From: Tubiluchus corallicola
Lineage: Eukaryota > Priapulida > Priapulimorpha > Priapulimorphida > Tubiluchidae
Direction: 5' to 3'
DNA: 64,000 nucleotides
Assembly: GCA_030141605.1 (NCBI GenBank)
Contig: JAQGDQ010000041.1
Coordinates: 248,001-312,000 of the forward strand
In this document: piece after piece, positions 1-64,000 of the stretch
Position numbering within the stretch: position 1 is the stretch's first letter
How the letters are laid out: each line of letters starts with the position of its first letter
Notes under the pieces: model-generated
Database searches by the model: none
Told to the model about the DNA's origin: nothing
Seen by the model: the letters and a program-made list of their open reading frames with translations, nothing else
Program-made: the position numbers and the translations under genes

Positions 1-209
1 CATCTACGTGAGACAAATGAGAGCTGGATAATGTAGATGTCAACATCTTAGAACACTAAAATGGACAGCTCTTGTGATCAAGTTAAGCTCTAAAAGCTTA
101 TAACTAGATCAACCTTTTCCAAATGCTAATTTACTCAGTAATTACTAACTAATTAGATTTACCTGTAATTAATTTTCAGTCAAGAATAAACTCTTGAATA
201 GTCTAGTAC

Positions 210-3200
210 CTGTTGTTTTAGGTGGTTAACTTCTGCATCAAGAGATTTTTCATTTGGTAACTCATTTATTACATCTATAGATCGAATGGCGCACCTTAAC
301 CTGAAACAATTAACTTTATGGAACAAAAAACCTCAATTACAGTATGCTGAAAAACTTGAATTTTGCAAAAAAGAAAATCAAGATCAATTTCAATATACAA
401 CATGCACAAAGTTCATGCAACACTCTAGTAATGGAAAAGATGGCACTGACCTATCAGAATATCAGGAACTAATTTCCAGTTACGAACATTTTCAAAAAAA
501 AATCAATCTATTGCAGGTGTGTTTTCTTCAAAAATAGCTAGTGGTAATTTGTATTACAAATGGAACACTGTAGGTATAGAGATATGCTGTTGGGAAGCCT
601 CAAATCCGTGATGACAGCATTCAGAACTCGCAGTGCCATTCAATTGTTAGTGTCATGAGATTAACAACAATACAAATAAATCAGCCGATTTTTTTTTACT
701 TTCACTTGCCTGTGCTCATGTATCAAAGATTTATCTGTTGACTTCCATGCTTCTGTAAGGTCTTCGGAAGAGGAGACATTCTCATTTACAGTCATGGACA
801 TCACCAGAAACTTGTCCTTTGAAACATTTGATTTCCCTGTGAAATTAAAGGAACATCTAGCTTAAGAGAGAAAATGGCAAAATGCAGATAACTTAAAAAA
901 TAGTTACTGGATTATTCCACTTTAATCTTATTGTACTATTTTAACAGAAGCCATTATTTAGCTTTCTAAGCTGTCACTGTGTTTCACTCTGTGTTGCTCA
1001 TGCATGGAGATGATCCACTGTCCTGTTACCTATTGTACAACAATATAAGTTACACATATTGCACCACCACGACCAAGACTACAATCGTCGTCATCATCAT
1101 CCTCATCCTCATTATCGGTCTCATAATCAATACCATTACCACTTTACAAATATAAACTCTACCGCGACCTCTGCTTAAGCATGTACAAGTACTCGTACTA
1201 AGCCCCTATGTATGAGCTACCTTAGTGAAAGATGTATGATGCCTTTGCACCTCTACCACCTAACTGCCTAACTGATAATTACCATTATTAGAAAATAATT
1301 ATCACCAGTCATTCATTGTCGTCATCATTATTGTTGTTGTCATCACCACTATCATTATCGCCATCATTTCATCAACATCTCCATGCAATGAATGCTAAAC
1401 GCTTTTTAGTCATTAATATTTTACAGTTTACATTCTTCACTGTTGTTCTTAATACTAGTCGATACTTTTTAATAGAACTTTTAATTAACGTCTCTTGAAG
1501 CTAATTTATCAGATTGGTTTACCTGCTTGAAGGAAAACATTTATATCAACAGAATTGCCTGGATCCAACCGTCCTGAACTCGGCCTAACTTTGTACTTCT
1601 GAGGAGAAGTTGTCTTCACCTAGAAAAATTCAACAATGTAGATGCAATACAATGCAGATGCAATACAATGTAGATGCAATACAATGCAGATGCAATACAA
1701 TGCAGATGCAATACAATGCAGAATGTACAATGCAGATGCACAGTAAAGCTATGTGAATGACTTCCCATTCATGCCCTAGTGAGAGGAATTCTTGTAGTTG
1801 GTTTAGGGCGCACACCTCTAACAAGGCTGATACCACACAATAAATCAGGCAAATGGCTTTTGAAATGTAAAAGCTTTATTTTAGGTAAGAAAATTCATAA
1901 TAACTTATCTATTGGATCTCAAACACTAGAAAAGATTACCTTGAATGCTAAAAATTTGTTTGTGATGTTAACTAGGTTTATCACTTGTTGTGACTCCTTC
2001 TTGGAATCTGGTAAAAATTCCAGTTCAATTCCTGGACTAGAACAAACAAAAATAAATAAATTTTCCTTAACCACGGTATCCAAAAGATAAGTATAGTGAA
2101 GGAAAATAATATCAGTTTATAGAAAAAAGTCAAAATAATACCAGTTTATAGAAAAAAGTCAAAGTACAGGAAAATATATTATATACCGCTTTAGGAAAAC
2201 TCAGAAAGTTTTATAACTTATAAATGTTATTGACTATAACTGAAACAAACAGAAAAAACGGAAAAAATATGTGCTAATTGTTTTACTATTTTGCATATCT
2301 AACATTATGCAGCAATTTCATTTTGGATTTTCCATGTCAATAGTGTCAAAATGCAAACTGCACTGTACTGTAGTCGATGTAATATTTCGACTTAATGGAA
2401 AATATTAAAATAAACTACAATAAGAAAATGTTAATGTTTATGTTTCTTTCAAAACAACATATCACAAAAGTCTTCCATGATGTGTCACAAACAATATTCT
2501 TGCAAAATTAGTGTCACTATGTATAAGAATATAATTCAACTTGTAAAGCGATGTCACAAACGAATGCACTTTATAAATATCTGTAAACAAATAATGATTT
2601 AAATTGGTAAACATGTTTAACCTGATGGTAATTAGTGAACCTGTGTAAATGCTTTTGTCACTGGTCGTCTCTCCTCTCCGTAGGCCTGATGATGGACAGT
2701 CGCTATAGGGGCGCATTATCTAAAAAAACATTCACGATATAAAACATTATAAAATATAGCAAAATTCAGAAGTTTAGTTAAAAGCATTGTTTAGGTATGC
2801 ATACCATGGTAAGTTAAATTAAAAACAAAAAAGTGTTGCACCCTTGTTTCCTCAAACAAAAAATCCTTCATATTAAGTGGATTATATAACTGGCATAGTT
2901 TTATAGTTACTGGAAAAAATTACAAAAGCAAGACTAAAAAAGATAATGCAAATGCAGAATTGAGAATGCACAAGTTATTTAAGATAAAATGTAAGGCAAA
3001 AACACATCTTAAATAGCTTCTGCTTCAAAATTAATTTTTTACTTGCATGTTGCTACGTTTGCTTATGCTGTTTACATCGACTGTTACTGTCCTTTCATTA
3101 CCTGCTTAACACAAATATTACAAACTACATGATTACCAAGTCATTGTTGAATGGAGCATCATACTCATCAGCAGGAGATGGAACATCATTTTGTTCGACT

Positions 3201-6200
3201 GCGTCTACAAACGTAACCTAAAAAAACGGTCTACTAAAAATTGAAAAGTTAAACAGAGTTAAAAAACTGTCAGTCCACTCCACACGAAGAAATGTAAGCC
3301 ATTGCTAATTAATTTTCGCTACGATGATAATTTTCCTTTCAAGTCAGCAATGATAACAATGCATTAGTAATGCTCGAGGAGTGTAAAAAAATGAATAAAC
3401 GTAGTTCGTTAATTACAAGAAATTCAAGAACTCAAGATCAGATCATTTGGTAGTTTCGTAATTTCCTGTAGGGTTCTCCATGTTGTTGAGATTATAAACT
3501 GATCCTGTTTGTTAAAATAGTAACTCCTTTTTTGGGTATCTGTATTTGCACATATTATAGAGAAAATTCTAATAAAAAGGTAAAAGAGAATGCGCACAGT
3601 AGAGTTCTCTAAAACATGAAGTTCTTCTTTGGTAATTTTTTGTGCTATGTACAGACACCACGTTAGCAAATTTATTTTGGACTGTATGCATCTACGATCT
3701 AGTGCAGCAACCTTATTTCTGATTTGATTTGCTCTCGGTCCCAGCCAGCAGTGTAATCAACAATCTCAATCCATATTTTAGCTTTCAACCAAAAATGTAC
3801 AGCACATATGCGTACAAAGAATGCTTATTTTAAATTTTCATTTTCATTTGACTGTCCTTACATGGCATAAGCAGCAGCCTTAGATCCATTTTGCAGCTGA
3901 GCACAGCTCTAATGATGATTATGAACTCAAATCCATGATGTGAATTATTATTAGTACTTTTGTATTAGTAGCATTATCAGCATTCTAAAATTGAAGTACC
4001 ATTACCAAGAAAAGTACAGAGCAATGAAGCTTGTTAGCTCAGACTTGTTAGATTGAGGCATCTATCAAACATTTGTTACACTTGATTACATTAAGTACAT
4101 CTTATCGTTAAACATGATTAAAGATGACAAATTGGCTAGACATTTGACAGTGCAAAGTACACATCAGGTTGTCTGTTTGATTAATGCTGAGGCAGATTTA
4201 AATACAATCATCATATTTCCAAATCACTCTGCAGATAGTCAAGACTACTGATTCCAACAATGATGGATCATGCAAAATCAAACTTGCAGCTAGAGGTCAT
4301 TCGCACTATTCTTTTTCGTCATTAAGAAAGAAAAAATACAAATATCATTAACAAAGAAGAAGGTTTGTAGCTAACAATTATTTATATTTATTGAAAAATT
4401 TCTCAAACAAAACATATAAAAATAGCAACCATTAAAAAATCACATCTTTTATAATTTAAAACTCAAATAACCACAATGTAGTTAACTGAAAGCTTCTCTC
4501 CACATGAACAATGTTAACAATTTCATGCACTGAAATGTACAGGCAGGTTTAAGGTGCTGTGCAGCATGTGAAAAAAATGTGAACTGAAAATAAAATGATA
4601 AATTAAAGTAGCACATAGCCTCGCATGCATCACGGTGCATGTGAAACAAAGCAGCACCAGTTTGAAAAGTATAATCATCGATGACTTATTTCAGTTTCCA
4701 TAATGAATGGATTGACAATAAATATAATGATCCTTGTTTTTACTCTTCTTTATTTAGCAAAGACTTCTTTTGATAAGACAAAACTTTTGCCATATTTTTC
4801 AGATTTAATGATGTTTCATTTTAACGAATGATTTTAACTTAGGCTTTAATTTAAGCAATGAAAAGTTGTTTTACCATAATGGTGCTTTACAAAGAAGATA
4901 GTAAAAAATATACCAAGCTATTATTTGCCCAGACTGATTCATAAACAAGGTGACGAATGTTGGTATGGCTGTCACTTTTCATCTTTTAGCAAACAAATAA
5001 TGTATAAATGTAAACAATAAACTCATAAATCCTAAACTCATATGAGCCAAACATGACTGACTTCTGTCTCTGGAATGCAACTCTATGTTTTTATTTCCTT
5101 CAGTTAATGAGTCGCCCAAGATCACATTTTACTGGAACCCTGTTAGCATCCCTAAACAAGGATTTATTGTAACACATCTGTGTGCAATGACGAGTGGTTA
5201 GTAATTTAACTGGGATAGCAAAAACTAAAGTTATTCATAAAATTGTTTTTGGAATTTTTAGAAGGAATTAGGACAATTAACGAAAGGCTCTTATGCAAAT
5301 TGTTTCATGAACAAAATCAGCATTTGCTTCTAGTTTCACCATAGTCAAATTATAATTTCAGGATTGTGTTGTGTCAGCTTTGCCAGCTTTTCTCATAAGA
5401 GGAATTTAGGGGATGGAGTTGCTGAATGGCACTATGTGTACGTAGTGACTGAAGTTATGCAATGCTGAACACAGTCAGTAAAATAATCAGTTATTGCCAA
5501 ACAAATTGCCCTGGGCTGTTTCACCTAACATACTGCCTTTACCAGCTTCATTTTATAATCATTGTTCTTTAGCGAGGGCCTATATTACAGCAAAGTGCAT
5601 TGCCAAGTAACGCACCACGTTAATAATATTGTTTGTATTTAGCAGCATATACAAGACCCTACATATTTACCACCGCGTATGTTACTAGCGTAGTTGATAT
5701 GTCTAGAAATACATGAGTTGTGGAGCACTCGCAAAATTCACAAACATTTCCAGGACGCATCAACTTACATTTTGCAGTAAATGCATTCAAACGTAAATAC
5801 CTCTGCCGGTTTAGTAGCTCATCTCAGAAGTTCATTTTTTATAATGTGGTAACTCCATTCCTGCCTGTACCATCAACATGATAAGTAGGCACTAAGATAT
5901 GCACGTCTGGCTTACAATATGCAAAAATGTATTAAGAAATTAGTTCTATAGAATATAGAGATTTTCAAATACCATACAAACATTTCGGTGGCTATGACTG
6001 GAAACTACTTGTAATCTGCAGTCTACTCGAAAACTACAATTACAAACACAAACAGACACTCACTTTGCGGCAATGACAGCAATAAAAAATAAAATGGATT
6101 TTAACAATGACATAGTTTCAAGTGCTAAATTTTAAGCTGGAATAACTGCTTTGTAATGAAGCGTTGGTGCCACGGTTAAGGTGACATCGATACCAAATAA

Positions 6201-9200
6201 ACTCTGCTTCATATCACAAAAACACAATGCATTAGTTTTATCATGCATTGCACATGCACTATGCAGAAGTACCACGTTGCACAGCACCTCATCTCCGGTC
6301 AGAAACAATTTTTTGCATACAAGTAGCGAGATGGTCAGTTACAGTATTAAAAAAGATAGAGAAACATGAGACTAAACATTATGTAACTAGCACCAATTAA
6401 ATTGCGAAACTTTGCATCTGTTCAATTCACCTTAACAAAGTTCAAAAGAGTAAATGACTAAATAAAACTAGGAAATTAAAATAGTTTTATGCAAAACAAC
6501 AAGCACATTTCTTTTTTTTGGAATAAACTTTCTGATAGGCAAAATCTGATCACTCATACCACTAATTCGCTCCAAGGCATGAAGAATTAGAAAACAGTGT
6601 GACCAATTAGACAACACTACGATACAACAAATAAACATTGTTGAGCATGTCACTATTAAAATACTTCAAAATGATCTTTATAGAGGATTGATCGAATTTA
6701 AAACAACTCTGTTAATGAGTACTTCAGACAACTTCTTAGTAAAACACTGCATGCCACCAACTAAGTTGTCCAACAACAACTATTTCTGCAGCAAAATTAT
6801 TCATTCAACTTTATGAATTAAACGCATATTAAGTATGCCATTATACATATTATATTAAACTCAGCTGGAGTTTATAAGACAATATTACAATTGTCGCGTG
6901 TTGTACTGCAATTTTATATTTTTACTAAGATATAAATAATATTAATGTAAATAAATATTGCAAATAATTCTTATAATGACCATAAAAGAAAAAATTAAAT
7001 TTAATAGAAAACCTCTCCTACAAGCACAGAACACAAAGAAAACTAAAATCTGATCACAACAAAATTATAGGCAACTACAAAACTAAATCAAAAGAAAGAC
7101 TTCAACTTATCTTGAATTAAAATCATTGCAATTATTTACACAACAAGCAGGTGTCCCAGGATTTATATACAGGAATGCATTTGTTCAAGAACTGGCTTCA
7201 TTTTCACGTAGCTCCATTACTGTGAAAAAAACAGTTTATGACTGGTGAGGAAATTGGAAAAGTTCAATTTGACAAATCTATATAATTGCACTGCATCAAA
7301 AAGTGTGAAGCTAAAATGGCATTTAGATGTAAAACAGGCACATTTAATTTTAAGAAATCATATAAAGTGTTTCATGGTAACAAATGTTTTATTTGAATCT
7401 GATCAGTACTAGGTATGCATAGAAAGGCATAAAAACACAGCAAAGGCATAGGAATGGCACCGTAACACCAGCACAAACCACCACCACCACCACTACCTCT
7501 ACCACGATTTATCACAGCAGATTTGGACATCACAAATTAAAAACTTAGCTTATATTCGGATAATGGCAAGCATGCAAAACCTTGATGCAACTATTTCATC
7601 TGTCAAATGAAACATCACATTACTCGGATGCTAACTAAGTTAAAGAGAATTGAACAGATATTTGAACAAATCAAACTCTAGTATCCCTGAAGCTTTGCTA
7701 AGCCTAAAAAACTTTTCATCTGTTCAAATTAAAAAAGAAGAATGCTTGTATCAAGACATGCATGCATCACACATGCAAGCAGTAAGTAAGTATGTCACCA
7801 AGCTGCCTAACATTCAAACAGACAATCTGATACACGTATATGCAACATACCTTTTTCTTCTCTTCTCCTGGGTTTGCTTTGCCTTTTGGCCCCTCATGTA
7901 CGAATGTGAATGTGTCCTGTGAAGAATTAGATTTTTAACATTACAGCATGAAAGAAACCCTAGTAAGGTTTCACTACAGTATTTTCACTATTTTGAGTAA
8001 TATTGGAATTATTTTAAAAATGTGTCACTGTTAGATACCACTGAAACATTGTTGAGATTTACCTGTTAATTAATAATAAAGCATAAATACTCCACTTAGT
8101 ACCACGTTGATACACAACGCTATCCAAAAGGCCCAAACTAGCATCTACAAGTTTTCGTTAAGAAACTACAAGAAGGCAGAGCCTAATTACACCATTTCTG
8201 TTCGGCTGTGGAAGACCCAGGACATCTCACCAAATGAAACAGGGAGGGGTGTTGTCGAATATTAGCTCATTGTTCGAGTCCAAGTCCAAGTCTTTCAGCA
8301 CTTTAAAGGAAAGACATAGCTTGCAAAGCCGCAGACCGCACATGGATTCATAAGTGCGTGCGTTGAGTTGCAGCTTGAAAGAAAAGCAACCGGCTAGGTG
8401 TAGGTAAAAATAATAGGTATTATATTCAAGGCTTCAAGGCAAGTAGAAAAAAATTAAAATGCAAGAATATCCATAAAACCCATAAAATGTTTAATTTATA
8501 TAAAATAAACCTTATTGATTTTTGCTACTGCAGTGCATCTAAATGCTTTTACATTATTTCCTATGGAAAATCTGGTTATGTTAAGAACAGGCTTGCCAAA
8601 TTTCAGCTTAACCATAACTAAAAAAATTTTTCATGCATCATATGTCTGCCTTGTAACAGACGTGTGCACCAATGACATCCAAATAATGTCTCTCAAAAAA
8701 TTCGTGCTCAATTTGTCTAAATATGATACAACACAAAAAACACTAACCGTGCCACCCATATGAGCTGGCAGATTGTCCTTTTCAACGTAGCTGTCCAAAT
8801 CAGGAATACCAACAAATCTGATCCGGGCCACGGCTTTTGGACTCAACCAGGACTTGACTATCTTCCAAGCGGCTAGATAAGAAAGAAAAATACTATATAA
8901 AATAAATTTTATTTAACCATAAATAATGAAAAACTAACTGTAGGCAAACAAAAAATAATTTTGAGACAGTAGAAATTGAAACTACCTACTGTAAGAAATT
9001 ATTCACACTTTAACGATCAGATATTATTCTTATGTGTGTGGCAACAAAGAACCAAGTGTGTCATGAACATTTACATGACACAAATGTAAGAACAGAAACC
9101 TCTTGCACTAAAATCATGCAAAGTTATAAACACTCGCTTTCAAAAGGAGAAAAGGAAGCCAAATAAGTCGCTACACACAATACGCCAGCCAGCCGAGTCA

Positions 9201-12200
9201 GAACACTGGCAAATTTTTAACAGACTGGTTCCGGCTAGCTAAGTTCAGGTTGGATTTGCCAGTAGGAATCTAGTTGATCTGTCTGAGCATAACTGCTGCT
9301 GAATTATCAAAAGAGGACCAGTTTGATTTTGTACATAAACTTGTACATGTTTATCCCACGAAAAATAAAACAAAAACTGACAATAAATAAGTGATTCAGC
9401 CTAGATGTTTCTACAAAAACTTGAGAAAAAATTTATTATTGTGTTAAACATCAGCATTAAGCTATGCCTCACATAAGTCACATTCAGAGGCAAAAAAATC
9501 CAACAAAAGTACCAGGGACTAAAAGTTGGCGTCCCGGTGATGGACCAAGCCCAGAGATTTTTATAGAAGTATGTAGTATCGAGATAGTTGCTGTGAAAGG
9601 GGGTTTGCAGCAAAGGGCCAAGAAACCCCATGCAGATTTGAAAAGTTAATGTCAACCTAATTAGAATTTTCACCACTTACACGTATTTCCATCGCTAATG
9701 CAGTTGCTACCTTTAAATATTATTTCAGTTGTTGTTATAAACTCACTAATAGTATTAATTAGTAGTTTATATACCCACCAAAAACAATTGGAGTTGAGTG
9801 ATTCAAAACTTGCTTAGCAAGATAATTTTGCCTTACTTAAATACTATTCCACAAAATTTCTTAGAATTATATTAAGAAAGGAACCCTTTATTTTGTTTGG
9901 CTCACAGATTCTATCACTGTGCTAGGACACAACTTCAAACAACAATTCTGCAAAATATATCACGCATCCAGTCACCACTTCTTATGTCTGATGTTGTTTA
10001 AATACTGAAGGAAGATCTTTTGAGTGTCAAAAAAGTAATTAAGCAGTGAAGTTTTTAAGACATCAACACGTGACTTGTATTGGTTGGTGACTAGGTGGCA
10101 AGACCAGCTGCTACAGTGACTATAATAGTATAATTTGAAGCCAACCTCAACTCAATGAGTCAGCTAGGAACACTTGTTATGAAGTGAATTTTAATACTGC
10201 CGATTGGTGAGGCTTGGAAGGTTAAATGCGCTTCTGCAAAAAGGAAGCCATAGAAAGATGTAGAATGAACACTTTCTGGAAGTTGACCATAAAGACGACC
10301 GAATACCAACAAACTTTCTATTAAAACACACTATAATGTGTAAAAAACGTCTATCAAAATTAAAAAGAAAAGATCTCTTCCATACTTCAACAAATGTGCA
10401 AGGATTTTAGAACAATGTGACATTTAACAAGTGTCAGACATCAATAAACATGCCAAAAATAAAAATTTGTGAATTCTGCTTGAACAATTTAAAAAATAAA
10501 GCCTTTTAAGTGTACAATAATAACAGGTTAAGCCTTTAACTCTATTTCCCATATTAACTCCTTTAATTCCATTAACTATATTTCCTGTAACATAAAAAGC
10601 TGTGACTTGCATAAAATAATTAAAATTACTCAGGTAAACAACAACTTTAGACTGAACAGGAATAAATAAATAGAAAAAGTGGTAAGGGAAACATATATTT
10701 TTGTCATACCTTGTAGTATCCATGGAAGCTCAAAGACTAATAGATATGCTAAAAAGAAAAAAATGCTATTGAACAAATTATTAATCAGCACGTACAGTGA
10801 AGCTATTACAAATTTTGAAAAACTACCTGTTAGAACTAAATAAGCAAAAACATAAATTTAATATAGCTGGCTAAATAGTACAAGAAATTCCACTTAAAAG
10901 TTTTAATTAATTTCACACGATACAACAAAATTATTGTGAAAATTTTAACAAAAGAATTTGGTAGACACAGCCGTTATTATGAGAGTTAAATGCAAACAAA
11001 GTACTGGTGAAAGTATTTATTAACCTTGACTATACATACAGCACAGCCATATTTTACTGAAAGAGACCGGCTAATCCCAAAGTAGGTAAGACCTAGCAAT
11101 AAATCATATGTCACAGATATGCCCCAGCTTTTAACAGCCTGCTACTTATTGGTATGGCAAACATTTAAAGAGAAGTTTTGATTCAAGCTAATCGCAGTGC
11201 TTGTATAAAATGCCAGTAAAGCAAAGTAAATCTCAGCAACTTAAAGCAAAGTTAAAAATTTATCGACAAAAGTGTCAAAAATTTGCTAACGTAAAAACAA
11301 ATTGTCCTCAAACAGGGAGTCACAAAGCTATAATTTACTGTACTCAACTTAAAAGAAAAATGTTTATGCATCATGGTTACTTACGTTCATTATGCATTAC
11401 ATTAAAAGTTATGATTACTACACACTTCAATAAGTTACAGAATTACTGTTAAAGAAATTTTATTAATTTCTTTAATTTTTCTTCAAAAAAATGACTATTT
11501 TCTTCAAAAAAATGACTACACTAAAATAAAATCATGCACTTATGAACAGACTAACATTGTTTGCAAGAATGTCAGTGTTCGTGGGCCAGGTAATTACACC
11601 TGGCAAGCTGGTAGTTAATTACCTGTACATTGCAAAAGCAAATACACAAGCAATCAAATTAAAAAGGTTAAAATGTAAAACCTGTAAAACAAAAAACACA
11701 ATTTTGGAAAGAAAGTTAAAAAAGAAAAAAGTTGTAAGAGTAATAAAAGATTTAAAAGAAAACAAAAAAAATTACTTACAGCATGCACATGAAATTCATG
11801 CTTAAATAACATAATTTTGTGTTACCTAGTATATTAGGGAAGTAGGATTGGAAGCAATAGATCATAAAGTTAATGGTTTCCAAGTCCTAAAAAGTAAGTC
11901 CATGATTAAAATCACAAATTACATTACAAAAAATGATCTGTAACTAAAAGAAAAAATTACCTAGTATATTAGGATAGTAGGTTTTGAAACAAGTAACGAT
12001 GAAAAAAATTGTATCCATGTCCTAGATAAAGAGAATGATGAGAAGATTATTACAAACTTCTTCATGTAGCACTTACAATCAGCAGTTAATTAATTTATTA
12101 TATATTAAAAGAAATTGACAAAAATGAACGATGTGTTTACTCAAAGCAGAAAGACTGAAAGAACAATATTCCATTCAAAACAAATTTTCATTATTCTAAT

Positions 12201-15200
12201 GTTTATAAAGGAAAGAGCACCCATTGCTGTATGACACAACAACATTATTATGTTATGAAACACACAGATTTACAAATGACACATGTTTACATGAAAACTT
12301 TCCTCATAATAAAACTTTTTTCATTAAAAAATGTAAACAAACAAACACGGCAGAGTGATAATGTCTGGATAATGAAAAAATTTTGTATAACAAGAAAGCA
12401 CAAGAAAACCCTTTACATACATAAAGCTAAAAAATGAATCTTGAAATTTTATATCTACTACATACTGTCTTATCACACACAGAGCTTGTATTAGCAGCAA
12501 GGCTGTATCAAGCTACATAAATTTAAACTCCCGCAATGACAGTTAGGCTCAGCCATTTTGACAGTAGGTCACTTGGCACAAATTTAGATAATGTTGAGTA
12601 ATGTTTGAATAAAATAACTAGAATATTTGCTAACTAAGCAAAAGTATAAATGACTTTATCTTATCAATAAGATTAAAAATACGTTTTCTGGTGAGCCAGT
12701 GGTGCACACTGGGAAGGTGATAAGTGATGTTTTACCAGGTGGTGCAAAAATTTTAAATTTCTAAGAATTTTCTTTTCTAGTTACACAAGTTCTTTCAAAA
12801 GGGTAAACATAATGACAAGTAATGAAACTTTGTGAAGAAAGGGTTTTTTGTGACACATCTTAAAACTGCCTTTTCTTCCCGGGTTAAACATTCTATTTGC
12901 ATTTGAAATGTGTGTTCAAACCGGAGAATTCCCTCAACAAGTAACTCGCATGTTCAGACTAGACAGCAAAACTTCCTGCAAGTTACTCTTCCTGAGTAAG
13001 TGCGAGCTGATACTCCCATTTTTTATTCCCTAAGAGAAGTGCAGAGAGTAACTCGCTGAAGCATTCACACTAGAAAGTAGCTCGCAGTAAATCAACTCGC
13101 AGCAACTGTCAGAGAATTTGCAATAAGTTATCGATAGTAACTCACATAATAGTTCACACTTGGGAGTTTGCTGTCAGAGAAAAAACTCACGACAGAAAAC
13201 TCGCCAATCAGAACACACCACAAAAGTTCACATTACTAAATTACCAGGAACAAATACCTCGAAGTTGTGGTACTTAAAATACAATTTTGAAATTAGATAC
13301 CAAGGTCCAATTTACCTGATTAATTATGTTATTACATGCAGAAAAAGCAACAGGAAACAAACCAAAATCAACTAAAATTCCTGATTTCCAAAAGGTCTTT
13401 TTTGTTTGACAACAAATATTGCTGGCATAACAATTAAAAGAAGAGAAGAAGCAATTATATATTATTTATTTCATACTCTTAAATTATTGTATATAAGACA
13501 CGTGGAAAGTCAACTAAAAAGTTGATTATCTTTTTGGAAATAAAAGATGGTTGAACCTCCTAACAGACTCATGTTGCTTGTTAGATAATTAAATTAGATA
13601 ACTAGACAAAAATTAAATCGAGAAAGTTGAAAATGTGTTAGCATCCAAAAAATTAGTCAAGAAACTATGATGCCACATTTACCACATTCATCAGTCCTGA
13701 TCCTGCCATGTCAAAAACAACAGCTATTTGCTCCCCTGGGTGAGCCATAAAATGTTGTTCGAAATGCCAAGCTATATACAGCCTCTGTTCCTTAGACAAG
13801 GCACTATCTTTCTTATGCAACTTGCCTTTAAACCACACTGCAACAAAAAATCCGAGCACTTTTACCAACATTTCGAAACCGGCGTTAACATCGGAAGCAT
13901 TTTATGGCACGAGCAGTAAGTATAGTATCATTAACAATCTTCCGTGCCAATTTCTTAATGAAAGCTGCTACAGAAAGGAGTAAACTATGGCACGCTGTTT
14001 GTCTAGAATCCCTGGAAATTACAAAACCACCTGCATACAAGAGGATTTTAAATGAATCAGTAAAAACAGCAATAATTTTCAAAACAAATTCAGATAGGTC
14101 AATAGTCACCCATATCAAACCTATAGGTAGGGACGTATGCAGGACAATCACTTAAGTAATGCCAATTAAATTTGAGATTTCACATGGATAAAACAATGTA
14201 TTTGCTACCTTTATGTACAGAACAGTATAAAAACAACCAATTCACATTTAACCATCTGTTTCATTACACAAATTATAAGATGGTATGCATTAAGTTAATG
14301 TAGCAAATTGCAGTTTCCACCATTATGTCCAGAGGCAATAAGCCAGTGAAGCTTTTATTTTAACAAACTGATATATATTAAATCAAAAGCAAACTTCAGT
14401 TCACATTCCTATTGCAGATTTACACACCCATTGATAATTAAACAGACAGACACAATGAACATTACTTACACAAAGGCCTGTTCAACTTATCTGTTCCATG
14501 ATAAAACAAAGAAGCACGGTCGTTGAAAGTTTGCAGTAAATCTTCGGCTTTTATATCTAATGAAAGTATATCTTAAGTTATTAACAACTAATACTTCAAA
14601 GGATGAAGCAACAGCAAATAAGCATTAATTTTCAAAATATTTCTTTATTATTATTACTATTATTATTACATTTCCAACTTAAACTAAACGTCAGTTGTCG
14701 CTATATTAAAATAACAAACAAATGCTGTGTTACATTAACTCCATTGGCCAAACTACATAATTAATAAAAAATGTTTATTTACTACAACATGTGAATTCAT
14801 GGAATTAGTGCCAGAAATTTGCCTCAGCAAAATTCTTTCTCAGCCCAGAAAGCGAGAGAATCTTTCTACAATGCAATATAGTATAACATCATTATAGTGA
14901 ACCTGCTAGAGATCCAGAAAAAAAGTACTCTATAACCGAGGTACTCTATAAGTATATGCAGCTGTATATCATATGCATATGACTACTAGATGGATGAGTA
15001 TGTAAAGTATTTTCAGAAGATGCCAACAAGTATCAACTGTTTTACAGTATATTGAGATTCAGTAAAATGTATTTTATGTCTCTTCAATAAACTACATATA
15101 AACAAGATTTAATATTAAATTGCATGTGCGTGTATCCTGTGGTACATGTTTCGTCGTAAATTTATGTGACATGTTCAATAAAGTCTATGAGACACAAAAA

Positions 15201-17597
15201 AGTCAATAAATTTTGTTTGCAAAAAATTTCTATTTGCTTCTTATACAAAACTTTTTGCAGCGAAGTAACTACAGTAAGGTTCATCACTTGAAACATCTCG
15301 GCAGTGTGCTGCCAGACAGCTGGGTGTCAAGCCATTGAGTGACTCATGGTTTTTATTTGCTAGTAGGCAAAATGATCTTTCATTACGGCATGTTAACAAC
15401 TCCGGACGTTGCATGCCCAACAACTTTTTTGCAGCACTAGGAATGCATTTAGCAGCAGAATTAATTTAGAAATTGCTAGTAAAGGTGAAGTACGCAATGA
15501 AAACTTGCAAGTACATAGCATGGCAATGGGGCAATAGAAGGTCTGCAATATACAGTAGCCGAGCACGCTGTATTCAAAGCTATTACACTAGTTAAATAAA
15601 TGACAAAGGTTCGTTCTTTTTTATCAGTTTGCATTGAAGCTCTGTATGCAATAACCTATGTTCATCATAATGGTGTTATACTGTAATCAAACATTGGAAC
15701 AGTTCTCACGAGGATTTGCATCATGTCTGCTATTGCTAAATTTACCAACAAGGCTGGCTTTTCAAATTTTACTGAAGTTTTCCTGTCTGTTCAGTCGATG
15801 TCACGTATGACTGCTAGTTTAATTGTACATTTTATTGGTCAAATGCGACTTGATAGTTCCTGGCATAAGATATATCAATCAATAAAACAAATGAACTCAT
15901 GAAGTCCATGTAATGGACAGACAATATGTCTATTTTGTGCAAGTACTAATGATTCCACTAAACTGCTCATGGTCATCAAGTCAACACTTATTATATTCTT
16001 AATCAGAAAGACTAAACCTTGAGCGATTTGTATTTCTGGTGCAAAAAAGTTAATACAGTGTTTGCAGTTTTTACTGTTTGAGTAATATAATTAGATATAT
16101 ACATATATCTATATGTATACATATCTTTTTAATTCATACGGCAAACGTGCCTAAAAAATGCTCTTGCAGCTGTTTTATTCCTCCCACTCATTTAGCATAA
16201 AAAAGATCACCTCTAATTCCTGTTTCCTTTCTCCAAGCTAATGACTCATGTGCGCAGTCTACAGACATTCCCATATGATTATATCGAGCTTTGAGAAACA
16301 AACTGACGTAGAGGTCATCAGTGCGCAAGCGTTCTAAATCTCGGTCATCATAAACACCTTTCTCTACTTCATCTGTAATGCATTTCTGTCATTATATACT
16401 CGTGTAGTCTGTATACATTAATAAGTAATGCAGTTTTGCTCTAAAGTCTGAAGCATGTGAAAGTGTTTTTTATGTGTACTAAAATTTATTTCCAAAAATG
16501 AGAATATAAGAACTAATTTATACAGTTTAAACACTTTGTACATCTTTACTAACAAATACTAAAGAGTTACAGTTAGAAATGCACTACTAATGAATGCATT
16601 AGTTAGCACCTACAGTTAAAGAAATTTCTTTCTAAGTACGATCACACACACACAAAGAAGTTAATGTGAGTTATTAAGTTTAAATCAAGAAAAACCCACC
16701 CTTTTTCCGCTCAAAGAATTGTTCTCTAAATACCTCAATATTTTCTGGAGGTACCTAAAAAGGGAAAATGTAACAACAAACAGTAATACCAATATTGTGT
16801 GAAACAAATTAGGATTTCAGTTGCTATGCTGTTCCACTTCTTTATGTGTACAGGTTTGACACATCTAAAGCTGTTTAATGTCAGATAAACGAATAAAAAC
16901 ATTTCGCTAATATATTGCGCGAAAATCGCCAACATTAACATTTTGATGAGACATATAGACTTACTTTAATCCTGGATAATACAAGACTAGCAATAGAAAG
17001 CAGTTTAATTGCTATGGCTGTTGATGAGAAATAGTGACATCACGATAAAAAGACAGGAGGCAATCTCTCATACAGATACAAATACAGATCATTTTTATCA
17101 CATAGCTATGCAAAAATCATTCTGCAAGCCAGTATTCCAGCAACCTACGAGATGGCTCGTTCATTATAGTGACAGCCATGGTAAGATCAGAATCTACCTC
17201 AACATATAGGACCACTCTCTACAATGATAAAGTGAAACAACAGAGATGTTTTAGCCACCTACAGATATTACGGCAAGAACAGTGGTACAGTAGATGAATC
17301 TCCCAAAAGTAGTTCTTTCTACTGCCACTCATTCATTTACTAAAGATGTCAAAAATTACTGAACTTCACTGCTCACATGTGACCACTCAGCTCATTAGCC
17401 TTAGGCATTAGAATAAGAAAAATAGCAGCACCTTTCAAAGATTTTTTTGTCAGATTTCTCACTTCAGTGTTTATTATCTACTTACAAAAAAACAGAACAC
17501 CAGATGCATATTATAAATTATTTCTTAAGTTTTAAAAAAGTTACATAAAATTTAATTAAACTATACATACTGTGGGATTTTCGACACTATCTGCCAT
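210..17597 (-). CDS. MOSPD2: MOSPD2-like protein (CRAL-TRIO + MSP), 3' end beyond window
   Basis: Tethers the endoplasmic reticulum to other organelles in the known family. Coding exons in transcription order: 17597-17571, 16754-16700, 16372-16211, 14556-14470, 13837-13683, then 12021-11961 or 11886-11826, 10748-10710, 8872-8748, 7916-7851, 3217-3137, 2719-2622, 2036-1940, 1619-1523, 836-710, 300-210. Phases agree throughout and give 456 codons. Residues 28-81 hold the CRAL-TRIO N-terminal helices (DRDLERLRTDD, LAWRKE). Residues 82-237 are the CRAL-TRIO lipid-binding fold (VVFDMAGSGL, FELPW, LPAHMGGT). Residues 238-314 are an acidic and basic linker. About 315-425 is an MSP/VAP domain (ELEFLP, VNITNKFLAFKVKTTSP.KYKVRPSSG, DPGNSVDI, KDKFLVMSM, EHRLRC). 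Residues 426-456 look helical. Human MOSPD2 is 518 residues and ends in a membrane anchor; that part would lie left of base 1. The start ATG is in a good context (AAATGG), directly after a possible acceptor, so a 5' noncoding exon is likely. Confidence 0.9.
1080..1380. repeat. TCA/TCG-rich simple sequence
   Basis: Irregular runs of CATCAT, CCTCAT, TCGTCG and ATTATT triplets fill part of the 686-nt intron between the exons at 1523 and 836. I see no coding signal here. Confidence 0.6.
1634..1744. repeat. 16-bp tandem repeat in MOSPD2-like intron
   Basis: About six copies of a unit resembling GATGCAATACAATGCA lie in the short intron between the two central MSP exons (2036-1940 and 1619-1523). 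The last copy is irregular. It is simple minisatellite DNA. Confidence 0.9.
2103..2162. repeat. 28-bp direct duplication
   Basis: Two near-identical copies of a unit ending in AGTTTATAGAAAAAAGTC lie side by side in the intron upstream of the exon 2036-1940. Confidence 0.85.
3218..7850. other. Large MOSPD2-like intron (4.6 kb)
   Basis: This stretch separates the linker exons 7916-7851 and 3217-3137. I found no exon continuing the reading frame and no recognisable transposon. It is AT-rich with short homopolymer runs. A divergent linker exon could be missed here, because the linker is poorly conserved in the family. Confidence 0.6.
11477..11519. repeat. 21-bp direct duplication
   Basis: Two adjacent copies of TTTTCTTCAAAAAAATGACT lie in the intron between exon 6b and the exon at 10748. 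Confidence 0.85.
11826..11886 (-). CDS. MOSPD2: MOSPD2-like alternative exon 6b (duplicate of 6a)
   Basis: This second 61-nt exon has the same phases as 6a, with acceptor TTTTTAG and donor GTAACA. It encodes DLETINFMI, then YCFQSYFPNIL, which matches 6a at 11 of 20 residues. The last 14 bases before the donor are identical in the two copies. The intervening intron is 74 nt. No stop or splice defect is visible, so both copies look functional. Confidence 0.82.
11961..12021 (-). CDS. MOSPD2: MOSPD2-like alternative exon 6a (CRAL-TRIO segment)
   Basis: This 61-nt exon starts in phase 0 after acceptor TATCTAG and ends in phase 1 before donor GTAATT. It encodes 20 residues reading DMDTIFFIV, then TCFKTYYPNIL, and aligns with the human segment around CFKVYYPKYL. 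It is the copy closer to human MOSPD2. It splices in frame from the exon ending at 13683 to the exon starting at 10748. Joining it to exon 6b as well would shift the frame. Confidence 0.85.
12628..12840. repeat. Dispersed repeat, copy A
   Basis: About 210 bp here match 34024-34240 in the same orientation. Shared blocks include GGTGAGCCAG.GGTGCACA, a TTGGTGCAAA-type block, and CTAAGAATTTTCTTTTC. Divergence is substantial, so this is an old interspersed repeat of unknown class in the intron before exon 6a. Confidence 0.75.
12941..13210. repeat. Irregular GTAACTCGC-rich repeat tract
   Basis: The words AACTCGC, AGCTCGC or AACTCAC recur at least six times at uneven spacing, mixed with TTCACACT and TGTCAGAG. 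It looks like a decayed tandem repeat or transposon interior in the intron upstream of exon 6a. Confidence 0.55.
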
Positions 17598-19555
17598 TTC
17601 TATAAAATCAGTGTCATTTCACCCAGCAACGTGAATAGAAAGATTGTATAGGTAGTTCACTGGGTTCAGTACGTAGTAGATAAACCTGTACAAATAGACA
17701 AAGATTAATTATGCTACTACACAAGGCAAAATGTTATAGTAAAGGCAAAGTGCAATTTAATGTTTAATAGTTTTCACCTAATAGTATTGCAAGTAGGCAG
17801 CATGATCTAATTTACTCTGCAAAAACTCTTAGACTTCAGGCTAATAAATCCCTTCTTAATTTTTGTATCAGAAGGTATTCAATAAAGATAATTATACTAG
17901 CTTTAGTTCAACTATTTTTTATTTAATAATAAAACTTAAGAAAAAACCAATTTATACAAATAGTGGTTGGCAGTACTTTAATGAAGCTAAGCATTACGTC
18001 GTACGTGTCTAAATAATACTCCACACTAACTTTGTATAACATAACTGAAAATGTATTGTAGCTCATGAGTAACCAACTAGTTCTTAACAAATTTCAATAA
18101 ATGAAAATCTGTCTAATGCATCTATAGTTTTCTATGATATAAGCCTAGCGGCAAAGTGCAAAGCAAAGATCTCAACACAATTTGATAACCTCCTTAGGAT
18201 TGTTACCTATTCTACCAACTGTAATTAATTCAACAGCACCCACTAAAAGCCTTACTGGCCGTGAAGTCACTTAAGAGTTTGTATAAACCTTGCATACGCC
18301 AAAAAACTCACATGACATCAACTACAACTGTGGTATGCAAGCTGGAAAACAAATTAAGGGGCCTATTTTTGGAATTCTGAAATTCAACAACCTAGCATAT
18401 GTGCCTTAGCGGCAAAATGGCAAATAAGAATTTTCGAGATAAGTAGATAGGGTGTATAAACAGAATCAAACCAAATATCTGTGATCGTGGAAGGAACAGA
18501 TGAATCACAAATGATTACTATAATACACATAGGCAACTGCAAGTATTCATTAATAATTTACTATAGTAGAAGCGTGATATAGTACATAGCAGCTTCCAGT
18601 TCTTTTCTCCCTCAAAAAGTAACTGTGAATCTAGTTAAAACACAGTCTTTATATTTATACTCCTAAATACATCAGTTTGACATTGCAAACCTGCAGTACT
18701 CAGACACAAGAAAAAAGCACTCAGACACAAAATATCAACACAAGAAAAAGATTTGTATTTACTGACACAGCATATTATTAATTGGCATTCCAGTTGAAAT
18801 CTGCATTTAATAACAATTTGTTCCAACACAATATGGTTCCAACAGTTACCAAGCAGTGTTTAATTAAAAAATAAAATAAAACAGTCACATAGCCTGTTTG
18901 GTAAAATCATCGTGCCCATTTTAACTTCCGAAAAACCAATGCTCACTCCAGATAATATGAAAAACACAAATTGTTAACAATTTGTGTACTGAGATTCCTG
19001 CTAAACTGTGCTGACTGCATGGTGTTTCGAAAGTTTAAATGATAAAGAAACATTGTAATTGACGTTTGAATTATTGGAAACCAAAATTTTAAAGTAATAG
19101 CCCATTCACATCTTATGCAAATAAAGACCATCTATTTGTACTCAGCAAACTTCGATCGTGTTGCGCAGTCTAACGTAGCGATAGGAATCAACTGCTGTTA
19201 GCAGCTGATGCTTATAAAGGCTGTTTGTAGGGAACTTCACAACAGACTTACGTTATGAAGCACCGAAATATTTCAGCTAATTCAACAACTTATTTACTAG
19301 CACATATAATGGACTGAGTTGTTTAAAAACATTAGAAGTTTTTTAAAGAAAGTATTAAAATAAAATTTTAATCACTGATTGTTTATTTAAAAGAATCAGT
19401 AGCCAATTAAGCCTATTCAATTAATTAGCATTAATTAAATTCTACACAGCCCTTAATAAAGAAAATGATTTCGTTTACACCTAACGAATAATTAAACCTC
19501 ATACCCAGCTGTTTATTTCTTTTAAAAAGGACAAAATTTATAAGACATAAGAACT

Positions 19556-19675
19556 TTTATTTCAGACATAACAAGATATACAGATTGTTGTCAGTCGACA
19601 AATATTTACATAGTGTGAGGAAAGGTAACAACCATACGGTCTTTTACTCCCTTCCCCTATATAAAGTGAAATAAA
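19556..19675. repeat. Dispersed repeat with ACCATACGGTC core, copy 1
   Basis: It shares TTTTATTTCA, an ACATA-rich stretch, AGTGTGAGG and the near-palindrome ACCATACGGTC, in the same order and orientation, with 21011-21125. The shared end plus an imperfect stem suggests the 3' end of an old retroelement on the minus strand. Confidence 0.6.
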
Positions 19676-20936
19676 TAATTTTAATCAGTATTGTAGACAA
19701 TAATAAAGTTATTATTTATGAGTACAATATAATGGTGCTGTTTTTTCTTTTAATTTTAGTTTTTTCCCAGTAACTCCTTTAATCAAATTTTACATAATAT
19801 AGAAACCTGAATTACAAACAGAAAATAAAATAATTATACTATTTTGTAAAACAGGGAACTGCGAATTGCCATGAATAAAGAAGAGTAAAAAAGACATTTA
19901 CATATGTTTGATAAAGTAAAAACATGCCACACTAATTTGGTCTGCCATACTATAGAACTATAAATCAAAGTCAGATCGGTAAATCGGTGTTTCAGCACTT
20001 TTTATTTGATCTAAATAAAATAAATTTTACAATGTGTGTATCTGGCCAAGTACTATGTGAATTACGATGCCATTTATGCAAATACTTTGATACCCACGAA
20101 TCCACAAACGCCCGGTATACGAGCTGTTCACGACATACAACAAAGCACAATAGAAAAGTTAACAAACTACTTCAGTAAACGAGAGTGATGTACCGCGAAC
20201 ATACGAAAAGAAGCTGTGATTTCTTTACTAGGAGCTTAACTATATAAACGCGGTTGTTTATTATTAGTATTAGCATAAACGAAAAGTAAATATTTTGTAT
20301 TTAAATCTTTTTCAATGATATTTAACATCATTTTCAAAGAACATGGGTTTTAATTTTACCATGGACTAAATTACTTCCCAATTTACAAAATTTAGACAGA
20401 ACGACATACTGTATCAAACCATATTAATTGGTTGGACGGTTGCAGTAACGCACCGTCGACTTCATTTAATTTTATCTAGTTTATTTTGTACTGTTATCAA
20501 AGTGTATAAATAGGAAGTGACGAAAGCCGCCTAATGTTACGTATTTCCTTTTTGCGATTAGCGGCTATGCTGGCGGCATCAAACGGCCATTCAGTGAAAA
20601 ATTTGGAGCGCCGCATTGACTGTAATAATAATATTATTAAGTTCACCAGTAGTGTTGGCATACGTGCAATTTTGATAAGCCAAAATCACTTTTGCGTTTT
20701 TAATAAAAGAAGTATATCTCAATTAAAAACAATTATTAGTTTAAAAAAACTGAAAACATTTCATGAAAAGGAAAAAAATTGTAGCAATAAGTTTGTAATA
20801 TGTACTTGCAAATGCCTGTTCAGTTTTCTTGTAAGTAAAATTTTATTGTTTTTCCTGAGGAAAGAGGCTAGCTGACTGCGTGATGGGCTGCCTGCTATGT
20901 AAAGAAGTAATGCATTTTTCATTGATTTATTGATTT

Positions 20937-20984
20937 TTCTCTCCCCCCTCTCTTAGAGAGAAAGAGGGGGAGAGAGAGAGAGAG
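20937..20984. repeat. Inverted pyrimidine/purine tract
   Basis: CTCCCCCCTCTCTTAGAG is followed by its approximate reverse complement, AAGAGGGGGAGAGAG. The tract then runs into (GA)n. It forms a perfect strand-switch from polypyrimidine to polypurine. Confidence 0.85.
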
Positions 20985-20998
20985 TTAAAAGAAAGACG

Positions 20999-21365
20999 GA
21001 ACTATGAACTATGAATTTTATTTCACACATCAAAATACAATATTGTACACATAAATAAACAATAAATAAAATAATTTGAGTAGTGTGAGGTGAGTGTACG
21101 ACCATACGGTCATTAACACACTCACCTTACTTAAATGAAAATGAAAAAATTATTAAAGATATGCGTGCTTTTGTAGATGACTCAATGAAATTGATGTAAT
21201 AAAGTAAATGATGTAATAATAGCAAGGAAACATGAGAAAAACACAATATGGAATTACGATTTTGATATAAATATTGAAATAATTTTGAAATAAAGTAAAA
21301 GATGTAATGAACAGCAAGAGGAAACATGAGGAAAACTTAATATGTAATTACGATTTTGATATAGG
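20999..21365. repeat. Dispersed repeat copy 2 with internal direct duplication
   Basis: Bases 21011-21125 match the repeat at 19556-19675. Within it, GTGAGTGT and ACACACTCAC flank the ACCATACGGTC core as a stem of about 10 bp. Bases 21198-21270 and 21289-21363 are diverged direct copies sharing ATAAAGTAAA.GATGTAAT, GAAACATGAG and ATTACGATTTTGATATA. Confidence 0.65.
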
Positions 21366-21890
21366 CGGCGATGAATGAATAATTTCATTTAAATTGATTT
21401 ATACCTTACTAATAAAGTAACAAAGGTCGTAATGGTACCGTAATGTACCTATTAGCAAAAGAAAAACATTAGTGCAAAAAATGACCAAATTCAAGCTGTC
21501 ATATTGTCCATGCATAACTCAATATGAGAAAAACATGCAAAATAATAACAATAATACTAAATAAAAATAATAAAAAACAAACTAAATAAAATGAAAAGCA
21601 AGCTAGCCAAACAGAAATTTAAACAAACTTTCAAATAGGGAACTGAATCAAGCTGCAAAGTACATGCATTAAAATAATACTAAAGAGTCTAATTAATAAA
21701 CAAAACAAAAGAACATTATACAAGTACATTTTTTACACGTAAGCAAACTGTATTTAATGAACATTTATTTTGATGTAAGCCTAACTGAATCTTAAAAAAT
21801 TAGGCCAAATATAAGTAATGTCTGCACATGATATTATAAGGTATTATGACACGCGTGCAGATTCTAATTTATGCTTCTCGCCTGAATTCT

Positions 21891-22706
21891 TTAACTAGGT
21901 TTTGACATAGTTAGTTGGTTGTTATAGAGGTGGAAGTTATGTCCGCTGCTTAGGATGACAGCTCTGATGTTTCCTTCAGTTATTTTTTGTTCACTGATAA
22001 TAAAAAAGAGGAGTAATGTTGTAAATACATCTCTGCTTGTTCAACGTAATTTTATAACTAACTCCAACTCATAACAAAGGCCAATGTATGATTATATGCT
22101 TTTTAAACATTTTTTAACTTGGAATTAACAAAACATGCAGATGTTTAGATTAAGTTATGTTCTGGAAAATTATTTGCTCTTCTGAAAAAATCGATTTTTT
22201 TCTATGAAAGGTATTACACATGAAAGTCAGGCCTAATATATCTTCAAGTTATATTTCCTGATAAGAACATATGAAATAGAAATGTTTTTTAGAAAAAATA
22301 TTTCTCCAGAAATCGAATACTACATGAGCCAGGTATTCTTTCTTTTGATCAACTTTCTTAACTTCTTTTGTAAATAAGCCTATTAATTTTTATGAGATAT
22401 GATTATAATAATTTTTATTTTAACTACAAATTATTCTTAACGCCTTATGCTTACTTTAAATAATATTCAAAAAGATAACAGCTGCTATAAATCGCCAAAA
22501 AAGAGAGATGTAGGCCTTGCAGTCTTTGCTTAGCGTACAAAATATTTAACTAGTAACAAAAGTTTCAAAACTGTGTTATAATTAACATTTTATTATAATT
22601 ACCTGGCTGCATCCTTGCGAAATTTAGATATCTTTTTGTGTTTTTGCAACTCACTGCTGAGCAATTTATGAGCGCCTGTTAACCGGGCTGGTTTTGATGG
22701 TCTCAT
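21891..22706 (-). CDS. Putative two-exon small protein, function unknown
   Basis: Exon 1 is 22706-22603 and exon 2 is 21993-21891, joined by AG/GTAATT and TTATCAG/T in matching phase. The product is 68 residues. It begins MRPSKPARLTGAHKLLSSEL, has a lysine-rich helix (QKHKKISKFRKD), and then a hydrophobic stretch around IRAVILSSG. I do not recognise a family. Exon 1 sits in a locally CpG- and GC-richer stretch (22680-22820) that could be a promoter. The frame stays open for about 28 codons upstream of the ATG, so a longer N-terminus is possible. A minus-strand AATAAA lies near 21760. The gene is on the same strand as its neighbours, between XRCC1 and the MOSPD2-like gene. The alternative is that exon 1 is a noncoding leader of the MOSPD2-like gene. 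Confidence 0.45.
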
Positions 22707-23552
22707 CAATTCATCTGCTACAGTACCCACAGCCTGCGCTGTTGCGTACCTGACAACAACAGGCCGTACTGAATAGCCGCTAGGGCGACACTAACTGCGC
22801 GAACTACTGCGCAGAGGACTTTCCCTACTTATTGTGTATACTTTGCTGTTATGGTGAATTTAATTATACGCACGCAATCTCTATCCTAAATATAATGTCC
22901 TTTAATTATTATTGCAATAATTATAAAGATTACATAATACGTTTTTGTCGTTAAACTGCATTACATTATTGCTTATTTAATGTTGTATATCAGTACCAAT
23001 TAGTTTCTACAACAAGACCGATTCCTCTCCTAGTAGCTTTAAACTTCCTGATAAACTTATGTACTTTCACAATTTAAGAAAAAACATGATTAATGTTTAA
23101 GGCTACGTATTTGTTAATACAAACCAAATAAAAAAGTATTTTAGAACAAAAAACTTTACGTGCAAAGTTATATGCTATTTATTAAGACGTAAGCTATAAA
23201 GGGTAGTTTATCCAAGTTTAATAATTATAACCATGGATCTACACACACATTGTTAGTAGATTCTGTATTGATAGATTCAGGTAAATTTGCCAGTCCTGAT
23301 CTGATAATATATGTATTGTGGTTTGGGTCACAAGGTCAGATTGGTCCATTGGTCCACCTCTTGAGTACATAAACTAGTTTTAAAATTAATATTTTTTTGT
23401 AACAACTGTTCACATATACAAAAAATCTCGAATTTACTAACTACTATTGTTTTAATATGACGACACTATACTATCCTTGCTTAATATAGCTGTAAAACAA
23501 GTATATTACAGGTTCAGCAAATAACTTATACAAGCAAATAACAACTACATAG

Positions 23553-23558
23553 TTTATT
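23553..23558 (-). terminator. Candidate XRCC1 polyadenylation signal
   Basis: AATAAA on the minus strand lies about 200 nt downstream of the XRCC1 stop codon. Its use is inferred from the hexamer and its position only. Confidence 0.4.
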
Positions 23559-23755
23559 CTTAGTAAAGCTAATGCCTTAATTACAAACTAAACTGAACTT
23601 TACAAAGTCATCATGATCATGAGTGAAAATGACACAAATGCTCACTACACTGTTTCAAGTGGGATAAATACTTTTTCCAAGGAATGAACACTGTCTGCTA
23701 CTATCCACTAAAATAGAGTGAAAATATCACATTGTAATGTAACAATACCAGCTTC

Positions 23756-26700
23756 TCAGATAGCTGGTATAATTATATAAGGTTGGTGCGGCAAGAATCT
23801 GCCTTTCTCAGAGCAGTCGAAAATCCACTTTGGCTTGACAAACTGTAGACTTGAGTTTTCTGATAATGCCTGTTAATAAAAATATTAATGAATATAGTGA
23901 TGGTTTTATAATAATTACAATAGTTTTTGTCTTTGTTGATTAGTAATGAATTCATAACAATTTTTGTGAAGTAGTGAAATTGCAGAACTCACATCATCAA
24001 AGTTCTTATCCCATTCAGAACTCGTTACAACGTAAGACACGGCTGCATTCATATAGTCATCTACTGCCCTGCAAAAATATAAAAAAATTGTATATTTTAA
24101 GCAGCAGTATTCTAATATCAAATCAGTATGATGACGAATAAAGATAAACTGAATAAAATACACTTATGTATAACACAGCAACAACCATTTTTATATAATA
24201 TCACAGTTTTGCAAAAAATAAATTCTATTGTACAGTCATCCGAAACAGCCAAACTATAGAACTAATCAAAAATGGTGTCTTACACCTGTACAATGGCTAC
24301 AATTATAAAATGTAAAAAAGAAGAACATACACACCCGTTAAAGGCAACTATGTGACGCACGATTTGGCGTCTCTGCTCAGAGGTAAAATCACCATACAGG
24401 AAAAAGTGTTTACCTAAAAGAACAGCAAAACGAAATTATATAATACATTATTATATCGGGAACAAGCAGGTGCCAAATACCGGCGGGGGTGTTTGGAACA
24501 CATCCTCACCCTTCAGTTACTCGTGGATTACACACTGTGCCAAAAGAAAAAGCTTTTTGCAATCTACGTCGACTTTAGCAAAGCGTATGACAGAGTACCT
24601 CGTGGTGCTATTTTTACTACCTTGGCAGCTTTAGGATGTGGATATGCCATGATAGCGGCTATTTGTACCTTATATTCAGATAAGCAGATGATTTTAGGAA
24701 CGGCTACAATTATAGCAACTATTGGTCTTCGTCAGGGAAGCCCGACATCGTGTTTTCTTTTTACCTTGTACCTAAATCCGTTTGTGAGGCGAATTAAACA
24801 CGTGTGTGGAAAAACGTACAAAAAAGTTTGTTTCGAAGTTGGTAAGCCAGTGTCACGCTATGACAGATGACCCGTTTATGTTGGTATGGAATTTATATAA
24901 AGATCACGAACAAAGGGATACAAATATTTAGACAGTGTTATGTCTACAACGGATCATGCACAGACTGATGTAGAGAGACGAAAGACTCATGTCCGAGTTT
25001 CTGATCGTACAAAATGCAAGACTTATTTGGAAATAAATCCCAACTTGTCTATGCATTCAATGTATGGAAACACAGAATTACCTGAGCACAAACGTATAAT
25101 CATCACAAGAAGGGTCTCATCACACAATCTAGCTACAGAAACAGGTCGTTGGGAAAATGTACCTCATGAGCGCAGGCTGTGTCTTTGTGGAGAAATGCAG
25201 ACAGAAGAGCATTTTTTGTGCGAGTGCCATGAAAATGCACTTTATAGATCACTGTATGCGTTAAATTATAGTAATATTGCAAATTTATTTGATGGAGAAT
25301 TAATGTCAATTGGAAATTTCATTTACAACTGCTTGCATAGATCTTTGAATTAAATAGTATGGTTTCGTTAGCGGACATATAACCGCATCACTGTGATTAT
25401 CATATAGGTAAAATATTTGTTTATCACATGTGTACAAATGCTTAGTTAATAGTTTTTTGCTTCATAGAGTTTACACCTTGTGCAGCTATGTTGGGTCAAA
25501 TCGTTAGCATGATCTGGGAATCATTACCCGAGCTCTGCCCGCTGATAAAACCATCGGGTATGCGTCGGTTTTGTAATCTTCGTGTTGGAAATTTGATTTT
25601 CAGCAATAAAATATCTATCTATCTATCTATTGGCCCATTTTGCATTTGTCCGATTAGATACAATTTTTTGTCACAGTCGACATGAAAGATACATGCAAAT
25701 GAGTTTTTCCACATACACAAGTTAATTACATTTATGTCTTTAACTTGTCACACATGCTGATGTGTCACATTCGATATAACATGAAATTACACAGAAATTT
25801 GCATTGTTACTGTTTTCGGAAATTTTTTTTTTCAAAATTTTGTTGTTTTGTTTCCCGTCAAGTTTCTAATGCCACATGTATAAGGTTGCAATTCCACTGT
25901 GTCTGCACAGACATGCACATACCAATGTTTGCAAATTCTCGGCCCTCTTAAAATTACATGACCAAGATCTGGACCGAGACTGACTTATAGAGATCCCGCC
26001 AAGGTCAAAACTGATAATCACCTTATAAACACCGTGGCTGACTTACAGGAACTGATCTAAAATAGCAGAGCCTTGCATGCAACATTATACATTACAACAG
26101 ACACTAATTGAATATAAGGGAGTGGAAAAATAGAAAATTAGGAAACTATACACTGATGAACTGAATTTTCTGACAAACATAATGACAAATATTGCAATAC
26201 GATACATCCAGCTATCTCTATGATACAAAGCAATGACAAGAATGCACAACAAATAGTCCACACTAGACAATATTACAGCTCTGGAATTTGACATCATACA
26301 AAAACATTGTCCTGTGCTTTAGTTTTCACAAAATTAGAGCAGCGTTTTTGCCACAGGTAACTTTGCAATCGGCATACATGTACATTCTACCAGTCCTGCT
26401 AGCAAATTAGTAGCAGCAGGCACAGGATTTGTTGATTTATGGAGTCTATTGCTCAGGCATCTAACACAATGAAGCTTCAAACTATGTATAAATGGTATAT
26501 GTAGTCAATGCAGCCTTTACTTGTGGTGGAATGTGTACAATGTTAGAACTGTTTATCAGTGTTATCATCACCACAGTTGTCTCATTCCTCGCTGAGATCG
26601 AATAGCAAGATGAAGACTTTTAAAAAACTACAATCTCAGTGGGATCAAGAACGGTACTAGTCGAACTGCAAACACTGACACATCGTCAGACTTGTCTGCC

Positions 26701-29700
26701 TGCACGTTTTACGTCTGCAAATTTTTTCATTGGGAGTGTACTCATTCCATAGCATACCAAACTATGCCATAAATGTGGTAAAATTCCATTTTGGAACAAA
26801 AAATAATTTTATTTTACTCTGTTAGTTAAAGAGCAAATAGGCAATACAGCAAGCGACAACATAGTCTTTGGGTCGAAAACTGCAAGCATTTAGGCGAATA
26901 TCATCACATTGAAACAATGGATGAAGAAAACTGCATAATTACAATGCAACTTGCAACCTTTCTTCCTTACAAGACATACAGCTGTCATATAAAACCCCTG
27001 TGACTGTATTTAGCATTACTCTCATCCTAGAGGAAAGGTCAATTTCTACTCATTTATTATGAAAATGTACTTCCATGTGGATGGGACAAAAACGACAAAT
27101 GCGAAAAACAATGATATGCAAATGCACGCTATCACTTCAATTTTTTCTGTGTAAGTCATACAGAAAAACTCGTGTCTGTGCTGACACAGTGGGAATGCAG
27201 CCTAAATCATGTTTCAAAGAAGATTCATGGAATCTACAAACCTGAGAAAAAGCTGGGCAAGTCAGGAAGTGGAACAGATGATAAGTCTGGTTTTTTCGGT
27301 ATACCATCATCAGAATCCATATCCGTGGTAGATAAATCAGATAGGTCCTGGTTTCCTTTTTCATCAATGGCAGCTTTCTGTTCCTCGTCTTTAATTCTTA
27401 AAAACAGAAAAGATGCAAATGGTACATTAGACACTCCAATAGTAAAACAATAATTATCTAATGGATTCCATAATGTTAAACTACCCAGGCTGGATATCCG
27501 ACAACTTGTGCAGCCATGAACTGTCCAATAAGTGTTAAATTCAAGCATACATCCAGAAAGAAAGTTAAAGAGAAACGAAGTCTAAACCAACCAGGCAGGA
27601 TAATACAGTACATACAGCCATACTTTAAAGTGAAATGTTCTTCTTCGAAAGCGAATTGGGAATGACAACTCAATCTGTTTTCAGACATGCTGATAACTTG
27701 ACATATCTCTTTATTCTTTAACATTTCAGCATTGTCTGAAATACACATCATCAAACAAGCCTGACAAGGTACAGCAATATGTAAAGAGTTTTATTTTCCA
27801 CCATTACTATCTATTTAACAGTTAAAAACAAAATTACTCGATTATTTTTGAAAAATGCATTTAGCCTGGTTGAAACATTTTGAACTAAAATGTGTAATGC
27901 ATTAAGCAGAGTAATTTAGCAAACAATCTGTTTCTAAAACTTGCACAAATTTACTCACTTACTAACAGTCACTATGATGTCTTGTAAAAATATACAAAAT
28001 TAAGCCAAAATAAATTAACATTGTCTCATCTAGGTGAACAGTCCTAAAGTGAACTTATACAACTGTCACTTTGTCTCATGCCACGAATAACCTGTCTCAA
28101 TACAGCTTTCACTACTTGGGATTTGGAGTGGATGCGAGCTATGAGACAGCTTTCAAAAAGCAGATAAACACAAAATCATTAAAAGATTTGCTAACACAAA
28201 GACCCAAAATGCCAAACTGTCACCATCCTCAATTTCAAAGTGAACTGTAAAATTGGCTTTCGTCACCAGAAAAATTAAGTACCCCCAATAGGAAATCGAG
28301 TATGTAACTAGGTAATAAACATACCAGTAAAGTGTACATCATTTTAACAGCCAACAATAAACAATTTCTAAAGCTGAATTTTAGATTTTCATTACCTTCT
28401 CAGTTTTCTGAAATGAGATTTTCCATTTCATAAATTGCATTACTTAGTTTTATCATTAATTGTAATTTGCAAATTCTCTGCAATAACCTCGCTATTGATT
28501 GAACACGTGTCACTAGGGTATTCAGACAAGAATTATTTGTTCTTGTTCTATTTTGCAAACCCTAATCTGCTTTGAGCAACACAATAACTCAGTCAAGCCT
28601 GGCAATTCAACAAAAAAATGCCCAGTCCCAGCAGTCCCCCGTGAAAAAATAAAAGTTTTGCCAACGTGGTAAAATGGAAGTATAATAAAAGGGCATACTG
28701 ATCAATTTAACATGATACAAACCTATTAATTTCGTCCTCTGTGTCTTCGCCAGATGAAGAGAGTCTGCCTGTATTGTCATCATCATCGCCAAACGTTTGT
28801 GCTATTCCTGCTTTAAAACAAATGATCAATTAGCAGTTCTCAGTATGTGAACACTTAATTATCGGAGAAAGATAATATGCGCAATAATTACACTCTCCAG
28901 ATCACAATAAAAACTTACATTTATTTATTTAACCACTAGTAACCATTTTACTTAAATAAAGCTAAAAGGTTGGATTTGAAACAGCAATAATGCTGCAACT
29001 GGCACTGGGGTATTCTAAGTCCAAGATCCTAGCATCATTAACTGAAATTCTTGAAATTAAAAATCATAATGTTGCACTTAATTTAATGTCGTTTAACACT
29101 ACTTACTTCCTTTTTAATTACAATTTTATTTTACTGATTATGCAGGTACACATTTAATCTAAAATAATGTTAATCCACAAAATTTTCCAGAAAACAGTTT
29201 TTCAAAAGCTTCTTATTTTTTACAGTTAAGCAATACGGCAAACAGGACACAGCTCTCAATGACAAAACCTATTTAATATAGAAGGTGGCAGGAGGCTTCC
29301 AAGCTCATTACGAAGACTAATCCTCTAAGACAAAATAATAAACTGACAGAGGACTTTTAGCCATGATCACCCCTATCCTCATTTAGCAATAAATTCAACA
29401 GTAGACAGTAACCCTAGATTAAACACTTCTAAAAAAGTTTTCGTTGCTGTTCATTATTTATCCAGTAATTTACTGGCTAACCAACTCCAGTGTTGCTTAA
29501 CGTGTGCAGCCAAGCATTACATCATGACTATTTTGCTATTTCCCTTGCCACACAAAATGCACATCTCTTTACAAGTATAAAGAAGAATTTTCAGGTGTTA
29601 CAAATTAAGTGGCTTTTAGTGTTTGCAAAGGAAAACAACTAGTTGAAGCAACAGTTTTTTTCCAAATGACAAATTCTACGTAAAACGCTAACAATATAGT

Positions 29701-31574
29701 GTTTTTTCCCTGGTCATAACCTCGACAACTTGTGCAACACCAATCACCAATATATATCTTCGAAAGATCTTTTCGCTGAGGCAGATTTTCAATTAAAGAA
29801 GCATTTTTGCAGAGGCTGCGATTTGGCTCCCAAGTATTTATGCACTTTTCTTCTTGTTTTATAACTTTATTCTACTATTTTGCTTCGAATATTTGATACT
29901 CGTTAAAAATGACAACAACAACAACATGAACAAAGAAGCAGCGGCAAATAATAAAGATCGTGACAAAACCACGAAAAACACAATCAACAACGACACCACT
30001 GAGACTGCTGTCACAGAGAAAAGTTGTAATGACAAGGTAAGAATAAAGTATGTGTTACATACCAGAAGTCTTGTCAGGTGATCTTGCATCTTTTGGTGAT
30101 TTTTTTGGAGATTTCGCATTTTTTGTTGACTTTTTTGGTGACTTTGCATCTTTCTTGGAAGCAACAATATCCTCATCCGCATCACTTTCATCGGCCGGTC
30201 TCCACTCATCTTCACTCTCTTCATTTTCTTCAGACTCTTCATCAGAATCATCAATTACCCTAACAACAACAGCTAAGGAGCTCTAGAAGTGAATTCATGT
30301 TTACTAATACCGATAAAATGACCAAACAGGTTTTTTACTGGTAAAACTTATTTCAAATCTCATTTCAAGCTAGAACAGTAAAGCCTCCTTTGTTTTGCCT
30401 TCAATTAATATTTTCATTAATTAACAACAAAACATCCCGCAATTAAACATATGCCAAGTTAAAACCTAGACTAAACATATAGAAGAACTGTAACTATGTT
30501 TGGATTAAGTTTAATACAAAACAGAGAACTGAATTCATCATTGGCAAACACTTTTGCAATGTACAGAAGCCAAAGTGTTCAAAATTGCCAAACTACCATG
30601 TGAATAAAAGATTAAGGTACCTATTCTTGATTCTTCTGAATTTCTTTTTCTTTTCCCTTTCTCGTCTGCGTTCCTCTTCTTCCTCTGAGTCCTCGCTGTC
30701 ACTTTTCAGTTCATATCTACAAAATGTGACAAAAGTTAAAAAAATCTGCTTAATCAAAATCTGTGTTCATCCCAAAATGGTGCCTGAAAGCCAGTTAATT
30801 AAAATTTTGTAGCCCAGGAAGTATGTCAAGCTTAGAATAAAGTAGAATTTCCTTTGCTAAGCTGTGTAGTTCATTAAATGATTTAACATAAACTACAAAC
30901 ATAAACATAAACATCACAAACAACGAAAAAATTTCTAAATGCGCTTACTTTTTCCATGACAAAGGCTGTCGTTTGCCGTAGCAGTCCGTAACCCATTCCT
31001 GCGTGACTATTTTGCCAGCTTCCTGTTTAACTTGTACATATTTTGGAGTATTTATGAAAGCACAACTAAAAAAATTAAATAAAGAAATAATTTTTTAGAC
31101 AGGACAAGCCTAGTAAAAGTTTTGGTCAAAAACATTTATATTTTAAATTTTGCCTTACACAAAAAGCATGTTTATTCCAGCTGTTGTGAATCGAAAAGTT
31201 TTAGCAAAATCATACTTACAAGAGAATAGTTTTGGTTACCATTGTCAAAAAATTGTATTAGGCCCATTTCACAGTGAGGACACAAGAAAAAATGAAGCAC
31301 GGAACTGCTGTTACAAAATCAGAAAATTTTCTGAAAATTTCCAATTTTTCACGAAATCCCATCCAGCAAGAAAGTTCATTTCTCAGTGATACTATACAGC
31401 TTTTTTTCTCGTGTCCAGTTAATTGTAGCTATTCTGCGAGTTTTATACTGTATAACCATATCTGAATTAAGTTATACTTGCCGTATTGCCATGTACAAAG
31501 TACAATTAATAATGTTAATGTAATGTCAGGCCTGTTTGTTTTTATAATAAAATTCTACTAATTACTTCAAAATC

Positions 31575-31631
<57 letters not shown>

Positions 31632-34600
31632 AACATATGCGTGAATGTTGCATTAATAAAACGTAAAGTCGCCAGTCTGGTAAAAGAGAAATTAAATCTT
31701 AGAATTTTATGCTGAAATGTGTTAATTGTTGTTTCATTAAATAAGAAATAAGTAACTGAATAGTTAAATTTAAAACTTAATTCAGCGAGGATTCTTCATG
31801 AAAATTGAACATGGCTTGCGGCAAAATTCCTCATGAGGAGGATGCATAGAAGTCTTCTAGCTGGTGGCAGAATACCTCATGAAACACTGCACGAGAAAAT
31901 TTGCCACACTATCTCACCGTGAAATGCGTCATAGAAAACAATGTGTTTCATTTTCATGAGGAATGCCGCAAGGAGTTTCTCCTCGAGGCATTTTGCTGCA
32001 AGTCCTCTCTGTGAAATGGACCTTAGAAATCTAAAAATGATAAACAATGTATGTTAGTAATCACCAGTGCCAAAAGTTTCAACAAATCTTGCAACTATTC
32101 AGTCAGTCTATTCAGATGAAAAGTCTCATCACACTGAGACATTTTCAATTTGAAATGTATCCCATGTCCGAGATATTAGATTATTCTTAGCAAAGTTTGA
32201 ATAACTGAGCAACCCAGTTGAACCAAAGTAGAATCATTCTCAGTGTCAAGAGATAGTTTACACATAATCAGTTTTACACAGCATGTCTGTACATACATGA
32301 TACTAATACTTGTCATTAGCCACATTCACTTTATTTCTTGTAAATGATTTTATAAATTCAAACCACACTAATACATAGTGCATAATTACATACACCAAAT
32401 GAGTACATTCTTTTGTCCAATCTGGTCGATATTTTGCACCCATTTCCAGTGCTTTTTCTCGAAGTTGTCCACGGAGCGGATTCTGAAAACCGCTGAGAGA
32501 GAAGAATACTCCTTTCATGATTGAGTTGAAATCTACTGGAGTCTGAGAACTTGAATTGCCCAACGTATGGACAGCTATGACAAACAGAAAAAAAACATTA
32601 AATATTTTGTTCCAATAATTTTAGTAGTAAGCACAGGATTATTGTTAGATGACACATGCTGTTACCATATCCTTTTGAAATGAAGACGATCTGAATTCAA
32701 ATCGGATTGGGAAAAAGTTTAAAGCTTTCTCACTTATTTTGCCCACATGTAGAATTTGAAGATTTCACTTGCATTATTATAACCTGTTTAAGCATGAATT
32801 GCATTTTACATTGACAGACAGCTAGCATTTTGTACAATAAATTTATGAACCACAGAATCTGAAGCTCCTCTGTGACCTGAATAGAATGCAAATCAAATTT
32901 AAAATTTTTATTTGTCTCTCTCAATAGGTTGCAAAGTGTATGAAATTAAAATCAGTAAATTACATTGACAAGATATAGATGGGGCGGTGAAGGACCAGGG
33001 GTCATTGAGCAGCCACCCCTATATAAATATGTTATTTTAGATATCATGGCTTTTTTTAATTTAATGATACCAATAGGTTATGTCAATTATTTGTGCTACT
33101 ATATGCTGTGAATTTAATATTGTCTAAGGAGACAATTAAATTTGTGCAAATAAGATTAATTAATTCACAGATATTTTGAAGTTTATGGTGAGCAAAATAC
33201 AGCAACATAATATAATTATTAGAAATACAGTTGCGTAAAATGCAGTAAATGTTTGGGTTCAAGTCCCACAGAACGATAACAGTTTTTTGGGGATTCTAAT
33301 TTAGTTTAGTTACATGCAGTCATAAACTTAACAGATTGGTAGCCAAATATGCAAAAAGAATTTAGCACAAAGTTGGAACTCCGTGAAATGACAAATCCAT
33401 AAATGAACATCCTACGTAGTGTTTGTTTACTATTCTCGTAGGCTGACGGTAAGTATTTAAGCCGCTTCTAAGCAAAGATTATAAGCACAGTGTATAATGG
33501 ATCATGCCAGTAGCAATGAAAAATTGCAGGAAAGAAGTTGAAACTATCCGTTTAAGAGTTCCATGGTAGACGTAGGTCGTATAACAGAGTCAACACAGAT
33601 TGTAGCCCAATTCAACGTCTATACAAGGAGCTATAAAACTCCCCCAAGACATGTACAAACGGCCATAATAACAGTTTTTGCAGATACTGTTTATTCAGAA
33701 TTGTAGGGTGAGTGGGTCTAGAAAATTGCATACTGCAGGCAGACAAGAGCCTAAACATGTTTATTACACCTTTTTTGAGCTGAATGCTCTTTTTAATACT
33801 ACATAGCACCACATCTATTGCAGTCCACCCATTTTTCATATCTTAGTTTTATGTTTTATGAAAAGCGGCCAAAAACTGCCATTTTTGGAGTTTTTCCGTC
33901 CGCCATTACTCCCAAACATTCAGAATGGGTAAACTGGCTTCCTATGTCCACACTCTTTAAAGGTGACTCTAGCATCATTTAAGCATCATTTAAGCAACAT
34001 TTTATTATAGTCATGCAGTCGTTTGGTTGCTAATTAAGCTAACGTATAACTTACTTTACATTTTCAATAAGTTCAATAATGTGTTTTTGGTGAGCCAGAG
34101 GTGCACATTTAGATAGTGATACAGTGACGTCTTACGACTTGGTGCAAACATTTTAAAATTACTAAGAATTTTCTTTTCCAATTACATACGTCTTTCAAAC
34201 ATTAAGCATAATCCTAAGCAATAGAACCTTGTATATAAAATTCATTTGATACAGTTTAAAATTCCATTTTCTTCCTTTTTAGTAGTACACATTTTTTAAC
34301 ATTTTTTTCCAAACCTGTCCAAACAGCTACAAAACCTTTACGCTTTACACATTCCCAAAGAGGCTAATCACAAGCACATGCACAGGATGGGGCAGATGTG
34401 GAACTATGCTGATGATACATCTATCTCTGTTTCAGGCAAAACTGGTCTTGAACTCGAAACTAAACTCCAAATTTGAGCCAACAGCATAGCACAGTGGTCT
34501 CGTGACAATGACATGGTAATAAATAAAGAGAAAACAAAAACAGCGGTACTAAGTGCCCATCAGAGACTAGCCTGTCTTACTGATGATTTAAATATTATCA

Positions 34601-37600
34601 TTGAGGGATACTCAATTAGTAACAGCCAGCAAGAAAAAGTGTTAGAGTTAATTATAGGAATAATTATACACAACACTTTATCCTGGGAAGCTCAAGTTTC
34701 TGAAATACAAAGAACGGCTTTGGCAAGTTTAACGACCCTTCGAAGACTAAGACAATATCTTCCCTGGAGAACAAAATACTATATTGATAACAGTCATGTT
34801 CAGCCACACCTTGAGTATTGCTGCAGTATCTGAGGCAATTTTGACCAACAAACATTACTGAGAGCCTTCAGGATCCAAAAATGAGGCACGCGGCTCATAT
34901 TCAACTGAAGCACAGAAACGCCCACCAGCGATTTGCTTGCCACACTTAACTGGCTTCCTTTAGCTGACAGAATTAAATATGACAAAGGTTTGATGACGTA
35001 TAAAATTTTGAATGATCATGCACCCGATTACCTGAGACAAACATTTACATGTTTCAGACATGCACAGCAAGGTCACATGAGCAGTTGAGTGCCAAATTCT
35101 ACTTACCAAAACCAAAAATAGAAATTTACAAATGCACTTTATTTTCTAGAGCTCAGCTGTTGGAACTCTTTACCACTAGAAGTGGCTGATACCAATAGCA
35201 TCAATGCTTTTAAGTCATGATTTAAAAATGCTTGTTAGAAACACTGTAGCCTGTAAGCTAATATAAACATGTTTTCTTTTTGTCTCTTACAGCAGATGTT
35301 TTACTAAAGTGTACTGATTGTGTATATCTTTGTTTATATTGTGTATAAAGTGCATATTTTGTTTTTGTACAATTTCTAAGTCAGATTATATGTCTCAGTA
35401 TTTTTAGTGCTTGCAGTTGTCAATATTTCCATAATGCTTTTTGTCTTGTTTTATTTTGGGGACCACTTCAGAAATAACTAATAGTTTTGTAATTGTTGGT
35501 TAAAGTGTTATCCATGTTAAATAAAGAATTAATAATAATCCTCAAGCAATTATCCACAGTATATTAGAATTGTTATGCATTTCTTTCACAATTCTTCGCA
35601 GACTTTTGTCAGTTGAGAAACTGCTGTTTCTAAATTTAAGGCAAAAGGATTAGTCTCTTGTGAAGAACTAATACAGTAATTTATCAAATCCACTGAATCT
35701 ACAAAAACGAGATAACAAAATGCTCTCTTTTGAGCGAGTGTGTTGGACCACAAAAATCAGCTGAATTACAGTTTATAGCTATTGGTCTGATTCATCTAAC
35801 TAACTGACCAAGTAAACTGCTTAGCAAAGAAACATCCAAAATGACTCGTGCTGCACATACATTTCTGCTTTTTTGTCGGCGGAGGTGTTGCTTCCCTCAC
35901 TGTTGCTTTTCTCTTTGCTTCCTTAGATTTTACTTGATCCTCCTTGGTATTTGGTGCCGTTTTCTTAGCTGATTCTCTGACAAGTTCATGTTTTGATTCT
36001 GCAGTAGGTTTTGCAGTTAATGGTGTCTACAAAAAATAAACAGTTTTATTCGTTTAAACATATTTCATTCGTTTTGATATTTTTACAGTGCAACACAGAA
36101 GTTTTTAATTTTCACCTTAAAACAGCAGTAACAGTTGAAGTGGGCTAATCTAATATTTAATGCAATCTGTTAAATTATGTTTTACAGTAACATAAAGTAA
36201 TGTTAAATTACAAGTAAAAACAGACAAATCTCAGCAATGTTAAGGAAAGATACAAATTAAAATATAATAGAGTTACCTCGGTAATACACTTGCAACAGGC
36301 AACATGCTTTTGCAAGGAAATCTAAGCATATTAGCTAACATTTCAAAGTAAAACTCTCCATCTTCAGGGAGAAGCTGTCAAAACAATCCAAATAACAATA
36401 ACACCTAATAAGGCATTTTTGCCGTTTTTATGGTACCCCGAAAATGGAGTGAGTTTTACTCCACAACATCGACTAATGTATTAATTTTTCTAGAGAGCTT
36501 ACCTGCTTTGCAGCTCCTGCAACCACGGGTGTTGGCTGCTTCATAACTGAAGTGTCTCGAGAAGCTGCTCTAACAGCTGCAGCTCCTGAAAAAGAAATAC
36601 TACCAGTTGTAAAATATGAGACATGTATTGTTTAAAACATATAAATAAATGTTGTATAAATGAAGTCTTATAACTTATATCTCAACTTGTAATGAAGTGT
36701 AACAAATGATCTAATTTAGCTTACTGTCTAAGCAAAGCCAACTGCATCTCGACAGAATTTATAAACTAGATGTTTTCCTAAATACAGAATACGTATAATT
36801 CTACACATCGAGAACATTCAGTCATACTGACAGCTTTAGAATTAAATTGAATAAGTATAACAGAAGGTATCTTCTAAAGGGTAAGCATAATTATTAACAA
36901 TATTATCACTTATGTTGTAATTCAGTGCTTACATTTACAGAAGAAACAATTATTACTAGGATGCAATGCCGTTGATTCAAATGTACTTAATTGCATATTT
37001 AATTCACTCAATAGATTTCACTTCATTGTTCTAGGAACTAATGGCCTTGCCACAGTTTCAAAGGTGACAGCATTTCAATTATGGTTTTTAAACTTGCTCA
37101 AATTAACTCTGATATCCATAGAATTTTATTATTCCCATAAACATTTATTTCTTTAATGGGCTGATAAATGACTGAAACAAGTAGCATTTTTCATGACATC
37201 AGTATAAGTTGCCAGTAAAAACTTATGCAATCCTCTAATAGGACTTGACTTTTCTACCTTTGACTTCCTCTTCTTTATGCGCATGTCTGGTTGCAAACAA
37301 AGATCCTACTTTCAGCGTTGACTCATCTGATTCTGGTTTCAACGTGAATGAACCTATTCGCTCAACTTTCTGCAAATGCAATTATTTATTTATGATCAAA
37401 TATACGATAGTATTATATGATATTGCTGTTATTTGACATCTAGCATAAATTTATCTAATAGGTTAACTTAAAAAACCTTAATGTCTGCAATGCAGATATA
37501 TTGGCAAAGCTCAGGTTTAGACGAGTTTATAACAAGTTAGCAGGCAATAAATTTTGAAGTCAAATAATTAACAAAAGATGCAACAACTATCGTTTTAGTA

Positions 37601-40600
37601 ACTACGGTCAATTTACCAAAAACATCCAATGAAACTAAAATACTGGAAAACTGATCATCAATCTTGTTCATCAAAAAATACCACGAAACCTTATTACATT
37701 TTACTTAGCTGGTAGTCACTAGTCAGGTACAGCTTAAAACTCATGCTTCATTTCACTAAAAGTAAAAATTAAACTTTCTTAATTTAACAACTAAATACTC
37801 TTTTTACAATGGGTATAAAAATACACAAAGTATGTAAAAGATTCTACTAACAAATAATTAAAATTAGTGATCCACTGGATCCAAATTACGGTACGAGATA
37901 CGGCCAGATTTGGATTCAATAAATGATTAAAAAAATAAAGATTCAGTAAATGATACCCGATAGCTTCGTCGGGTTTTCAACTATAGCATGGGTTAATAAA
38001 ATTATACGAAGCCAATAATTGGTAGTAGATACCTGGATTCGGTTGTAACGGTCCGGGTATCATTTACCGAATCCAGATACTACTTTCAATCCATATTTTG
38101 TACTGTTGTACAGATTTGGTCGTTATGATCCGGATGTGTTCCAAATCCTGTAAAAGTGGATTTGGTACGCCACTAATTAAAGTACTGACAGTGTTTAAAC
38201 TAAACTGTACGGTACAAATCTGAAAACATAAAAATATTAAACATACCTGTTCTGTTGTTTTTTCTGTTGCAGAAGTAGACTGTCCTACATCTCCGGCAGA
38301 GTTGAATCGTATAAATGACAACCCATACTGAATGTGCTAAACACAATAATGAATGAAATAAAAGTTGCATCTTAATTCATAATAGTCCAAAATAATATCC
38401 ACGGAATTCATCAGAATAATGTAAAATTCCCTTAGAATTCAAACAATTACCTATTGTATAAAACCTATTGTAGCTATTGTAGGAGAAAATATTAGAACTA
38501 CAATAAAAATTCTCGAAAATTAAGCTTACTTTGTTAAATGGTTGGGTACAGACAACTTTAACACGATCCCATTTTTCATCTATCACAACTTTTGATAGGT
38601 CAGCTAGTCCAAACATTCGTACTCGGTTCAAACTGATTCCTTCTCGACTTTCTTTTGGACTCATAAAGGATGAAGCAACAAGAATAACCTAAATGCACCA
38701 AAACCAGTAAACAAATAGCTTGATATAAAAACCCAATACTAATCCAAAAAAGAAAAATCTGCATGGCATCAACGACGATGAATAGTTTCAGTCAATGCAT
38801 ATTGATTATTGCGTAATACATAGCTGCCAAGAATATTCTAACTTTTAGACTCTGCTGTTAAAGAAGATGACATAAACTACTTTTATTGACCAACCAGTGC
38901 AGCCGCTAACAGAAAACATTAGCACATATATGTAATATCTTACAATTTTTGGTTAAACTTATCGATTAAACTGGCCAAAGAAAGGTCATTAAGCTATCAC
39001 AGTCGGCATATAAAAATTTACAATGCACTTGCTAGTCTCATTTTTTCCTCGACTAATTGCAATACCGCATGTAATTCATTGTAAACAGTGCCCAGAGACT
39101 CCGTAAACCACAGATAATGCTGCTTCAGTTGTAACACTAATCTACCATGGCGCTTGAATTTATAATTCTGACACCTGTATAAAAGACAAACCTGATAATT
39201 CTGCTCAGTGTCTGTTGAGCGTCCAACAAAAACTTCAATAAATGCCGAGCCTTCGTTACCAATGTCGATGGAATGAATTGCACTTGCTTTCTCAAACTGT
39301 AACAAAGCAATATTAATGTGTAAGTTTAAGTATCAACAAAATGCTCATTTCACCTACAGAAGTTTTCAGGTATGCTTACACACAAGCAGTTTCTAAAGGA
39401 ATAAAAATGCTTTATAGCTAGCTTTGTAAGGTTGAATTTTTTTGCTACCGCACTAGGCATTAGGTTAATGATGATTATATATAAACCGATTACTTTATTA
39501 ATTTACTGTGCATACCATATGATTCTAGTGATAAAGAAAGCTCAAGTTTGGAAGTCATAAAAGTTAGGAAAACGAAAATTTTATCTAACATTGAAGTCAT
39601 AAGCCAAGTGGTACTACCATTCTTTCTTTTAAGGACCCTTTAATAAATATATTGTCTTTAAAATCTTTTACCTGCAGAACAATACACATTTGTTTTTCTC
39701 CTGGTACGGCACATTTCCATTTCTTATAAGAATCACCTTTTAATAAATTATCTGCACAATGAACCTGAAAGAAACACAGATGCTTGGAAATATACACATG
39801 TAAATATTAAATACATAAAACACTCAGTAGTAAATACGTAATATTAGAGTACATTTTTATTTAAATAGGCAAGACCCAGTGATTTCTCTAACTACCAGTG
39901 GCATAGCAATAGCAGGTATTTCAATTTAAGCAAACCAGGGTCCACATGTCCCCAGATCTATTTATACAATAAATGTTTTCGCGCAACTTAAATTAGTAGC
40001 ACTGTTACAAAATTCATAAACACTGTCATAAAGCAAAGTAAATTTTACTTTGTTTTAATTTTTGACACATATGATCAATTGTCAAAAGGAACTTGAAATG
40101 CCTATTAACTTAGCCATCAATAATAAGAGATTGTTCTGTTTTTGCAAATGTGTGGTTGCGATTCGCAATTTTATATATTTTGTTGCTATTGTGTGAGATT
40201 CAGTTGTAGGAGCTATGTCAAATGTCTACTTGTTGTTGGTCTTTTTTAAATATGTCAAATGTACTACATGTATTGTAAGCTATATAATATGGGTTATTTG
40301 CTGTACACGACCATATGTTATAACATCCAGATGCAGAGTTTGTTGCAGAACTTAGAAAGCAAAGTTTAATCTGCTGTAAGGTTTCACCAGTTCACACTGT
40401 CTACATTTCTTGCCAATTTTTGTTGCAGTGACAAGTGCAATGCAAATAATCTTCTGCTTTAGCTTTAGTTCAAGCAAAGTTCTTCATAATATGATAGCTA
40501 AAAACTATTTTCAAAAATCTTAAACGTGAAAAATGTACGACTAGGAAGGAACTTCAAAAAGTGATGTACTGCTCTTTTAGGGAATTTTAGTATCTAAAAT

Positions 40601-41995
40601 CAGAAATTTGTACTACTCTGTTGTTTGAGTACTTGATTTTTGTTTCTGAAAAGGCTTCAAAAACACCTAAAATATAGGAAATGCACCGGTTTCCATACCT
40701 CCTAGACCCCCTAGCTGGTTCTTAATTCACTCCTGATTTCAGTCTGCAGCAAGGTGGCAACCCTAGGTGCCTGCCAGGCAACCGTTAATGTGGCCTTTCA
40801 GGTGCGTGGTAAAAATGGCACGGTAAAAACTGTACAGAAAAAAATGGCACAAATGGAAAAACAGGAAAAAATGGCACACTTATGAAATATGAGTTCAGAG
40901 TTAGGGATGTTGTGAAGGAGAATTATTTTAGTTATTTTTACCTCTGCCACAGAAGTTATGCATCTATGCTGTTTGTATGCTTGGGTGCTTTTGTCTGACT
41001 TGGCGGCAAGATAACCTTGGTACTTTTTTATATTATCTCCACCAAGACAAACAACTACAAGTTGGCACTAGGTTTCATTTTGAAATATTTTCAACTAGAA
41101 CACTGTGCAATGCTGCTATGCACTATAACCTTTGCTTATACATGTATATACCCTTATAAGCTGAGTTAGTATGTAAATGCATATAATAGTCAGTCTATTT
41201 CCATCGCCGAGTAGCTAAAGTAGACAACACTATGTGAAATGTATGGGCATTATTGATTATAAATTTTTCTATTTAACAAACAAATATTTAGCAAGTCTTT
41301 TGCTAGTCTATATAATACCAATACAAGTACAATTTTGTATGTTTACTTGTTTATATTGGTTTTATGTTTTTTCAATCAAAAGAGTCAGACCAACATGTTT
41401 AAGGATTTTTTGACCTTAGCGGAGATCTTCTTCCAACTTCCGCGTATTCCAGTTTTCATTATAGAAATTGTTTGCATCGAAACAGGATGTGGCAATTTTT
41501 CCTACTTTTCCACTTGTGCCATTATTAAGATCTTTCACCACCCCGGGTCAACAAGTTGCACTAAATTGTGCACAGTATATTGTACTATACTATAAACTAT
41601 TGGAACAAGGCAAATTAACTAATTCTAAATCTTAAAATCTAAATATAATGTTACCTAGCTTAGTTTACTTTTAGTTTTTTTAGTATCAAAAATTTATATT
41701 CATACTGCAAGTGTATTTAATAATTTATGTAGTTGAAAGTAACAACTCCGTAAGCACCTTTGGAAAGTTGCATAACGTTTTTTTGGCATAACGTTTACAT
41801 AACGCATAATAAAGTTATAAATATAATTCTAATTTAAATTATAATCCAAATTGTTATTATTATCGTCCGTAATACTAATTGCGCAGTTAAGCTGCTCGGA
41901 ATATACACATAAAAAAGAATTTAACTTTACATAAAAATACCTACTTTGTCTTCGCTGCTACAAGACACTACGTGTTGCAGTTTCACAGACGGCAT
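23756..41995 (-). CDS. XRCC1: XRCC1, DNA single-strand-break repair scaffold
   Basis: XRCC1 assembles DNA polymerase beta, ligase III, PNKP and aprataxin at nicks in the nucleus. Coding exons: 41995-41945, 39764-39672, 39296-39192, 38688-38530, 38336-38247, 37369-37258, 36585-36503, 36026-35861, 32574-32394, 31065-30949, 30716-30621, 30259-30063, 28807-28723, 27396-27242, 24413-24335, 24068-23993, 23869-23756. All phases agree and give 652 residues plus TGA (human XRCC1 has 633). Residues 1-165 are the pol-beta-binding N-terminal domain (HVVSCSSEDK, HSIDIGNEGSAFIEV, NRVRMFG, WDRVKVVC). A lysine-rich stretch (KRKATVRE, TKKQK) is a likely nuclear localisation signal. Residues 305-390 are BRCT1 (LSGFQNPLRGQLREKALEMG, YRPDWTKECTHLVCAFINTPKY). 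Residues 395-560 are an acidic, phosphosite-rich linker. Residues 563-652 are BRCT2, the ligase III partner site (GKHFFLYGDF, KPKWIFDCSEK, PHQPY). A minus-strand AATAAA lies at about 23558. Confidence 0.97.
24461..25635 (+). mobile_element. Truncated non-LTR retrotransposon fragment in XRCC1 intron 14
   Basis: This plus-strand fragment lies antisense inside XRCC1. Bases 24493-24870 encode reverse-transcriptase fingers and palm (YVDFSKAYDRVPR, LRQGSPTSCFLF). Bases 24940-25353 encode an ORF2 C-terminus with a Cys/His cluster (CLCGEMQTEEHFLCECH). The YADD catalytic box and the thumb that should lie between them are missing, so there is an internal deletion as well as 5' truncation. The copy ends in AATAAAATATCTATCTATCT, an ATCT-repeat tail. 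It is dead and has no function of its own. Confidence 0.88.
31258..32025. mobile_element. PIF/Harbinger-like MITE with TTA target duplication
   Basis: Terminal inverted repeats of about 21 bp bound a 762-bp element (31261-32022). The left end is GGCCCATTTCACAGTGAGGA and the right end, on the complement, is GGTCCATTTCACAGAGAGGA, each followed by C. TTA lies directly outside both ends, as expected of the 3-bp TWA duplications of PIF/Harbinger elements. The interior has no transposase frame and carries a (TA)n run. It is non-autonomous and lies in the XRCC1 intron between the two BRCT1 exons. Confidence 0.75.
31578..31629. repeat. (TA)n microsatellite
   Basis: An almost pure run of about 25 TA units lies inside the MITE described at 31258-32025. 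Confidence 0.95.
34024..34240. repeat. Dispersed repeat, copy B
   Basis: This is a diverged copy of the repeat at 12628-12840 in the same orientation. It lies about 130 bp upstream of the reverse-transcriptase relic. Its class is unknown. Confidence 0.75.
34370..35535 (+). mobile_element. CR1/Jockey-like reverse-transcriptase relic in XRCC1 intron 8
   Basis: Plus-strand fragments with several stops and frame breaks encode the YADD catalytic box (34405-34416, WNYADDTSISVSG). They then encode typical ORF2 thumb and C-terminal pieces: NKEKTKTAVLSAHQR, LTTLRRLRQYLPWRTK, VQPHLEYC, LNWLPLADRIKYDKGLMTYK and LNDHAPDYL. The 5' part of the element is missing. It ends in an AATAAAGAATTAATAATAAT tail. 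It is an inactive insertion antisense to XRCC1. Confidence 0.88.
37865..38180. repeat. Fold-back repeat in XRCC1 intron 5
   Basis: GATTCAGTAAATGATACCCG (37942) and its near-complement CGGGTATCATTTACCGAATC (38055) face each other about 95 bp apart. The second arm also forms a tighter hairpin, ACCTGGATTCGGT against ACCGAATCCAGAT (38031-38080). Related GGATTTGG and CCAAAT words flank it. It is probably a decayed MITE. Confidence 0.65.
39765..41944. other. XRCC1 intron 1 (2.2 kb)
   Basis: Apart from the AAAAATGGCAC minisatellite, I see no coding or transposon signal. The open frames at 40977-41159 and 41335-41595 are low-complexity and have no recognisable similarity. Confidence 0.6.
40808..40880 (+). 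repeat. AAAAATGGCAC minisatellite
   Basis: Four irregular copies of AAAAATGGCAC or AAAACTG-type units lie in XRCC1 intron 1. The same motif occurs in the opposite orientation at 58086-58140. Confidence 0.75.
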
Positions 41996-42260
41996 TCTTG
42001 AGTTATCAGAAATAACAGAGGCACAAATGAAATATTAAACGACGCAAATATTCACGTTTCACTTGAGTCTGCTTTCACAACACGCGCCTACAAATGCTAT
42101 TGTATGGTTGCAGCTATACATAGCGCTACCTTTCGGAAAAAACAAATAATGCTAGATTTATATTTTTGCGTTTTCACAGAGAGCAGCACAGCAGAGAGCC
42201 TTCATCAATGCGCTCTGACGTAATCATTTTACCCCGCAGCCGAGTGCCCACATGTTAAGC
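41996..42260 (-). promoter_or_regulatory. Likely XRCC1 promoter with CRE-like site
   Basis: The 265 bp upstream of the XRCC1 ATG are less AT-rich than the surroundings and contain CpGs. TGACGTAA, a CREB/ATF half-consensus, lies at 42216-42223, about 220 bp upstream of the start codon. No TATA box is obvious. Promoter function is inferred from position only. Confidence 0.4.
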
Positions 42261-45200
42261 AAGTTTTGATTTGGGATGTGCTAAAAAAATTGTAATACTG
42301 CACTCAGTCTATGCCTGCTGCCATTAAGACTTACTGACTGCCTCGAGTAGCAACACTAGTGGCTGTTCACCGAGCCATTCTATTGAACTTCATATATAAA
42401 AATTTTAATTAGTACATATTCCTAGAACATCGACACCTGTCACCTAAAGTAACTTAATGTTTATTCTCAAGCCCCGAGGTGGTCCCATTCATTACTTACT
42501 GGACGTAGCTTCCATAAATCTGCGCTTGGCAAACTTTTTAATTCTTTAGACTATTACTAAACCAGGAATAGCACCCCAAGATGGCAAGCAAGCACGTTAT
42601 CATTTAGCTGTAAGTATATTACCTTATTCACCTAGCCATTATTTCTTTATATAGGCATTTATCTAAATCTAAAAGCTAGTAACTGACATTGATCTGGGCC
42701 CCATGGTGATATCATTAATTTGTCAGCCTGAGGAACATAATAAATTATAATTATACGGTTTTTACATTAAAATCACTATACAAGTTTTTACAGTCTTTGG
42801 TTTATTCAACATTATGATGTACATGTATTATAATAACTAGATAGATCTCAAAGAAGATAAGATGATGATAACCATGGCAATAAAATGATTAAATCCTGCC
42901 TTGTTACACAGGCAGCAAATCGAAGTAACAGCGCTCTGCAATAAAATTAATAATAAAAATGAGGACCTACAGGCTACCATGCAAGGAGCAATGAAAGGTA
43001 TTTATTCATGGCAATATGAACAGATAAGCACTCACTAGGTATGTTTCTAACTAATAAGAGGACAGACTACTAAACAGTAACATACTTTAAATGCAGTATG
43101 ACATTATTCTTGACATGACAATTGCATTGATAGTTGCTCAAACATATGATAATAGTAAGCTGAAAAATAAAAGGCAAGTTACTATTAATAAAGCGACTTC
43201 CTCGAATAGACTTTATGTACTATATACGACTACATAAATGACAATCAAAAAAATATTTACGAAACTTGGCAACCCCGGTAAAACACAATAACAGAGAATG
43301 CTAATGGCTACTATATGAATAATAAGCAAAATAAGCACTACAAAATAAATAAAAAAATTAATACCATAATAATAATATCATTGTGACATTGTCAAACTAA
43401 TGCAAATAATGAAGAACTGCCTGTGTTGTAGCAAAAGACTCAATTACTGCTTTTAATGATCCATAATTATAATTTAAGACTAGCAAAACTGATAACAATC
43501 AATGCATAATAATTATGCTAAAATACTGCATATTAGTTCACGAAATGAGCAATAATCCAAAAAAATGAGAATTTTGAATCCTTGCTTTCCAAAGTTTCCT
43601 TTTTCCAATGCCATCAAAATTTTATGCATTAAAAGTTTATCATTTGTCCGTGAAATTGCAACTTTTTGAAGCAGCCTATATAAGACTGTCCATAAAAAGG
43701 ACTGTAGAACATCAAGTTTCTATTACTGTGCAATGAAATAAACTATCCATTAAAAGTAAAGCAGAGTACATAATAGTTCCTTACAAGACTTGTATTAATA
43801 AATTATGGAATGTGATACAAGAATTTCCGTACTATGCGTAGTTGTCAGCTCACTGCATCTCTAATACCAGCACTGTCAAATGCAGTGAGCACCCTCACAT
43901 CTCACTACACAGTCATATGCTCATATCATATGTAATCAGCAGCCGGCTGCGTCATTAATGTAGAATAATTAATATTTATATCTACAGCAACATTTTACAC
44001 ATGACTGTAACTATAACAACATTTTACACATGACTTTAACTCACTGGAATAATAACAATGTGCAAAAGACATATATCACCAATGAACGTAGATTTCACAT
44101 AAAGGAACAGTCTAAAACTTGCACCGGAAGTACTCAGTCAAAGCAATCAGCTATCAGTAATATAAATAGAATCTTACTCATCATCATAATCATCATTAAT
44201 TCTTTCCTTGTCATAATTATCACTTCTCTCTCCACTATCACAAACATGCTTGCATACACAGCAAGCAAAAAATATATATAACGATAGTAGATTAGTTAAT
44301 CACTATAGCTGTCAAGCACTATAAGAATATAATTAGAAAAAAATGTCAAGACGACTCAAACAGATGCGTGTTTCTCTGTGCTACATAATGAAACTTAACT
44401 GGGATATAACGTGTTTTCACACTCCGAGCAACAGCGACCTGTCAGAACAATGAATGATCCTTATAAGAATTAAGATAACATTTCTAAATTCTAAAAGTAC
44501 ATGTAGTCAAAGAGAAAAATGCGATGAATCTGTGAAATTACCTATCACCAATTGTATAGGATGCTACGAAAACAAAGTATTATGTTCATGTGGTCTGTTC
44601 TCGAAAATTTAGCACATTAAAATAGTAATATACAAAGCAACTTGCTACAAATGTAAAATAATCTTATTGAGATTCAAATGTTAAAAACAGGGCTGTCCAC
44701 AAATTAGCTTTCCTTCTCATTCATAAAATAACACCTACTGGAAAGTGTTGTTAACACACAATTCACATACATACACTGCCTGAAAGACAGTCAATGTATA
44801 ACATGATCACAGTTGCATAATATGACAAGTGTAAAGTTAGTGAGGTAAACTTCACATGATATATAATGAACAGTGATCGATTACATGACACATGCGTGCA
44901 TGAAGCATATATTAACAAATAACCACAAATCATGTTACAAATAACAAATGGCAATTGTAAGTCGCAAAAAGTACATATAAAATCCATTAACATTGTTTAG
45001 AGATTCCACGCTACTAAGAAAAAATGGGCATTAATTATTTAACAGCCGAATGGTAGAAATATTATATGTTGTTATCATTTATTAAAATTGCCACGTGTTC
45101 CGATTCATCGTATGATTAGAAAGGCACTATTTTGAATTTTCATATAATTAAAGTAAGGAAAAATTTAGTGTTGACAATAAGCACTTGAAAAATTTTAAAC

Positions 45201-45438
45201 ATGACAATGGTTACATGAGTAACACATTGTTTATATTTTTTTTGAAAACAAATGTGAAATATCGGTACAAGTGTTTAGAAAGTTGAAATATGGACAGCTC
45301 ATGTGTAGAGAATGGACTAAAAAACAAAAATTAAATGCATAGTATATGCGGCACAATGTCTGACTAGTAGCTAGCTCATTTCACATATTCCAATTAGTAC
45401 TAGTCACCGAGACTGAATTCCAAATATTTCTAGATTTT
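42261..45438. other. Intergenic spacer between XRCC1 and the ABCG gene
   Basis: I see no supported gene. The spacer is AT-rich. It holds a 28-bp direct duplication at 43981-44038 (ACAACATTTTACACATGACT units) and an ATC/ATT-rich simple stretch at 44176-44235. The short open frames at 44030-44281 and 44763-44993 have no family features. The 3' untranslated region of the ABCG gene should occupy the right-hand part, with a minus-strand AATAAA at 45083-45078. Confidence 0.6.
43981..44038. repeat. 28-bp direct duplication
   Basis: Two adjacent copies share GCAACATTTTACACATGACT or ACAACATTTTACACATGACT, each followed by T.TAACT. Confidence 0.85.
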
Positions 45439-48400
45439 CTACCTCATAGAATGCAGCTTCCAACGCAACACAATGTAACCGCCCAAACGAAGGATCAGAA
45501 AAAATCCACATAAGGCGGCAAAATCCACATACATATGGCTCTTTTGCACATCCATACTTTCAAGTATGTTTTCGGGATCTTTGAAGTACATACACCTCTG
45601 TTTTATACTCGGGTCATCCGTGTCGCACTCCAGGTCCCCTCTGTTTTTACCATACAGTGTAAGCAGGACGCCTTCGAAACTGTAGCGGATATATGATGCA
45701 TATGAAAGCCACTGAAGGTACTTTGGTATCGTGTCAAAATTCACAAAGAAACCGCTAAACAGCAGAATGGGAATGGCAGTTATAGGTCCCAAAAATATAG
45801 CAACCTGTAAAACAACGTAATAGTCTAATGATAATGCTGGCACAACTCAAAATGGAAATATATTATAAGCAATTAGAATTAGCAAACCTAACAACTGCAA
45901 TAATTCAAATGAGCTTTGAACCAAATGGGATGTGAATTTGTCTTGCATTATAGCATTATGCTTTAAGCACCTGAGCAAAAGAGACATGAAAAAGCAAGTC
46001 TGATTTATAATAAGTCATAAACCACCTATTAAATGACTCAGTGCCATGATTGCTAACATGGTGCAACTTTTCTAAGGCCAGGTGTTGTGAAGAAATTTTT
46101 ATTGGTTTGCAATTTTTTGACCTTAGCCTTTATATTTATGAACAACCCCCAAAATTAACCATCTAAGCATCTCTCCTTCAGGATTTCGAAAGTGCCCAAA
46201 TTTCAACCAATTGTTTCTAATTTGTAGCTGTTTGTTAGTTATCTTCATTGCCAAATTTTTATTCCATAATTCCTTGGCAGACTTTTGTTAGCTGGAGGAA
46301 TACCCCACTTCAAATGTAAAAAAATTTTGTTTGAGTTCCAAAAGAGAAAGAAATCTTCAGATGTTCTTGCAACTGTCAGCTACTATTACCAATACATTAC
46401 AAGACAGGAACAAAGTGGACACTGAGCCACTGATGGTATCTTTGTACTCGGTGAATGGAGAAAGACAATAATGCAAAAATTATATTCGTACCTCTAGTGT
46501 GCAACCAGCAGCAATGAGTAACCCAAGTGACTGAGACACGAGAGCTGTGAGAACCGTGATTAACAGATAAATAGTAAATCTCTCAGCATTGTTTGGCTGT
46601 CCAGTCATCCAATAGGTTATACTTGCATATATTATAGGAAATATAACCTGCAAATGTAAAATCACAGTTGCTGAGATAATATAAAAGCATTACAAAGTAA
46701 AATCAACAGATTTGCACACTAGTATACCAGATATATTTTTGAAAGTTTACGTGAAAGAAGAACAAGTGGGAGGAAAGAGAAAAAGGGGCAACAAAAGAAA
46801 GAGAAAGAAACAGCAAGGAGAGAGAGATGTGGGAACTTTCCTAATAAAAGCTGTAGTACAGTTTTCAAAAAGACTAACACTAAGTGAACATTAAGCTCTG
46901 ATGTATATACCTTCACTGCCCCAACATAGTTATTTACTTGTGTTTTATAACTATTAAATTATATATTTAATAGTTAATTAAATATTAACACAATTAAAAA
47001 ATAAGTCTAATTACAAACCTGAAATGGTAGATCAGCCATTGTTTTTGCTATGTAATACGCCTTTAAACTGTACCAGTAATTCAGATGCTCTCGTAGAAAT
47101 ACCATCAATTCCATTGGAACTAAACAAAATAAAAGTTGTAAGTTAAAACTTTGAGACGAATATAAACACATGCAGAGTTCTGGTCATCAATTTGCACTTA
47201 CAAATACCAAAAAAGCTATATAAACACAAGCAAAGTTCTGGTCATCAATTTACACTTACAAATACCAAAAAAGCTATCCAGCACTCTCTAAGCAAAATAT
47301 GATTTCTCAAAATGAACAGCAACATTTCCTAAACTCTACAGGAAGTGTTTCAGAAACTATCAGAACTATTACATATATTAATGCATATGAACCTCACGCA
47401 GGCTTAAAAATCTTTTCATTGGTGCAATATTTAAGATTACAATGCACTCCTTCAGACTAACAAGTTTTCTCCCCTAGTTAACATGCCAAGTAATTCACAA
47501 CTCATGACAGAAAACTCACAAGTCTGAATGTGCTGTTAGATACAATGTGCTATCGCTCAGTCCACAAGTTTTAACGTATTTAACTTACAATCTTTACACG
47601 ATTTTGCATTGACAAACACTTACAAGTCATCACAGTTGGCATCAGAGATGTGAACATGATAAACAACAAAGAAAAGAACTGAGATCCACAATTGTTGAAA
47701 ACTTTGCTGGCGTCATTTCCTATCCCAAGGTATAGCAATCCTATCATCACTCCCACAACTATATGTGAGGCCAAACGTAGAGATGTCAGAGTCTAAAGAA
47801 ATAGATTATTAGCATAAATCGTTGGCCTAAAAATGCATACTCAGTAATTGGTACTATTAGGTAAGACAAGAATACTGAAATTGAGAACATAATTGCAATT
47901 TAAACACAAACCTTCAATCAGTACAACCAGCCTCTAAGACAAAACTGTTTAGGATCAGTAGACAGATTTAATATACCTATTATACTATCAATTATCATTC
48001 AGAATGTTCCAAGTATGCTAAGTCCACTCACTCTGCAAAAACTTTGTCAAACACTGTGCAATATTACAATGGTCAGTGTTTCATACAAATATGAGTTCGA
48101 TAACAGGCTTAATCAGTAACATGGTAAAAAAATCTCACATCACCTCTGAACATCAGCATATAACAATTTTATCCTTCGGTATCAAAAATGGTTGCTAAAA
48201 TAATTATCTGGATGTTTGTGACAACTTTTCATTAAAATTCACATTAGAAGATGAAAAGAAGAAATGTTGCAAGCCAAACAATAACAGATACGAACCTCAT
48301 CACGTATAATTGACCAGAAAGTGCGCACAAATATAATACGAAACTGAGTCCAGCAACTTGTCTCAAATGTATGACGGTGAGGTGGCAAAAGCTGGTCCTC

Positions 48401-51400
48401 TGCAGTTGGTTCCTATTAGTAAAGAATGAGTACTAGTTAGCAGTGATTTATCATTAATCTGGTAAAAAACAAAAACTAGATGCTATGCTAATACTCGTCG
48501 ATAGTGAAAATGTAAATATTGTATTACTTGCATAAAGTAAAGTATCATAACTCGGAGTAATAATTTCTATCTTTAAGGAAATTCAATAGGTAACAATATG
48601 AAAACATAAACTTTCAGCTTTTAAACATGAAAACATAGCTTTTACAAAAACAACATTAGAAATGCTCTTAACAATGTGATCCTTTCATGTCTCATGCCAA
48701 ATTTTGGTTAAAAAATTCATAATAGTAACTTTATTTAATTATTGGGTAATGCTTATAATCGAAAGATTTCTTTCAAACAAATAGCAGATGACAACTAATA
48801 CAAGCCAACATACCGGCAATTTGGCAATCGTGTCACAGGCCCCCTTTCCATTGACCATAACCTTAGTCTCCGTATATATGGTATCGATAATATCAGTCTC
48901 ACGTATTGGCAAACTACTTTCACTGTTCATTAACTCTTTCAACCATGAGTCGCTATCAGACATATAATTGTCACTATTAAGAGGCTTAATTTCATCTTGC
49001 TGGTATGGGTCGCATAGACCATTCTTTACAGCCACCACAAGTTTTGGTGTTAACTCTCCGTATTCACCGCATGCAACTTCGATAACTGAAAAAGTAAAAA
49101 GAAATCATTAAAGTTATTACACTAGAAGTGAGATGAATTATTTTCAAACACTATTACATAAAGAAAAATACCGAAATCTGCTGGGTTGTGGTATGCAGGG
49201 CATTCCAATGCTTGACTCTTCAAAAATGGAAGCAAGCCCTTAACCTTTCCCTTGTAAATGCACTGTCCCTCAGCCAGAATGTAAAGCTAAAAAACATGAA
49301 GGCAAACTCTATAATGCATTGTTAAAATTTACAGGAAGCACTCTATGTATCTACCAATTTCACTGCAAACTAGACAAAGTCATTTCTTCCAACAACTGAC
49401 ACAGTTTCTAATTTCTTTGACTTTGAGAAGTATCTGGTATCAGCACTCAACAATTTTTGCCTTCAATTCTTCTACAATAAACGGAATTTCTAGTGCGAGC
49501 GTTGTGCATGTTGTTCTCTTTAACTAATTCCACATTTTTCTTGGCAACAAATCTTTACCAGTGCTTTATTTCCTCTGGTGAAGTCCATGTGAACTGGTTA
49601 ACTACTTCATTGTTTTGTTGCTATGTACTGAGTGCTTTATATGTCAACATAGCTGTTTTCCAGTTCCTGATAATAACTGACATTGTTTCATTTTTTAAAG
49701 TACAAAATTTTTTTGACCATAACTTAAGAAGCACTGAAGTTATAAATCCGTAACTTTCACAGCCAAAAGCTAATGCATTGTACCATCATGCTGTGAAATT
49801 TCAACTCCTAGAATGCTTGTTTCTAATATTATTGTAATCCTAAACTTCAGGACATTTTTCTGCACCACCCGATATGTTAGTATTAATCCGACAGATGAGT
49901 TTATGAAATATGAAGAAAAACAGAGAGTATACAGGCCTTACCTTATCAAACATTTCGAACAGCTTAGCACTTGGCTGATGTATCGTACAGATGATTGTCC
50001 TGCCACCTAGTGCAAGTGATTTGAGTAAAGATATGCACTGGTAGCAAGAAGCGCTATCTAAACCACTGAAACAGAAACAATATATACATGGCCATTAACA
50101 AAATATTTTGTATTTACAACAATATCTTGGAGAAAAAACACTCTCCCTGACAATGATGAACTGGCAGTTATGGTGCCTCATCAAAATTCAGAATTAAGAC
50201 TTGTAAAACATACCGTAATTATAAAACCACAAAAAGTTAATTAATTCGTACATACTTAGTGGTCATCTGCACAGCACTTGTTCCATTGACCACTTAGGAG
50301 CACTACTTAACTGACATTAACAGTAACCGTTTGTGGTGTTTAAATGAATGTTACAAGTTCTCTTACTACTTGCAGTATTTTGTTGCAAGATAAAGCATAT
50401 AATTGCTAACTGGGAGTAACTGCTTATAATGCTCGACTGCAAAATTGGATCATATCGTTTTTGTTCACAAGTTTAAATAAATAAATTAAAGAAACTAAAC
50501 CTGGTTGGTTCATCAAAAAACATGACTGGCGGGTTGTTGACCAGTTCTTGAGCAATGGATAACCGTTTGCGTTGGCCACCAGATAGACGGATCGTCCGTG
50601 TTTTCCTGCACTCGGACAATCCCAAGGTGTCCATAATTTCAGTTACCTGTACAAAAAAACATTATTTTTTCAAGTTTGAAAATTCAATGCATTATAAATG
50701 TTTTACTAACAGGAAAATGAGAAAAAGTGCACTATGAAAATACAGCAAATCAACCCAGACCACATATTTATGAGACATCACAAAAAGGTATCTTCACAAA
50801 TACTAAAATTTCTCCAATGGACATCTTTATCTTTTTTAACTGCAAACAAACTCAAGGGTATGGAGTAGTATTGAAATGTCATGGTCTAAAATATAATTAC
50901 ACTAGGCATAGGTAATATTAGAAACAAATCAGAAGAGATAGCTGAAACATGTTGCTGTGCCTTTTTTTTAAAGTCAGCAAGATAAAAAATTTCTAAGCCC
51001 CAGTATCATTCTAATGACTGTACAATAAATTTTGATAAGCAAAGATTGTGAGTTATGATGTTGCATAGGAGTTTAGTCTGGCCATTGAACAAAATGACCA
51101 CAGATCAGCATAGGATCTACAATACTTTGGTGGATCTTCCAGAAAAAAGTACGTCATTAACAATGAAAGATCTTGACAGCTTTGAAGAATTGTACATATT
51201 GCTAGACAACACTTTCCATTGATAGCTGAGCTAATATGCTACTCAAGGCACTCAACGTATCAAAACGAACTGACCCGATGATTAGGAATTAAGTTCACAC
51301 AAGTATGGTTTCATAAACGTTTGACGATAAAATGACATCCTTATCTTTTATATGACATTTATTAACTAATTTTTGAGAGTGCACTAGGCCAGGAAGCAAA

Positions 51401-54400
51401 TGCTCATACCAAAGTTATTTTTTCATGTTCTGGCATTACTTCTGGAAGTTTAAGATGAGCCGAGACCATCATGGCTTCGATGACAGTAAGATGAGGAAGC
51501 AGATGATCATCCTGCATGATGTAACATGACATCTTGCGGAAGCTGCGCAAATCACGCTCTTTGTCATTGACCAAGATGCTTCCATTCACAGATGAAGTCC
51601 TAGAAAGAACAAGCAATAAATTGTTTCAACTTGATGAGAAACCATTAAACATGAATTCATAATTATTGTGATTGTGCAGATAATTTCTTTTACCAAATTC
51701 GAATAGTATGTAATTATATATGCATTTTTTTGTGCAACACAAAGGTGGCAAACATCACAGTTAATGTCAGTGACTTAAAAGTAATGACTGTATGCTTTGT
51801 CACGTGACAGTTGGCTTTTGCAACTTGCGATGAATTGCTGCAGGTAGAAGCATGAAAACTTTATCAATAATACTATCAGAAGTTCCAGCAAGTAACTTCT
51901 AGCAGCACTTTTGATGGTGGAACAAGGTTTGGGAACTTATTCTATTGTGCCCATTTAACAAAAAACTGTTATGAACTTACTAGTGGCAAATAATGGAAAA
52001 AGCATAATATAAAAAGTAGTCAAAGATTAATGACTTTTACAAATGTTACTGACTGGTGCTATTTCTTGCTTTTTACTACTATTTGCCCTACATAACCCAT
52101 ATGGATTCAGTGAAGTCCCGCCCAAGCTGTACGCAAAGAGTAACCGCAAATGAACTACAGTATAGTAAACCAGAAAGCATTCCTCGGTGTCTAGACAAAC
52201 TGGTTAAATAGTTACTTTCAAATGATGAGATTCTTGAATGCCAACAGTCTTAGAAAAATACAAAATAACTGCAAGCGAAATAATTATTTGTCCATTGAGA
52301 CTCGAACATACACAGAACTCAATGAGTCAATTTGAGGAGCAAGTAAAATAGCATCATATCACAAGGAACTTCAGCTGCTTAGAAACGCTAAACAAATTAT
52401 TCTCCACCAAAGTTAAAGCCCAGAGGAATAATGTCACTCGTACCTGTAGCCAGCCAGTATGTTCATCAGTGTACTTTTCCCTGCACCAGAGGGACCCATT
52501 ATAGCAGTGAGCTCTCCTGATTTGCATGATCCAGAAATGCCTTTCAACAAAGTTTTAAAACCTGAAATAAATTAGCGTAACAATTAATAAATAGCTATTA
52601 CGCGTCGCTAAGGTATGCATGTGCTACTTAATCCCTTTACATCATTACAAGAAAATTTCTGGGGCTCGACATCATAATCAAAATCTTAATCACTAAGCAA
52701 TCAATCATCACTGATTTAGCTATGCTGCAAAATTTTTCGTGTGAAGTGCACGACTTACAATTGGCATAGTGACAGTGCACAGCAAACACTCAAAATTTGG
52801 TTTTTTGTCACAAAACTATAATTAAACTCGTAACTGTGGCTTAATTAGACAGCTGCATGGCATCACGCTTCACAGCTGCAACGTCAAAAACACCTTTTAT
52901 TTTGGATGACAACTGATTAAGGTACAAGATAGAGTCATCAGACCGGGGCTAACCACTACCGGGTTCCTGGTCTATTATGTGTTCCTCCGAGTGCCTTGCA
53001 TGCATACTAAGTGACATGTTTCTAAAATCCTTATGACAACTAAAAGAAAATCAGACCAACTCTTTTATGTAATCAGCTGAACGTTGAACATACATTGAGA
53101 ATCACAAATTCCTGTTTCTGAAGTTGATGTCACAACTTAGCAAAGCTGCCAAAGCAATTTTAACTTCAACTTGTAAGTGCAGTCAAGGGAAGACCCTTAG
53201 CTTGAGATTCTAGAAGAAACCAAGCTGATCTGATTGGGTTAAATTTGAATTAACATCAGCCCAATCACGACAAGCTTGTGGTCCAGGGAATTGCTCTTTT
53301 GCCCCGAACACTTCTACATAGCTGTTAGCTAGTAAAATGTTGATTTACTAGCACAGTTTACTTGTTTATTCCATTGTTGAGTAAGATACAGACCTCTTCA
53401 TGATGAAACAATGCGTCCGCAAAATTATCAGAAAAGACAAATCTGAGAGAAAACTAGGAATACTCGCATTTAAAGCTTTGATTCACCAAACACATCCATC
53501 AATCATTCCATCGATTTAGGTCCTACAAGTGAAATGACGTGGAACTTCAGCAACTCATAGAACAGATATAAATATGAGCAAAAATACTGTTGCTAGCGCC
53601 ATTGTCGCAACTAGGAATAACACCGTTGATTTATTAAAGCAGGTTAACTGCAGCCCGCGGGGAAATTGTTAATGACCATTCCGGATTTACGGGCAGCCAT
53701 GCGGAACTTCCGTAATTTACCAAAAGAAGCCAGTCAAGAACTTAGACCCTTAATCAGACTTCGAAGAAAATCGTTACTGCAACGTTCAGCTGAATTGAGC
53801 TTCGTGAAAGCTAGTCGCTATCCAACTAATTTAATTAGAGTTTCAGTTTGGCTAATATCTATCAAGCCCGCTAATGCAGCAATCAATTAGATCATTAGTA
53901 ACTCTACAACGGGGATTTAAGGGCAACCAGTTAGCGCCCTACATGAAGCTAGTGTCAACACGTCGTGTGCTGTAATTAAAATAGCCTATACCTCTCATTT
54001 TAATTAAAGAAAGACCGGACGATTGTTTAAACTCAATCTCGTTTTAATTTATTGTCCAAAATATAAATTTTCTTGCATATAAAAGTTAAGAATTGTTCCT
54101 TATATTTGAATAATTAGCTTAGAAAGTTAATAAACGGCAACCGAACACAGCTATTGCTTACGTCAGAAACTATCCACAGTTTGTGCAATGGCAGGCGTCT
54201 TACCTTGCGCGTCAAGCACATTTGCATAGGTGTTACAGTCAAAGAATAGGCACCTTTTCCTGAACTTTGTTACAGTACTGTTATGTCACGAAAAATGGGC
54301 TTTACATCATATGACGTCATGAAACCAACACAGCAGTTCATGATCATGGTTATCACGGTACCGCCATCTATTTGTCGGCCACGCGTACGTTACAAAAACG

Positions 54401-57400
54401 CGCCGCTGCCAATCTTAGTAGATTCACTGAGCCGCGTTAAAAGTTTAACGAAATTTGACTATCCGAGATAATTATTATTTAATCTAAGCTTCGATTTAAA
54501 ATAAGCTATTGGAGTTTTCAACATTTTAAAGCATTCCTTATTCTGAACTCTTGTTTACACAGTCATCCGGTTTTCCTTTAATAGCAGTTACAATGTGCTT
54601 GCAAGTTAAATGGCTATAACTGTACAATTATTATAATGCAAGTATAAAATCTAAGCAATTCTGTAAATCCTGAAGCTGCTTTAAGGAACCTGAGATTGCA
54701 TTTTTGTTTTCTCTTTGATGTAACCACGAATAATAACTTTTATAGTAATGTGTAGTATTGTTTATGTATTATCACATACTTGTTGGGCCTCTTCAATGAC
54801 CGCGGAGCTCCCAAAAACGCACGATTATCATTAATTTCAATATTATATTATGAATCATCAATATTATTGCTTGTTCTTGTTTCACTTTCCATGATCTCCA
54901 AAAAGTCAATGTTTGCCTAGGACAATTTATTTACAACTAGATAAAAAGTGAATAAATGAGAAATGAGTTATTAGAAAAAATAGTGAAGCTTCTTAAATTT
55001 TGCCTCTTTTCATTTTTCCCCATTTCACCTAGTTTTGCCTCTTTACCTTAGCCTTTTTCAGGTTTTCTCTGCCTAGGCAATGAATTAGAGGATAGAATTC
55101 GAGACGGGCACAATGGCTACTTTTCTTGCTGCTTTAGGCTAAGTGGTAGCCTTTATACTTTGTAACAACGCTTTATACTAGTGCAAATTTGAGGTTGAAT
55201 ACATGCGTTACGAAATGAAGCCATGCTCAGAGCGAGTTTCACAAGCAAACGAGCTCATCGGAGAAAACAATAATGCCTTCCCATGTTTGCATAGTCATTC
55301 AATAAGACATCAAGGCAGCATCTGATTCTGATGGCTGGAATAAAAATGCGAATAGCAAAAAATAATACCATTTCACATATTAGTATTTTGGATAGCTACT
55401 ACTCTGCTACGTGATTGTCATAATAAAAGTGTTAAGATATCATGAAATCGACAATAGAACTAACGTGATATCCAGCTAGTATTAATGAATAAGTTATTTG
55501 AATTCCGACTTGGAGTAAGTTATCCGATTTCTAAATTTTGACTAAGTGTAAGAATTACACTTGTACCAGATGTTTTGAATTCCCTCTCAACAGAAGCCAG
55601 TGAAATTAGTGTCTGCTCCTGCATTTGCCCTTTACGAAGAGCAGGCAGTGCAAGCCTTCCCATGCGTTGCTAGCTTCCTAGTGCATGCTTTCCCAGCATG
55701 CCTTGCGTTTTCCGCTGTAGTGCGATCGATCCCAGGCTGCGCTTCATCATTCCCAGCATACTGTTCATTCTACCAGTCAGTGCAACCCTTCCCAGACAAG
55801 CGTTTTACCTTATAGTGCGATCCTTCCCAGCTACAGTGAACCATCAGCAGCTGATCAATCAAAGAAATTGCGCGAACAATTTACCATTAATTATAAAATT
55901 TTAAAACTAGTTGTACCAGGTAAGTTTATTTCCTTTTTGATGTTTGCTGACGCAAGCGGCACAGAAGCATTTAAAATCAAGATGTTCTGCCTTTTTAACG
56001 CGGGAAAATATAGTTTCAAGACTTTCAAAATGCCGAGCCCGTCTTGAGTGATAAAGCATTTCCGACAAATCTTCCATTGCTCTTTCTACACCTGATACTC
56101 AAATTGTTTCTTGAGCAATTATCAAATAATTAATCCTCAGTTTACAGGCCAGTAAGAGAAGAGCTGCACTTTTAATTTTTATTTTTTTAGCTTAAGCAAA
56201 AGAGTTGAATAATTACATGCAAGTTTAAACAAAATTACATAGATAAAAGCCAGATGATGTCATGGACACAAGAAAATATATTATCACGATTTAAACTAAA
56301 AGCTAAAACCGAAAACCAACTCTGGCTTCGGAAAAATGAAAACGCTGAAAAGGAAGCATGTGGGCGTGCGATATTACGTAAGTACCATGTGTGTTTTGAA
56401 CTTGCTCAGAATTTCAATTGTTTTTTATTTGCTTTGCTCTGGTGTTTCGAACTTGCTCAAGATTTAAATTTGCTTTGCCCGTACGGGGAAGCCAACACAT
56501 GGACGTTGCAGATTTGCAGTCTGTGTGGTCGTTTTGTTCATTGCTCACTTTTGAATTTACAAAAATTTTCTTAACTGACCTCAGAATTACAACTTTACAT
56601 TAAGAAGCTAGAAAAATGTTGCCACAGTAGGGCTGTCTCGCTTAAAAGGGTAGGATCGAGTTATTCTAAATTTCTAGCAAACAAAGTATAATGGCAAAGA
56701 GGACTACAGCGTCTGCGGAAGTCAGACGTGTTCGGGGTTTGAGTTGGGATCAGAGTTCGAGATCGCGGTTCGGGACGCTAACTGAGTTCGATATCGGTGT
56801 TTCTCGAGGTTCGGGATCAAAGGTTCGCGAATGGGATTCGGTCCTAGTGGAGTATTCTTAATTCATAATGGCATTTTGGTATTCTTCGCTGTTCAATGTA
56901 AACATAGAAAATGTAAATTAGGTTTCGTACAGTAGACAATCCGGGCTGCAGCTGAAAACAACGAGCAGTAAATTATAACGTCGTGGCGGCAATGATTATT
57001 CCTCCATAGCGTAGGCGTTTATAGGTTAGCTTCAAATTTCAATGGCAAGCTGTGCCGAGCAATAGTAACGCACAAATTACCCTAACATTAATCATCAAAA
57101 CATTTCCAGGCTTCGAAGTTCTTTACAGTCTCCAAGTCAAGTCTCGTGACTCAATCAGTTCACACACACAGACAGCTGGGCCAGCTGAAGCATACCAGTA
57201 AAACCTACTGGCCCATATAATAGAAACTAAGTGCCCGGTCAGTGCACCTTGTCGTAGTCTAACTGCATCCGTTTTACTTTCGCTAAGCTTGTTACCAAGG
57301 CAACTGCTTGCAAATTCATGTTCATTACTTCCATGTATGTCCTACAGGACAAATGATTTATTAATTTGACTCACTTAAAATCGCGGCAACTAATGGCAAA

Positions 57401-60400
57401 TCCCAGCGGCACGCTCGCAAATAAGCTTTAATTTAAAAGCGTTATTTGAATATAAAAGGAAAAACACAGCAAAGCAAAAGTAAAAAAGAAATAAAAACAA
57501 GTAAATAAGGCAACGGTAATGTGGTCAAAAGGAAAACAGAATATAAAAAACAAAGGTACAATACTAAAGACTCATTAGGTAAAAACAATAGTGAACGTTA
57601 ATAAAGAAAAACACAAAGGTAAAAAATAATGAGCAAAAGCAAAAGTGAAATATCAATAGGCGAGAAATATTAAAAGGTAACAAAGGGATATTCTCTGTTA
57701 AAAACGTGAATTTTAAACGGATAAACTTCTAACAAAATTAAAAATTCATGTGTAGATGTGATATGCCAGACGAATGTTACAGAGGTTTGGGATACGGAGC
57801 ATTCGACCCTGTTTTGGACACAGGGATTTTAGACACAGGCTATTTCGACACAGAACATTTTCAATGCATGGGTTATTTGGATTGGCACAGGTCGTTTTAA
57901 CATAGGTTAACTTCGATATAGGCTATTCAGACAAGAGTCATTCGGATAATTAGGCTATTTAGACACTAGGTACATTTGGACATTAGGTATTTTTGGGCAC
58001 GTGGGCATTTGATAGACACAAAAGTAGTTTGGACTCATAGGACATTTGGACACTGAGTATTTTGGAAACAATACGCAAGCCTACTTTCCCATTTGTGCCA
58101 TTTTTTCCTGTGCCATTTTTACCTGCGCCATTTTTGCCTAGCGTCACAATTAACAGTTCATTTCGATATCTCTGGAATTAATGCTCTCACTCCAAAATAC
58201 GAGTGTGTATGGAAGTAAATGGCTTCAAAGAACAAAGCTTCAGTGTTTCCTTGTTCAAATAATTATTAAGCATAGTCAGCAATGTTGGTGGATTTTGTTT
58301 CTTTCATGAAACCCATGTAGTAGAAATGCGAATTCCGCACAAAACCAATATTGATTTGGTTAAATATTTCATTGAAGCTACCTTCAGTAAGCATTCCCAA
58401 ACGCTCGACAGCGAAAAATTATGTATATATGTCTAAATGCCTACTCTTAGTACTGTCATATGCTTGTGTAAAATGACGTGTGTCCAAATTACCTAGATAT
58501 TTCCAAAACATCTAATGTCCAACTATCTTATGTAACCAATACACTTACAATGTCCAAATCCATCTAATGTCCAACTATCTTATGTAACCAATATACTTAC
58601 AATGTCCAAATCGCATATTGTGTCCAAAATGGCTACCTTTCCGTATCACTTTGTGGTTAAATTAGCCATATGTCTAACAGAATTTGTGTTCAAATTACTC
58701 GTGCCCAAGTCACCTAGGTGTCCAAATTACCCGTGTGTCCATTTGAAACATTCAGGTCAAATTTGCCTAGGTGGCCTGTGACCAACTGTTTTGTGACGAC
58801 ACGTGAAACAAATGTGTGTGTCAAAATGTCGGCGCACTGTCTCTTGTACAGGAAACAAACCCAGGTAATAGTCCTTTCTACCACCGTTTAAAATAATGTG
58901 TGATACCGGGACCCGGACCTTTTGACAGTGTTAAACAGGTATAAAAATGTCCTCGATTCCTTGCACCATATTCTGGATTCCTTGTGCTAAGATGCATGTG
59001 GTACACTTGTACCATATTCTGGATTCCTTGTGTTAAGATGCATGTGGCACACTTCCACCATATTCTGGATTCATTGTGCTAAGATGCATGTGGTACACAC
59101 CGGGATATTATATATGAACATGCATTAAACTATATATGCATAAACCGAATTCCTTCAAAATAAACGTTTATTAGGACCACCAAATATATATATATACAGT
59201 TATGCTTAATTTTACTTTTCACTTGAAAAACAGCTGAGCATGATTAAGCAAAAACTGTTCCCTGATTACAAACAGACATTCAAAATCATCAGTTTAGTAC
59301 AAATGCAGTTAGCCAGTATCTAAACATTTATCCCACGTGTTTATAATGTTATCCCTGTTACAGGAAATGTTTATTTTACGGATGTCTATTGTTTACTGAC
59401 CCCCTACTATTTAAGTAAAAGCCGGTTTCCGGGCCACAAAGATACCAACGTTATAAAAATAAGAACCATACACCTAGTAAGAAAATTACGACTTATGAAT
59501 GAAACAGACGTGCAAGCCACGTCAGGGAAAATACAGACATACATATATACAATATCTCAACTTTACTATGTATGTATGCAAATATATGGAAGTTCAGTAA
59601 AACGTAGACTTCAGTTATGTTCAGTTAAAACTTATTAGCAGATGTTACATAAAAATTATTGCAAAGACTCGAAAATTTGCACAACAATATCGAAAGTTAC
59701 AACTTTTGTTATTTGATAATTTAATCTTAACTCACTTAATACTTTAATATTTGCCCTGAAAATTGCCTGCCAACAAGTTTTCAAAACCTTCGATACATGT
59801 GAAACATGCCAATTTGAAGGCTTTAAGGCTACAGGCTAAAGACAATAATTTCCATTTGCAATTGATTTTATTTAAATTTTAAGAGCATCAATAAAAATCT
59901 CAAAAGTAGCAAAATGGCGAAAATGTGCAAACAATTTTCATGAATATTCACGTTAAAGCCAACATTTAATATATTCGCGTAAAATTTAGATGAAATTTTT
60001 GCTTCGCCGACCACACATGACATGAACGGATGAGTGGATGAGTCATACACAAAAGTGCAAACCTTCCCAGGACGCACGGCCTTCCCAGCACTCTGCAGCA
60101 ACAGCCGCAGCTGCAACAAAGTCACGAGTTTATCGAATTTTCCCCAGTGAATGAAATGCACTTGGCAATTTGCAACAAAGAGAAATGTACGTAAAATGCC
60201 AGAGAAAGTTTGGAGAGACGCGATAAGGAGTCGTGGTTCTCTTTTCCAGTTTATGTCTTAAACAGGCAGAAAAAGAATTAAACAAAGAAAGTTCGACTGC
60301 CGTGAAAGATAAACAGTTAACAGAGCTTCAAGTGTAGAAACCTACCTCTTTATTCTTGTTTATCACTACTATTCTGCAGTTAATAGCGCTTAGTTAATAA

Positions 60401-60996
60401 CTAATAATTAGCTCAGTTAGAAAAGTGTCAAACCTTTCTTTTCTGGCAAGAACTAAATTGTACAATTTTCCCGTCTCAGTACTACAATAATATTTGCAAA
60501 ACAAAAATCCCTTAACCCTAAAACATTGCGAAGCACGGGAGAAAACACTGTTCAGTTAGGAGTAACCGATGCAATTTGGACAAGGGGGAAATTGCTTCAC
60601 TGGAATCATTTTTATGTATATGGTTATTTCTGCGATTTGGCTCTCCCTTACGCAGTACTTTTAGTTAAAAATAGCTGCAAATACTGTCAATAATTCCTAA
60701 CTAGTCTCAATCAATAGGTAAATGGAGCAATTTGGGAAATACGAACATCTACCTTTTTTGCGGCGTCCTTCGGCCACGGAGTAAGTAATGTTTTCAAAGT
60801 TGATCTCGACTGGTCCACGTTTATTGAGTCGTAGACACTGCCACTGTGCTGACTCCATATTCTCCACCTTCTTTAGTGGAGTGTTAGCCACGGAACTGGC
60901 TGCAGTGTTGTACTTGGAGGGAGAACTCACGATACTAGTAGTCTCTTCATCGTTCACCTTGGTCATGTGCACTTGAATACTAAGCAGCTCAGCCAT
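45439..60996 (-). CDS. ABCG1: ABCG1/ABCG4-type ABC half-transporter
   Basis: A half-size ABC transporter; vertebrate ABCG1 and ABCG4 dimerise and export cholesterol and other sterols to HDL. Coding exons: 60996-60753, 52561-52444, 51599-51410, 50646-50501, 50065-49942, 49286-49172, 49085-48814, 48412-48296, 47792-47624, 47119-47019, 46647-46492, 45804-45439. Phases agree and give 705 residues plus TAG. The nucleotide-binding domain comes first: Walker [10 protein letters not shown] at 104-112, Q-loop YIMQDD, signature LSGGQRKR at 205-212, Walker [13 protein letters not shown] with D229/E230, and switch His262 in [12 protein letters not shown]. All catalytic residues are present. Six membrane segments follow from about residue 449 ([60 protein letters not shown], and a C-terminal [12 protein letters not shown]). 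Residues 312-403 form a divergent, acidic linker. The sequence is about equally close to ABCG1 and ABCG4, so the symbol is provisional. Intron 1 is 8.2 kb. Confidence 0.95.
47161..47277. repeat. 58-bp tandem duplication in ABCG intron
   Basis: Two copies of a 58-bp unit (TATAAACACA, then GTTCTGGTCATCAATTT, then CAAATACCAAAAAAGCTA) lie head to tail in the intron downstream of the exon 47792-47624. They differ at only a few positions, so the duplication is recent. Confidence 0.92.
54200..54425. promoter_or_regulatory. CpG-rich patch with perfect CRE in ABCG intron 1
   Basis: TGACGTCA, a perfect CREB/ATF palindrome, lies at 54312-54319. It is beside an unusually CpG-dense stretch (CGGCCACGCGTACG, AACGCGCCG) at 54378-54412. 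On the minus strand a strong splice-donor consensus, CAAG/GTAAGA, follows at 54203. Together these could be an alternative promoter and noncoding first exon of the ABCG gene. No in-frame ATG was found. Confidence 0.3.
55627..55845. repeat. Decayed approximately 38-bp tandem repeat (GTGC...CTTCCCAG)
   Basis: The pattern AGTGC, then CTTCCCAG or TTCCCAT, then a GCG word recurs about five times at 22- to 40-bp spacing. This stretch is richer in G and C than its surroundings. Confidence 0.6.
56388..56482. repeat. Diverged 54-bp direct duplication
   Basis: GTGTTTTGAACTTGCTCA, then TTTGCTTTGCTC, is followed by GTGTTTCGAACTTGCTCA, then TTTGCTTTGCCC. The copies align over about 50 bp with small gaps. 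Confidence 0.75.
56725..56850. repeat. GGTTCGGGATC-type degenerate repeat
   Basis: GTTCGGG, GTTCGAGATC, GTTCGGGAC, GTTCGATATC, GTTCGGGATC and GGTTCGCGA recur within about 125 bp at roughly 20-bp spacing. It is a CpG-rich degenerate minisatellite. Confidence 0.7.
57430..57715. repeat. A-rich low-complexity tract
   Basis: AAAGGTAAAA-like and AAAGCAAAAGTAAAA-like words dominate nearly 300 bp. It could be an expanded retroelement tail, but no element body is recognisable beside it. Confidence 0.6.
58086..58140 (-). repeat. GTGCCATTTTT minisatellite
   Basis: Four copies of GTGCCATTTTTNCCT lie immediately inside the left arm of the inverted block. This is the complement of the motif at 40808-40880. 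Confidence 0.8.
58509..58612. repeat. 52-bp tandem duplication
   Basis: Two nearly identical copies of a unit beginning CATCTAATGTCCAACTATCT lie within the right arm of the inverted block. The duplication is recent. Confidence 0.93.
58965..59100. repeat. 46-bp tandem repeat, three copies
   Basis: Three head-to-tail copies of a unit containing ACCATATTCTGGATTC, then TTGTG, then TAAGATGCATGTGG, differ at only a few positions. Confidence 0.93.
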
Positions 60997-62000
60997 CACC
61001 TTAAATTAAATGCTGAAATAAAGAAACATAAATATTCACCATTTATCACTACTTTGAGATTTTGGTCTTACAGAAATACAATACACTATGTTCTACTGAT
61101 AAAGAAACACAGACTAAGAAAGCTAACAAAAGTGATGGACAGCTAAACGTGGACAAATACTGGACAAACGAGCGGGTGATAAATTAACAGACAGGTTTAA
61201 CCAAACTCAAAGACTTGACAAGACTCGGACTGAAACCTGAGCACTTGACAGGATATAAATAACACATATACTGGAAATTTAGTATACTCATTATCACAAC
61301 ATCGCTGATTCCTAGAGCCAAAACTCACTCACGAGATACTGAGTATTCAAAACAAGATCTGATTAGATTCATGCTACTACTACCAGGCTTGGTTGAGCAA
61401 CACTAAAAAGGCAAGATGCCGCCGCATTAGTACCGATTAGAAAAAAGACAGTTATTATGGGAGTCTACTTGGTGTGCAGACATTTCGTAAATAAACACAT
61501 TTGGACACATAGGACATTTCGACACATAGGACATTTGAACACAAAGACATTTCGACCTAAGGACATTTGGACACATAGGACATTTCAGCACAAGGACATT
61601 TACACGCATTCTTAGTTTTGCAAAAACCTGATGAAAATTGCACAAAAGCCCATAGTTCAATAGATTCTCTGGAAACAATTTATATGGCTACTCTTCTGAC
61701 AACTGATCAATAAACAATCACTTATCAACCAAAACATAATAAACAGCTAATTTTGATGTATATGGAGTGAATGTACTGCCTCTTTAAAAAGTGTGCATGT
61801 GAAAGTGTTGAGGTCGTGCAGTACTTGTCCTGTACGCTTTTAAGTTTTGCTAGTTTAGTTTAGTTTGGTTTAGTGCCATAAAAACATTCATACATACAAT
61901 ACTGGATTTACATTAGTAAATGTATATAAATAAAAATAAAAGTGGAAATTAATTTTTAGTAAATAATAAAAATTTGACATAAAAATACGCTTCTGGTCAA
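60997..62000. other. Upstream region of the ABCG gene
   Basis: Immediately 5' of the ABCG start codon the minus strand reads TTTAATTTAAG/GTG, then ATG, so a 5' noncoding exon may lie to the right. No promoter motif stands out. The stretch holds the minisatellite at 61478-61602 and AT-rich filler up to the retrotransposon. Confidence 0.5.
61478..61602. repeat. GGACACATAGGACATTT minisatellite
   Basis: About six units of 14-20 bp resemble GGACACATAGGACATTT. The same motif builds the left arm of the inverted block at 57.8-58.1 kb. Confidence 0.85.
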
Positions 62001-62479
62001 TAAAAAACATCATTTTCATAATACAATTAAAATAATTATGGCTGACCAGGAAGACACCAGACTTACAGGAAAATTGACCCGTCAGCTGTTGCAGTGGGTG
62101 GACGTATTTTTTCAGCTCCGCAATTTAAGTGAAATTTATTCGTGTAAAAGTTCGTGAGCTTGATGAAACAAATAGCAGCGTGTTCGGTAATGTGTGCTGT
62201 TGTGATGCAGTGGTAGTGATGAGACTTTATAATCTCAAATTATTTTTGAGATATCAATAAAAAACGTATGATAACTATATAGTTTCTTTGTAATACATTT
62301 CTATCTGCTAACTGGAAAACTTGTAAGACAACGACACTCGAGTAATTTGTAATCGCTCTATTGTGCAAAACTTGAACCTTTTGTAGCAGTGCAGGTTAGT
62401 ATACCTGCTGCGTGATAGCTTGCATTGTGACTTAACAAGTCTTGTCAGTGTTATTTTGCCGAATTTGGAATTTTGCAAA

Positions 62480-63376
62480 ATGCCTCCTAAAGGGGACAAG
62501 AACAAGAAGGCTGAGTCACTCTCACAGCCACCTGAAGAAGGTACAGTAACTCTTGACATGGTATGGTTAAAACTCCAAGGAATTGAAAATAACCAAGAAT
62601 CCTCAAGAAAAACATTGGAAAGTAAAATAGACAAGTTGAGGAATGAGCTGAAAGTAGACATTGATAATAAAATATTGGGGGTAAAAAATGACATTGCTAT
62701 GGAGTTGAGTCAAGTGCAAAATCAGTGCCAATCAGTCATGCAAGACATTCAGGTCATGAAGGCCAGGCTTGACCAGCTGGAGTTGGCTGATCCACCAGGT
62801 GACAGGGCAGGCTTACCTGGCACTGGGCCAAACATGGAACCTGTTAATGACATTGATAAAACAATAGTGGTGTATAATCTACCACAGCCAGCTGATGATG
62901 ACCTTACACTGCATGACAACATAGAGGATATGATCCAATGCCTTGGTGACAGTGTTGCAGATCAGGTTACTGTAGTACAATGCAAGAGGCTGAGAGGCAG
63001 AAATCAGAAACCTGGAATAGTGAAAGTTGCATTTCAGAATCTTGAGGAAAAGAAAATGGTATTAAAGGCAAAACTTAAATTGCAGAATACAGACAGATAT
63101 AATGATCTGTGGCTTAGATCTAGTAAAACCCACACAGACAGACTCATCGAGATTAACTTCAAGAAAATACTGACTATAGTCCCAGGTGGAAATGACTACC
63201 GAATTACTGGCAGTGGAAGGATACAGAAGAAAGATGACCAGGCTGGGAACCAGGATGATGATGGAGACAATGATACCAGCAGGCATGATGACGGTGATGC
63301 AGGTGGAGACCGAGGTGGACGTAGAGGTCGAGGCCGAGGCCGAGGTCGTGGCCGAGGTCGTGGAGGACAATATTAG
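62480..63376 (+). CDS. Retrotransposon ORF1 (coiled coil + RRM-like + RG-rich tail)
   Basis: This is the nucleic-acid-binding ORF1 protein of an autonomous non-LTR element, 298 residues. I chose the ATG at 62480 (MPPKGDKNKK); an in-frame ATG 60 nt upstream lies in sequence that does not look coding. Residues 30-115 form a heptad-rich coiled coil (LESKIDKLRNELKVDIDNKI). Residues 128-210 resemble the RRM of L1 ORF1p (KTIVVYNLP, VVQCKRLRGRNQKPGIVKVAF). Residues 211-255 resemble its C-terminal domain (NDLWLRSSKTHTDRLIEINF). The tail is acidic (DDDGDNDTSRHDDGD) and then an RG-repeat box (GRRGRGRGRGRGRG). There are no CCHC knuckles. The ORF is intact, so the copy may be young. Confidence 0.9.
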   Translation: MPPKGDKNKKAESLSQPPEEGTVTLDMVWLKLQGIENNQESSRKTLESKIDKLRNELKVDIDNKILGVKNDIAMELSQVQNQCQSVMQDIQVMKARLDQLELADPPGDRAGLPGTGPNMEPVNDIDKTIVVYNLPQPADDDLTLHDNIEDMIQCLGDSVADQVTVVQCKRLRGRNQKPGIVKVAFQNLEEKKMVLKAKLKLQNTDRYNDLWLRSSKTHTDRLIEINFKKILTIVPGGNDYRITGSGRIQKKDDQAGNQDDDGDNDTSRHDDGDAGGDRGGRRGRGRGRGRGRGRGGQY

Positions 63377-64000
63377 GACAGGCAGCCCACTGCACTAAAT
63401 ATTGTGCAATGGAATATAAATGGATGGTCTGAGCAATCCAGAGAATGTAAGATAGCAATTTTAAGACAGTTTGATGCTGACATTATTTCCATTAATGAAT
63501 CACAGCTGAGTGGAAATGAAGAGATTGATATTGATGGATATCAGTGTTTTCCCTTTAATAGACAGGAAAGAAACATGAATCTCAATAGAACATTTGGTGG
63601 AGTCCAGATAGTAGCTAAATATTCTGTTCTACAGGATTATAATGTGACTACACTGGATAAAACCAAAGATGGCATATTATGTCTTCAGTTTAAGCATAAG
63701 TTTTCTGAATATACATTTATAATCATATCATGCTATCTTCCACCCTCCAACTCTGTTTGGGGGAGAGATGGTTTGTCATTTTATTGTCATTTACTTGAAC
63801 TGGTTTACAGATACTCATATGTTGATGGTCTGTATATAATGGGAGATGTGAACTCTCGTATTGGCGAAGAATTTGACTATATTGTTGATGTTGATTATGA
63901 TTTGCCATACCGAAATGTGCTTGATGGTACAAAAAATCCACATGGTGACCTTCTACTAGAATTTCTTAAAGATGGTAAGCTTTGTGTTGTAAATGGACGA
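63377..64000 (+). CDS. Retrotransposon ORF2, APE endonuclease domain (partial)
   Basis: The same frame as ORF1 reopens directly after its single TAG and stays open to the window edge for 208 codons. It encodes an apurinic-endonuclease-type domain: LNIVQWNINGW near the N-terminus, INESQLSG carrying the catalytic Glu, GGVQIVAK, IISCYLPPSN and MGDVNSRIG carrying the Asp/Asn pair. The reverse transcriptase should follow beyond base 64000. The first in-frame ATG is far inside the domain (63577), so ORF2 must start by readthrough, reinitiation or a non-AUG codon. Confidence 0.9.

Follow-up and report, generated by a model that had tools for sequence, protein, structure and literature searches.

A MOSPD2-type gene on the minus strand of the window (the whole stretch of 64,000 nucleotides of DNA that was analyzed) carries two neighboring homologous exons, here called A and B, which are very probably a real mutually exclusive pair and not one exon beside a decaying copy, because they give the domain the same Pfam score, lie in unrelated flanks, differ by conservative changes, and break the reading frame with an early stop unless a single one is used. 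The gene would thus probably be able to make two versions of its lipid-binding CRAL-TRIO domain. Our preferred reading, to which we assign a probability of roughly 0.8, is that the pair works as an A-or-B helix switch that would mainly tune contact with the gate helix, a membrane, or a partner. The original prediction had read the two as tandem, mutually exclusive exons of a MOSPD2 homologue, and splice sites, frame, and Pfam matches bear this out as far as sequence reaches.

The gene and its tandem exons

The predicted protein has a CRAL-TRIO domain followed by an MSP domain, which is the MOSPD2 arrangement; the tail-anchor end of the gene would fall before window base 1. The CRAL_TRIO Pfam score is 107.5 bits with exon A, 107.5 with exon B, and 71.5 without the segment (cut-off, 22.6), and the downstream exons score 86.2 bits for Motile_Sperm (MSP) (cut-off, 25.9). 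Identity to human MOSPD2, in what we take to be its sequence, is 34% over 209 amino acids. The exons below cover 16372-8748 and 2036-210 of the window, with the boundaries of the last four (2036-1940, 1619-1523, 836-710, and 300-210) placed by eye.

16211..16372, minus strand: exon N-terminal to the CRAL-TRIO core
14470..14556, minus strand: CRAL-TRIO exon, DIKAEDLLQTFNDRASLFYHGTDKLNRPL
13683..13837, minus strand: constitutive exon upstream of the A/B pair, ending in phase 0
11961..12021, minus strand: exon A, 61 nt, phase 0 in and 1 out, DMDTIFFIVTCFKTYYPNIL; acceptor tcatcattctctttatctag, donor gtaatt
11887..11960, minus strand: intron between A and B, 74 nt
11826..11886, minus strand: exon B, 61 nt, phase 0 in and 1 out, DLETINFMIYCFQSYFPNIL; acceptor atcatggacttactttttag, donor gtaaca
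10710..10748, minus strand: constitutive exon downstream of the pair, 39 nt, entered in phase 1, AYLLVFELPWILQ
8748..8872, minus strand: next CRAL-TRIO exon, with the remaining gate-helix region (AAWKIVKSWL...HMGGT)
1940..2036, minus strand: MSP domain exon
1523..1619, minus strand: MSP domain exon, KTTSPQKYKVRPSSG
710..836, minus strand: MSP domain exon with an apparent GC donor (AG/gcaagt, 710-708), giving a GC-AG intron
210..300, minus strand: exon beyond the MSP domain

Exons A and B agree in phase. Of their 61 nucleotides 44 are identical, and of the 20 encoded amino acids 11, which leaves nine residues of one short segment that differ, by conservative changes. Recomputation returned exactly the coordinates, the lengths of 61 and 61 nt, the 74-nt intron, the phases, and the 11/20 identity of the original prediction, as well as the upstream exon end at 13683 and the downstream exon start at 10748. 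Each exon had also been credited with its own acceptor and donor, and AG and GT are indeed present on both. The further claim that both exons or neither would break the frame is confirmed by translation: double inclusion reads ...NIL-GLGNH-stop and skipping of both reads ...MNV-HIY-stop, in either case within six codons. A productive transcript therefore needs exactly one of the two.

The pair stands apart from its surroundings. In a six-frame scan of the 64 kb, A against B has a BLOSUM62 score of 72 over 20 residues, and the next best match for either scores 42 and includes a stop; this candidate for a third exon copy, at 44669-44610, was rejected on its score and its stop. A self-comparison of 343 kb of the genome returned A/B as the only isolated exon pair at that score, the other pairs appearing, by inspection, to be DNA satellites or internal protein repeats. 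Reverse-transcriptase-like open frames were seen elsewhere in the window, at 24418-25353 and 34477-34833 on the plus strand. On another contig (C400, 205395-212705) there are four MSP-domain matches, two of them within one 1,301-residue frame, together with 288-nt (96-residue) repeats.

The helix of the proposed switch

The CRAL-TRIO domain aligns over its whole length to Sec14/CRAL-TRIO structures, the best being yeast CSR1 (7wvt; E value, 1e-20). The switched segment matches residues 172-191 of alpha-TTP (1oip), through a common (Y/F)P, and residues 191-209 of Sec14p (1aua) plus the preceding one. By homology to these two proteins, the helix of the segment would line the lipid cavity, as had originally been proposed. 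Sec14p Glu207, which falls on segment position 18, is presumably part of the inositol-lipid site. The homologous alpha-TTP helix supplies Ile179, Val182, Leu183, and Phe187, which are among the largest lipid contacts of that protein (PMC3496730), and one of these, Ile179, contributes to telling stereoisomers apart (PMC5654212); Ser201 and Met209 of Sec14p are among the pocket residues that have been compared with the human protein (PMC5147771). The correspondences are as follows.

Position 8 (alpha-TTP Ile179): I in A, M in B
Position 11 (alpha-TTP Val182): C in both
Position 12 (alpha-TTP Leu183, Sec14p Ser201): F in both
Position 16 (alpha-TTP Phe187): Y in A, F in B
Position 18 (alpha-TTP Leu189, Sec14p Glu207): N in both
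Position 20 (alpha-TTP Val191, Sec14p Met209): L in both

Only two of the six mapped pocket positions thus differ between the exons (I8M and Y16F). The changed positions 2, 3, 6, 9, 10, 13, and 14 share one side of the helix, about 120 to 140 degrees from its hydrophobic face, and a helix-moment test over positions 1-15 gives p values of 0.009 (changed versus unchanged) and 0.004 (dissimilarity), with 0.01 to 0.04 over other ranges. The larger changes (F/N, T/Y, and K/Q) gather on the face opposite the pocket, and T/S and D/E also point outward, as assigned by mapping onto alpha-TTP and Sec14p. Such outward changes agree with the general rule for homologous exon pairs, which keep the fold and vary conservatively, often at surface-exposed residues close to functional sites (PMC7954323). 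The two exons that come next encode the gate helix, which follows the segment. Its region is, we assume, also the site of the amphipathic helix with which human MOSPD2 binds lipid droplets. A review places the amphipathic helix of MOSPD2 in the CRAL-TRIO domain (PMC11484260).

Based on this mapping, the two isoform domains would differ in one helix and in the turn that leads to the following beta strand, with the fold and most pocket residues kept and with one outward helix face and two pocket residues changed. In our view the switch would most likely adjust the outside of the domain, or the part of its surface beside the gate, and thereby its contact with a membrane, a partner, or the gate helix itself; we rank a modest effect on the bound lipid second. 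The principal alternative, which is compatible with a real exon pair, gives the lipid first place and holds that the switch mainly alters which lipid the CRAL-TRIO domain holds. We regard it as possible but doubtful: the alpha-TTP contacts described above, the part of Ile179 in stereoisomer discrimination, and the changes at pocket positions 8 and 16 speak for it, but positions 11, 12, 18, and 20 are the same in A and B and the larger substitutions point to the opposite face. The suggestion in the original prediction of a difference in lipid choice between the isoforms is therefore weakly supported.

MOSPD2 connects the ER with other organelles and with lipid droplets, and its lipid transfer activity has been termed putative (PMC11484260). 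It is a tentative thought that the gene encodes a contact-site tether in which alternative splicing of one CRAL-TRIO helix changes either the lipid carried or the organelle targeted, making this a splice-controlled lipid-transfer domain. The ligand of the MOSPD2 CRAL-TRIO domain is unsettled, and two natural versions of the domain are a ready-made experiment, as any property that differs between them would reveal the purpose of the helix.

Probable maintenance and choice of the two exons

The identity of A and B is limited to the exon and the adjoining GTAA, and the 60-nt flanks are no more alike than shuffled sequences (p = 0.37 and 0.56). As the flanks retain no similarity, the copy must be old and the exons kept. 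Between the exons, 11 of 49 nonsynonymous sites and 6 of 11 synonymous sites differ (one-sided Fisher p = 0.043; NG86 dN 0.27 and dS 0.95), a codon pattern that is weak evidence alone, given how few the sites are. Random substitution from A with the same number of changes produced a stop-free, equally conservative copy in 0.085% of 20,000 simulations. Taken together, intact splice sites, equal Pfam scores, diverged flanks, and the codon pattern point to two maintained exons. The last 13 exon bases and the first four intron bases (CCTAATATACTAG followed by GTAA; 11822-11838 and 11957-11973, minus strand) are the same in A and B and so more alike than the remaining exon; this stretch is possibly a common splicing signal or a trace of gene conversion.

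It is very improbable that B is an old copy, unused or decaying, with A alone being spliced. The acceptor of B is poorer in pyrimidines than that of A (10/15 versus 13/15), and human MOSPD2, in the sequence that we take it to have, is closer to A (12/20) than to B (7/20). This comparison, which we treat as a lead, makes B probably the derived copy. Yet the frame of B is open, its splice sites are intact, and it matches Pfam as well as A does; its changes are conservative, with nonsynonymous differences proportionally fewer than synonymous ones, and this in a copy whose flanks have lost any remaining similarity.

We infer that an internal exon of a single-locus MOSPD2-type gene was duplicated in tandem and retained as a mutually exclusive pair, from which each mRNA would take A or B. 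Through the early stops described above, the reading frame itself would impose the choice of a single exon, and NMD would remove mRNAs with both exons or neither. The very short intron between the exons would make splicing of A to B unlikely and so probably aids exclusivity. At 74 nt, it falls below all 130 lengths (smallest, about 95; median, about 686) estimated, from the coordinates of adjacent exon hits, for introns in myosin, kinesin, and TCP-1 (PF00118) genes of the same genome. The comparison gives support and not proof, because a hit may contain a very short intron that escapes notice; one of the 130, checked in the DNA, is close to 100 nt. A candidate branch point (TTAAT) in the A-B intron has its A at nucleotide 55 from the donor and 19 nt before the acceptor. 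In a human study, a branch point less than 50 nt from the donor was the mark of steric exclusion (PMC5740500), by which rule the case here is borderline. RNA pairing between the introns around A and B, as in Dscam-like docking, was not above that of shuffles, and the donors of both exons are ordinary, with no clear sign of regulation.

The stops also admit a different use of the pair, as mainly an on/off switch in which early-stop mRNAs are destroyed and MOSPD2 is lowered in some cells. That both unproductive products stop within so few codons fits this idea, which we nevertheless consider very improbable, as a poison exon needs no conserved, in-frame, domain-compatible protein sequence and B has one. 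An assembly artefact, with two haplotypes placed in tandem, is extremely unlikely: redundant sequence exists in the assembly, with 3,138 identical bases common to five contigs, but the exons differ by 28%, their flanks are unrelated, and a query of 401 bases around them matches one place only (assembly of 343.5 Mb in 2,344 contigs).

Several features of the genome were noted alongside. In the five contigs (C45, C2048, C2100, C2197, and C2212), the 3,138 bases are 100% identical and contain a CRAL_TRIO-like fragment with a single stop; either the contigs would be redundant or the sequence a repeat of very recent origin. Myosin matches of equal score on opposite strands of C917, near 20757 and 92822, would likewise be a large inverted duplication or an assembly palindrome. 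TCP-1/cpn60 genes on C1761, C846, C1597, C1531, and C2335 and kinesin genes on C349, C1556, C530, and C2263 are single uninterrupted frames, and their relatives in the same genome carry many introns, which suggests that many intronless retrocopies exist among these families. No spliced processed copies of the MOSPD2-type mRNA were found in the genome, and the GTDB and viral contigs scanned contained no relative.

Comparison with known systems

The exon arrangement itself belongs to a known class. Homologous mutually exclusive exons form 629 clusters in human (PMC5740500), where they are also cataloged elsewhere (PMC9741552), and Kassiopeia covers Drosophila, Caenorhabditis elegans, and Arabidopsis, with predicted pairs in 127 to 206 genes per species across twelve Drosophila species (PMC3923563). 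Like the cataloged pairs, A and B are neighboring and homologous, agree in length and phase, differ by conservative changes, are separated by a short intron, and have a length not divisible by three, which blocks joint inclusion. They differ from them in the gene concerned, MOSPD2, and in being predicted here from genome sequence. In the text of the papers searched, we found no mutually exclusive pair in MOSPD2 or in any CRAL-TRIO/Sec14 gene; this agrees with the original prediction, which knew of no exon switch described in this gene in vertebrates, and within the same bounds its occurrence in MOSPD2 has no earlier report. Nor is a gene-level exon switch reported there for CSR1, Sec14p, or alpha-TTP, the structural relatives of the domain. 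With vertebrate MOSPD2, an ER tether built of CRAL-TRIO, MSP, and tail anchor, the gene has its domain order in common, and to that plan it adds a second copy of a 20-residue exon.
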